DNA of 46,987 nucleotides, taken from the NCBI GenBank assembly GCA_022448455.1, contig JAKUUR010000002.1, positions 74,241 to 121,227 on the forward strand, read 5' to 3'. Below the pieces are notes generated by a model, which worked only from the letters and a program-made list of their open reading frames with translations, had not been told where the DNA came from and made no database searches. Made by a program: the position numbers and the translations under genes. The number at the start of each line of letters is the position of its first letter. Position 1 is the first letter of the stretch. This DNA is from Candidatus Thioglobus autotrophicus. GTDB taxonomy: Bacteria; Pseudomonadota; Gammaproteobacteria; PS1; Pseudothioglobaceae. Below, in pieces: positions 1 to 46,987 of this stretch.

Positions 1-665
1 CCAGCATTATCAAAAGCGGCAATATCGCTAACACCTTCCATATGAAGACCAATGGCACAAACTCTATCATCATCCAACACCGCATTAATAATATCCGAAA
101 TATTTGTATTTGCCTGATTGCCAAGAGTAAACATGTAGGCAATAGGTAAGCCAATTGACTGCATTGTCATATTTAGACCTATATTGCCGCTTTGAGTAAT
201 GATTGCTACACCCTTATCGAGGGCTTCACAGCCATGCAAGTCTGGCCACAAAACAACACTATCTAAACTATTAATAAAGCCATAACAGTTGGGTCCAATA
301 ATCGGCATCTTACCTGCAGCTTCAACTAGCCTCTGATTTCTTTTGATTCCATCTTCACCCACCTCTCCAAAACCGGAAGCATATAACACTGCCCCTCCGC
401 CTCCAATTTGGTTTAGATCAGCAACTATTTCTATCGCCGCTTCGGCATTAACTGCAATGAAAGTTGCATCTGGAGGCTCAGGCAAATCTTTAACACTTTT
501 AAAACACTCTAACCCCTCAATAGTCTCCCTAGATGGATGAATCGCCCAAATTTTACCGGTATAACCCAATTTACGGCTCTCTCTAATAGCAAAATCAGCT
601 CCTCGATGACCAACAACAGCAATTGACCTAGGAGATATCAGACGACTCAAATTTGATTGACTCAT
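1..665 (-). CDS. NDP-forming acyl-CoA synthetase, N-terminal part (cut by window edge)
   Basis: Translating the minus strand from the ATG at 663-665 gives 221 open codons that run off the left edge, so the C-terminal part is missing. The N-terminus carries the CoA-binding Rossmann start SPRSIAVVG (about residues 11-19). GPNCYGFINSLD and ITQSGNIGLN follow, typical of the succinyl-CoA-ligase-like domain of ADP/GDP-forming acyl-CoA synthetases. Enzymes of this family make an acyl-CoA from an acid, CoA and NTP through a phosphohistidine. The ATP-grasp part, often fused at the C-terminus, would lie outside the window. It begins 9 bp after the stop of the acyl-CoA dehydrogenase gene and is the third gene of a minus-strand unit with it and the thioesterase, so the substrate is probably the one those enzymes handle. 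The exact acid is unknown. Confidence 0.85.
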   Translation of the reverse strand, partial: MSQSNLSRLISPRSIAVVGHRGADFAIRESRKLGYTGKIWAIHPSRETIEGLECFKSVKDLPEPPDATFIAVNAEAAIEIVADLNQIGGGGAVLYASGFGEVGEDGIKRNQRLVEAAGKMPIIGPNCYGFINSLDSVVLWPDLHGCEALDKGVAIITQSGNIGLNMTMQSIGLPIAYMFTLGNQANTNISDIINAVLDDDRVCAIGLHMEGVSDIAAFDNA

Positions 666-674
666 AAGGATTGT

Positions 675-1832
675 TTATTCGAAAGGTCTTAATAAAGACC
701 TTGAGATAATATGACGTTGAATTTCACTAGTACCATCCCATATTCGCTCTACCCGATGGTCACGCCATATCCTCTCTAGAGGTAACTCATCCATCAAACC
801 CATACCACCTAATATCTGTATAGCCTCATCAGAAACCATGGCTAGCATTTCTGTTGCCTTTAATTTTGCCATTGCAGCGTCACTATTGGTCATCTTTCCC
901 TGAGAGTCATTCCAAGCAGCCCTCAAAGTAAGCAACTCAGCGGCTTGCAATTCCATGGACATGTCAGCGAGCTTAAAAGAAACCCCTTGAAACTTTCCTA
1001 TAGTCTGTCCAAACTGTTCACGGGTTGCAGCCCATTCGGTCGCAATCTGTAAGGCACGTTCGGCTCTTCCTAGACACATTGCTGCTACAGATAAACGCGT
1101 TGCTCCTAACCACTCGTTAGCGATATCAAAACCGTGATCTACCTCACCCAATACTTGCGATTCATGAACACGACAGTTATCAAAATTAAGAATAAAGTTA
1201 TGGTATCCACGATGCGAAACACTATTGTATCCAGTTTCTACAGAAAAACCTGGCGTCCCCATATCTACAAGGAAACTAGTGATTTTTTTCTTTGCGCCTC
1301 TAGAAGTTTCTTCAACACCAGAGGCCGCAAATAAAATCACGTAATCAGCCATATCAGCATGACTAATAAAGTGTTTGGAACCGTTGATTACAAAATACTC
1401 ACCATCCAGCTCAGCGCGGCATTTCATAGAACGCACATCTGAGCCTGCATTAGGTTCAGTCATAGCCAAACAATCTACTTTTTCACCACGTATCGTTGGT
1501 ACCAAATATTTATCAATTTGCTCATCTTTGCATGCCATTAATATATTGCTTGGCCTTGCAACAATATACTGAAGGCCAAAATTTGCCTTACCCAATTCTT
1601 TCTCCAAAAGACATAAAGTTAACGTATCGAGACCACCACCGCCATATTTCACAGGCATGTTGGTAGCATAAAGACCAAGGTTAATCGCTTTTTGTTTAAT
1701 GCTCTCTGCCAAACTTGCATCGATATGATTGGTTTTTTCAACTTCATCTTCGTGTGGATATAGCTCTTGCTCGACAAAGCTACTAACGGTATCGATAATC
1801 ATCTCTTGTTCACTTGAAAGACTAAATTCCAT
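675..1832 (-). CDS. Acyl-CoA dehydrogenase (short, soluble type)
   Basis: A 385-residue flavoprotein of the usual length for the soluble acyl-CoA dehydrogenase family. It oxidises an acyl-CoA to the trans-2-enoyl-CoA and passes electrons to ETF. Visible landmarks are CLAMTEPNAGSD (FAD/substrate loop), the AATREQFGQTIGKFQ segment, AIQILGGMGLMDELPLERIWRD, and the C-terminal WDGTSEIQRHIISR. The catalytic base in most family members is the Glu of a (Y/W)EGTSxIQ motif; here it is Asp (residue 366). No Glu stands at the alternative isovaleryl-type position either (GATRLSVAA). The gene lies between a betainyl-CoA-type thioesterase and an NDP-forming CoA ligase on the same strand. This suggests a dedicated substrate such as a trimethylammonium acyl-CoA rather than general fatty acids; that part is inference. 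Confidence 0.92.
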   Translation of the reverse strand: MEFSLSSEQEMIIDTVSSFVEQELYPHEDEVEKTNHIDASLAESIKQKAINLGLYATNMPVKYGGGGLDTLTLCLLEKELGKANFGLQYIVARPSNILMACKDEQIDKYLVPTIRGEKVDCLAMTEPNAGSDVRSMKCRAELDGEYFVINGSKHFISHADMADYVILFAASGVEETSRGAKKKITSFLVDMGTPGFSVETGYNSVSHRGYHNFILNFDNCRVHESQVLGEVDHGFDIANEWLGATRLSVAAMCLGRAERALQIATEWAATREQFGQTIGKFQGVSFKLADMSMELQAAELLTLRAAWNDSQGKMTNSDAAMAKLKATEMLAMVSDEAIQILGGMGLMDELPLERIWRDHRVERIWDGTSEIQRHIISRSLLRPFE

Positions 1833-1874
1833 TTAATTCTCTTCCTATTTTTTATTGAAAATATTAAATCTGAT

Positions 1875-2408
1875 TTATTTTGTTTTCGGTATATGCATTA
1901 CTCGACCTTGCTGCTTTGGAGATGGAAGTTGCTGATGAGCAACCCAAATTGTTCCAAGTATTTCTGCGACGGCAGGCATGATTTCGCTGGCCTTCGATTT
2001 ACTCGTATCAACGTGTATTAACATTTGCTCAGTTGTTGCCAACAGACCGCCACTCTGTGCATGAATCATCTGATGAAAAAAATGCAAACGCTTTTTATCG
2101 AGCCCAAGTATTTGAGTAGTAAAACTTAAAGGCTCTCCCTCTGATACATCTAGGTAATAATTTATGTGTGTTTCAACTGTATAGAAAGATTGACCTGCAG
2201 ATCGATAATCCTCATCGATGCCAATATAGCGAAAGAGTGCATCAGAGGCGTCTCCAAATGCATAGAGATAGAAAGACTCACTCATATGACCATTGTAGTC
2301 AATCCAGTCAGAATGAACTTTCGCCTGATAAAGCGACAAAGGTTTACTTAAATCATCATTTGAAGAAAACTTTTTATATTCTCGATGAAGGTATACATCA
2401 TTATCCAT
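1875..2408 (-). CDS. Hotdog thioesterase resembling betainyl-CoA thioesterase
   Basis: A 177-residue single hotdog-fold protein. The motif VHSDWIDYNGHMSESFYL (about residues 31-48) is the 4-hydroxybenzoyl-CoA-thioesterase-type active-site loop, with Asp37 the likely catalytic acid. FGDASDALFRYIG, YTVETHINY and KKRLHFFHQM follow. From memory this pattern matches the betainyl-CoA thioesterases found alone or fused to carnitine 3-dehydrogenase in Pseudomonas and rhizobial carnitine loci, which release glycine betaine from betainyl-CoA. It is the first gene of the minus-strand unit with the acyl-CoA dehydrogenase (42 bp gap) and the CoA ligase. No carnitine dehydrogenase or beta-keto-acid cleavage enzyme is in view, so substrate assignment rests on resemblance. 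A generic acyl-CoA thioesterase is the alternative. Confidence 0.8.
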   Translation of the reverse strand: MDNDVYLHREYKKFSSNDDLSKPLSLYQAKVHSDWIDYNGHMSESFYLYAFGDASDALFRYIGIDEDYRSAGQSFYTVETHINYYLDVSEGEPLSFTTQILGLDKKRLHFFHQMIHAQSGGLLATTEQMLIHVDTSKSKASEIMPAVAEILGTIWVAHQQLPSPKQQGRVMHIPKTK

Positions 2409-2457
2409 AAGTCACCAAAAAAAATCTCTTGGCCAAGTCACAATAAGACAATAGCTC

Positions 2458-2486
2458 AACCTAGTAAAGAATATGTTACTTGTCAA
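2458..2486 (-). promoter_or_regulatory. Candidate sigma-70 promoter of the thioesterase unit
   Basis: Read on the minus strand, a perfect TTGACA (2481-2486) is followed after 17 bp by TAGGTT (2458-2463). The -10 box is a poor match (3 of 6). It lies about 50 bp upstream of the thioesterase start. Confidence 0.35.
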
Positions 2487-2635
2487 TATAGCTAATGCTG
2501 TACAATTTCCGTTGTAAATTATACATAAAACGAAATTTATTCTTTTCGAAAAAAGTATTGAAAAGCTAAAAAGAATATTTCATTCCTGTGATTCACCCAA
2601 GAATGAAACTTATATAATGTCTTTGTCTCTAAGAC

Positions 2636-3253
2636 ATGACTCGAGCTATGCATAATTCTTACCGTCAGGCAAAATTTCTACTATCTTGCCCCTCATTAAA
2701 GGGATGCCCCGAAGACCATGGATATGAGGTTGTATTTGCAGGTCGTTCTAATGCAGGAAAGTCCAGTGCAATAAATGCCCTGACCGAACAAAAAAAATTA
2801 GCAAAAGTCAGTCGAACTCCTGGACGCACACAACATTTAGTTTTTTTTGAACTTGACGAACAACGACGCCTCGTTGACTTGCCAGGCTATGGTTATGCCA
2901 AAGTGCCAGATACAGTTAAACAAAGATGGCACCTAGATATGAGTAAATATTTTGACAATCGAAACTGCTTAATGGCAGCGATTTTAGTGATGGATTGCCG
3001 TCACCCCTTAAAACCATTTGATGAAATGATGTTGCAGTGGTGTGTTAACAACGATGTACCCACAAACATCCTCTTAACCAAATCAGATAAACTAAAAAAG
3101 GGCGCTGCTAGTTCAACAAAGCTTAGAGTCATTAAGTCCGTAGAAGACTTACCAAATGTCAATGTACAGCTTTTCTCTTCCCTCAAAAAAGTAGGTATTC
3201 CAGAGCTTTGTCAATATCTCGACAAGGTGTTCGAGCTTCCGAATGAAAGTTAA
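2636..3253 (+). CDS. engB: Ribosome biogenesis GTP-binding protein EngB/YsxC/YihA
   Basis: A 205-residue single-domain GTPase needed for late assembly of the 50S subunit. G1 is [14 protein letters not shown], the switch region [12 protein letters not shown]3 [10 protein letters not shown] and G4 [10 protein letters not shown]. Family members start with a YRQAxF segment, here at residues 9-14. The ATG at 2648 is therefore a possible alternative start, and neither start has a strong Shine-Dalgarno sequence. A TATAAT at 2613-2618 could be its -10 box, with no clear -35. The 3' end overlaps the start of the downstream nuclease gene by 11 bp, implying co-transcription. Confidence 0.95.
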
Positions 3254-5741
3254 CTTAGATCTTTCTTTGATTCAATCTGATGACACAATTATTGTGGCAA
3301 ATAATCGCCAAGTATTGGCCATTAAGCAATCATTATCAGAACAGCATGGCCCACTCAAAATGCCAAACATTTTTTCATACACTTCTTGGCTCCAGAACTA
3401 CTGGCAACAAAATAACCCTAAAAGATCGATCCGTCTACTCTCTCAAATGGAACTCAGATTTTTCTTTCAAGAGATTATTCAACAGGACTCAATCAACCAT
3501 TCTGAAGCTGTAATTGATGAATTAATTAAATGCTACCATCTCTGCAAGACACATTTTATTGATATATCAACTATGTCAAGTTTTTACTCTAGCCCTTGTA
3601 CTCAATTAGTTGAATGGATCTATAAACTTGAAAAAATAAAATTAGCTAGGGGCTGTATTGATTCGACCGATTTATTCACAATAGTTTATCAAACTCTCGA
3701 GAAATACGAAAAAAAGGGAAAATATTACGCTTTCGGTTTTAAAAAACCCACACCCGAACAAAGAAAACTCTTTCAAATCCTAGGCTGTGAATTAATTAAA
3801 CCAATCTCCCCCGATAATACAATTCAAGCATTGTCATTTATCGATCATGAGCTTGAATTACAAGCAATTGCCCATTGGGCTAAAGAAACTAGCACACAAA
3901 ATCCTGATTATCAAATTGGAATTGTCATTCCTAATCTGGGTGAATTACAAAACATGATAAAGAATATTTTTGACCAGGTATTCGCCTCAAGTTTAATAGA
4001 AACTTATCGCAAACCATATAATATTTCTTTAGGTATATCACTATACCAATACCCGCTCATTCAGAATCTTCTCAACATTATCAAACTCTCAAAACAAATT
4101 ATTGATGACAGTATTGATCACAAAACATTCATAAAAGTAATAACCTCTCCCTTTATTCAAGGAGCTCATAAAGAATCCAACAATCGTGCCTTATCAGTTA
4201 ATCGAATCTTGGCACTTGGTAGAGAAAAAAGCTCAACCAATAAAATTCTTTTGTTGATAAAAGACTGTCCGCAGTTATCTCAAACTATTACCGAACTCAG
4301 ACAACTGAAATTTCAAACTAAATTACCATTAGAGGATTGGTTAATAGTCATTAACAAACTTCTTACAACTTGGGCTTTTGCAACTGATAGAAGCTTGACA
4401 AGTAGTGAATATCAATTATTTGAAAAATATCAAAATGAAAGTCTAATTCTCAATAAGCTGTCTGATTTTCATAAAAAGATCGGTTTCATTGATGCCGTAA
4501 AAACTTTACAAACACATTTGAATTCAGTTGTTTTTCAAGCAAAAGGTGGTGATGCCAAAATTCATATCTTAGGTGCACTTGAGGCTGAGGGATTATTTTT
4601 TGATGCTGCCTGGATATCCAATATGACAAGCGATTTTCTCCCAGGAGCGATTAAAACTCCTCTCTTCATTCCTGCTCAAATCTGTAGGGATTACGAACTT
4701 CCTAATTCAAGTTTTGATGAAATTGATAAAAATACTAAAGTTACTTTGCAAGCTTTAAAGAATTTAAGCAACAATATTACTTTTAGCTATGCTAAATCAA
4801 CAAAGAATCGTGAACAGCTGCCTTCACCATATTTGCATTTTGAAGAGTTCCAACCAAAAATCTTAAAAGCTGTCATGACTCGGAAATTAAACCATATTGA
4901 TGATCATAAAGCCCCCAATATTGTTGATTACACCATCAAACAAGGGATAAAAACACTTCAAAATCAAATGAGTTGTGCTTTTAAAGGTTTTGTCGGACGT
5001 CTTTGTATAGACGATTTTGATACTCCACATATTGGGATTAATCGGCAGCAACAAGGCAAATTAATTCACAAAGTTTTGGAAACTTTTTTTGGGGAAATCC
5101 AAACAGGAAAAGAGTTGTTAGAACTCCCAGATTTAGCTCTCAATGATTTGATTGAAAAACACATTGACCTTGCAATTCTTAAAATACCTAAATCGAATTT
5201 TAAATTACTTGAAAAGACTAGATTAGTCAAACTCATTAAGCAATACCTTGAGCTTGAAAAGCAAAGAGGTGATTTTGAAGTGATAAAAACAGAATCAACT
5301 TCAGAAGTTGACATTAACGGTCTAACCTTTACCACAAGGTTAGACCGAATGGATCGTCTTGAGAATAATGAGAAACTTATTATTGATTACAAGAGCGGCG
5401 CGATTGCAGTCAGCAAAATGATTGGTAACCCTATCGAACAGGCCCAACTGCCAATTTATGCGATATCAAATACTGTAGATGGGGTTGCATTTGCAGCAAT
5501 AAATCCGAGTGACTGCCAATTCAAAGCGATCACTAAAAACAAGTCCGCTTTGCCGTTAAAACCACAAACAAAATCCAAGATGCCAGAATGGGATATACAA
5601 TTAATGGAGTGGCATTCAGCCTTGAATTCTGCAAGCGATGATTTTCAAAATGGCATCGCAAAAGTTCTTCCAGCAAAAAATGCCTGTGAATTCTGTGATT
5701 ATGATTTACTTTGTCGGGTTGAGAAATCTCCCAATCACTGA
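3243..5741 (+). CDS. AddB-like PD-(D/E)XK nuclease with C-terminal Fe-S cysteines (probable DNA repair protein)
   Basis: An 832-residue protein. The N-terminal three quarters resembles a degenerate, non-helicase UvrD/AddB fold, with no Walker A motif visible. The C-terminus is a RecB-family nuclease: [11 protein letters not shown] (about 697-707) then LIIDYKSG (about 712-719), giving the D...DxK catalytic residues, and QAQLPIYAI as the QxxxY motif. Four cysteines suited to a 4Fe-4S cluster are present: one before the nuclease domain in [12 protein letters not shown], and Cys815, Cys818 and Cys824 at the end ([11 protein letters not shown]). This architecture is that of AddB and of the stand-alone 'probable DNA repair protein' family; a RecB/AddA-like helicase is usually its partner. 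None is next to it here. It overlaps engB by 11 bp and converges on cca with a 36-bp overlap. Confidence 0.85.
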
Positions 5742-6779
5742 TAGCCTTTTTTGAGCTATTTGCTCAACAATTAGAGCCTTGTCTAGCTTCGAAACATTAA
5801 TTGTTTTTAATGCCACTAAAATTTCCGAAATAGGCTTAATATCTATACGCAACTCTTTAAAAGCAATAAGTATCTTTTCAAAACGCCTCTGACGACGCAA
5901 ACTATCAGTTTTCAGATAAAAATTCAGTACTTCTTCTGTAGAATGTGAGAGCAAATGTTTGGAAAAAAAATGCCACTCAGCAACAAGTTCAGCTATTTGT
6001 TGATAATCTTTAGGGCACTTAAGATGGGAACACAATGCACTAATATCTTCAAGCTTCTGTTCATGGAGCCAGAGTGCAAACTTAACATCAAGATCCTCTA
6101 CTGATGCATCAACTAGTTGAGAAATATGACTCCCAGTTGAAGTTAACATAGGAAAAAGACGATGAAAAGCACTAGATTCAATCAAAACATCAAAAAATAT
6201 AGAAGGTTTATCTGAGCAAAGTGCCAGAGAAAGCTCCTTAAAAACTCTTTCTGGTACAAGCGCATCCACTTCTCCTGAGATTACCATTTGCTTCATTAAT
6301 TTCCGAGTTTCAGGGGCAATATTAAAACCTAGTTTGTCAAAACGAGAGGCAAATCTTGCTACCCGCAATAATCTGACCGGATCTTCTGAAAATGCATCAG
6401 AAACATGTCGAATAGTTTTTGTTTTAATGTCATCTAATCCACCATAAGGATCAATCAATTCACCTTCTAGGTTTCTAGCAATAGCATTAATAGTTAAATC
6501 ACGACGATACAGGTCCTGTTCAAGGGTTACACTTTTTGATGTATCGAATTCAAACCCAGAATAGCCAATACCGACTTTGCTTTCGATTCTAGCTAAGGCA
6601 TACTCATCGCTGGAATCTGGATCAATAAAAACAGGGAAATTTTTTCCCACTTGACGATATCCGAGAGATTTCATTTCTTGAGGTGAGGAGCCCACGACAA
6701 CATAGTCCTTTACAGATTTGTTATTAGATATACCTAATAGTTCATCACGAACAGCACCACCTACCAAATATATTTCCAT
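5706..6779 (-). CDS. cca: CCA tRNA nucleotidyltransferase, HD motif not evident
   Basis: The enzyme adds CCA to tRNA 3' ends without a template. The class II signature is clear: YLVGGAVRDELLG at residues 4-16, the EYALARIE strand, RRDLTINAIARN, and EDPVRLLRVARFASRF. At 357 residues it is shorter than the E. coli enzyme (412). Where the E. coli protein has its HD phosphohydrolase motif (CHDLGK type), this one reads FALWLHEQKLED. I see no HD pair, so it probably lacks the phosphatase/phosphodiesterase activities. Its 3' end overlaps the end of the convergent nuclease gene by 36 bp. Confidence 0.93.
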   Translation of the reverse strand: MEIYLVGGAVRDELLGISNNKSVKDYVVVGSSPQEMKSLGYRQVGKNFPVFIDPDSSDEYALARIESKVGIGYSGFEFDTSKSVTLEQDLYRRDLTINAIARNLEGELIDPYGGLDDIKTKTIRHVSDAFSEDPVRLLRVARFASRFDKLGFNIAPETRKLMKQMVISGEVDALVPERVFKELSLALCSDKPSIFFDVLIESSAFHRLFPMLTSTGSHISQLVDASVEDLDVKFALWLHEQKLEDISALCSHLKCPKDYQQIAELVAEWHFFSKHLLSHSTEEVLNFYLKTDSLRRQRRFEKILIAFKELRIDIKPISEILVALKTINVSKLDKALIVEQIAQKRLSVIGRFLNPTK

Positions 6780-6797
6780 AATTATTGATCGCAGATA

Positions 6798-6827
6798 TTG
6801 AAGAAACCTCTAAAGTTCTCTTATAAT
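6798..6827 (+). promoter_or_regulatory. Promoter of msrB, predicting a leaderless transcript
   Basis: TTGAAG (6798-6803), an 18-bp spacer and a perfect TATAAT (6822-6827). Seven bases after the last T of the -10 box is 6834, the A of the msrB ATG. No Shine-Dalgarno sequence precedes that ATG. Confidence 0.5.
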
Positions 6828-6833
6828 ACACGA

Positions 6834-7205
6834 ATGGACATTAAGAAAAAGTTATCACCTGAAGCATATCATATCACCCAAAAATGTGGCACTGAGCCAC
6901 CATTTACCGGTGAATACTATAACCACTACGAAACAGGTCATTATCACTGCGTTTGTTGCGATGCTCTATTGTTTGAATCAAACACAAAGTTTGATTCAGG
7001 AAGTGGTTGGCCAAGTTTTTACGAGCTCGCTAAGAGCGACTGTATTCGACAAATTGAAGATGACTCTTTGGGCTACATCAGAATAGAAGTTAGGTGTTCA
7101 TCTTGTGATGCACATTTAGGTCATGTTTTTCCTGATGGTCCTCAGCCAACTGGAAAGCGTTACTGCATTAATTCCGTTGCATTAAATTTTTCGGAAAAAA
7201 AGTAA
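6834..7205 (+). CDS. msrB: Peptide-methionine (R)-S-oxide reductase MsrB
   Basis: This enzyme reduces the R epimer of methionine sulfoxide in proteins. Taking the ATG at 6834 gives 123 residues. The frame stays open to a TTG at 6798, but that TTG lies inside the candidate -35 box, so the ATG is preferred. Zinc cysteines appear as Cys39/Cys42 (HCVCCD) and Cys88/Cys91 (CSSCDAHLGH). GSGWPSFY and DGPQPTGKRYCINS with catalytic Cys111 are typical. There is no second resolving cysteine in a thioredoxin-like domain and no MsrA fusion. It converges with the TSUP gene, 18 bp apart. Confidence 0.95.
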   Translation: MDIKKKLSPEAYHITQKCGTEPPFTGEYYNHYETGHYHCVCCDALLFESNTKFDSGSGWPSFYELAKSDCIRQIEDDSLGYIRIEVRCSSCDAHLGHVFPDGPQPTGKRYCINSVALNFSEKK

Positions 7206-7223
7206 AATCTATATCTCTACAAT

Positions 7224-8012
7224 CTACTTAAACAAAAGTACCATCACACCCAAAAAACCTAGAAACACTGAAAAACCTTTCTTGAGTTTATTACTATCTA
7301 CGATATGCGTTACCTTGGCTCCTAATGGTGCAAACAAGATACTTGCTACAACAATACTTGCAAGTGCTTCTAAGTGAACAAAACCGATACCACCAGTAGC
7401 ATCTTCTACACTCAATCCAACAACAATAAAACCAATACTACCAGCAATAGCAATAGGCATTCCGACAGCTGCTGAAGTTGCAATTGCTTTTTTTATTTCA
7501 ACATTGTTATAAACCAAAAAAGGTGTTGTCATCGTGCCACCACCTATACCCACAATAGCAGAAACTAAACCAATAATATAGCCAACAATTAGCCAAACCC
7601 AGCGAGCAAGGTTGTCTACGTGACCCGAAGCACTGACACCAAACCACATAATTAGAGCAACACTAATTTCAAAGAAAGCAAAAAATATTCTTAAAAAATC
7701 AAAACTCATATATTTCGCAACTATCGCCCCGCTATATGCGCCTAAAAGCACAGTTGGCGTGAGTTTAAAAAAGTTTTGCCAAAGTATCGCTCCGTGTTTA
7801 TGGTGCGCATATACGCTTGAAAGCGAGGTAAAAACAATTGCTGCTAAAGCGGTACCAATTGCAGTGTGCATTAAAGCCGATTGACTGATAGTTGGTGCTA
7901 ATAGATACAGCAATGCAGGGACCATAATCAAGCCACCGCCTACTCCCAAAAGGCCAGCAACGAAACCAGAAAATACACCTAGAAGTAACAAAAGAATTAG
8001 TGTTTCATTCAT
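7224..8012 (-). CDS. TSUP family membrane permease (TauE/SafE-like)
   Basis: A 262-residue, very hydrophobic protein with about eight predicted membrane segments. It has the two-fold repeat of the family: GLLGVGGGLIMVPALL near residues 22-37 and VSAIVGIGGGTMTTPF near the middle. TSUP proteins export or import sulfite, sulfonates, sulfoacetate or other small organic anions; the substrate cannot be told from sequence. Its ATG overlaps the patatin gene stop by 4 bp, so the two are translationally coupled in the tdk-patatin-TSUP operon. No sulfur-oxidation gene is nearby. Confidence 0.88.
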   Translation of the reverse strand: MNETLILLLLLGVFSGFVAGLLGVGGGLIMVPALLYLLAPTISQSALMHTAIGTALAAIVFTSLSSVYAHHKHGAILWQNFFKLTPTVLLGAYSGAIVAKYMSFDFLRIFFAFFEISVALIMWFGVSASGHVDNLARWVWLIVGYIIGLVSAIVGIGGGTMTTPFLVYNNVEIKKAIATSAAVGMPIAIAGSIGFIVVGLSVEDATGGIGFVHLEALASIVVASILFAPLGAKVTHIVDSNKLKKGFSVFLGFLGVMVLLFK

Positions 8013-9022
8013 GATATTTTGTCCGAGTTTTCAACTAGTTTTTGTGCAAAAGTCTCTATATCAGATTGCCTTTCATTCGCTATACTCTCTCCCAAAGAAA
8101 CGAGATAGTCTAGATAATCTTTCTTAGTGTTATCCATGCTGCTAGAATGGCTTTCGTCAAATAAACCATCTAGTCGAAGATAATTTGATGCACTATCATA
8201 AACTGCATTGAGCTGATAATCAGAAACAGAAGATATTGCATTAGATGTCATGAAACCTCCCTGGTAAAGCCACTCTGCAGCACCCCAACTTGAGGTTATT
8301 TCACAATCAAGATGTGTACTTTGCCTTCCAGTTCCAAGTGAAAGCATCATAGTGTCTTTTGCATGTAGTTCTGGATTGTGATAGCGAAACTCTGCGTAGG
8401 CAGAAAGAGCCGGATTATTTGCAAAAACTCCTCCATCTATAAAACAACGATGCGCTTTATTATTAACTGTAGAAATTTGAGAAGGCGGAAAGTAAGTAAT
8501 CGCTGAGGTTGCGCTTCTAAGCAAATCCTTTAGATAATAATTATGCCGTGAACTTGTTTGTGCTTTTTGCTGGCGAAAAAAATAATTCTGCCCTCTTGAT
8601 AGTTCGTATACTGGGATAAGTGTTGGTTTTAGTAGATCTTTTAACTGAGTGTTACCAAAGTACTCTTCAAAGACAGACTCTATCCCTTTTGGATCATATT
8701 TAACATTCACCAACCCAGAAACTGATTTTATTTCCTGCAGTACAGAAGCATTAAAAATAACATGACCATTTTCAATGTAAAGGTCGATAATTTCTTCAGC
8801 AGTATATTTTGGACGGTCATGATTGTCAGGCGTAAGTAAGCCAGCAATGATTATGGCACCAGTACTAGCTCCTGAAAATAAATCAAAATAATCAATAATT
8901 CTTGCATTGGGATTATTACTGAGTTGCTTAAGGTATTTTTCTAGATGGGTTAAGACAACCGCAGGAACAATGCCTTTAATACCTCCCCCGTCGACAGATA
9001 GTATGCGGGTTTTAGTTTTCAT
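8009..9022 (-). CDS. Patatin-like phospholipase
   Basis: Taking the ATG at 9022 gives 337 residues. The frame is open to 9097, but that would add 25 residues overlapping tdk and lacking family features. The patatin Ser-Asp dyad is complete: oxyanion GGGIKG (12-17), nucleophile elbow GASTG (51-55, Ser53), and FIDGGVFANNPA with Asp196. The family hydrolyses acyl chains of phospholipids or neutral lipids. There is no signal peptide or membrane segment, so it is probably cytosolic or peripheral. It starts 16 bp after the tdk stop and overlaps TSUP by 4 bp. Eukaryote-like and CBASS-effector (CapV) patatins look similar, but no cyclic-nucleotide synthase is nearby. Confidence 0.88.
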   Translation of the reverse strand: MKTKTRILSVDGGGIKGIVPAVVLTHLEKYLKQLSNNPNARIIDYFDLFSGASTGAIIIAGLLTPDNHDRPKYTAEEIIDLYIENGHVIFNASVLQEIKSVSGLVNVKYDPKGIESVFEEYFGNTQLKDLLKPTLIPVYELSRGQNYFFRQQKAQTSSRHNYYLKDLLRSATSAITYFPPSQISTVNNKAHRCFIDGGVFANNPALSAYAEFRYHNPELHAKDTMMLSLGTGRQSTHLDCEITSSWGAAEWLYQGGFMTSNAISSVSDYQLNAVYDSASNYLRLDGLFDESHSSSMDNTKKDYLDYLVSLGESIANERQSDIETFAQKLVENSDKIS

Positions 9023-9038
9023 TTTTTTAGATTTTCTT

Positions 9039-9620
9039 TTATTGGGACCAAATATGTTCGGAAAAATGACGTCTACACATTGATTGATATTGGTCATTAC
9101 CGCCTATCACAACCTGGTCTCCATCACTAACAACTTTGCCATCAGTGTCGAGGCGCACTACCATGGTTGCCTTACGTCCACAGTGGCACACGGTTTTAAG
9201 TTCATTAAGGTTGTCAGCCCATGCTAACAAATACTGACTGCCAGGGAAAAGCTCACCCCTAAAGTCTGTCCGAATTCCGTAACATAAAACAGGTATATCT
9301 AACTTATCAACCACTTGTCCTAGTTGCTTTACTTGTTCTTTGCTTAGAAAATGGCTTTCATCAATCAACACACAATCAATTGTCTTGTTTTCATTCCGCT
9401 CTGAAACCAGTTCAAAAAGGTTGTTGTCTTGATTAAATAAATGTGCTCCTGCCTCTAAACCAATTCGTGAAGTTACTTTTCCTACACTGTATCGGTCATC
9501 AATTTCTGCAGTTAATAAAAAAGTGTTCATACCTAGTTCTTGATAATTGTATGCAGATTGAAGCAAAGATGTAGATTTACCCGCATTCATTGAAGAATAG
9601 TAAAAATAAAGTTTAGCCAA
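9039..9620 (-). CDS. tdk: Thymidine kinase, type II
   Basis: A 193-residue salvage enzyme that phosphorylates thymidine. P-loop [11 protein letters not shown] at residues 7-17, DE box [15 protein letters not shown], the lasso-type [15 protein letters not shown], and a zinc site made of VCHCGRKAT and MCRRHF. Length and motifs match the E. coli-type enzyme. It is first in a minus-strand operon with the patatin and TSUP genes. Upstream, the region 9630-9670 is AT-rich with several TATAAT-like stretches, but I could not fix one promoter. Confidence 0.96.
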
Positions 9621-10005
9621 AATATAACCCCTTATTTGAACAATATAATATTATAACCTTTGACAACAATTAGTTATACGACATCATTAAAGCTCTTTAA
9701 GCTTGGCGTATGTAATGAGCCTCCCACATCCTCATCTGAAAGTCTGATTTAATTCCGGAGAAAACTGGTATAAAACAAGCACTTGTGACCACGATAGGGG
9801 TAAAGGGCTCTCCGAAATGCTAGAATTCATTGATAAAATAGAAAATGGTTACATTTCCATCATTAGCGACAACGACTTGTTTAGATATGATGATAGGGGC
9901 GGGAAATCAAAATGAAAAAATTGTTAAAATATTCACGACAATAATGATTGGCATAGTGCTGATCATAAAAAATAGTTATCTGTTTTAAACCGCGGCTTGA
10001 ATGAG
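9621..10005. other. Only gene-free stretch over 300 bp
   Basis: This intergenic region lies between the divergent tdk and alpha/beta hydrolase genes. Apart from the decayed ATPase-like fragment at 9743-9915 I see only AT-rich upstream sequence for both genes, and no RNA gene or strong hairpin. Confidence 0.6.
9743..9915 (+). pseudogene. Frameshifted remnant resembling the end of a histidine-kinase-like ATPase domain
   Basis: From 9787 to 9915 the plus strand reads DHDRGKGLSEMLEFIDKI then ENGYISIISDNDLFRYD and a TGA stop. The pattern GKGL...(8-12)...G.(I/L).I.S.N...RYD is like the G2 box and following strand of GHKL/HATPase domains in small ATP-binding or anti-sigma proteins. Just upstream, in a different frame (about 9743-9790), LIPEKTGIKQALVTT could be the preceding helix, implying a frameshift near 9785. 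Upstream of that the frame meets a TGA at 9737-9739. Only the last part of such a domain survives, with no clear start or ribosome-binding site. Assignment is from pattern memory. A 32-residue ORF from the ATG at 9817 is the alternative. Confidence 0.35.
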
Positions 10006-10848
10006 ATGAATGACAATATTAGAACTGATTTAAACAAGGACTTCGTGCAGCTCAAAAACGGGTCGATCAGTTATAGATGGAGCGGGCCAGTGGAAAGAGA
10101 AATCGTTGTGATGGTGCATGGCCTTTCAACGCCTCGTGTTGTATTTATGCAGAATGTTGGGGCTCTAGTGGAGGCTGGGTTTCGAGTATTGACTTATGAT
10201 CATTTTGGTTATGGATTTTCTGACAGGCCCAATATCAAATACGGAAAACAGTTGTATGATGACGAATTGATTGAACTACTTGGTGCGCTTGGAATAAAGA
10301 CAGCGGTGAACCTAATTGGCTATTCAATGGGTGGTGGAATTTCGACTGTCTTCGCTGCGAACCATCCAGAAAGGGTAAAACGCTTAGTTTTAATGGCGCC
10401 AGTCGGTTTTATGCCTAAACAGAGGGGGGTCAATAAACTTTTATTGATTCCTGTTTTGGGCGAGTGGTTGATGACTATGGTGGTGAAGAAAAAAATGATT
10501 GATCGTTTTTACTCTGAGGTAGAGAAGGGAGTGGCACCAAGAATAATGGCAGAAAGCTTTGAAAAACAATTCGAATACGCGGGTGTTGAGCGTGCCTTTT
10601 TATCATCCTTAAGAAATTTTCCCATGGAAAACTTGCAGGCCGAATATCAACGACTAGGAACAACCACTTTCCCTAAACTTCTAATCTGGGGGACTGAGGA
10701 TAGTGATACTCCTTTTGCAGGGTCCGAGAAAATATTGCCACTAATTCCCGATATTCAATTCTTCAAAATAGACGGTGGGGGGCATTCTATCCCGTACTCT
10801 CATGCTGATATCGTTAATCGTAAGATTGTCGATTTTCTGAAAAAATGA
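10006..10848 (+). CDS. Alpha/beta-fold hydrolase
   Basis: About 280 residues from the ATG at 10006; an in-frame TTG lies three codons earlier at 9997. The canonical alpha/beta hydrolase landmarks are present: oxyanion-hole VMVHGLS, YDHFGYGFSDRP, nucleophile elbow LIGYSMGGG (Ser107), acid LLIWGTEDSDTPF and histidine DGGGHSIPYSH. No signal peptide is seen, so it is likely cytosolic. The family includes esterases, C-C hydrolases and haloalkane dehalogenase-like enzymes, and the substrate cannot be assigned. It stands alone between the decayed fragment and the convergent acetoacetyl-CoA synthetase gene. Its base composition looks somewhat richer in G than tdk. Confidence 0.85.
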   Translation: MNDNIRTDLNKDFVQLKNGSISYRWSGPVEREIVVMVHGLSTPRVVFMQNVGALVEAGFRVLTYDHFGYGFSDRPNIKYGKQLYDDELIELLGALGIKTAVNLIGYSMGGGISTVFAANHPERVKRLVLMAPVGFMPKQRGVNKLLLIPVLGEWLMTMVVKKKMIDRFYSEVEKGVAPRIMAESFEKQFEYAGVERAFLSSLRNFPMENLQAEYQRLGTTTFPKLLIWGTEDSDTPFAGSEKILPLIPDIQFFKIDGGGHSIPYSHADIVNRKIVDFLKK

Positions 10849-10871
10849 AGTGCAATATTTAAAAAGTAACA

Positions 10872-10909
10872 ACTTCTCTAAACACTAAATAGGAGATATT
10901 TAGAGAAGT
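10872..10909. terminator. Hairpin between convergent genes, with two alternative pairings
   Basis: Perfect 11-bp inverted repeat ACTTCTCTAAA (10872-10882) and TTTAGAGAAGT (10899-10909). Within it CTAAATA (10885-10891) can instead pair with TATTTAG (10897-10903) around a GGAGA loop. No long T-run follows, so termination is possible but not certain. It sits between the ends of the hydrolase and acetoacetyl-CoA synthetase genes. Confidence 0.4.
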
Positions 10910-10985
10910 CATGATCGCAAGCATTCCATGATGAGCAGAATACTCAAGGAGACATGAAATACTTTACGCTGTTAAATATGCCTTG

Positions 10986-12950
10986 CTAAAGTAGGCTATT
11001 TGGACCAGAACAAAGCTGATAATATTCCTGCAGGACTTCAGGGTTTTCTAGAGCTGTTTTATTATCTATCGGCAAGTTATGAATTGCCTTCTGAACAGCT
11101 AGCTCAACAATTTTTCCACTCTTGGTTCTTGGAATATCAGACACCTGAATAATTACATCTGGCACATGTCGAGGGGAAGTATTACTTCGTATTTGAGTAC
11201 AAATTCTTCCCTTTAATTGATCATCTAATTGCAGACTATCTCTTAATTTAACAAACAAAATTATTCGCATATCATCTTGTCGATTTTGCTCAACAACAAC
11301 CGATTCTATAACCTCTTCCAGTTTTTCAACTTGTCTATAAATCTCTGCCGTTCCAATTCTGACGCCTCCCCGGTTAAGTGTCGTATCAGAACGACCATAA
11401 AAAACCATTCCGCCATTCAAGTTTAGGCTTACAAAATCACCATGGCACCATACATTAGGATAACGATCGAAATACGACTGACGATATTTTTTCCTGTCAT
11501 CATCATTCCAAAAACCAGTTGGTTTGGACGGAAAAGTTTTGATACAGACTAGCTCTCCCTTTTGATCAATCACTGACTCTCCTTTTTCGTCCCATACTTC
11601 AACTGACAAACCAAGCCCGCGTGTTTGGAGCTCACCACGATAGACTGGGAGCATTGGGGAACCCAAAACAAAACACGAAACAATATCAGTACCACCAGAA
11701 ATAGAAGATAAACAAACTTCGGACTTTACTTTTTGATATACATAATCAAAACAATCTAAGCTTAACGCTGAGCCCGTCGATAAAATCATTTTCAAAGATT
11801 CCAAATTATGAGTTTCTCTGGGACATAATTCTTTCTTTCTAGCTGTGTCCAAATATTTTGCCGAAACACCCATGAAATTAAATTTTTCTTGTTCAGCAAA
11901 ATCAAATAGGATATTGTCATTATTATTTATAAATGGAGAGCCTTCATAAAGCATCAAAGTAGCCCCAGAAGCCAAACTACTTACAAGCCAATTCCACATC
12001 ATCCAGCCACAGGTCGAAAAAAAGAACACTCTGTCACCGAGTTTAATATCACAGTGCAACATGTGCTCTTTTTTATGCTGAATTAATGTTCCTCCGACAC
12101 CATGAACAATACACTTTGGAACGCCTGTTGTACCGGATGAAAACAAAATATAGAGAGGGTCATTGAACGCCACAGATTCAAATTCTAGATCTGGATTTGT
12201 AGATTCGTTGACGATTTCATCGAAGAAAAATAACTGGGTTAAATCTTGAAAATAAGGGCTATCAGTAACAAATCGCACCAATAGGGTATGTTCAACACTT
12301 GGCAGCTGAGAGACAATTTTTTCATTTTTTTCTAGACAACTAAACTCTTTGCCGTTGTAGTAATATCCATCAACACAAATAAAAACCTTGGGTTCAACTT
12401 GACCAAACCTATCCAGTACGCCTTGCACTCCAAAATCTGGTGAACATGAAGTCCACACAGCTCCTAAACTTGCAGTAGCAAGCATCGATATAACTGTTTC
12501 TGGCATGTTCGGCAAAAAACCAGCAACTCTATCACCTTTCTTGACGCCATTTTGCTTTAACCAGAATGATAATCTGGCGACCTGTTTGTATAAATCTAAA
12601 TGACTTAAATAAGTCTTTCGCTTGTCTTCCGCCCAAAAAACAATGGCAGGGTTATTGCTTCTATCACTTAACAAATTATTTGCAAAATTGAGCTTAGCTT
12701 GAGGGAACCACTCAGAATTTAAAAAATCCTCTCTATTTTTCAATATCTGATTGGATTTTTTTTCAGCAATGATTGATGCATAATCCCAGAATGAAGACCA
12801 AAATAGTTCGGGGTAATTACATGACCATTGGTATAAGTCTTCGAAATCTCCTAGCTTTGTCTGGAATTGTTTATTAACTTCCTGCATAAAATCGCAAGCC
12901 TGAGTAGTATCAATTTCCATAGAACTAGGCTGCCAAAGCATAGTGTTCAT
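10986..12950 (-). CDS. Acetoacetyl-CoA synthetase (acetoacetate--CoA ligase)
   Basis: A 654-residue AMP-forming ligase that activates acetoacetate to acetoacetyl-CoA. Core motifs are YILFSSGTTGVPKCIVHG (about 267-284), CGWMMWNWL, GGTDIVSCF, and the C-terminal SDIPRTKSGKIVELAVQ with the catalytic Lys. The N-terminal segment with LNFANNLL and GAVWTSCSPDFGVQGVLDRF is characteristic of acetoacetyl-CoA synthetase rather than acetyl-CoA synthetase, and the length fits. Its role could be to salvage acetoacetate from leucine or aromatic amino-acid breakdown. Another source would be beta-keto-acid cleavage enzymes such as the dehydrocarnitine-cleaving one, which would tie it to the unit at the left edge. 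It is transcribed alone and is divergent from the ABC importer. Confidence 0.92.
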   Translation of the reverse strand: MNTMLWQPSSMEIDTTQACDFMQEVNKQFQTKLGDFEDLYQWSCNYPELFWSSFWDYASIIAEKKSNQILKNREDFLNSEWFPQAKLNFANNLLSDRSNNPAIVFWAEDKRKTYLSHLDLYKQVARLSFWLKQNGVKKGDRVAGFLPNMPETVISMLATASLGAVWTSCSPDFGVQGVLDRFGQVEPKVFICVDGYYYNGKEFSCLEKNEKIVSQLPSVEHTLLVRFVTDSPYFQDLTQLFFFDEIVNESTNPDLEFESVAFNDPLYILFSSGTTGVPKCIVHGVGGTLIQHKKEHMLHCDIKLGDRVFFFSTCGWMMWNWLVSSLASGATLMLYEGSPFINNNDNILFDFAEQEKFNFMGVSAKYLDTARKKELCPRETHNLESLKMILSTGSALSLDCFDYVYQKVKSEVCLSSISGGTDIVSCFVLGSPMLPVYRGELQTRGLGLSVEVWDEKGESVIDQKGELVCIKTFPSKPTGFWNDDDRKKYRQSYFDRYPNVWCHGDFVSLNLNGGMVFYGRSDTTLNRGGVRIGTAEIYRQVEKLEEVIESVVVEQNRQDDMRIILFVKLRDSLQLDDQLKGRICTQIRSNTSPRHVPDVIIQVSDIPRTKSGKIVELAVQKAIHNLPIDNKTALENPEVLQEYYQLCSGPNSLL

Positions 12951-13188
12951 TTTATTGTCAATCTGATTTTAAAAAATATCATTATAACTAGTCATTTTTT
13001 GCTTAAGTTTTTAAATAACGACGATTTATTGTGATTAATCATTCTTATATTCTAAAGTTTAATTATTGAAACTGTTCATGAAATATATTTAAATAACCTA
13101 ATGGTTTGACTTCTGAGTGTTACAATTAATCTCAAGACTGAATATTTTTATTTAGCCTTTCTGTATGTAGTTTTTCAATTGGGATTAT

Positions 13189-13207
13189 AGATATCATTTC
13201 GATATCT
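13189..13207 (+). promoter_or_regulatory. Inverted repeat upstream of the ABC importer, possible operator
   Basis: AGATATC (13189-13195), 5-bp spacer ATTTC, GATATCT (13201-13207): a perfect 7-bp inverted repeat 32 bp before the start codon. Its position suits a repressor site or a short 5' UTR hairpin. Confidence 0.35.
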
Positions 13208-13225
13208 TTGCTAATCTTTAAAAAA

Positions 13226-13231
13226 AAGGAG
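13226..13231 (+). promoter_or_regulatory. Strong ribosome binding site of the binding-protein gene
   Basis: AAGGAG seven bases before the ATG at 13239. It is one of the few full Shine-Dalgarno sequences in the window and fixes the start. Confidence 0.8.
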
Positions 13232-13238
13232 AATCAAT

Positions 13239-14828
13239 ATGAAAAAAACACAGATTAACAATAAGCCGTTAATTCTTGGTCGTCAAGTCTCTCGCCGTGA
13301 TTTTATCAGAGGCTCAGCAGCTCTTGGAATTGCCGGCACAACAGCAGGCTTACTAACAATGTCGGGAAGCGCTTTCGCCGCCACACCTCATCGCGGTGGA
13401 CGTCTACGTGCTGGCATTGCTCATGGCTCTACCACGGATTCTCTGGATCCTGCAACCTATGAGAATGGCTTTATGTCAAACGTCAACTATTCCATTCAAA
13501 ACCATCTCGGTGAAGTGGACTCCACTGGCGCTATGGTGCCAGAATTAGCGGAGAGCTGGGAAGCCACAAATGGCGCACAAACGTGGGTAGTGAATCTACG
13601 TCAAGGAGTTGAATTTTCCAACGGTAAAACACTAGATGCTGACGATGTCATTGCTTCTTTTCAACACCATATGGGTGAAACAAAATCACCGGCTAAATCG
13701 TTACTAGAGCAAGTCACCAGTATGCGCAAGGATGGCAATAACCGAGTGATCTTTGAATTATCCGGTGGTAATGCTGACTTTATGTTTGTCGCTTCTGATT
13801 ATCATGTTGCCATAAAACCTTCTAAAGACGGAAAAATTGATCCTACCGATGGCGTAGGCACGGGGCCCTATACTCTGTCAGAGTTTGAACCGGGAGTTCG
13901 TTTTCTAGGCAAGCGTAATGCCAATTACTTTAAGTCTGACAGAGCTTGGTTTGACGAGTTTGAAATGCTTTCAATTGTTGACCCTACAGCTCGTACAAAC
14001 GCCTTAGCCACTGTAGAAGTGGATACCATTGACCGAGTGGATTTAAAAACCGCACACTTGCTCGCTCGTAAACAAGGCATCAATGTGGAAGAAACCACTG
14101 GAACCAAGCACTACACCTTCCCAATGCGGACTGATACAGCGCCATTTGACGATAATAACGTTCGTCTTGCGCTTAAGTACGCACTCAAGCGTGAAGAGCT
14201 GGTGGAGAAAGTTCTGTACGGACACGGCACGATTGGTAACGATCATCCGATTGCACCCATCAATCAGTTTCATGCAGCAACCTTACCACAGCGTCAATAC
14301 GATCTGGACAAGGCACGCTTTTATGCCAAGAAAGCCGGTGGTGTTAAAGTGCAGCTTTCAGCTGCAGACGCGGCCTTCCCTGGCGCGGTTGATGCTGCTG
14401 TTCTTTATCAAGAACATGCAGCAGCAGCTGGCATCGAGATTGAGGTGATTCGCGAGCCGAATGATGGTTATTGGTCTAATGTATGGATGAACAAACCTTG
14501 GGGCGCTTGCTACTGGGGTGGACGACCTACGGAAGACTGGATGTTTAGTACCGCCTATATGGGTGGCGCGTCTTGGAACGACACTTTCTGGCAGCACGAC
14601 CGTTTCGATGAGTTGTTACTTCTTGGACGTGCTGAAACCAATCAAGACACACGTCGTTCAATTTACTACGAGATGCAGCAAATAGTCAGTGACGAAGGTG
14701 GCGTTGTCGTACCTATGTTTGCCAACTATGTCTTTGCTTCAGTTGAAAAGGTTAGCCATGGCGCCTTGGCTGGAAACTGGGATATGGACGGTAACAAGTT
14801 CTTTGAACGTTGGTGGTTTGCCTTTTAA
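13239..14828 (+). CDS. ABC transporter substrate-binding protein, family 5, Tat-exported
   Basis: A 529-residue periplasmic solute receptor of the DppA/OppA class. The N-terminus has a twin-arginine signal: SRRDFIRGSAALGIAGTTAG (19-38) with a likely cleavage after SAFA near residue 47. There is no lipobox Cys. The mature part begins RGGRLRAGIAHGSTTDSLDPATYENG, and PELAESWEA and GTGPYTLSEFEPG are typical SBP_bac_5 segments. Tat export suggests folding or cofactor binding before transport. The family takes peptides, opines, glutathione, nickel chelates or sugars, and the substrate cannot be read here. It is first in a four-gene importer operon. G+C is visibly higher than in the neighbouring fad and acetoacetyl-CoA synthetase genes, suggesting a separate origin. 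Confidence 0.93.
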   Translation: MKKTQINNKPLILGRQVSRRDFIRGSAALGIAGTTAGLLTMSGSAFAATPHRGGRLRAGIAHGSTTDSLDPATYENGFMSNVNYSIQNHLGEVDSTGAMVPELAESWEATNGAQTWVVNLRQGVEFSNGKTLDADDVIASFQHHMGETKSPAKSLLEQVTSMRKDGNNRVIFELSGGNADFMFVASDYHVAIKPSKDGKIDPTDGVGTGPYTLSEFEPGVRFLGKRNANYFKSDRAWFDEFEMLSIVDPTARTNALATVEVDTIDRVDLKTAHLLARKQGINVEETTGTKHYTFPMRTDTAPFDDNNVRLALKYALKREELVEKVLYGHGTIGNDHPIAPINQFHAATLPQRQYDLDKARFYAKKAGGVKVQLSAADAAFPGAVDAAVLYQEHAAAAGIEIEVIREPNDGYWSNVWMNKPWGACYWGGRPTEDWMFSTAYMGGASWNDTFWQHDRFDELLLLGRAETNQDTRRSIYYEMQQIVSDEGGVVVPMFANYVFASVEKVSHGALAGNWDMDGNKFFERWWFAF

Positions 14829-14834
14829 GTAGTA

Positions 14835-15809
14835 TTGAAAGGCAAGTTAGCCTTGCAACATATACTTAAAATTATAGCCCAGCGCCTTGCGCTGGGCTTA
14901 CTTACGCTGTTTGCTATTTCACTAATAATTACCTTTGGCGTAGAGCTGTTGCCTGGGGACTTGGCACAAGCAATTCTTGGACAGGGCGCAACACCGGAAA
15001 CGGTGAGGGTCTTTCGCCTAGAATTGGGACTCGACAAACCCCCTTATTTGCGTTACCTAGATTGGCTGGGGGGAATGGCAACAGGTGATATGGGCGTCTC
15101 GCTGTCAAACAAGCGCCAAATTTCAGAACTGATTGGCATGCGTCTTTCGAATACGCTCTTTCTTGGCGGGTTTGCGGCATTGATTGCTATACCTCTAGCA
15201 TTAACCCTTGGAATTCTCGCCGCTCTTTATCGTAACTCACTTTTTGACCGTACCATTAATACGGTTACCATAACATCTATCTCTTTTCCTGAATTCTTTA
15301 TCGCTTACGTTCTGATTCTGTTTTTTGCCATCAATCTAGGATGGTTTCCTGGTATTTCAAATATCAGCTCAGAATTGTCACTGGGTGATAGACTCTACCG
15401 AACATTACTGCCAGCAGCGACATTAACTCTCGTATGCGTTGCCCACATGATGAGGATGACACGGGCCTCCATTATTAATTTATTGGCCAGCCCTTACATT
15501 GAAATGGCACGACTCAAAGGGATTAAACCAATGAGAATCATTATGCGCCACGCCCTTCCAAATGCCTTAGCGCCAATTGTCAATGTCATTGCACTAAATT
15601 TAGCTTACCTTGTTGTAGGCGTGGTCATTGTAGAAGTGGTTTTTGTTTACCCGGGGCTCGGTCAATTATTGGTGGATAGCGTATCCAAACGAGATGTTCC
15701 TGTTGTACAAGCCTGTTCAATGATTTTTGCTTCGGTATACATCTTACTAAACTTATTTGCCGACATCGTTTCTATCATCACCAACCCTCGTCTACTATAC
15801 CCGCGCTGA
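14835..15809 (+). CDS. ABC transporter permease, DppB/OppB type
   Basis: A 324-residue membrane protein with about six membrane segments. The N-terminal segment QRLALGLLTLFAISLIITF is typical of DppB. GMRLSNTLFLGGFAALIAIPLALTLG and the EAA-type loop ARLKGIKPMRIIMRHALPNALAPI (about 226-249) that contacts the ATPase are present. VVIVEVVFVYPGLGQLLVDSV is the usual family ending segment. The start is a TTG at 14835, six bases after the binding-protein stop, and a second TTG lies at 14853. Neither has a good Shine-Dalgarno sequence, so the exact start is unsure. Confidence 0.92.
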   Translation: MKGKLALQHILKIIAQRLALGLLTLFAISLIITFGVELLPGDLAQAILGQGATPETVRVFRLELGLDKPPYLRYLDWLGGMATGDMGVSLSNKRQISELIGMRLSNTLFLGGFAALIAIPLALTLGILAALYRNSLFDRTINTVTITSISFPEFFIAYVLILFFAINLGWFPGISNISSELSLGDRLYRTLLPAATLTLVCVAHMMRMTRASIINLLASPYIEMARLKGIKPMRIIMRHALPNALAPIVNVIALNLAYLVVGVVIVEVVFVYPGLGQLLVDSVSKRDVPVVQACSMIFASVYILLNLFADIVSIITNPRLLYPR

Positions 15810-16642
15810 TGAATAACATGTTCAAAACACTATCATCGGCGCCACTCAGTGCAAAATTTGGCATGATTGTCATTTTCACTTATCTCGTGGTGGCCGTTTT
15901 TGCACCGCTCATCGCGCCGTACGGAGAGCGGGAGATTCTTGGAAGAGCCTATGAATTGTGGTCTAGCGAGTACCCGCTTGGTACCGACAACTTGGGCAGA
16001 GACATGCTTTCGCGACTCATTTATGGCGCCCGTAATACCCTTGGGCTGACTCTTACAATCACCGTTTTAGCGTTTTTACTTGGCGGCATACTTGGTATGA
16101 TCGCTGCAGCACTTGGCGGCTGGGTGGATCAAATTCTTAGTCGTATCGTGGATGTCTTTATGGCAATTCCTTCACTAATCTTCGCCCTGTTGATACTCTC
16201 TATCTTTGGCACCTCAATGCCTTATTTGATTGCCACTATTGTTGTTCTCGATGCCACCCGTGTTTTCCGAATAGCTCGCGCCACCGCAATGAATGTCGCT
16301 GTGATGGATTATGTGGAAGTTGCACGACTCAGAGGTGAAAAACTGGGTTGGGTTATTCGCAAAGAAATTTTACCGAACATCACCGCCCCCTTGCTGGCTG
16401 AATTTGGCCTGCGTTTTTGCTTTGTTTTTCTTTTCATTTCGGCGCTCAGTTTTCTCGGCCTTGGCATCCAACCGCCTACGGCAGACTGGGGATCCATGGT
16501 GCGCGATAGCTCCACACTGATTTCTTATGGTGATGTTACACCTCTGATTCCTGCTGGTGCTATTGCGCTGTTGACGGTAGCAGTCAATTTTGTGGTGGAT
16601 TGGATGTTGCACAGATCAAGCGGACTGAAAGATGTTAGTTGA
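15809..16642 (+). CDS. ABC transporter permease, DppC/OppC type
   Basis: A 277-residue partner permease. The motifs APYGEREILGRAYELWSSEYPLGTDNLGRDMLSRLIYGAR are the family N-terminal signature (LGTDxLGRD). The EAA loop is VEVARLRGEKLGWVIRKEILPN, and FLGLGIQPPTADWGSMVRD is the usual periplasmic segment. The ATG shares its A with the dppB-type stop (TGATG overlap), so translation is coupled. About six membrane segments; it forms the channel with the preceding permease. Confidence 0.93.
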   Translation: MNNMFKTLSSAPLSAKFGMIVIFTYLVVAVFAPLIAPYGEREILGRAYELWSSEYPLGTDNLGRDMLSRLIYGARNTLGLTLTITVLAFLLGGILGMIAAALGGWVDQILSRIVDVFMAIPSLIFALLILSIFGTSMPYLIATIVVLDATRVFRIARATAMNVAVMDYVEVARLRGEKLGWVIRKEILPNITAPLLAEFGLRFCFVFLFISALSFLGLGIQPPTADWGSMVRDSSTLISYGDVTPLIPAGAIALLTVAVNFVVDWMLHRSSGLKDVS

Positions 16643-18455
16643 TATGAAAGATAATTCGGGTAGCGAGTCTGAGCCGTTACTACAAATGAAGGGCCTGCGT
16701 ATTGAAGGCCTGTCGGAGAATGGTTGGCAGGAAATCGTTTGTGGCATTGATTTACAACTGAAACGAGGCGAAATTATAGGTTTAATTGGTGAGTCTGGCG
16801 CAGGAAAATCAACCATTGGCTTAGCGGCAATGGGTTATGCCAGAGACGGTTGCCGCATTACTGAAGGCGACATTATTTTTGATGGCATTGAATTGCGAAC
16901 TGCGTCCGAAGAGGAAAAACGCAAACTCAGAGGCACTCGAATTTCTTATGTTGCCCAAAGCGCTGCTGCTGCTTTTAATCCTGCACATCGTTTGCTGGAA
17001 CAATTTGCAGAAGTGCCGGTCGCTCACAAAATACTAAGCCTTAGCAAGGCAAAAGAAAAAGGCCGCGCGCTTTATCGAAGTCTTGATCTTCCCGATCCTG
17101 AAAATATTGGAGAGCGTTGGCCACATCAAGTCTCTGGAGGCCAGCTTCAACGGATGATGGTTGCCATGGCAATGTCCTGTGAGCCGGACTTGATTATCTT
17201 TGATGAACCAACTACTGCATTAGATGTAACCACTCAGATTGAAGTCTTAAAAACAATTAAAGAAATTGTGATTGACAGAAACGTCGCCGCCATTTATGTC
17301 ACTCATGACCTTGCCGTGGTCGCTCAAATGGCAGACCATTTGATGGTGTTGCGTCATGGAAATCTGATTGAAGTGAACAGTACCGGTCAGATTCTTAAAA
17401 GTCCCAAACAAGAATATACTCAAAATTTATTAGATGCTCGCAGTCGAAATGAAAAAATTACTGCACAAATTCCGAATCCGAAAACACTGCTAAGCATTGA
17501 ATCTGTTACAGCAGGATACGGTAAAGGACCCGATATTTTGCAAGATGTATCGATTTTGGTCGAAAAAGGACGCACTGTGGCTGTGGTCGGAGAATCTGGT
17601 AGCGGAAAAAGTACATTGGCAAGAGTTGTTACCGGGCTGCTTCCAGCACGTTTCGGTGGTATCCACTTTCGAGGAGAGCCACTCCCAGATAAGTTGAATC
17701 ATAGGGAAAAACAACAACTACAGAAAGTTCAAATGATTTCCCAACTGCCAGATATTGCACTTAATCCACGTCAACGGGTACGGGATATTATTGGTCGCCC
17801 TTTGAGTTTTTATCTCGGTTTAAAAGGTAAGGAGAAAGAACAACGCATTAATGAGTTGCTTCAACAAATTGAACTTCCCCAAAGCTTCATAGACCGACTA
17901 CCAAGTGAACTATCAGGTGGCGAAAAACAACGTATCTGTATCGCTCGTGCACTGGCTGCCGAACCTGAACTTATTATTTGTGATGAAGTAACTTCTGCCC
18001 TTGATTCCATTGTTGCCAAGGCCATCCTCAACTTGCTGCAACGACTTCAAAATGAGCTTGGAGTGACCTATCTATTCATCAGCCATGACCTTGATACCGT
18101 AGCCAATATCGCCGACCAAGTTGTTGTTCTATATGCAGGACGGGTGGCCGAACAAGGTTCTAAGTCAGCCGTTTTTCAGCCACCATTTCATCCTTATACT
18201 CGACTTTTACTTTCATCAGTTCCAGAAATGCGTCAAGGATGGCTAGAAGAAACTCTTTCCACTCGAGAAGCTAAAGCAGGTATTGCTCGCGAGGTAAAAA
18301 TTACTGAACAAGGCTGCCCCTTTGCTGAACGTTGCCCTATAGCTATTGAGGACGTTTGTGTAGCCTCAAGACCTCCGCTACAAACCACGACTTCAGGACA
18401 TGTATATGCATGCCAACACTCGATAGAAGTATTACTTAGAGAAAGCCAATATTAA
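16632..18455 (+). CDS. ABC transporter ATP-binding protein with two fused ATPase domains (DppD-DppF type)
   Basis: 607 residues holding two complete nucleotide-binding domains, as in GsiA or YejF. The first has Walker A GESGAGKSTIG, signature VSGGQLQRMMVAMAM and Walker B LIIFDEPTTALD. The second has Walker A GESGSGKSTLAR, signature LSGGEKQRICIARALA and Walker B LIICDEVTSALD, where Glu is kept. The Cys-rich C-terminal GCPFAERCPIAIEDVC is the oligopeptide-transporter ATPase tail. The ATG at 16632 overlaps the permease end by 11 bp. With both ATPases on one chain the importer is complete in four genes. Confidence 0.93.
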   Translation: MLVDMKDNSGSESEPLLQMKGLRIEGLSENGWQEIVCGIDLQLKRGEIIGLIGESGAGKSTIGLAAMGYARDGCRITEGDIIFDGIELRTASEEEKRKLRGTRISYVAQSAAAAFNPAHRLLEQFAEVPVAHKILSLSKAKEKGRALYRSLDLPDPENIGERWPHQVSGGQLQRMMVAMAMSCEPDLIIFDEPTTALDVTTQIEVLKTIKEIVIDRNVAAIYVTHDLAVVAQMADHLMVLRHGNLIEVNSTGQILKSPKQEYTQNLLDARSRNEKITAQIPNPKTLLSIESVTAGYGKGPDILQDVSILVEKGRTVAVVGESGSGKSTLARVVTGLLPARFGGIHFRGEPLPDKLNHREKQQLQKVQMISQLPDIALNPRQRVRDIIGRPLSFYLGLKGKEKEQRINELLQQIELPQSFIDRLPSELSGGEKQRICIARALAAEPELIICDEVTSALDSIVAKAILNLLQRLQNELGVTYLFISHDLDTVANIADQVVVLYAGRVAEQGSKSAVFQPPFHPYTRLLLSSVPEMRQGWLEETLSTREAKAGIAREVKITEQGCPFAERCPIAIEDVCVASRPPLQTTTSGHVYACQHSIEVLLRESQY

Positions 18456-18540
18456 ACTCGGTAAAATTCAACAGGCCAGGATTACTTTCAAATAAAATTG
18501 TTTATACGCCATCAGTTTTAGCCCATTGTCTTATCGCCCC

Positions 18541-18563
18541 AAATTTTTCAGTATTTGAAAATT
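18541..18563. terminator. Weak AT-rich hairpin between convergent genes
   Basis: AAATTTTTCA and TTTGAAAATTT pair with one bulge around a short loop, between the ends of the ABC operon and the CocE-type gene. The stem is AT only and there is no clean T-run. Confidence 0.25.
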
Positions 18564-18571
18564 TAATTGAC

Positions 18572-20578
18572 TCAGGAAAAACCTCTAGATACCTTTTCTT
18601 GCCATTTATGTTGATGAATTTGAATACCATTTTCTAGAGCCTCTATGTTACTGTTTAAGTAGAAATAGTCGGCATCACAAGTTACCTTTAGTTGGGTATA
18701 AATATTAATATCCCATCCAGGCCGCGATTGATGGGAATGCCAGCGGCATTCACTACTAGCAGAGCGAGGGTCATCGGGCAATATACTGTGCCTCTCAGTA
18801 CAGGATTCACCCACAGTTAGATTGTGTTCTAGAAAGGTAAACTCACCAAAATCGTCATTAATTAGCGTAGTTACACGACCATCTGTTGCATCAGTTTGTG
18901 TCATACGGTCATGCTTTTCTGGCCTTATTTTTTTGGTTTTATTAACTGGACAAACGTAGCCCTGACCTAAATCCCGAGCTAAGACTGCACTACGATCATG
19001 ACAAGGTATAGTTAAACAAGCAGATGCCAAATCCAAAGTTAACTTTGTCTTTTTTGGTGTAGGCCAAAGCAAGGGGAAATAAGCGTTTGACACTGCTAAA
19101 CGCAGTCTGTGTCCAGCCGGTATCTGATATCCTGTGTCATCCAATTTGATAGATACATTTATTGCCTCGCCGGCCACCACCAACTTCGGACAATCTAAGC
19201 CATCTCGCATAGCAAGATTGAGAACACCATAACTAATCCTTTTGCTGCTACCGCTCGGAGATACATCACACAGACGAACAATTATTTGGCCGCAATTTTG
19301 ATTACTTGTAACAGTCACCTTAAATTCACTAGCACCCAGTATAGATATAGGATGTTCAAGTGGCTCTGTATCAAAGCACAGGCTATTAACATCATCTTGA
19401 CGTTGATCTGTTGGAAAATCTGGTCCACACCAAATCACGCAATATTCACCACTTGCTGAACCAGTAGTTAGGGGACTTTGCAGAGAAACTTCGCCCATGG
19501 TTTTGACATCAGTTAACTGTCCATTAGGGCTTAAATTAAAGTCTACTGTCTGACTTTGTAGTGGCCATTGATTTCCCTCTACCCACAGTCCAGGCCTCTG
19601 TTCATAGGTCGCTTGAGGTGGTACAGCATCTTGAATATAAGCGGCAATAACAGCTTCATCCATAATACCGTTATTGATATCTTTGAGCCAATAATCCCAC
19701 CATCGCTTGGCTTCGGCTAAAAAGTCCACCTCTGGCTTGGGTGATGCAAAATTTGGGTATTTGTGAGCCCAAGGGCCAATCAGAGCTTTTTTCGGACCAG
19801 GCAAGCCTTGTATTATGCGTGGGATTGCAACTGAATAGGCATCACCCCAGCCACCAACACAATAAACTGCAGCTTTAAGAGCGGAGTAGTTCTCATTAAT
19901 AGAACCATGTTTCCAATAAGCATCTTTATAAGTGTGTTCTAGCCAGTTTCTTGCTAATAATGGCATGTTCTGCAATCGTTCAAGCCAATGCTCTCGCCAC
20001 GTCTCCGGCAGTAATAGTGGATCGGGCGCCTTGGCCATATAGCAAGACATCGTGGAAGCCCAGCTAAAATTTTCTGTCAATAAAGCACCACCACGATAAT
20101 GAATATCGTCAGCGTATCGATCATCTGTAGAACAAACTGTGATTATAGCCTTTAGTGCAGCTGGTCTCAAAGCTGCCACCTGCAAGGAGTTGAAACCTCC
20201 CCAAGATTTACCCATCATACCCACCTTACCGCTACACCAATCTTGCTGTGCAAGCCAACCAATTATTTCAACAGCATCTTCCAATTCTTGCTGCAAATAC
20301 TCATCAAGTAACAAGCCATCAGATTCACCACAACCACGCATATCTACTCTCATGCATGCATAACCAAAAGCAGCCCAATAGGGGTGCATTTGTTCATCGC
20401 GAATGGCTGTACCGTCACGTTTTCGATAGGGAATATATTCTAAAATAGCTGGCACTGGTTGTTCAATGGCATTGGTAGGTAGCCAAGCACGTGCTGCAAG
20501 CTGAACGCCGTCAGTAAGGGGGATAAAAAAATTCGACCACTCTTCAATGGTGTTGGTGAAGTTAGGTTCAGTCGACAT
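18572..20578 (-). CDS. CocE/NonD family hydrolase (X-Pro dipeptidyl-peptidase S15-like)
   Basis: A 668-residue serine hydrolase. The N-terminal alpha/beta hydrolase domain has a complete triad: Ser125 in MMGKSWGGFN, Asp246 in GGWGDAYS and His272 in GPWAHKYPN. The first part, LTDGVQLAARAWLP and LEYIPYRKRDGTAIRD, is typical of CocE/glutaryl-7-ACA-acylase-type enzymes. The C-terminal half is the beta-sandwich domain seen in S15/CocE proteins (GYQIPAGHRLRLAVSNAYFPLLWPTP). No signal peptide, so cytosolic. The family cleaves amides or esters of various acyl compounds. Being convergent with the importer and like it fairly rich in G+C, it may process the imported solute; this is inference. Confidence 0.88.
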   Translation of the reverse strand: MSTEPNFTNTIEEWSNFFIPLTDGVQLAARAWLPTNAIEQPVPAILEYIPYRKRDGTAIRDEQMHPYWAAFGYACMRVDMRGCGESDGLLLDEYLQQELEDAVEIIGWLAQQDWCSGKVGMMGKSWGGFNSLQVAALRPAALKAIITVCSTDDRYADDIHYRGGALLTENFSWASTMSCYMAKAPDPLLLPETWREHWLERLQNMPLLARNWLEHTYKDAYWKHGSINENYSALKAAVYCVGGWGDAYSVAIPRIIQGLPGPKKALIGPWAHKYPNFASPKPEVDFLAEAKRWWDYWLKDINNGIMDEAVIAAYIQDAVPPQATYEQRPGLWVEGNQWPLQSQTVDFNLSPNGQLTDVKTMGEVSLQSPLTTGSASGEYCVIWCGPDFPTDQRQDDVNSLCFDTEPLEHPISILGASEFKVTVTSNQNCGQIIVRLCDVSPSGSSKRISYGVLNLAMRDGLDCPKLVVAGEAINVSIKLDDTGYQIPAGHRLRLAVSNAYFPLLWPTPKKTKLTLDLASACLTIPCHDRSAVLARDLGQGYVCPVNKTKKIRPEKHDRMTQTDATDGRVTTLINDDFGEFTFLEHNLTVGESCTERHSILPDDPRSASSECRWHSHQSRPGWDINIYTQLKVTCDADYFYLNSNIEALENGIQIHQHKWQEKVSRGFS

Positions 20579-20779
20579 AGCTTAATACTCTATACACAGG
20601 CCAGTATACAATTTAATAGAGCTGTAGAAGTTCTTAGTGAAGTAATTATATTTAGATTTCAAAATATAAAAAGTATAAATAGTCAATATGTCGATATTTT
20701 CGATATATAAAATAGCTTCTTATCAACCTTTTGATTATTTTAGTTGGTATATCTAATACTTTTAAATAAAGAGAATTAC

Positions 20780-21412
20780 ATGTCAGAAAAAAAGGGTTTA
20801 AAGGATGCATATTCAATAAAGACTTCTGAAGATTCTATCAATCTATACAGAAGCTGGGCTTCTACATACGATAGTGATTTTGCTAAACAAAATGACTACC
20901 GCTCTCCTTCAGCAATAGCCAAATATTATGATAAATATTCCAATAATAAAGACACTCCAATTCTAGATGTTGGTGCAGGAACAGGGCTCATTGGAGAGTG
21001 TCTAAATGTAAACTCATATAGAGAAATAGATGCTATTGATATTTCTCCTGAAATGCTAAATATTGCTAGATTAAAAAATTGCTATTCAAAAATAATTGAG
21101 GCAGACCTTACCGAAAGATTAATGATAAATGATAATCATTATGGAGCAATCGTAAGTGCAGGGACTTTTACTCATGGTCATGTCGGGCCAGATGTGTTAG
21201 ATGAACTTTTAAGAGTCACCAGATCTGGCGGTCTTTTTGTTTTAACAATTCATTATAAGTTATATAAAAAAGCTGGATTTGATAAAAAATTTTTAGAGAT
21301 TGAAAAGAGTATAACAAAGCCCAATTTTCATGAAGTATATGCCTATGGCAATAATCCAGACAAAGATCATGGCAGTGACAAAGTAATTATCCCGGTATTT
21401 AGAAAAAAATAA
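20780..21412 (+). CDS. Class I SAM-dependent methyltransferase
   Basis: 210 residues from the ATG at 20780, preceded by AAAGAGAA. The frame extends to a TTG at 20744 but the added residues lack family features. Motif I is ILDVGAGTGLIGECL, motif II IDAIDISPEMLNIAR, motif III IIEADL, motif IV YGAIVSAGTFTHGHVG. A YRSWASTYDSDF segment precedes the Rossmann core, as in METTL27/Williams-Beuren-type methyltransferases. The substrate is unknown. It is notably AT-rich compared with the CocE gene beside it and stands alone. TTGATT (20731-20736) and TAATAC (20754-20759), 17 bp apart, are a possible weak promoter. Confidence 0.85.
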   Translation: MSEKKGLKDAYSIKTSEDSINLYRSWASTYDSDFAKQNDYRSPSAIAKYYDKYSNNKDTPILDVGAGTGLIGECLNVNSYREIDAIDISPEMLNIARLKNCYSKIIEADLTERLMINDNHYGAIVSAGTFTHGHVGPDVLDELLRVTRSGGLFVLTIHYKLYKKAGFDKKFLEIEKSITKPNFHEVYAYGNNPDKDHGSDKVIIPVFRKK

Positions 21413-21532
21413 ACTAGAGCTTTTGATACTAGAAGGAAGATAAATCTCCCTCAACATGAAAAGAAATTTAGACTTTTATCTTATGTAGATTTATACTAGG
21501 TTTAAACTTTAAATATAGTTTTAGTATGAAAA

Positions 21533-21569
21533 CACTCCTTCGAATATTTATTCAGACTTTCAAGGAGTG
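21533..21569 (-). terminator. Candidate terminator of the fad operon
   Basis: Minus-strand stem CACTCCTT (21562-21569) with AAGGAGTG (21533-21540), loop of 21 bases, followed by TTTTC, just beyond the fadD stop. A moderate stem with a short T-run. Confidence 0.4.
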
Positions 21570-21582
21570 GGGCAATATAAAG

Positions 21583-23232
21583 TTAAGAGTTAGCTTTGAG
21601 CTCCCTTCTTAAAACCTTGCCAACATTCGTTTTTGGAATTTCATCAATAAATTCGACGTGTTTTGGAACTTTATAGGCAGTTAACTTATCACGACAAAAA
21701 GTGATAATATCGTCTTCTGCAACATTTTGTCCTTCATTCAGGACTATATAAACTTTTACACTTTCTTGAGATTTTTCATCTTCCACGCCAACACAGCCAC
21801 ATTCCATAACAGCGGGATGTTCATTGACTACTGCTTCAACTTCGTTAGGATAAACATTAAAACCAGAGACTAGGATCATGTCTTTTTTACGATCAACAAT
21901 AAAAATATTACCAGTTTCATCTATTCTAGCAATATCTCCAGTTTTAAACCAGTTGTTCTCATCTAGCCCAGAGTCTTCAGAGTTCCAATAACCACTCATA
22001 ACTTGTGGACCACGTACACATAACTCTCCAGGTTCATTAAGCTCGGTGATTGCCTGGTCATTTTCATCTCGAATTTGCACTTCAGTGTAGGCTGTAGGCA
22101 AACCAACTGAGCCAGTAAATTCCTTTTGTTTGTAGTCAGGCACACTGACTAATGGTGAGGTCTCTGTCAATCCATAGGCCTGCCAAAAAATTGAATTTGT
22201 CACCCCGTACCATCTCTTTGCAGTTGTATCTAATGCCGCCATCCCACCGCTCAAAGACATAATCAGGTTACTAAAATCTAAATCTTTAAAGCTGTCACTA
22301 TTAAGTAGTGCTTCATAAAGGGTATTAACCCCAGAAATCATATGAAACTTATGTTTTTTCATAATTGAAATAAAAGTTTTGAGGTCCCTTGGGTTGGTGA
22401 CGAGAACGCTCTTGACACCAATATGAAACAACATGAAGTTGTGCACTGTGAGCGCAAAAATGTGATAAAGCGGTAGCGGACAAATTGCAACCCTTTGCTC
22501 TTTATCAGAGTTTTCATACATTTGTGGATCGAGAGTAAAAAAAGCTTGAATAATGTTTGCTAGAATATTTCGATGTGTCAGTATTGCCCCCTTAGACACT
22601 CCAGTTGTGCCACCAGTGTATTGCAAAAATGCGGTGTCATTTATCGATATATCAACACCAGTAAAATCAATTTTTAGGCCTTTATTTAAAACTTCTGTGA
22701 ACGCTAGTGTGCCATTTATATTAAATTTTGGTACTAATTTTTTAACCTTTCTGGCAACAAAATTAATAATCTTCCCTTTAAAACCAAGAAGATCTCCAAC
22801 GGTAGTAACTACCACTTTATCTATGCTAGCAAGGTCTGATTTTTCGACAACATGGGCAACACCTTCCCAAACTAATAGTAACTCGGCTTCACTGTCTCTT
22901 AATACATGCTCTAATTCTCTTGGAGTGTATAGAGGGTTTATATTGACGACAATAACTCCAGCCATCAATGCACCATAAACGATAACTGGATAAGCCAACA
23001 TATTTGGCATCATAACGGCAATCCTGTCTCCAGGCTTGAAACTTTGACTGAGCCATGAGGCAAAGGAATTTACTTGCACAGAAAGCTCGTCAAAAGACAT
23101 CTCAACACCAAAACTTTCAAAAGCTATTTTTTCACTATGCTTATTGCAAGAGTTGTTAAAAAAATCTACTAGATTTGCATTCTCTTTAAAAAAGTCAGTC
23201 TCTTCGATATTGCTTGGTATGTTGCCTTCCAT
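21583..23232 (-). CDS. fadD: Long-chain fatty acid--CoA ligase, FadD type
   Basis: A 549-residue AMP-forming acyl-CoA synthetase. ATP/AMP motif YTGGTTGVSKG at 205-215, LPLYHIFALTVHNF (the linker/gate region of FadD proteins), QAYGLTETSP, NNWFKTGDIARIDETGNIFIVDRKKDMI, and the C-terminal PKTNVGKVLRREL with the adenylating Lys. It activates free fatty acids and feeds the upstream genes of the same operon. It is the last gene of the fadE-fadB-fadA-NMO-DUF2889-fadD run, 17 bp after the DUF2889 gene. A broader substrate range cannot be excluded. Confidence 0.92.
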   Translation of the reverse strand: MEGNIPSNIEETDFFKENANLVDFFNNSCNKHSEKIAFESFGVEMSFDELSVQVNSFASWLSQSFKPGDRIAVMMPNMLAYPVIVYGALMAGVIVVNINPLYTPRELEHVLRDSEAELLLVWEGVAHVVEKSDLASIDKVVVTTVGDLLGFKGKIINFVARKVKKLVPKFNINGTLAFTEVLNKGLKIDFTGVDISINDTAFLQYTGGTTGVSKGAILTHRNILANIIQAFFTLDPQMYENSDKEQRVAICPLPLYHIFALTVHNFMLFHIGVKSVLVTNPRDLKTFISIMKKHKFHMISGVNTLYEALLNSDSFKDLDFSNLIMSLSGGMAALDTTAKRWYGVTNSIFWQAYGLTETSPLVSVPDYKQKEFTGSVGLPTAYTEVQIRDENDQAITELNEPGELCVRGPQVMSGYWNSEDSGLDENNWFKTGDIARIDETGNIFIVDRKKDMILVSGFNVYPNEVEAVVNEHPAVMECGCVGVEDEKSQESVKVYIVLNEGQNVAEDDIITFCRDKLTAYKVPKHVEFIDEIPKTNVGKVLRRELKANS

Positions 23233-23249
23233 ATATCCTCTCGGTTAAA

Positions 23250-23819
23250 TTAACTCTCCTTAACTTTATTTATCAATATTTGTTTATATTGATTATAAAC
23301 TTCTCCATCCTTTTTTAATGCATAACAAGAATTTCCAAATTTTTCCCCAATAGATTTAGCCTCTTCCAAAGAAATTTTCTTCCTATCCTCTGCTGTTTTT
23401 TCTTTCCAGAGGGTTTGATAAGCTATCGTAGCAGCATGAGCCAATAAATCTGTTATATGCCGGCACCCTTTTTCTGAACCTAATATTTTTAAAACCTTCC
23501 TATTAAAGCCTGATACTACAAATTCCCCTTTTAATTTTTCACAATTTATCACCGCTTGAGGACATACGTTATAAGGGCCTGAGCCAATAACAGCTTCTAT
23601 ATCAATAATCTTTCTGTCATCATCGAGTGTTAGTCTAATGGCCATATCGTGCAGCGGCTCTCCTGCACTAATATAACCTCTATGCATATTTTTAAATGAA
23701 TAAGTCTTAGTGTCTAATAGGAATACCTCGATATCCCATAATCCATCCTCTCTTTTATAGCCCTTACCCTTGATTGTTCTGTTATGTTTTGAGTCTCTTT
23801 TTACTGGCTTAGTTAACAT
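23250..23819 (-). CDS. DUF2889 domain protein
   Basis: A 189-residue protein of unknown function. The segment YKREDGLWDIEVFLLDTKTY followed by AGEPLHDMAIRLTLDDDRKI and GSEKGCRHITDLLAHAA matches the DUF2889 pattern as I remember it (R.DG.WD.E..L.DTK ... GEPLHDM ... GC.H.T.L). No signal peptide or membrane segment. DUF2889 genes are repeatedly found near acyl-CoA metabolism genes; here it lies between a nitronate monooxygenase-like gene (11 bp) and fadD (17 bp) in the beta-oxidation operon. That makes a role linked to acyl-CoA handling likely but untested. Confidence 0.8.
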   Translation of the reverse strand: MLTKPVKRDSKHNRTIKGKGYKREDGLWDIEVFLLDTKTYSFKNMHRGYISAGEPLHDMAIRLTLDDDRKIIDIEAVIGSGPYNVCPQAVINCEKLKGEFVVSGFNRKVLKILGSEKGCRHITDLLAHAATIAYQTLWKEKTAEDRKKISLEEAKSIGEKFGNSCYALKKDGEVYNQYKQILINKVKES

Positions 23820-23830
23820 TTTGTTGTCCC

Positions 23831-24811
23831 TTATAAAATACTATTTTTTGACTTCATGTGTTGTTGCTCTAATTCTAACACCAAATCTTTCACCCTAGGG
23901 ATATTAGAAATAGAGCCCACTCCTTGACCTGCTGAAAAAATGTCACGCCATCTTTTAGCAGTAACCTTGCTTATATCAAAATCGACCTTTAATTTTTGCT
24001 TGATGATTGGCATTGCCATCCTCTTTAAGTCACTCAGAGCGCTCTTAACGCCCCCCTCATTAGTGGCAATACCTGAGTTATTGAGTGACTGCTCAAGCCA
24101 ATTTCCATTAACCCCAGTAATCTTGTTAGATTTAATAATCTCCTTGGCAGATGCATTAATAATCATTTCTTTAAATTCATCACTAGCATCACTTTCTTTT
24201 GTTGCGATGAAGCGCGTACCCATGTATGCCAAATCCGCTCCCAAAGCTTGAATGGCCAAAATGGACTCGCCTGAGCTAATACTACCTCCGACAATAATAA
24301 TGCCGTCAAATATTTCTTTTACCTCTGATACAAACGCAAATGGTGACAAGTCGCCTGTATGCCCTCCGGCACCATTGCAGACCAATATTAAACCGTCCAC
24401 ACCAGCATCGATTGCTTTTTGTGAATGATATAAGTTAATGACGTCCGAAAAAACCAGGCCGCCATATTCGTGCACTTTCTCAACAACTTGTTTGGGGTTT
24501 CCTAAAGAGGTTATTACAATAGGCGGCTTATGTTTCAAGATTAACTCTATGTCATCGCTACTGCGAGCATACATCTTACTAACGATAATATTAACTCCCC
24601 AGGGCAATGAATTCTTGCCACTACCAAGGGCGCTAGTTATTTCCGAAAAGGATTGATCTAGCGCTTCCAAGGTTCTACAATTTGCAGTCGGAAAAGAGCC
24701 AACAATGCCAGCACGAGAAGAAGCAATAACCAGTCTTGCGTTAGAGACAATAAACATAGGTGCCTGAATAATTGGCAACCTCAGGTTGTGGATAAAATTT
24801 TTATTATCCAT
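23831..24811 (-). CDS. Nitronate monooxygenase / 2-nitropropane dioxygenase-like flavoprotein
   Basis: A 326-residue TIM-barrel FMN protein. LPIIQAPMFIVSNARLVIASSRAG starts the family barrel; LVCNGAGGHTGDLSPFAF is the FMN phosphate/active-site loop with the conserved AGGHTG, and IIVGGSISSGESILAIQALGADLAYMGTRF ends it. Such enzymes oxidise nitronates. The wider family includes the FMN-binding enoyl reductase FabK, so an enoyl-CoA- or acyl-related reaction is possible. Its ATG lies directly next to the fadA stop with no gap, and it is embedded in the fatty-acid operon, which favours a lipid-related role. Confidence 0.88.
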   Translation of the reverse strand: MDNKNFIHNLRLPIIQAPMFIVSNARLVIASSRAGIVGSFPTANCRTLEALDQSFSEITSALGSGKNSLPWGVNIIVSKMYARSSDDIELILKHKPPIVITSLGNPKQVVEKVHEYGGLVFSDVINLYHSQKAIDAGVDGLILVCNGAGGHTGDLSPFAFVSEVKEIFDGIIIVGGSISSGESILAIQALGADLAYMGTRFIATKESDASDEFKEMIINASAKEIIKSNKITGVNGNWLEQSLNNSGIATNEGGVKSALSDLKRMAMPIIKQKLKVDFDISKVTAKRWRDIFSAGQGVGSISNIPRVKDLVLELEQQHMKSKNSIL

Positions 24812-26005
24812 TTAGTTTTTTATATTTTTTATAATGCCAGCGGCACCCATTCCTGTACCTATGCACATTGTTATCATGCCATAATCAATATTGTTTCTTT
24901 TCATCGCTGACAAAATTGTAGCTGTCCTAATGGAACCTGTTGCACCTAAGGGATGACCAAGCGCAATCGCTCCACCTAGTGGATTGACTTTTTCTGAATC
25001 AAGGCCTAATTCTTTAATGACTGCCAAAGATTGTGCTGCAAAAGCTTCATTGAGCTCTATCCAGCCGATATCATCAATACCCAAACCAACCGATGTTAAA
25101 ACCTTAGGGACTGCTTTTACTGGTCCGATGCCCATTATTTCTGCTGGCACCCCAGCAACAGAAAAGCCCAAAAACTCCGCTTGTGGATTTAAGTTATATT
25201 TTTTAAGCGCCTCTTCACTTGCAATTAAAACTGCTGCTGCACCATCTGACATTTGTGAACTGTTGCCTGCAGTCACCGAACCGTCCTGAGCAAAAACAGT
25301 CCTTAATTTTCCTAAAATCTCGATACTGGTGTCTTCTCTAGGTCCCTCATCCTTGGACACGACATTAGTTGAAGTTGTATATTCCTTAGAATCAAGAGAA
25401 TAGCCAGTTTCAACTGTTGTTATGGGGGAAATTTCATTTGTAAATAAACCATCTTTATTAGCCAAGATTGCTTTTTGATGGCTATTAAAGGCGAACTCAT
25501 CTTGCTCATCTCTGCTGATGCTATATTTCTGCACAACCTTTTCAGCTGTTAAGCCCATACCATAGGCTATGGCTATATTTTCATCTTCTAACACTTTTGG
25601 GTTAACAGAAGGCTTAAAGCCAGTCATTGGAACACTACTCATACTTTCCACACCGGCTGCAATCACAAGGTCTGCAGAGCCTGATTTAACGAGATCTGCT
25701 GCGTTGGCAACAGATTGTAAACCAGAAGAACAAAATCGGTTTAGGGTATATGCTGGAGTTGAATCTGGAAGCCCTGCTAACAGTGTTGCTATTCGAGCTA
25801 CATTGAGGCCCTGGGGTCCCTCTGGCATCGCACAGCCAACAATAATATCATCTATATTATTGTTAATCTCTTGGCTCTCATCAGAGGCCGTCAAAACACT
25901 TTGTATTGCATGAACCAATAGATCATCTGCCCTGATTTTAGACAAGCAACCACGAGCCTTTCCAACTGGAGTTCTTTTTGCATCTACGATATAAGCTTTT
26001 CTCAT
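24812..26005 (-). CDS. fadA: Acetyl-CoA acyltransferase (thiolase) FadA type
   Basis: 397 residues from the ATG at 26005, which has GGAGA seven bases upstream. The longest frame begins at a TTG at 26017, inside that Shine-Dalgarno sequence, so the ATG is correct. It cleaves 3-ketoacyl-CoA with CoA. Active-site residues: Cys92 in NRFCSSGLQS, His in GGAIALGHPLGATGS and the second Cys in CIGTGMGAAGI. VDAKRTPVGKARG is the degradative-thiolase N-terminus. It follows fadB by 12 bp and pairs with it as the trifunctional complex. Confidence 0.95.
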   Translation of the reverse strand: MRKAYIVDAKRTPVGKARGCLSKIRADDLLVHAIQSVLTASDESQEINNNIDDIIVGCAMPEGPQGLNVARIATLLAGLPDSTPAYTLNRFCSSGLQSVANAADLVKSGSADLVIAAGVESMSSVPMTGFKPSVNPKVLEDENIAIAYGMGLTAEKVVQKYSISRDEQDEFAFNSHQKAILANKDGLFTNEISPITTVETGYSLDSKEYTTSTNVVSKDEGPREDTSIEILGKLRTVFAQDGSVTAGNSSQMSDGAAAVLIASEEALKKYNLNPQAEFLGFSVAGVPAEIMGIGPVKAVPKVLTSVGLGIDDIGWIELNEAFAAQSLAVIKELGLDSEKVNPLGGAIALGHPLGATGSIRTATILSAMKRNNIDYGMITMCIGTGMGAAGIIKNIKN

Positions 26006-26017
26006 TTTTTTCTCCAA

Positions 26018-28456
26018 TTAATTACGAAGCGGTTTGCTATTCTTTAACATGTATTCAATTCGGTCTTGAGTTTTTTGCGTTCCCAAGAGTTCAATAAAAT
26101 ACTTTTTTTCCAAGTCAAGGATCATTTGTGAGTTAACTACAGTATTCTCTTCAACTTTTGAGGCAGTCATTACTTTAGCTAGACGAGTAATAATAAAATT
26201 ATCGTGGTCCGACATAAAGTGGCCCTCATAAAGATTCACGACCTGCGCCATAATGTTGGCATAACCTGCCTTACCAACAACTTTGAAAGTAGTATCTAAA
26301 GGTGGTTTAAAGCCAGATTCAAGTAATGCCAGTGCCTGCTGTTTTGCAACATAAAGCAACTCATTTGGATTGGCAATAATAACATCGTCAGCTTTCAGAT
26401 AGCCCATTTCTTTGGCCTCTAAAGCGCTTGCTGAAAATTTAGCCGTGGCAATTTGTTCAAAGTACTTAGACAGCAATGGAAAAATATCGTCTGTTTCTTT
26501 ATTGGAATATGCCCTTAAAGCCATCTCTTTACTGCCACAACCAGCAGGAAAAACTCCGACACCTACTTCAACCAAACCGATAAAAGAGTTCATAGAGGCA
26601 ACTATCCTATTGCAATGCAAAAGCAACTCACAACCACCTCCCAAAGCCAGCCCATCAACTGCTGCAATGGTTAGTATTCTGCCATGCTTTAAACGCATCA
26701 GTGATTCCTGCAACATAGAGACAGTTTTTTTGATCGAGTAGAGCTTGCCTAGTTTTGGTAGTTCTGGATGCATAACTTCAAAGGCCTTCTTCTTAGCTTT
26801 TGAAGCCACGCCTGGATCTTTTTCTAAAAGACCTAGCTTAATCGCTGAAATAATTTCATAAAGATTTGCGCCAGCACAAAAATGTTCTTTTTCTTGTCTA
26901 AATATCAAAGCATGAAAGCCATTTTCCTCAAGAAAATCAAGACAATTAGGGATATCAAGTAAGACACCAGAACTTAAAACATTCATTTTCGTTTTAAAAG
27001 ATATACTGGCGACACCATCACCAATATCAATTAACTTAGTTGTATCACTTTCTAACAAAACTTTTTGTTGGTGCTGCTTCTCGCCATGTAATAGAGGTTT
27101 AAATAGTTGCCTCTCATAAACAGGATGAGAAGATCTCGGAATATATTGATCTTTTTTTGGATCAAAGGCACCTTCTTCGCTATAAACAAAGGACCTATCT
27201 GAGACCCAAGATGGCAACGGCTCTTCTAAAAGAACCTTACCGCTATCAATATCGGCTATTAAGTTATCTCTCATAGCACTCCAACCAGTCAGCTGAGCCT
27301 GTTCAAATATACCCCTCTGCCATCCAAAGCCGGATTTTAGTGCTAAGTCAACACATCTCACAGTTTCAGCAACATGCTCTAACTGATAACAGGCATAGTG
27401 GAAAACATCCCGATAGACAGACCATAAAAACTGGGCCTGAGGGTCATCACATTCAGATAGAGACAGTAAAGCTTTTTCTATACTGCCATTTTCTTTAAGA
27501 ATTTTTTTGACTTCAGGACTGATAGTTTTATCTGATAGCCTGTATTCATTTTTCTTTGGATCAAAAACATAAATATCCTTGCCCTTTTTTTCGTAAATAC
27601 CCTTCCTTGTTTTACTTCCAAGACAACCTTTTTCAATTAAATCATCAATCCATGCTGGTAACTTAAATAACTCAATCCAAGGGTCATCTTTAGCGTTCTC
27701 ATATATATTCTTGACTACATTCGACATCACATCAAGTCCAACAATATCTAGCGTTCTAAAGGTTGCACTAGCGGGTCTACCAACCCTCTTACCAGTCAAG
27801 GCGTCTACAGTATCCGCAGAAAGAGAGAAATTCTCTGCATGTTTCAAGACAACCAATAAAGAAAAGACACCAATTCTATTGGCAATAAAGGCAGGGCTAT
27901 CTTTTGCATAGACAACCTCTTTGCCTAATGCAGAAGTGATAAAGCCTTCAGCCTTATTTAGTAATTTTTCATCACTATAAGAGGTTCTAATGATTTCAAC
28001 TAGAGGTAAGTATCTAGGCGGGTTGAAGAAATGGACTCCAAAAATTCGACTTCTTAAATGTTCTGGTGAGTGTTCAGCAATTTTCTGAATAGACAATCCA
28101 GAGGTGTTTGTAACTAGAACTGCATTGTCATTAACATAAGGCGCTATATTGGCAAATAATTGTTTTTTGATGTCTAGATTTTCAACGACAGATTCAATAA
28201 TAAAATCACACTGCGCTAAAATATCCATCGACTCGTAAGTAGACGTTTTAATTAAATCAAGCACCGATTGACTTGCCAAAGGTGTTGGCTTTAGTTTCTT
28301 TAGAACTGCAAGTGACTTAGCTAAGACTTCTTCACTCACATCAAACATAACAACCTCGAAGCCTAAATTCGCGAAATGTGCTGCAATTTGACCACCCATA
28401 GTGCCTGAGCCGAGTACAGCAATTTTGCTAAAAGCTTTATCAAAATATTGTTTCAT
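26018..28456 (-). CDS. 3-hydroxyacyl-CoA dehydrogenase / enoyl-CoA hydratase fusion, FadN-like domain order
   Basis: An 812-residue bifunctional beta-oxidation enzyme. The NAD-binding 3-hydroxyacyl-CoA dehydrogenase comes first (VLGSGTMGGQIAAHFANLGF at 14-33; HFFNPPRYLPLVEII; SPAFIANRIG), and the hydratase/isomerase comes second (about 475-720: EHFCAGANLYEI and DGLALGGGCELLLHCNRIVAS). This order is the reverse of E. coli FadB/FadJ and matches the FadN type. It hydrates trans-2-enoyl-CoA and oxidises the product to 3-ketoacyl-CoA for FadA. It is 15 bp after fadE and 12 bp before fadA. Confidence 0.93.
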   Translation of the reverse strand: MKQYFDKAFSKIAVLGSGTMGGQIAAHFANLGFEVVMFDVSEEVLAKSLAVLKKLKPTPLASQSVLDLIKTSTYESMDILAQCDFIIESVVENLDIKKQLFANIAPYVNDNAVLVTNTSGLSIQKIAEHSPEHLRSRIFGVHFFNPPRYLPLVEIIRTSYSDEKLLNKAEGFITSALGKEVVYAKDSPAFIANRIGVFSLLVVLKHAENFSLSADTVDALTGKRVGRPASATFRTLDIVGLDVMSNVVKNIYENAKDDPWIELFKLPAWIDDLIEKGCLGSKTRKGIYEKKGKDIYVFDPKKNEYRLSDKTISPEVKKILKENGSIEKALLSLSECDDPQAQFLWSVYRDVFHYACYQLEHVAETVRCVDLALKSGFGWQRGIFEQAQLTGWSAMRDNLIADIDSGKVLLEEPLPSWVSDRSFVYSEEGAFDPKKDQYIPRSSHPVYERQLFKPLLHGEKQHQQKVLLESDTTKLIDIGDGVASISFKTKMNVLSSGVLLDIPNCLDFLEENGFHALIFRQEKEHFCAGANLYEIISAIKLGLLEKDPGVASKAKKKAFEVMHPELPKLGKLYSIKKTVSMLQESLMRLKHGRILTIAAVDGLALGGGCELLLHCNRIVASMNSFIGLVEVGVGVFPAGCGSKEMALRAYSNKETDDIFPLLSKYFEQIATAKFSASALEAKEMGYLKADDVIIANPNELLYVAKQQALALLESGFKPPLDTTFKVVGKAGYANIMAQVVNLYEGHFMSDHDNFIITRLAKVMTASKVEENTVVNSQMILDLEKKYFIELLGTQKTQDRIEYMLKNSKPLRN

Positions 28457-28471
28457 AGTTTTCCTATTAAT

Positions 28472-30928
28472 TTATGTGTCTAAATTTTCAAAATCATCAA
28501 CCTTAAGTGACTCGAGAACTATTTCATTTAATCGTAGCCAGTCATTTTTTTCTTCGCTGGTTAAAACTTCATTATCAACCAACTCCTGTAACCAGAACTC
28601 TAGGGTTGAACTTGGCTGGTATTTGTATCCAGCTTTTTTTACCTTTTGTTTGAGTGCTTTTAACAAAATTCCTGCCTCATAGCCTTGAAATAAAATATAG
28701 AACGGATGATCAGGAATGTCTTTTAAATCAGAGCACAAGCAACTTGAGAAATTCTCTAATAACCAGTCGATATCAGCAATAGATTTAGAACTAGAAACAA
28801 TTAACCGGTCATCTATTTTGGCATTTGTTACAGAAAATGGAAAAAATAAAAACTTCAATAGTAATTTTACAACTCGATTAACTGGCAAGCTTTCTATATT
28901 AGTTAGCATTGCTGTATCTGCTTCTTTAACTAATTTAAGGATAGACAACTTCAAAATGCTTTTTACCTTGTCGTCGTTTTGAAATTTTTCCTCGTACAGC
29001 TTCAAGCAGGCGCTAATTTCATACATTGCAGAAATTGCATCAGCAAAACGGCCCGAAACCATCTCTTTACGCTTTAAGGAGCCCGCCAATAGTAATAAAG
29101 CAATATCACTCAGGCAGGCAAACTTGGCCGATAAAACTGCCAAATTTCGATAATACACCCTAGTGGTAGAATCGCCATAGGGTTTTGCTAATCGCCCACG
29201 AGTCCAAGAAAAAAGGATTGCCCTTGCAATATTCCTCATAAAGTTTCCGACATGTTTTGTGAGCGCTTTATCAAAATTTAGAATTGATTTTTTGTTATTA
29301 TCATGGAGTGCATTTAGTTCATCCAGCATCGTTTGATGGCAACGAATTAAGCCTTGTCCGAAAATCATTAAACTTCTAGTAAGTATGTTTGCCCCCTCAA
29401 CGGTAATAGCTACAGGTGCGCCAGCATAGACGTTAGCAACATAGTTTCTTTTGCCTTGCATAACTGCCCTTCCCCCATGAACATCCATAGCATCAATCGA
29501 GGACTGTTGAAGTAGCTGGGTATTTCGATATTTAACGATGGCAGATATAATTGACGGCCTGTGACCAGCGTCAAGAGCCCATGTCGATAGGTTAATGTTT
29601 GCGGTCGCTCTGTATGCATTGGTCGCTAGCGTTGCTAGTTTCTCTTGAATACCTTCCATACTTGCTATCGATATACCAAACTGCTCACGGGTTTGAGAAT
29701 AGGTACTTGTGGTTAAGAGCATTGCTTGTGTTGCAGATGCGCCGGTGACCGGCAAGGAAATACCTCTTCCGACGCTTAAACTCTCCATCAACATTCTCCA
29801 GCCATGCCCAATCATCTTTTCACCACCAATAATCCAATCCATAGGTATGAAAACATCTTCACCATAAATAGGGCCATTTTGAAAAGGCTCACCAACTGGA
29901 AGATGACGAGTACCTATGCTGACACCCTGAGTCTCGCGAGGTATCAGTGCACAAGTGATACCTAAATCCTTTTTTTCGTAAAGAGGGTGATCTTTGGGCA
30001 ATAAGTTGTCTGGGTCGTAAGCCTTAAAAGCCAAACCTATTACTGTGGCAATAGGAGCCAGTGTAATGTAGCGCTTTTCCCAATTGAGCCTGAACCCTAG
30101 CACCTTCTCGCCCTCATAGTCTCCATAACAAACAATTCCATTGTCTTCAAGTGATCCAGCATCAGAACCGGCAACAGTCGATGTCAGACCAAAGCAAGGA
30201 ATCTCTTGACCTTTTGCCAAGCGAGGCAAGTAATGTTGTTTTTGTTTTTCAGTGCCATATTTAAGAAGCAGCTCTCCAGGACCTAATGAATTTGGAACCA
30301 TAACGGCAATACCTAAAAATTGAGAAGCTGAAGAAAGTTTACCTACAATTGTTGCATGCGCAAAGTGTGAGAATCCTAAACCATTGAACTCTTTGGAAAT
30401 AATGATGCCAAGAAAACCATTATCGAAAATATAACGCCAGACCTCTTCTGGCAGGTCTTGGTTGACCACTATTTCATAAGAGTTGATCATAGAACAGAGC
30501 GTATTAACTTCATTGTCGACAAAACTTTGTTCCTCTTCTGTTAGTTCTGTCGCCTCCAGTTCTGATAACTCTTTCCAATTTGGATTACCTTGAAATAGTT
30601 CGGCATCCCACCACACGCTTCCTGCTTCGAGAGCAATCCTCTCAGTCAAGCCAATCGGAGGTAATGCCTTACGCATGGCATTAAACAGAGGCTTAGTAAA
30701 TATTGATAGCCTGATGCTAGGGACAAGGAATATTCCTAGTAACAGCAGTATAACTAATACAATCTGTGCACCTAAATGACCAGCTATAACGGCACCAGGA
30801 TATGCCAACGCGGTAGCCAGCAACCATACCTGCCAAAGTTTTAATTTTGTTTTTACCAATACAAGTAAAAGCAAAAAACTTATTAACACAAACGAAAAAA
30901 GCGAATATTGAAATATATTTTCTAACAT
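28472..30928 (-). CDS. fadE: Acyl-CoA dehydrogenase FadE, membrane-anchored type
   Basis: An 818-residue protein, the same length class as E. coli FadE (814). Two or three hydrophobic segments at the N-terminus (about 7-27 and 36-76) anchor it in the inner membrane. The dehydrogenase core includes CFGLTSTVAGSDAGSLEDNG, YSQTREQFGISIASMEGIQEK and DAMDVHGGRAVMQGKRNY. The C-terminal DUF1974-like region follows. It does the first oxidation of beta-oxidation and passes electrons to ETF. First gene of the operon, 148 bp from the divergent AraC-type regulator, which is the obvious candidate to control it. Confidence 0.93.
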   Translation of the reverse strand: MLENIFQYSLFSFVLISFLLLLVLVKTKLKLWQVWLLATALAYPGAVIAGHLGAQIVLVILLLLGIFLVPSIRLSIFTKPLFNAMRKALPPIGLTERIALEAGSVWWDAELFQGNPNWKELSELEATELTEEEQSFVDNEVNTLCSMINSYEIVVNQDLPEEVWRYIFDNGFLGIIISKEFNGLGFSHFAHATIVGKLSSASQFLGIAVMVPNSLGPGELLLKYGTEKQKQHYLPRLAKGQEIPCFGLTSTVAGSDAGSLEDNGIVCYGDYEGEKVLGFRLNWEKRYITLAPIATVIGLAFKAYDPDNLLPKDHPLYEKKDLGITCALIPRETQGVSIGTRHLPVGEPFQNGPIYGEDVFIPMDWIIGGEKMIGHGWRMLMESLSVGRGISLPVTGASATQAMLLTTSTYSQTREQFGISIASMEGIQEKLATLATNAYRATANINLSTWALDAGHRPSIISAIVKYRNTQLLQQSSIDAMDVHGGRAVMQGKRNYVANVYAGAPVAITVEGANILTRSLMIFGQGLIRCHQTMLDELNALHDNNKKSILNFDKALTKHVGNFMRNIARAILFSWTRGRLAKPYGDSTTRVYYRNLAVLSAKFACLSDIALLLLAGSLKRKEMVSGRFADAISAMYEISACLKLYEEKFQNDDKVKSILKLSILKLVKEADTAMLTNIESLPVNRVVKLLLKFLFFPFSVTNAKIDDRLIVSSSKSIADIDWLLENFSSCLCSDLKDIPDHPFYILFQGYEAGILLKALKQKVKKAGYKYQPSSTLEFWLQELVDNEVLTSEEKNDWLRLNEIVLESLKVDDFENLDT

Positions 30929-31076
30929 AAAAATTAATGCCTATTTAGAACTTCAGGTTAAACGAGATGCGCACTTCAATAAATGATTAATAAGTATAGT
31001 GACAAAAATAGAAACTTAGTTATCATAATATAATAAAATATTAACACTTTCTTACAATTAACAAAACTGTAATTGC

Positions 31077-32072
31077 ATGAACATACATAGCATTGCTTGG
31101 AAATCCATTCTAAGACTTCAACAAATTTATCCCAAAGAGGTTGGTGAAATTTGCAGCAGAATAGGTTTACCTGAAAAAATATTATTGAATCAAAATTTAA
31201 CACTGCCTATTGAGGTGTTTTTAAATTTTTTTATTCAAGCTGAGTCTATTTTTGATGACGAACTAATCTCGATTAATTATTCTAAAATGGCACAAATAAG
31301 ACCGAACTATGCTGAATTATTAGGTCTAATATTTGTTTATTCAAGGCACCTGAAAGAGAGTTTTAAATTACTTCAGACATATATTAATATAGAGCTTGAG
31401 GGTATCAAAGTTTTAGTCACCAAACATCAGGACATTGTAAAAATTCAATTCATTGCAGACCCTATAATAGAATACCCAAGTCTATATGAAAACTTATGTT
31501 TATCAATGCTTGCCGCCTTTATCAGGTCAAAAAGATATGCAATTAAACATATCACTACTAAAATACAACCAAGCAATAAATCCATCAATGAAAAATCAGT
31601 TTTTAATTGCCCAATTAATTTTAATGGTACTGAAACCTCTATTGTGATTAGCCACAATACTTTTATGAAAAAAAATAGTATTGCTGACTCAAAATTAGTT
31701 GCTTTTTTAGTCTCAATTGCTCAAAAAAAGTTACAACAGAAACAAACCCAAAGCAACATGATTGATAGGGTAGAAACTCTACTGTGTAATTATGAAAATA
31801 ACTACAACAACGTCAACATTGAGGAAATATCTAGTCAGCTGAGTATGAGTGTTAATTCGCTTCGAAATCAGTTGTCAAAAAATAAAACGAATTTTCGTCA
31901 AACATTTAACCAACATAAATTAAAAAGAGCGAAACTGATGTTAAAGGAGGGACAGTCTGTTAAAGTTATCTCATACTTACTAGGTTACGCAGAGCCATCT
32001 TCCTTTATCCGGTGGTTCATTAGTCAAACAAACATAACACCGACCACCTTCAAGAAGGATCTACAGAGCTAG
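31077..32072 (+). CDS. AraC family transcriptional regulator (N-terminal arabinose-binding-like domain)
   Basis: 331 residues. The C-terminal 90 residues hold the two helix-turn-helix motifs of AraC: NIEEISSQLSMSVNSLRNQL then KVISYLLGYAEPSSFIRWF followed by the TPTTFKKDL ending. The N-terminal 200 residues resemble the PF12625-type domain (EVGEICSRIGLPEKIL; PNYAELLGLIFVYSRHLKESF) found in OruR/ArgR-like and VirS-like regulators. It is divergent from fadE across a 148-bp AT-rich gap, so it probably controls the beta-oxidation operon and itself; the ligand may be a fatty acid or acyl-CoA. It ends 6 bp from the convergent yqeY stop. Confidence 0.88.
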   Translation: MNIHSIAWKSILRLQQIYPKEVGEICSRIGLPEKILLNQNLTLPIEVFLNFFIQAESIFDDELISINYSKMAQIRPNYAELLGLIFVYSRHLKESFKLLQTYINIELEGIKVLVTKHQDIVKIQFIADPIIEYPSLYENLCLSMLAAFIRSKRYAIKHITTKIQPSNKSINEKSVFNCPINFNGTETSIVISHNTFMKKNSIADSKLVAFLVSIAQKKLQQKQTQSNMIDRVETLLCNYENNYNNVNIEEISSQLSMSVNSLRNQLSKNKTNFRQTFNQHKLKRAKLMLKEGQSVKVISYLLGYAEPSSFIRWFISQTNITPTTFKKDLQS

Positions 32073-32078
32073 GTTGAT

Positions 32079-32525
32079 TTATGACAATCTGTCTTTGATA
32101 AGACGAGAAACCTGACCCATGCCAGCTTTGCCGTCTAGCTGGCCTTTGAGCATACCCATAAGTTTGCCCATGTCTTTCATAGAATCTGCACCAGAATCGG
32201 TTATCGCCTTATCCACAGCTGCAGCAACTTCTACATCACTTAGTTGCTCTGGCATGTAGCTATTAATGATAACCAGCTCAGCCTCCTCTACCTCAACTAA
32301 GTCAGTTCGACCAGCGTCAGAGAACTGAGATATGGAATCTTTGCGTTGCTTGACCATTTTTTGAATAACGGCCATCACTTGTGCATCATCAAGCTCGATG
32401 CGGTCGTCAACTTCTTTTTGTTTGATTGCCCCAAGAATCATACGTACTGCTTTGAGGGCTTGTTTGTCTTTCGCTTTCATTGCCGATTTCATATCATCGG
32501 TAATGCGTTTTTTTAGCTGAGACAT
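32079..32525 (-). CDS. yqeY: GatB/YqeY domain protein
   Basis: A 148-residue YqeY protein: LKKRITDDMKSAMKAKDKQAL, RMILGAIKQKEVDDR, YMPEQLSDVEVAAAVDKAI and GKLMGMLKGQLDGKAGM are the family landmarks. It resembles the tail domain of the GatB amidotransferase subunit that binds tRNA, but the cellular function of free YqeY is not settled. It follows rpsU by 33 bp, the usual rpsU-yqeY pairing, but here the pair is attached to the alpha operon rather than to dnaG/rpoD. Confidence 0.93.
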   Translation of the reverse strand: MSQLKKRITDDMKSAMKAKDKQALKAVRMILGAIKQKEVDDRIELDDAQVMAVIQKMVKQRKDSISQFSDAGRTDLVEVEEAELVIINSYMPEQLSDVEVAAAVDKAITDSGADSMKDMGKLMGMLKGQLDGKAGMGQVSRLIKDRLS

Positions 32526-32558
32526 ATTGCGTTTTTATGTTGCACCAAGAGAAACCTC

Positions 32559-32774
32559 TTAGTACATACGTTTGCGATGAATACGGTTTTTTGCCATTTC
32601 TTTGTGTGTCCTTTTAACGGCTGCAGCCTTTTTGCGTTTATTAACCCAAGTCGGCTTTTCAAAAAACTCTTTTTTTCTTACATCTGTAATAACACCGGCT
32701 CTATCACATAAGCGTCGGAAACGACGAAGCGCAATATCAAATGGCTCATTCTCTCTTACTTTAATTGCTGGCAT
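32559..32774 (-). CDS. rpsU: 30S ribosomal protein S21
   Basis: 71 residues, standard length, highly basic: [21 protein letters not shown] and the KKREHRKRxY-like ending [10 protein letters not shown]21 binds near the anti-Shine-Dalgarno region of 16S rRNA and takes part in initiation. It begins 12 bp after the rplQ stop, so it is probably co-transcribed with the alpha operon. A small hairpin (AAGAG-GTTT-CTCTT) begins at its stop codon. Confidence 0.97.
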
Positions 32775-32786
32775 ATAAAAATTCCT

Positions 32787-33200
32787 TTAAGATTCTTCTT
32801 GCGTTTTTTCATTTGGAGCTTCTGTAATAGTTTGTTCACCACTTTCAAAATCAACTAATTGCACTACAGCCATTGGGGCCTTATCACCTGTGCGAAAGCC
32901 TGCCTTAAGAATGCGAACATAACCACCAGGACGGTCTTTATAAAATGGACCCAATTCGGTAAATAACTTTGCAACCATTGCATCATCACGTAACTTCGAG
33001 AATACGTGACGACGGTTTGAGACACTGTCTGATTTCGCCTTAGTAATTAATGGCTCAACTACACGACGAAGTTCCTTTGCTTTTGACAAAGTTGTTTTAA
33101 TAGCTTCATGCAAGAATAGTGAATTTGCCATATTCTGAAACATCGCTTTTCTATGTGATGAATTACGGTTAAGTTGTCTACCTGACTTTCTGTGTCTCAT
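32787..33200 (-). CDS. rplQ: 50S ribosomal protein L17
   Basis: 137 residues (E. coli 127). [20 protein letters not shown] and [28 protein letters not shown] are diagnostic. The C-terminus carries a short acidic tail ([11 protein letters not shown]) beyond the E. coli end. It sits next to the polypeptide exit tunnel. Last classical gene of the alpha operon, 9 bp after rpoA. Confidence 0.97.
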
Positions 33201-33209
33201 TATTTATCC

Positions 33210-34190
33210 TTATTCACTCATTAGATCAACTGGAGGCCAGTTTTCTATCTCTGTACCGAGTTCAAGATTTTTTTCAGTTAGGACTTCTTTAATTTCATTA
33301 AGCGACTTACGACCCAAGTTTGGCGTCCTTAATAAGTCCTGCTCTGATTTTTGAATAAGGTCGCCAATGTAGTATATTTGCTCTGCTTTTAAACAATTGG
33401 CAGAACGAACCGTTAATTCTAGCTCATCGACAGCAGACAAATACATCTGAGGGAAATCGTCAGAAGTTGGCTGTGGTTCTTCCTCAACTACCGGCTCAAG
33501 TTCTACAAATGATGAGAGTTGATCTTGCAGTATCGTTGCTGCACGCTTAACTGCCTCTTCCGCGTCAACTGAACCGTTTGTTTCAATAATAATATTCAAC
33601 CTATCTAGGTTTACTTTTTGTTCAACACGTGCTGATTCCACTGTAAAACTGACACGTTTGATTGGTGAAAAGCTTGCATCCAACTGAATACTACCAATAG
33701 TTTCGGAGTCAACAGTTCGAGAACCAGCAACATCGTATCCAACTCCAGTGCCAATTGTAATTGTCATTCTAATTTTGCCACCTTCGTTTATAGTCGCGAT
33801 AACTTTCCCAGGGTTAAATACTGATACATCTGTACCATTTGCTTCGATATCTGCTACAGTTAGTTGACATGGACCTTCTTTCTCGATTATTACAGTAGCG
33901 GTTTCACTCGCATTAAGTCCTACAGAGGCTTCCTTAAGGTTAAGAAGGATATCAAGCACATCTTCTTGGACATCCTCAATGGTTGAATATTCATGCATTA
34001 CACCATCAATTGAAACTTCAGTAATTGCTGAACCAACCATAGAAGACAATAAAGTTCTTCTTAGTGAATTTCCCAATGTATGTCCAAAACCACGTTCAAA
34101 TGGCTCAAGAACAACACGATACTCGTTTGCAGACAATTCAACTGAATCGACTAGTTTTGGTTTTAGAAAATCTTTTGCACTTCCTTGCAT
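33210..34190 (-). CDS. rpoA: RNA polymerase alpha subunit
   Basis: 326 residues (E. coli 329). The N-terminal assembly domain has [23 protein letters not shown]. The C-terminal domain begins near residue 245, with [21 protein letters not shown] holding the Arg that contacts UP elements and CRP-type activators, and [13 protein letters not shown]. The interdomain linker is acidic ([12 protein letters not shown]). Lies between rpsD and rplQ with 9-bp gaps. Confidence 0.98.
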
Positions 34191-34199
34191 ATTTAATTC

Positions 34200-34826
34200 C
34201 TATTTAGAATACAATTCAACGATTAAATGTTCTGAAATATCAGCCGACAATTTATCACGAGAAGGCACATTTTTGAATATACCTTTCAATGACTTATTAT
34301 CAACGTCAACCCACTCAGCTAATCCAATCTGTCCTGAAATCTCAACTGCTAGTTGAATTCGGCTTTGTTTTTTTGCTTTCTCTCTAACAGAGATTTCATC
34401 ATTTGCATTTACCTGATAAGAAGGTATGTTGACAACCTTACCATTCACTACGATTGATTTATGAGAAACCAATTGCCTTGCCTCTGAACGGGTTGAAGCG
34501 AACCCCATACGGTAAACTACGTTATCAAGGCGACATTCAAGAAGCGACAATAAGTTCTCGCCTGTCGATCCTTTTTTAGAACTGGCTTTTTTGTAATATA
34601 GTCGGAATTGCTTCTCTAACACGCCATATATACGTCTAACTTTCTGCTTTTCACGCAACTGTAAGCCATAACCACTACCTTTTTGACGACGAGCGTTTAC
34701 ACCATGTACACCAGGTAACTGTGATAATTTACACTTTGAATCGATCGATCTAATGCCGCTCTTAAGTTCCAAGTCAGTACCTTCACGACGTGCTAATTTA
34801 CATGTAGGACCTGTATATCTTGCCAT
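34200..34826 (-). CDS. rpsD: 30S ribosomal protein S4
   Basis: 208 residues (E. coli 206). [19 protein letters not shown] start; S4 RNA-binding domain [35 protein letters not shown]. No N-terminal zinc cysteines (only Cys9 in that area), i.e. the zinc-free form. S4 nucleates 30S assembly; in E. coli it also represses the alpha operon by binding a leader pseudoknot. A candidate for that structure is seen upstream of rpsM here. Confidence 0.98.
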
Positions 34827-34835
34827 AATTTACCC

Positions 34836-35222
34836 TTATACTCTTCGTTTTTTAGATGGACGACAGCCATTGTGTGGAATTGGCGTCACATCAGTTATTG
34901 ATTGAATTTTTAAGCCCTGTGCATAGAGGCCACGGATAGCCGAATCTCTGCCTGGACCAGGGCCATTAACTCGAACATCAAGATTCTTCATACCAAAAGC
35001 TTGTGCCTTCTCACCACAGCTTCCTGCAGCAACTTGTGCTGCAAAAGGGGTTGATTTTCTCGAACCTCTAAAACCTGCACCACCTGAAGTAGCCCAACAT
35101 AAAGTATTCCCATGACGATCAGTAATCATCACAATGGTATTATTAAAAGTTGCATGAATGTGTGCAATACCATCTGAAACGATTTTCTTGGACTTTTTCT
35201 TAGTTGATTGTTCTTTTGCCAT
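34836..35222 (-). CDS. rpsK: 30S ribosomal protein S11
   Basis: 128 residues from the ATG at 35222 ([13 protein letters not shown]). A second in-frame ATG two codons earlier (35228) is only 4 bp from the AGGG, so the inner one is favoured. [36 protein letters not shown] and the C-terminal [15 protein letters not shown] are diagnostic. It forms the platform of the 30S subunit and contacts the E-site region. Confidence 0.97.
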
Positions 35223-35237
35223 AATCATATGCCCTAA

Positions 35238-35591
35238 TTATTTAATTAACCGACGAGGACCCTTGCGAGTTCTGGCGTTAGTTTTTGTTCTTTGACCACG
35301 CAAAGGAAGCGACTTCCTATGACGAATACCTCTATAGCACCCTAAATCTCTAAGACGTTTAATATTCATTGCAACTTCACGTCTTAAATCACCTTCAACT
35401 TCATACTTAGAGACAACTGCACGAATAGATTCCAACTGATTCTCTGTTAATTCAGAGACCTTAGTACTAGGCTCTAGTTTTAGCGTTTCACAAATTAATT
35501 TTGATCGGGTTTGCCCGATGCCAAAAATTGATTGCAAAGCAATTACAATGTGCTTATCTGTTGGAATATTTATTCCTGCAATTCGTGCCAT
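35238..35591 (-). CDS. rpsM: 30S ribosomal protein S13
   Basis: 117 residues (E. coli 118). [32 protein letters not shown] helix-hairpin; [20 protein letters not shown] and the [11 protein letters not shown] tail that reaches the P-site. First gene of the alpha operon. It is preceded by a strong promoter and by a leader that can form a pseudoknot. A GAGGTA lies about 11 bp before the ATG. Confidence 0.98.
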
Positions 35592-35612
35592 AAATTCTAC
35601 CTATACCTCGAT

Positions 35613-35646
35613 AAATACTCAGTAAGGGTGATGAGTATTTTCACCC
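35613..35646 (-). promoter_or_regulatory. Alpha-operon leader: interleaved hairpins able to form a pseudoknot (candidate S4 site)
   Basis: Reading the minus strand: GGGTGA (35641-35646), AAATACTCA (35632-35640), TCACCC (35626-35631), spacer TTAC (35622-35625), TGAGTATTT (35613-35621). Segment 1 pairs with 3 and segment 2 pairs with 4, so the two stems interleave as in an H-type pseudoknot. The last segment ends 21 bases before the rpsM start codon, close to the ribosome-binding site. S4 binding to a pseudoknot at this place is known in E. coli. Equivalence here is inferred from position and pairing only. Confidence 0.6.
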
Positions 35647-35673
35647 AAAATTCTATAGTTGAAAAATCGTGCA

Positions 35674-35702
35674 ATTTTACTTTGTAAATGAATACCTGTC
35701 AA
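35674..35702 (-). promoter_or_regulatory. Strong sigma-70 promoter of the alpha operon
   Basis: Minus strand: perfect TTGACA (35697-35702), 17-bp spacer, TAAAAT (35674-35679, 5 of 6). The predicted start at about 35667 is an A. It lies just after the rpmJ stop, so the alpha operon can be transcribed separately from spc. Confidence 0.75.
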
Positions 35703-35707
35703 TGTCA

Positions 35708-35821
35708 TCACCCTTGTCTTTGCTTGTGACGTGGGTCTTTACAAATGACACGAATCACTCCACGTCGCTTGATAATTTTGCAATCTTTACATATTTTTTT
35801 AACAGATGCTCTTACTTTCAT
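35708..35821 (-). CDS. rpmJ: 50S ribosomal protein L36
   Basis: A 37-residue protein. [20 protein letters not shown], then [17 protein letters not shown] and two stop codons in a row. Cys11, Cys14, Cys27 and His32 form the zinc ribbon, so this is the zinc-binding (C+) form. It starts 9 bp after the secY stop, its usual place as the last gene of the spc operon. Confidence 0.97.
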
Positions 35822-35830
35822 AACTAACCC

Positions 35831-37132
35831 TTACGTTAAGTTCGCTTTGCGCATCAAACCTTCATACTGATTTGACATCATATGAGATTGCGCTTGAGCG
35901 ATAAAATCCATCACCACGACAACGATGATGAGAAGACTGGTGCCACCAAAATAGAAGGGCACATTCCAATATAAAATTAAAAATTCAGGCAATAAACAAA
36001 CTGAAGTAATATAGATTGCACCAACTGCTGTTAGCCTTGTGGTTACACCATCAATATAATCCGCTGAGTGCTGACCTGGCCTTATTCCTGGAATAAAGCC
36101 ACCAGACTTGCGTAGATTATCTGCTACATCTTGTGCATTAAATGTAAGCGCTGTATAGAAAAAGCAGAAAAATACAATCGCAGAAGCATAGAACATGATA
36201 TATAGCGGCTGACCCGGGGATATACTTGAAGTGATATCTGCCAACCAGCCTAGTCCTTCTGTTTGTGAAAACCAACCACCCAATGTTGCTGGAAATAGAA
36301 TAATGCTAGAGGCAAAAATTGGCGGAATAACACCCGCCATGTTGATTTTAAGAGGCAGATAGGAGCTTTGACCTCCGACCATTTTACGTCCTTGCTGACG
36401 CTTGGCATAATTCACAGTTATTCGTCTCTGGCCTTTTTCCATAAAGACAACAAAGCCCATCACTAGAGCTACCATAATCAAGATTATTACAAGAGCAAAA
36501 ACACTTAATTCACCAGTACCTACCATACTAAGCGTATTACCTAATGAGACAGGTAATCCAGCAACGATACCTGCAAAAATAATCATTGAAATACCGTTAC
36601 CAACACCTTTTTCAGTGATCTGCTCTCCTAACCACATCAAGAATAGTGTTCCTGTCGTCATCGTCACAACAGTAACAAAGCTAAATGTCAGACCAGGGTT
36701 TGTTACCAGAGCAACTCCTGCTCCTGATTGTGATTGTAATGCTATTGAAATTCCATACGATTGAAAGACTGCCAAAAACAAAGTACCCATACGAGTATAT
36801 TGAGTAATTTTTCTTCTACCACGCTCACCTTCTTTCTTTAATTGCTCAAAATGAGGCACCACAGAAGTCATAAGTGTCATGATAATTGATGAGGAAATAT
36901 AAGGCATTATTCCAAGAGTGAATATAGATAAGCGTTCTAACGCTCCTCCTGAGAACATATTAAACATACCCAAAATACCATCTCTGTTGTCTTCTACTAA
37001 AGAAGCGAGTGCTGTCTGAGATATGAATGGAATCACAATATGTGTCCCCAGTCTAAAAACGATTAACGCACCCAATAGATAAAGCAAGCGCTTTATTAAA
37101 TCTTCACTAAGTCCTAGAGGTGATTGGCTCAT
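35831..37132 (-). CDS. secY: Protein translocase subunit SecY
   Basis: 433 residues from the ATG at 37132 ([21 protein letters not shown]), 4 bp after the rplO stop. The open frame extends into rplO to 37183, but those residues are not SecY-like. Ten membrane segments; [11 protein letters not shown] precedes the plug region, [21 protein letters not shown] is the conserved loop, and [35 protein letters not shown] holds the cytosolic loop that binds SecA and ribosome. It forms the protein-conducting channel with SecE/G. Confidence 0.97.
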
Positions 37133-37136
37133 TTCA

Positions 37137-37571
37137 TTACTCGCTAATGGTTCCTTTGGCAGCTTCAATAGCTGCTTTCGCACCTTTTGTTACCTTAATA
37201 CCAGTCAAGTTAACGGCACGTGTAATTTCACCTGAAAGCATAACTTTGACTCTTAGAATATTTTTAGTAACAAGGTTGTTTTTCTTTAAAACATCAATAT
37301 TAATGTCAGTTTCAGTTAACTTATCAAGTTGAGAGAGAGTTACTTGCGAAGTTACCCTTGAGATGCGTGAAGTAAAGCCCACTTTTGGCAATCTTCTTTG
37401 TAATGGCATCTGGCCACCCTCAAATCCAATCTTGGTAGAACCACCAGAGCGAGAACTTTGTCCGTTATGACCTCGGCCACATGTTTTTCCAAGGCCAGAA
37501 CCCATACCGCGACCGACACGCTTTCTGCCAGATTTTTCGCCCAATGCAGGCTTCAATGTATTAAGATTCAT
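37137..37571 (-). CDS. rplO: 50S ribosomal protein L15
   Basis: 144 residues, as in E. coli. Starts [37 protein letters not shown] is the Gly/Arg-rich rRNA-binding extension; [17 protein letters not shown] is diagnostic. Three bases separate it from rpmD. Confidence 0.97.
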
Positions 37572-37574
37572 TGC

Positions 37575-37925
37575 TTACCCCTCTACTTTTAATAAGTAAG
37601 AAACTTTATTAATCATGCCTCTTACTTCTGGCGTATCCTGCAACTCTACTGTATGGTTGATTCGCTTTAAACCAAGACCATTTACCGTAGCGCGATGCAC
37701 AGGAAGACGACCATAAAAACTTTTAATTAAAGTCACACTTAGGGTTGCTTTTTTAGTGGCAACTTTCTTAGTGGGCTCTTTTTTTACTGCAACTTCTTTG
37801 GTTGATACTTTTTTAGTAGCAACTTTCCTGGCAGGCGCTTTTTTTACTGCAACTTCTTTGGTTGATGATTTTTTAGAAACAGCCTTTTTTGATGCTGCTT
37901 TTTTTTCTATTTTTTCTTCAGCCAT
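37575..37925 (-). CDS. rpmD: 50S ribosomal protein L30 with Lys-rich repeat extension
   Basis: 116 residues, about twice the usual length (about 60). The last 55 residues are ordinary L30: [54 protein letters not shown]. The first 60 or so are a Lys/Ala/Val-rich tract containing two 20-residue units, [20 protein letters not shown], encoded by a 60-bp tandem repeat. The start is secured by the 1-bp overlap with the rpsE stop (TAATG), and no ATG lies closer to the core. The extension resembles histone-like PAKKA tails and may bind rRNA or other nucleic acid. Confidence 0.92.
37749..37868 (-). repeat. 60-bp tandem repeat inside rpmD
   Basis: Two copies, 37749-37808 and 37809-37868, differing at only a few positions. 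The stretch from TTTTTTTACTGCAACTTC to GGTTGAT is identical in both, and a degenerate partial third copy follows. Encodes two 20-residue basic units of the L30 extension. Confidence 0.9.
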
Positions 37926-38443
37926 TACACTTCCCCAGTAATTTCTTCAACAGTTTTACCTCTTTTAGCTGCAATAGTCTGTGGTGATGACATTTTTGTT
38001 AATCCATCAATAGTAGCTCTAACAACACTTATTGGGTTACGTGTACCGTTACATTTTGCCAAAATATTGTGCACACCCACAGCCTCTAAAACACTTCTCA
38101 TTGGACCACCAGCAATTACGCCAGTACCTTCAGAAGCAGGTTGAAGATAAACCTTTGCGGCACCGACACATGAAGTAATTGGATAATGAAGTGTGCCGTT
38201 AACTAATGGTACTAATTTCATTGATCTTTTTGCTTTATCCATCGCTTTTTGAATAGCTATAGGAACTTCGCGTGCTTTACCAGTACCGTAACCGACTTTT
38301 CCGTTACCATCACCGACAACCACTAAAGCAGAAAAACCGAAGATTCGACCACCTTTAACTACTTTAACAACGCGTCGAATATTAACCAGTTTTTCGATGA
38401 ATTCACTTTCTACTGTGTAATTTTTTCTCTTATTTTCAGCCAT
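37925..38443 (-). CDS. rpsE: 30S ribosomal protein S5
   Basis: 172 residues (E. coli 167). [34 protein letters not shown] is the double-stranded-RNA-binding domain; [12 protein letters not shown] and [20 protein letters not shown] are diagnostic. It takes part in translational accuracy with S4 and S12. One base overlaps rpmD. Confidence 0.98.
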
Positions 38444-38469
38444 TCTTTAAACCTTTAAAAAACTCATAA

Positions 38470-38817
38470 TTAGAAATCTAAACCGCCTTCTCTTGCAGCT
38501 TCTGCAAGCGCCTTGACTCGACCATGGTATTTGAAACCAGAACGATCAAATGCGACTTTAGCTACTTTAGCCTTTTTGGCAGCCTTTGCTATTAAATCTC
38601 CCACTTTCGTAGCCGCCTCAACATTACCACCATTTTTAATTTTGGCAGACACGCTTGAGGCTGAAGCCAACGTTTTAGTGCCACAGCTACTAATTATCTG
38701 AGCATAGATATGCTGGGAAGATTTGTGGACACACAAACGCTCTACACCTCTTTCAGCGTGCTTTGCTCTAAATTTTGTTGCCCTTCTTATACGGGCTTGT
38801 TTTTTTGCAAATTTCAT
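38470..38817 (-). CDS. rplR: 50S ribosomal protein L18
   Basis: 115 residues. [29 protein letters not shown] and the C-terminal [27 protein letters not shown] are diagnostic. Binds 5S rRNA with L5 and L25. 26 bp after rpsE begins, i.e. between rplF and rpsE in standard order. Confidence 0.97.
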
Positions 38818-38833
38818 CTAACTACCTTTCAAT

Positions 38834-39382
38834 CTATGATTTCTTTTTAGCGTCTTTACGAACAACTTGTTCATCTGTATAACGAACTCCTTTGCCTTTA
38901 TATGGCTCAGGTGGACGAAACGCTCTAATTTCAGCAGCCGCTTGACCTACTTTTTGTTTGTCGATTCCTTTCACTAAAACTTCTTTCTGCGAAGGTGTTT
39001 CAACACTAACACCCTCAGGCAAATCGTAATTTACTGGATAAGAAAAACCTAAAGTTAAACTTAAGACCTTACCTCTTGCTTGAGCACGATAACCGACACC
39101 AATCAAAGTTAATTTCTTTTCCCATCCCTCTGTTACACCTTTAATTAAATTAAATGTATTAGCTCTTACTGTTCCCGCTTGAGCCCAGGCGCTTTTTTCT
39201 TCTATCTGACTATTCTTTACCGGAAAAAAAGTCAAGACATTATCAGTGTTTTTAATAGTGACTGATGAATGGACATTCATAGTCATTTCACCCAGTTTTC
39301 CCTTAACAGTTAAGACTTCCCCAGACTGTGACACTTCTACGCCATCTGGTATTGTAATTGGTGATTTTGCAACTCTAGACAT
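38834..39382 (-). CDS. rplF: 50S ribosomal protein L6
   Basis: 182 residues (E. coli 177). [70 protein letters not shown]. Two-domain protein near the GTPase centre of the 50S subunit. 15 bp after rpsH. Confidence 0.98.
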
Positions 39383-39397
39383 CTTAAATCTCCACTA

Positions 39398-39796
39398 TTA
39401 AGAAACACTACACAAAACTTCGCCACCAATATTTTGCGCCTTGGCAGCTTGTCCTGTCATAACACCTTTTGGCGTTGAAACGATAACAATGCCTAGACCG
39501 TTAAGTACGCTTGGCATATTATCTTTGCTGGCATAAAGTCTTAAACTAGGCTTAGAAATTTTTTCTAATGACTCAATGACAGGCTTGTTGCCGTAGTACT
39601 TTAATTTAATTGTTAATGTTTTATTTGCAGCATTATCGCCATCAATTGCAAAAGACGTAATGTAACCTTCATCCTGCATAACACTTGCAATAGCAGACTT
39701 TAAATTTGAAGCAGGGATGCTTACTTGTGCTTTATTGACTGCCTGTGCATTCCTAATTCGGGTCAACATATCAGCTATTGGGTCAGACATACTCAT
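39398..39796 (-). CDS. rpsH: 30S ribosomal protein S8
   Basis: 132 residues from the ATG at 39796, which lies six bases after GGAG (a second ATG two codons on is less well placed). [17 protein letters not shown] and the C-terminal [10 protein letters not shown]-type [21 protein letters not shown] are diagnostic. S8 is the spc-operon autoregulator in E. coli; I did not find a convincing copy of its mRNA site upstream of rplE. Confidence 0.97.
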
Positions 39797-39805
39797 ACTG
39801 TTCTC

Positions 39806-40111
39806 CTACCAACTTGCTTTAGATAAACCAGGAATTTCACCATTCATGGCACGTTCTCTGAGCTGAGACTTGGCTAAGCCAAATTTACGATAAAAGCCAT
39901 GTGGACGACCAGAGAGGCCACAACGATTACGCTGACGAACTGGTGAAGCATCTCTTGGTAGTGACTGTAATTTAATCATTGCCTGAAAACGGTCTTCATC
40001 AGAAGTGTGAACACTCTTAATAATTTTCTTTAACTCAAGACGTCTTTCTTTGTACTTTGCGACTAATTTTGCTCGCTTGACGTCTCTATGTATCATAGAC
40101 TTTTTAGCCAT
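39806..40111 (-). CDS. rpsN: 30S ribosomal protein S14, zinc-free form
   Basis: 101 residues from the ATG at 40111 ([20 protein letters not shown]). The frame extends further upstream through rplE, but that part is not S14. The long form without the CxxC pairs, as in E. coli; C-terminal [30 protein letters not shown]. Confidence 0.97.
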
Positions 40112-40115
40112 TATG

Positions 40116-40655
40116 TCATCCTTTAAATGGGAAATTAAACATCGCCAATAATTTCTTAGCATCATCATCGTTCTTTGCATTGGTCGTGATTGCGATATCC
40201 ATGCCACGCATTTTTGTTACTTTTTCAAAATCAATTTCTGGGAATACGATTTGCTCATTAATACCCATATTGTAGTTTCCACGACCATCAAATGATTTAT
40301 CACTAAGACCACGAAAATCTCTAATACGAGGAATAGCAATATTCACCAAACGATCAAGAAACTCATACATTCTTTCTTTTCTTAGCGTTACCTTACAACC
40401 AATTGCATTACCTTCTCTAAGTTTGAAACTTGCAACTGATTTTCTTGCTAAGCAAGTTACCGGCTTTTGAGAGGAAATTAAGCTCAACTCTTCCAATGCA
40501 CTTTCTAATACTTTTTTGTCACCTAACGCACTACCCAGTCCCATATTGATCGTAATTTTTTCAATTTTAGGGACTGACAAAGCGTTACTCACACCTAATT
40601 CTTCCTGAAGCTTAGGAATAATCTCATTTTTATATTGTTCTTTTAGTCTAGACAC
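40116..40655 (-). CDS. rplE: 50S ribosomal protein L5
   Basis: 179 residues, same as E. coli. It begins with GTG (40653-40655) preceded by [51 protein letters not shown] and [20 protein letters not shown] are diagnostic. Binds 5S rRNA and contacts the P-site tRNA. 4 bp before rpsN. Confidence 0.98.
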
Positions 40656-40677
40656 TTCTCACCTATCTTCTATTATG

Positions 40678-40989
40678 TCAAAGTACGGTTTCACCGTTTG
40701 ACTTGAAAAACCTTTCTTTTTCCCTTTTTTCATTGATTCTAACACCAACACGGTCTGCCTTTTGAGTGGTGGAATTATAAATCGCCACATTAGATACATT
40801 TAAAGGCATCTCTTTTTCTTCAATGCCACCTTGTATCCCTTTCTGAGGGTTTGGTCGAACATGTTTTTTAACTATATTAAACCCTTCAACAATAAGCTTT
40901 GAGCCCATCACTTTTGTAACCGTACCAACTGAGCCTTTGTCTTTACCAGAGATTACGATAACCTCATCATTTTGTTTAATTTTATTCAT
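40678..40989 (-). CDS. rplX: 50S ribosomal protein L24
   Basis: 103 residues (E. coli 104). The KOW motif [21 protein letters not shown] is at the N-terminus; [23 protein letters not shown] follows. An early 50S assembly initiator. Shares one base with the rplN stop. Confidence 0.97.
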
Positions 40990-41357
40990 TACAACACCTC
41001 TGGCGCGAGTGAAACAATCTTCATAAATTGAGCACTTCTTAACTCACGAGTGACAGGACCAAATATACGTGTGCCAATCGGTTCTAACTTAGTGTTTAGC
41101 AATACCACTGCATTGTTATCAAAGCGTATCCGAGAACCATCTTTACGACGAATACCTTGAGCTGTACGAACCACAACTGCATCGTAAACATCGCCTTTTT
41201 TTACTTTGCCACGAGGGGAAGCTTCCTTAATGCTGACCTTAATGACATCACCTATATTGGCATAGCGGCGCTTTGAACCACCTAAAACTTTAATACACAT
41301 AGCTCTAACTCCACCACTGTTATCGGCAATATGTAATCTTGTTTGCATCTGAATCAT
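40989..41357 (-). CDS. rplN: 50S ribosomal protein L14
   Basis: 122 residues (E. coli 123). [72 protein letters not shown]. First gene of the spc group, at the subunit interface. 25 bp after rpsQ with no separate promoter that I can identify. Confidence 0.98.
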
Positions 41358-41382
41358 GTTCTTCTCTCTTCAATGCGATCAG

Positions 41383-41652
41383 TTAATCAATACTCACTGA
41401 TTTTTCAACAACTTCTATCAAAGCCCAATTCTTTGTTTTTGAAAACGGCTTTGACTCAGAAACTCTAACAACATCTCCTAAACCACACTCATTTTTTTCA
41501 TCATGTGCATGAACTTTAGTGCTACGCTTAATATATTTTTTATAAATAGGATGACGCACTCTGCGCTCTATCAAAACAGCAATTGTCTTATCACGACTGT
41601 TACTAACAACCTTACCAGTTAGTACTCTTTCTATAGAATTCGACTCGCTCAT
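41383..41652 (-). CDS. rpsQ: 30S ribosomal protein S17
   Basis: 89 residues. [42 protein letters not shown] is the OB-fold core; [21 protein letters not shown] follows. A primary 16S rRNA-binding protein. Overlaps the rpmC stop by 4 bp (ATGA). Last gene of the S10 group. Confidence 0.97.
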
Positions 41653-41837
41653 GATTGCTTCTCGTTAATAATTGTTTTAATTTGGGCAATTGATCTTTTT
41701 GTTTTTCCGAGTTTTGACAGGTCAGTTAGTTGTGAACTTCGGTGTTGCATACGCAACTCGAAATGCTCTTTCAGAAGTGTCATCAACTCTTCATTCAACT
41801 GAGGTAAGTCTTGCTCTCTTAATTCTTTAACATCCAT
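41649..41837 (-). CDS. rpmC: 50S ribosomal protein L29
   Basis: 62 residues. [19 protein letters not shown], then [37 protein letters not shown]: the usual two-helix hairpin at the exit tunnel. Overlaps rplP by one base and rpsQ by four. Confidence 0.97.
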
Positions 41838-42247
41838 TACATTATTGTCCGTTTAATTATCATTGTCTTGACAGGAAGTTTTGCAGCAGCAAGCTCCAAA
41901 GCCTCTTTTGCAACCATCTCATCAACACCTTGCATTTCAAATAAAATCTGCCCAGGTTTAATTTGTGCAACCCAATATTCAACACTGCCTTTGCCCTTAC
42001 CCATACGTACCTCTAAAGGCTTTTTAGTGATAGGTTTATCAGGAAAAACACGAATCCAAATTTTTCCTTGACGTTTAACGTGCCGAGTCATTGCGCGACG
42101 TGCAGATTCAATCTGTCTCGCCGTCATACGACATCTGTCAGTCGCTTGTAACCCAATCTCACCAAAGCTAACATTATGACCAGTCGCTAAACCCCGGTTA
42201 CGGCTCTTCATGACTTTTCTAAATTTTGTACGTTTAGGTTGTAACAT
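41837..42247 (-). CDS. rplP: 50S ribosomal protein L16
   Basis: 136 residues, same as E. coli. [81 protein letters not shown]. The Arg of the GRMG-type loop (here VRMGKGKG), a target of the YcfD hydroxylase in E. coli, is present. Located near the A-site. Confidence 0.98.
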
Positions 42248-42259
42248 CTCTAAATTCCT

Positions 42260-42952
42260 TTACTTCTTGCTTAATTGTTTACCAGCACCACGTTTAGCAA
42301 CTTCTTCTAGAGTGCCTTTATTATGATCAAGGATTTCACCTTTGAAAATCCAAACTTTAATACCAATGACGCCATGCTGTGTATTTGCACTAAAACTACT
42401 ATAGTCAACATCTGCTCTAAAAGTATGCAGAGGAACACGACCCTCGCGGTACCACTCTGATCTTGCTATTTCAGCACCATTCAATCGACCACTCACCATA
42501 ACTTTAATACCCAGAGCTCCTAAACGAGTTGCATTACCTAAAACACGTTTAACGGCGCGCCTATACATCACACGCTTTTCAAGTTGTTGAGCAATATTTT
42601 CGGCAACTAATCGTGCATCTAATTCCGGTTGTTTGACTTCCTCAATACTGATATGAACTGGAATGCCCATTTTGGCTGATACTAAAGTCTTCAACCTCTC
42701 TATATCAGCACCTTTTTTTCCAATTACAATCCCAGGGCGAGCTGTGTGAATAATTACCTTAGCAGTGTTAGATAGTCTCTCAATACTAATACGACTAACT
42801 GACGCTGAAGTTAACTCTTTAAATAAAAAATCTCTTACTTCAATATCAGATAATAAGTATTGAGGATAGTCTTTACTGTTGGCATACCACTTTGAATCCC
42901 AATCTTTGACGATCCCTAATCTAATTCCTATTGGATTTACTTTTTGACCCAT
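42260..42952 (-). CDS. rpsC: 30S ribosomal protein S3
   Basis: 230 residues (E. coli 233). [26 protein letters not shown] domain with [62 protein letters not shown]. Part of the mRNA entry channel and helicase centre. 12 bp before rplP. Confidence 0.98.
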
Positions 42953-42958
42953 ACTTAT

Positions 42959-43291
42959 TTACTCGCTCACGCCAACACTTATGTGGCTAGTTCGTTTAAA
43001 AATGCGATTCGCCCTTCCTTTTGCACGAGGGCGAATTCTCTTCATCGTAGAACCTTCATTAACGAAAACACTACTTACTTTTAATTCATCAATATCTAAA
43101 CCATCGTTATGCTCAGCATTTGAAATTGCAGAACTCAATACTTGTTTTACCAATACCGCTGCTTTTTTATTGCTGAAAGACAAAATATTCAAAGCCTCTT
43201 CAACTGGCTTATTGCGAATCTGATCAGCAATCAATCTAACCTTGAAAGGAGAGATTTTTGCATATTTATGAATTGCTTTAACTTCTTTCAT
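42959..43291 (-). CDS. rplV: 50S ribosomal protein L22
   Basis: 110 residues from the ATG at 43291 ([20 protein letters not shown]), the same length as E. coli. An adjacent ATG at 43294 is the alternative, and the longer open frame runs inside rpsS. The start overlaps the rpsS 3' end by 14 bp. The beta-hairpin region [21 protein letters not shown] lines the exit tunnel. Confidence 0.97.
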
Positions 43292-43580
43292 CATGCACCT
43301 TATGCGATGCGGTAGCCTTACGGTCACCAGAGTGGACTTTAAATGTTCTCGTTCCTGCAAATTCGCCCAATTTATGACCAATCATGTTCTCGTTAATTAA
43401 AACTGGAACATGCACACGACCATTGTGAATTGCTATCGTTAAACCAATCATTTCTGGAACGATAACTGAACGACGAGACCAGGTTTTAATTGGTTTTCTA
43501 TCGTTGATTCCTTGAGCCTTTAATACTTTTTGAATTAAATGCTCATCGACAAACGGTCCTTTTCTTAGTGATCTAGCCAT
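43278..43580 (-). CDS. rpsS: 30S ribosomal protein S19
   Basis: 100 residues (E. coli 92). [64 protein letters not shown]. The C-terminus is a few residues longer and overlaps rplV. Located in the 30S head. Confidence 0.97.
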
Positions 43581-43589
43581 AATTACCCT

Positions 43590-44414
43590 TTATTTTCTGC
43601 GACGTACGATAAGTTTATCTGTACGCTTATTAGAACGAGTTTTATAACCTTTTGTTGGCATGCCCCAAGGTGAAACCGGATGCCTACCACCACTAGTTTT
43701 TCCTTCACCGCCACCATGTGGGTGGTCAACTGGATTCATTACAACACCACGAACTGTTGGTCTTACGCCTCGCCATCTACTAGCACCGGCTTTACCTAGT
43801 TTTCTTAAACTGTGTTCGGATTTGGAAACTTCACCTAAAGTTGCTCGGCATTCAGACAGTACTTTTCGTACTTCACCAGAACGCAATCTAAGCGTTACAT
43901 AATTGTCTTCTTTAGCAACTAGCTGAACTGATGTACCAGCGCTTCTTGCAATCTGAGCGCCTTTTTTAGGTTTTAACTCAACACAATGTACTACACTACC
44001 AAGCGGAATATTGCTTAATAGCAAAGTGTTGCCTTTTTGAATAGCTACAGAGTTCCCAGATACAATCTGATCGCCTGCCTTTAATCCTTTTGGTGCAATA
44101 ATATATCGTCTTTCACCGTCAACGTATAGAACTAATGCAATGTTTGCACTACGATTCGGGTCATACTCAATCCGCTCAACTGTGGCAGGAACGTCGTCTT
44201 TATTGCGCTTGAAATCAATAATGCGATATCTTTGTTTATGGCCACCACCTCTATGCCTTACAGTAATTTTACCGCGGTTGTTACGACCGCTAATTCTGTT
44301 TTTACTTGCAGTCAGAGCTGCAAAGGGTTTTCCTTTATGTAAATCTTTGTCAACCACACTGACTACAAAGCGTCTTCCTGGTGATGTTGGTTTTCTTTTT
44401 ATAACTGTTGCCAT
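43590..44414 (-). CDS. rplB: 50S ribosomal protein L2
   Basis: 274 residues from the ATG at 44414 ([18 protein letters not shown]); the longer frame runs into rpl[24 protein letters not shown]; IGTxxxG-like [16 protein letters not shown] region; [26 protein letters not shown] holds the conserved His loop near the peptidyl transferase centre. Confidence 0.98.
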
Positions 44415-44424
44415 AATAAATTCT

Positions 44425-44715
44425 CTATGAAGCAGTAGCATCAATCATCTGACCTTCAGATACTTTGACTACCGCTTTTTTCCAATCAATGCGTTGACCA
44501 ACTTTTCCTTTAAATATTTTTTTCTTACCCTTAACGTTTGAAGTAGTTACGGCTTCAACCGTTACACCAAACATCGACTCTACGGCCGCTCTAATTTCTC
44601 TCTTGTTGCTGTCAGTTCTGACTTTAAAAACATACTGATTGCTTGCTGAAGCCATAGTTGTTTTTTCAGAAATAATTGGCCCAAGCAATACTTTTAATAC
44701 TTTTTCTTGATTCAC
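44425..44715 (-). CDS. rplW: 50S ribosomal protein L23
   Basis: 96 residues (E. coli 100). [53 protein letters not shown]. The docking site for trigger factor and SRP at the exit tunnel. Overlaps the rplD stop by 4 bp. Confidence 0.97.
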
Positions 44716-45326
44716 AGCATTGCCTCCACTTTTTTAAGTGCAGCCTTGGTCATCACTACGTTGTCATAACCAATTAAACTTGCAGGGTCAATACTCTGAG
44801 TATCACAAACACCAACGTGATATAGATTACGAGAGGACAGGTATAAGTTTTCATCCAACTCATCGGTCATTAATAAAGCATCCTTGATATTCAAAGAATT
44901 CATGAGTGAGGTAATATTTTTTGTTTTTGGGTCAGTAATATCTAATTCTGAAACAACTTTTAATCGGTCAGTGCGCAATAACTCAGACAAAATTACGCTA
45001 ATCGCACCTTTGTACATTTTTTTATTTACTTTTTGAGTATAGCTTCGAGGTTGTGAAGCAAATGTGACACCTCCACTTCTCCAAATAGGCCCACGTGATG
45101 TACCCGCACGGGCACGACCAGTTCCCTTTTGTTTCCAAGGTTTTTTACCACCACCTCTAACAGCTGCGCGATTTTTTTGTGCCTTAGTGCCACTGCGACC
45201 TGTTGCCATATAAGCAGTCGTAATTTGATGAACCAGTGACTCGTTGTAGCTGCGATCAAAAATGCCATCAGATACTTCTTGGGAAGTGGATTTGTTTGTT
45301 TTTAAGTTTAATACTTTTACTTTCAT
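44712..45326 (-). CDS. rplD: 50S ribosomal protein L4
   Basis: 204 residues (E. coli 201). [49 protein letters not shown] is the extended loop that reaches the exit tunnel; [20 protein letters not shown] follows. In E. coli L4 also regulates the S10 operon through a long leader, which seems too short here for that structure. Confidence 0.98.
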
Positions 45327-45349
45327 CTCAAAACCTTTGTTTGAATCCT

Positions 45350-46180
45350 TTATTTATCTTCAGTTTCTTCATTTTTGGTTTCTACCACTTCAGTTTCTAC
45401 CACTTCAGTTTCTACCACTTCAGTTTCTACCACTTCAGTTTCTACCACTTCAGTCTCAACAGCTTCGGTTTCTATTAGCTCTGCAGCTTTTAACTCAGAT
45501 AGCTGCTTACTAATTTGTTCATTAACAGTGTTCTTTTTATCTGACAAAAACACTCTAACAAAGCCATTTTTAGAGCCTGGAATGGCACCCTTGACCAATA
45601 ATAAATTGCGCTCGTTATCAACTCTTAAAATCTCTAGGCACTCTTCAGTCACTTGCACGTTGCCCATTTGACCTGCCATCTTCTTGCCTTTAAATACACG
45701 TCCAGGTGTTTGACATTGTCCGGTAGATCCAAGAGCACGATGTGAAAGCGAATTACCATGAGTTGCATCTTGCATACTAAAATTGTGGCGCTTTACACCA
45801 CCTTGAAATCCTTTACCTTTAGATTGACCCGTTACGTTAACAAAGTGGCCAGCCCCAAAAAAGGACACATCCATCGTTGATAGATCAGAAAGTTCAGCTT
45901 CATTGACTCTCATCTCCCATAAGCCCAAGCCTATCTCTTGAGATGCTTTAGCATAATGACCCTTTAGTGCTCTACTAGTACGGCCCACTTTCGCTTCACC
46001 TTTTTTATTGATCTTTTTGCCAATAGTTACTTGCACGGCATTATAACCATCGGTATCAATAGTTTTTGTTTGTACTATACGATTAGGTTCAATCTTAATA
46101 ACACTCACTGAAGATGCTGAACCATCATCTGACAAGAGGCGCGTCATTCCTAATTTTTGTCCTACTAATCCAATTGCCAT
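45350..46180 (-). CDS. rplC: 50S ribosomal protein L3 with acidic repeat tail
   Basis: 276 residues, against about 210 in E. coli. The first 215 or so are normal L3: [72 protein letters not shown] (includes the Gln methylated by PrmB in E. coli), [15 protein letters not shown]. The last 60 include five ETEVV-type units followed by [10 protein letters not shown], very acidic. The tail is encoded by a 15-bp tandem repeat and is in frame without interruption. Confidence 0.95.
45381..45470 (-). repeat. 15-bp tandem repeat in the 3' end of rplC
   Basis: Five copies of TCTACCACTTCAGTT (plus-strand reading; the fifth ends in C) from 45381 to 45455, then a degenerate sixth (TCAACAGCTTCGGTT, 45456-45470). 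Each encodes one five-residue acidic unit of L3, and copy-number change would keep the frame. Confidence 0.95.
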
Positions 46181-46197
46181 TTTCTTAATCCTATCTA

Positions 46198-46509
46198 TTA
46201 GTTAAGTTGGATCTTTACATCAACACCTGCAGCAAGATCTAACTTCATCAATGCATCAACGGTTTTGTCTGTTGGACTAATCACGTCCATCAATCTAACA
46301 TAAGTTTTTAATTCGTATTGATCTCTAGCATCCTTATTAACATGCGGAGAAGTTAAAACGGTAAAACGTTCTTTCTTTGTAGGCAAAGGAATTGGACCCC
46401 TTACACTAGCGCCAGTTCGCTTAGCTGTTTCAACAATCTCTACGGCTGATTTATCGATTAATCGATGATCAAATGCCTTCAATTTAATTCTAATATTTTG
46501 ATTGCTCAT
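46198..46509 (-). CDS. rpsJ: 30S ribosomal protein S10
   Basis: 103 residues, same as E. coli. [47 protein letters not shown] with the long loop, and the C-terminal [29 protein letters not shown]. Also the NusB partner in antitermination. First gene of the S10 operon, only 85 bp from tuf. Confidence 0.98.
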
Positions 46510-46542
46510 CTGCCTATTTACCTTCTCTGACTTCTTAAACGA

Positions 46543-46578
46543 AAAAACCGTCGATTATACAATATTTCGACGGTTTTT
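46543..46578 (-). terminator. Terminator between tuf and rpsJ, with a -10-like TATAAT in its loop
   Basis: Perfect 12-bp inverted repeat AAAAACCGTCGA (46543-46554) and TCGACGGTTTTT (46567-46578), 12-base loop. On the minus strand the stem ends in a run of six T. TATAAT lies at 46554-46559 on the minus strand, overlapping the loop and the stem edge, but no good -35 is seen 16-18 bp upstream. Confidence 0.75.
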
Positions 46579-46594
46579 ATTTACCTAAATACTC

Positions 46595-46987
<393 letters not shown>

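Follow-up and report, generated by a model that had tools for sequence, protein, structure and literature searches.

A covarying hairpin in the alpha-operon leader of a Candidatus Thioglobus relative, with a candidate pseudoknot in one lineage

We have analyzed the stretch between rpmJ and rpsM in 46,987 nucleotides of bacterial DNA (the window). The reading that we favor, with a probability of about one-half, is that this stretch carries the alpha-operon promoter together with its 5′ untranslated leader, that the hairpin within it would act as a control element of rpsM, most likely an operator for ribosomal protein S4 or part of one, and that a pseudoknot formed by the hairpin loop would be an embellishment of the window's lineage. 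Compensatory changes among related leaders indicate that the hairpin (stem 1) is a real RNA structure, conserved within the genus.

The host of the operon is a relative of Candidatus Thioglobus. Among named relatives its S13 protein is closest to those of an uncultured gammaproteobacterium, at 90% identity, and of Candidatus Thioglobus sp. REDSEA-S12_B1, at 87%. On the minus strand the leader is flanked by rpmJ (35708-35821) and rpsM (35238-35591), followed by rpsK, rpsD, rpoA and rplQ. The order based on Pfam matches, secY-rpmJ-rpsM-rpsK-rpsD-rpoA-rplQ, is that of the canonical alpha operon, and the gene content downstream bears out the initial annotation of the stretch as an alpha-operon leader. 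Among the open-licence papers listed by literature searches we noticed no earlier report of the leader. The features are:

35702-35674, minus strand: sigma-70-type promoter of the alpha operon, TTGACA-17-TAAAAT (from sequence and family conservation)
35702-35697, minus strand: −35 element TTGACA, separated by a 17-nt spacer from the −10 element
35679-35674, minus strand: −10 element TAAAAT
35673-35662, minus strand: discriminator TGCACGA and TTTTT, with the predicted transcription start (35668-35667) and initial T-run
35646-35641, minus strand: 5′ arm of stem 1, GGGTGA (RNA GGGUGA; sequence and covariation)
35640-35632, minus strand: hairpin loop and 5′ arm of stem 2, AAATACTCA (RNA AAAUACUCA; sequence)
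35631-35626, minus strand: 3′ arm of stem 1, TCACCC (RNA UCACCC; sequence and covariation)
35621-35613, minus strand: 3′ arm of stem 2, TGAGTATTT (RNA UGAGUAUUU), the putative, lineage-specific pseudoknot partner
35609-35600, minus strand: putative ribosome-binding region of rpsM, GAGGUAUAGG, assigned by position
35591-35238, minus strand: rpsM (S13), first gene of the operon (Pfam PF00416)
35228-34836, minus strand: rpsK (S11; Pfam PF00411)
34826-34200, minus strand: rpsD (S4), candidate feedback regulator (Pfam PF00163 and PF01479)
34190-33210, minus strand: rpoA (Pfam PF01000, PF03118 and PF01193)
33200-32787, minus strand: rplQ (L17; Pfam PF01196)

Counted from the predicted start, the leader has 76 nt ahead of the rpsM ATG, and the 3′ arm of stem 2 ends 21 nt upstream of that ATG. 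Relatives were compared in a genus and a family defined by the group codes of the genome collection searched; we take the family to be Thioglobaceae. Of its 83 genomes 74 hold rpsM, and the leader is readable in 73. The rpmJ-rpsM gap is 113 nt in 17 of the 23 genus leaders, and the pattern [GA][AG]G[GA][TC]ATAGG of the ribosome-binding region is present in all 23.

All letters and coordinates of the initial annotation were correct, and the promoter scores 11 of 12 consensus matches. The match alone is not above chance, because the 501-base region contains two promoter-like sites against 1.9 in shuffled sequence, and its weight rests on conservation; exact TTGACA-16..18-TAWAAT occurs five times in the whole genome, against six for the reversed pattern. 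A slightly degenerate pattern is present in 73/73 family leaders; in 68 both boxes are exact (TTGACA, TAWAAT) and lie 16-18 apart. A T-run of at least four at positions 5-14 past the −10 box likewise occurs in 68/73. The comparison of leaders indicates that the promoter is conserved through the family. The predicted transcription start is upstream of position 35646, and transcripts are predicted to begin with G or A, followed by a U-run kept across the family.

The pattern TAWAATNNNNSGNTTTTT has four exact matches in the genome, against three for a reversed control. Matches and related sites lie at 35662-35679 and 46542-46559 of the window (both minus strand) and in L177, L180 and L184. With genes outside the alpha operon named from their translations, the four matches precede rpsM, an S10-like gene (46198-46509), an rpmH-like start with an rnpA-like gene, and a Rieske-like gene. 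At the site before the S10-like gene an inverted repeat with T's at its end has the −10 box in its loop. In L184, what is presumably an S12-like start has CGCTTTA after the −10 box. If ribosomal protein transcripts share a U-run start, initiation that is sensitive to UTP or prone to slippage would be suggested.

The evidence for stem 1 comes from 22 of the 23 genus leaders, aligned segment-wise; the remaining one, L119, has lost the 3′ arm and with it stem 1 through a deletion, and is a real exception outside the alignment. With the 3′ arms placed by eye by complementarity, which favors stem 1, 94.9% of cells in its eight pairs are paired, and five of the eight pairs have changed on both sides, giving 25 two-sided cells. 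The compensatory changes that the initial annotation proposed to seek in relatives are thus found for this stem. Neither the percentage paired nor the number of two-sided cells was reached in 2000 shuffles, while the number of pairs with both-sided change was reached by 8.75% and the number of pair types by 36%. With the 3′ arm displaced by 1-3 columns the pairing fell to 28.7-50.0%. In an open search of all column pairs stem 1 came first, and the next helix had one two-sided pair.

On a tree built from 1500 bases downstream of the leader, each of the five two-sided pairs shows 3 to 6 changes of pair state, and the stem 1 pairs as a whole show 1 to 6 each, non-standard states included. The near sisters L111 and L113, separated by about 0.014 changes per column, have G-C and A-U respectively at pair 5 and U-G and C-G at pair 6, so that both positions stay paired. 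RNAalifold, applied to a plain MAFFT alignment of the 23 leaders, missed stem 1 and returned only three pairs, in the coding part; the unequal loop lengths put the 3′ arms out of register.

In leader-by-leader shuffles, from which L171-L176 were left out, 16 of the 23 genus leaders fold at least as well as in 190 of 200 shuffles. The window's leader is outside these 16, its fold being reached by 60/200 shuffles, and its nested fold is not unusually stable (z −1.09; z −0.5). As separate hairpins its two stems have energies of −8.4 and −6.6 kcal/mol (ViennaRNA). Folded as a single sequence, the leader buries its ribosome-binding region (mean unpaired probability 0.3), and a helix hiding that region does not stand out in the open search of relatives. 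Two further candidates from the open search were rejected as too weak: an outer helix joining the GAGG stretch to the sequence that precedes stem 1 (84% paired, one two-sided pair), and a start-codon hairpin of five pairs (90% paired, one two-sided pair). Pairing of the 5′ end with codons 5-7 showed no two-sided change in the open search of the genus leaders.

What might this hairpin do? Lying between the promoter and the ribosome-binding region, it may govern the translation of rpsM. S4 is a natural candidate for the regulator since it is encoded third in the operon, by rpsD, and it would act by feedback at the nearby ribosome-binding site. There is also a tentative case for a hairpin without a regulator, one that stabilizes the transcript or keeps the ribosome-binding site free while control resides in the promoter, through its discriminator and initial T-run; we put this below even odds. 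The promoter (73/73) and T-run (68/73) are indeed better conserved than any leader structure, and the sequences between promoter and ribosome-binding region differ in other genera. Stem 1 could serve mRNA stability, or nothing regulatory. Yet its compensatory changes suggest selection on pairing, and PMC10931766 and PMC7247131 describe feedback leaders as frequent in ribosomal protein operons.

Outside the genus the hairpin was compared in groups A2, A3 and A4, with g8 left out. Group A2 (nine leaders, eight of g10 and one of g6, seven of them distinct) has a hairpin at the place of stem 1, with 92.9% of cells paired and three pairs changed on both sides, as scored on the same MAFFT alignment from which the structure was derived; 12/500 shuffles reach that percentage and 46/500 the three two-sided pairs. 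With MAFFT and RNAalifold, A3 has no hairpin at the place of stem 1 but eight pairs near the 5′ end without two-sided change, and A4 has no pairs.

Short reading frames were also seen near the rpsM start. In seven of the twelve leaders of group g5 (L134, L135, L143, L150, L156, L165 and L172), read by eye, a 10-codon frame (MKQTHVRGIR, for example) runs right up to the rpsM ATG. L130, L138, L155 and L168 have other frames there, and L153 has ACG in place of ATG. In L125 of the genus a second ATGGCAC start lies 26 bases before rpsM, with its own short frame overlapping the rpsM start by TAATG; it looks as if the start region had been duplicated.

The second stem of the window is a separate matter. 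As the initial annotation described, four segments pair exactly in an interleaved manner, 1 with 3 (GGGTGA/TCACCC) and 2 with 4 (AAATACTCA/TGAGTATTT), and using six pairs of stem 2 leaves a first loop of 3 nt (AAA) and a linker of 4 nt (TTAC) between segments 3 and 4. We scanned both strands of the window for six Watson-Crick pairs (at least three G-C) closing a loop of at most 12, combined with an interleaved second stem whose minimum was set at 8 or at 9 Watson-Crick pairs. At either threshold there is a single instance, at 35646, and the number per strand averaged over 20 dinucleotide shuffles was 0.05 for the lower threshold and 0 for the higher. Shuffling the loop and downstream stretch gave nine pairs, G-U allowed, in 0.04% of 200,000 trials. 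Stem 2 in the window alone is unlikely by plain chance. When the second stem need have only six pairs or more, five interleaved cases occur in the window (both strands), against 0.35 per strand in shuffles.

Is stem 2 conserved? The best match between loop and downstream sequence, G-U allowed, is nine pairs in the window, six in L105, L114 and L125, and three to five in the rest; stem 2 is down to three or four pairs in 8/22 leaders. Within the window's clade L105 keeps six pairs with unchanged letters (AAAUAC/GUAUUU), L108 and L106 keep five, having lost one end pair without compensation, and L104 keeps three. All four lack the UCA extension of the loop, and L105 and L108 carry ACUUAGUAUU where the window has ACUGAGUAUU. 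L125, of another clade, has six pairs of the same letters. In L112 and L114 five to six pairs form from other letters, a match absent from L110 and L116 of their clade. L111 and L113 differ in the loop (AAUAA against AAAAA) but share an unchanged downstream UUAUU.

Across the genus, at least five pairs of some kind occur in 14/22 leaders, against 10.6 by permutation (14 reached by 7.5% of permutations), a weak excess. With the window included, the mean match over 22 leaders is 4.82 against 4.41 permuted (reached by 2.6%), and the mean duplex energy is reached by 1/300 permutations. Without the window the mean match is 4.62 against 4.38, reached by 12.8%. The initial annotation had envisaged a potential S4-type pseudoknot; conservation of such a knot is not supported, as stem 2 shows no compensatory change in the window's clade (L105, L108, L106 and L104). 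Of the two stems of the H-type pseudoknot that it drew, stem 1 is kept in relatives through compensatory change and stem 2 is not.

From the losses within the clade, the loop change between L111 and L113, and the lack of the L112/L114 match in L110 and L116, stem 2 seems to be particular to the lineage of the window, possibly built on an older AAAUAC/GUAUUU resemblance. It could equally be a functionless product of chance, arising on that resemblance by tandem duplication of TCA in the loop and one downstream substitution, an origin compatible with the favored reading. The missing UCA insert in the nearest relatives, and the ACUUAGUAUU of L105 and L108, fit such an origin, as does the A+U-richness of leaders whose permuted partners so often reach five pairs. 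The rarity of nine pairs in shuffles speaks against it, as do the six, five and six same-letter pairs of L105, L108 and L125, the last in another clade. Under the favored reading, the loop has grown in the window's lineage and would have a further partner in the bases immediately upstream of the ribosome-binding region; the resulting H-type pseudoknot would embellish the element and not be its conserved core. A bolder version, which we hold rather unlikely, is that the Thioglobus-type alpha operon is controlled by an S4 feedback leader peculiar to it and unmatched at Rfam cut-offs, consisting of the covarying hairpin with a pseudoknot newly grown in one lineage. If true, a replaced ribosomal protein operator would have been caught gaining a pseudoknot.

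The leader was compared with the Rfam model of the E. coli element, RF00140 (Alpha_RBS). The window scores 27.8 bits (E 1.3e-4), below the gathering score of 38, so that the Rfam check named in the initial annotation went against membership. The model matches 22 of the 29 genus genomes, which are 22 of the 23 with rpsM, and under stricter filters 24/83 family genomes; none of the 29 or of the 83 is over the cut-off. Its outer helix coincides with the segments of stem 2 in the window, and similarly in L022. In eight of the 22 genus loci, compared in detail, the helix is placed on differing segments (on stem 1 in L003, roughly so in L013, elsewhere in others), with non-standard pairs in six. Since the helix shifts between these loci while the rpsM start aligns every time, the sub-threshold score probably owes much to the rpsM coding start, which may not suffice by itself. 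This suggests that a sub-threshold Rfam match at rpsM is by itself no sign of the enteric element.

We take the complementarity of CGGGC in the leader with GCCCG in codons 2-3 to be the E. coli pseudoknot helix. The two occur together in 31 of the 78 named gammaproteobacterial loci with a found rpsM start; the enteric-type group was partly chosen after the leaders were seen, and the motif count was repeated over all 78. Of the 80 named loci 30 were scanned with the model. Eight of these score 77-105 bits (Vibrio, Shewanella, Paraglaciecola, Idiomarina, Frischella, Trabulsiella, Klebsiella and Rodentibacter), all with CGGGC and GCCCG, and six have no match at E 0.05 (L033, L035, L045, L046, L061 and L069), of which L061 has a 19-nt gap before rpsM. 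L025, L028, L047, L059, L072, L081, L084 and L088 score 39.1-49.2 bits, over the cut-off, without CGGGC/GCCCG, and are possibly diverged or false members. This pairing to codons 2-3 is found in 0/73 family leaders. A 6-nt Watson-Crick match to codons 2-4 occurs in 0/23 genus and 3/50 other family leaders (shuffles, 5% and 10%). Membership of RF00140 was rejected on the score, the differing segments and the lack of CGGGC/GCCCG.

The initial annotation had also suggested a diverged or convergent form of the E. coli element, in which the interleaved stems would be an operator trapped by S4. The stems do differ from the enteric CGGGC/GCCCG, as it had supposed; an E. coli-type knot is unsupported in the relatives, and we consider it quite improbable. 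Its appeal lies in the same place in the operon, the perfect and rare nine-pair second stem, the sub-threshold match whose outer helix coincides with stem 2 in the window and similarly in L022, the 22-leader means for match and duplex energy, and the other-letter pairs of L112 and L114. These are outweighed by the score below 38 bits, the shifting and often non-standard model helix, the absence of CGGGC/GCCCG from the 73 family leaders, the loss of signal without the window, and the leaders with three or four pairs.

How does the leader compare with known S4 leaders? According to PMC10931766, repression of the E. coli alpha operon by S4 goes through a site located at the ribosome-binding site of rpsM, which is itself part of the pseudoknot. 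In the window, by contrast with that description, the stem 2 partner is upstream of the ribosome-binding region, which lies with the start codon outside the knot, and the second stem is not conserved in relatives. The same source describes S4 control of a leader without a pseudoknot, that of rpsD in Firmicutes (B. subtilis). This leader differs from the window's in preceding rpsD at a separate locus, and in imitating rRNA through GUAA (PMC7247131). GUAA, the rRNA-like stretch of Fusobacteriales and Firmicutes, is absent between the predicted start and the ATG in the window's leader.

Ribosomal protein feedback leaders differ between lineages. PMC7247131 describes S4 leaders whose structures bear no relation to the E. 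coli one, and candidates in Clostridia and Fusobacteriales before rpsM-rpsK-rpsD-rpoA-rplQ, with S4 the most likely ligand. These candidates belong to other lineages; like them, the present leader is structured and precedes the same gene order. It lies before rpsM in an operon holding rpsD, and a conserved RNA structure, as a mark of S4-regulated leaders, is present in the genus in the form of stem 1 (lost in L119). A hairpin conserved at the place of the enteric pseudoknot would let the survival of S4 control without the enteric structure be tested directly in the Candidatus Thioglobus-related group. With the E. coli element of RF00140 the present leader shares its place at the head of the same operon and a hairpin before the rpsM ribosome-binding site and, in the window only, a loop able to pair downstream.
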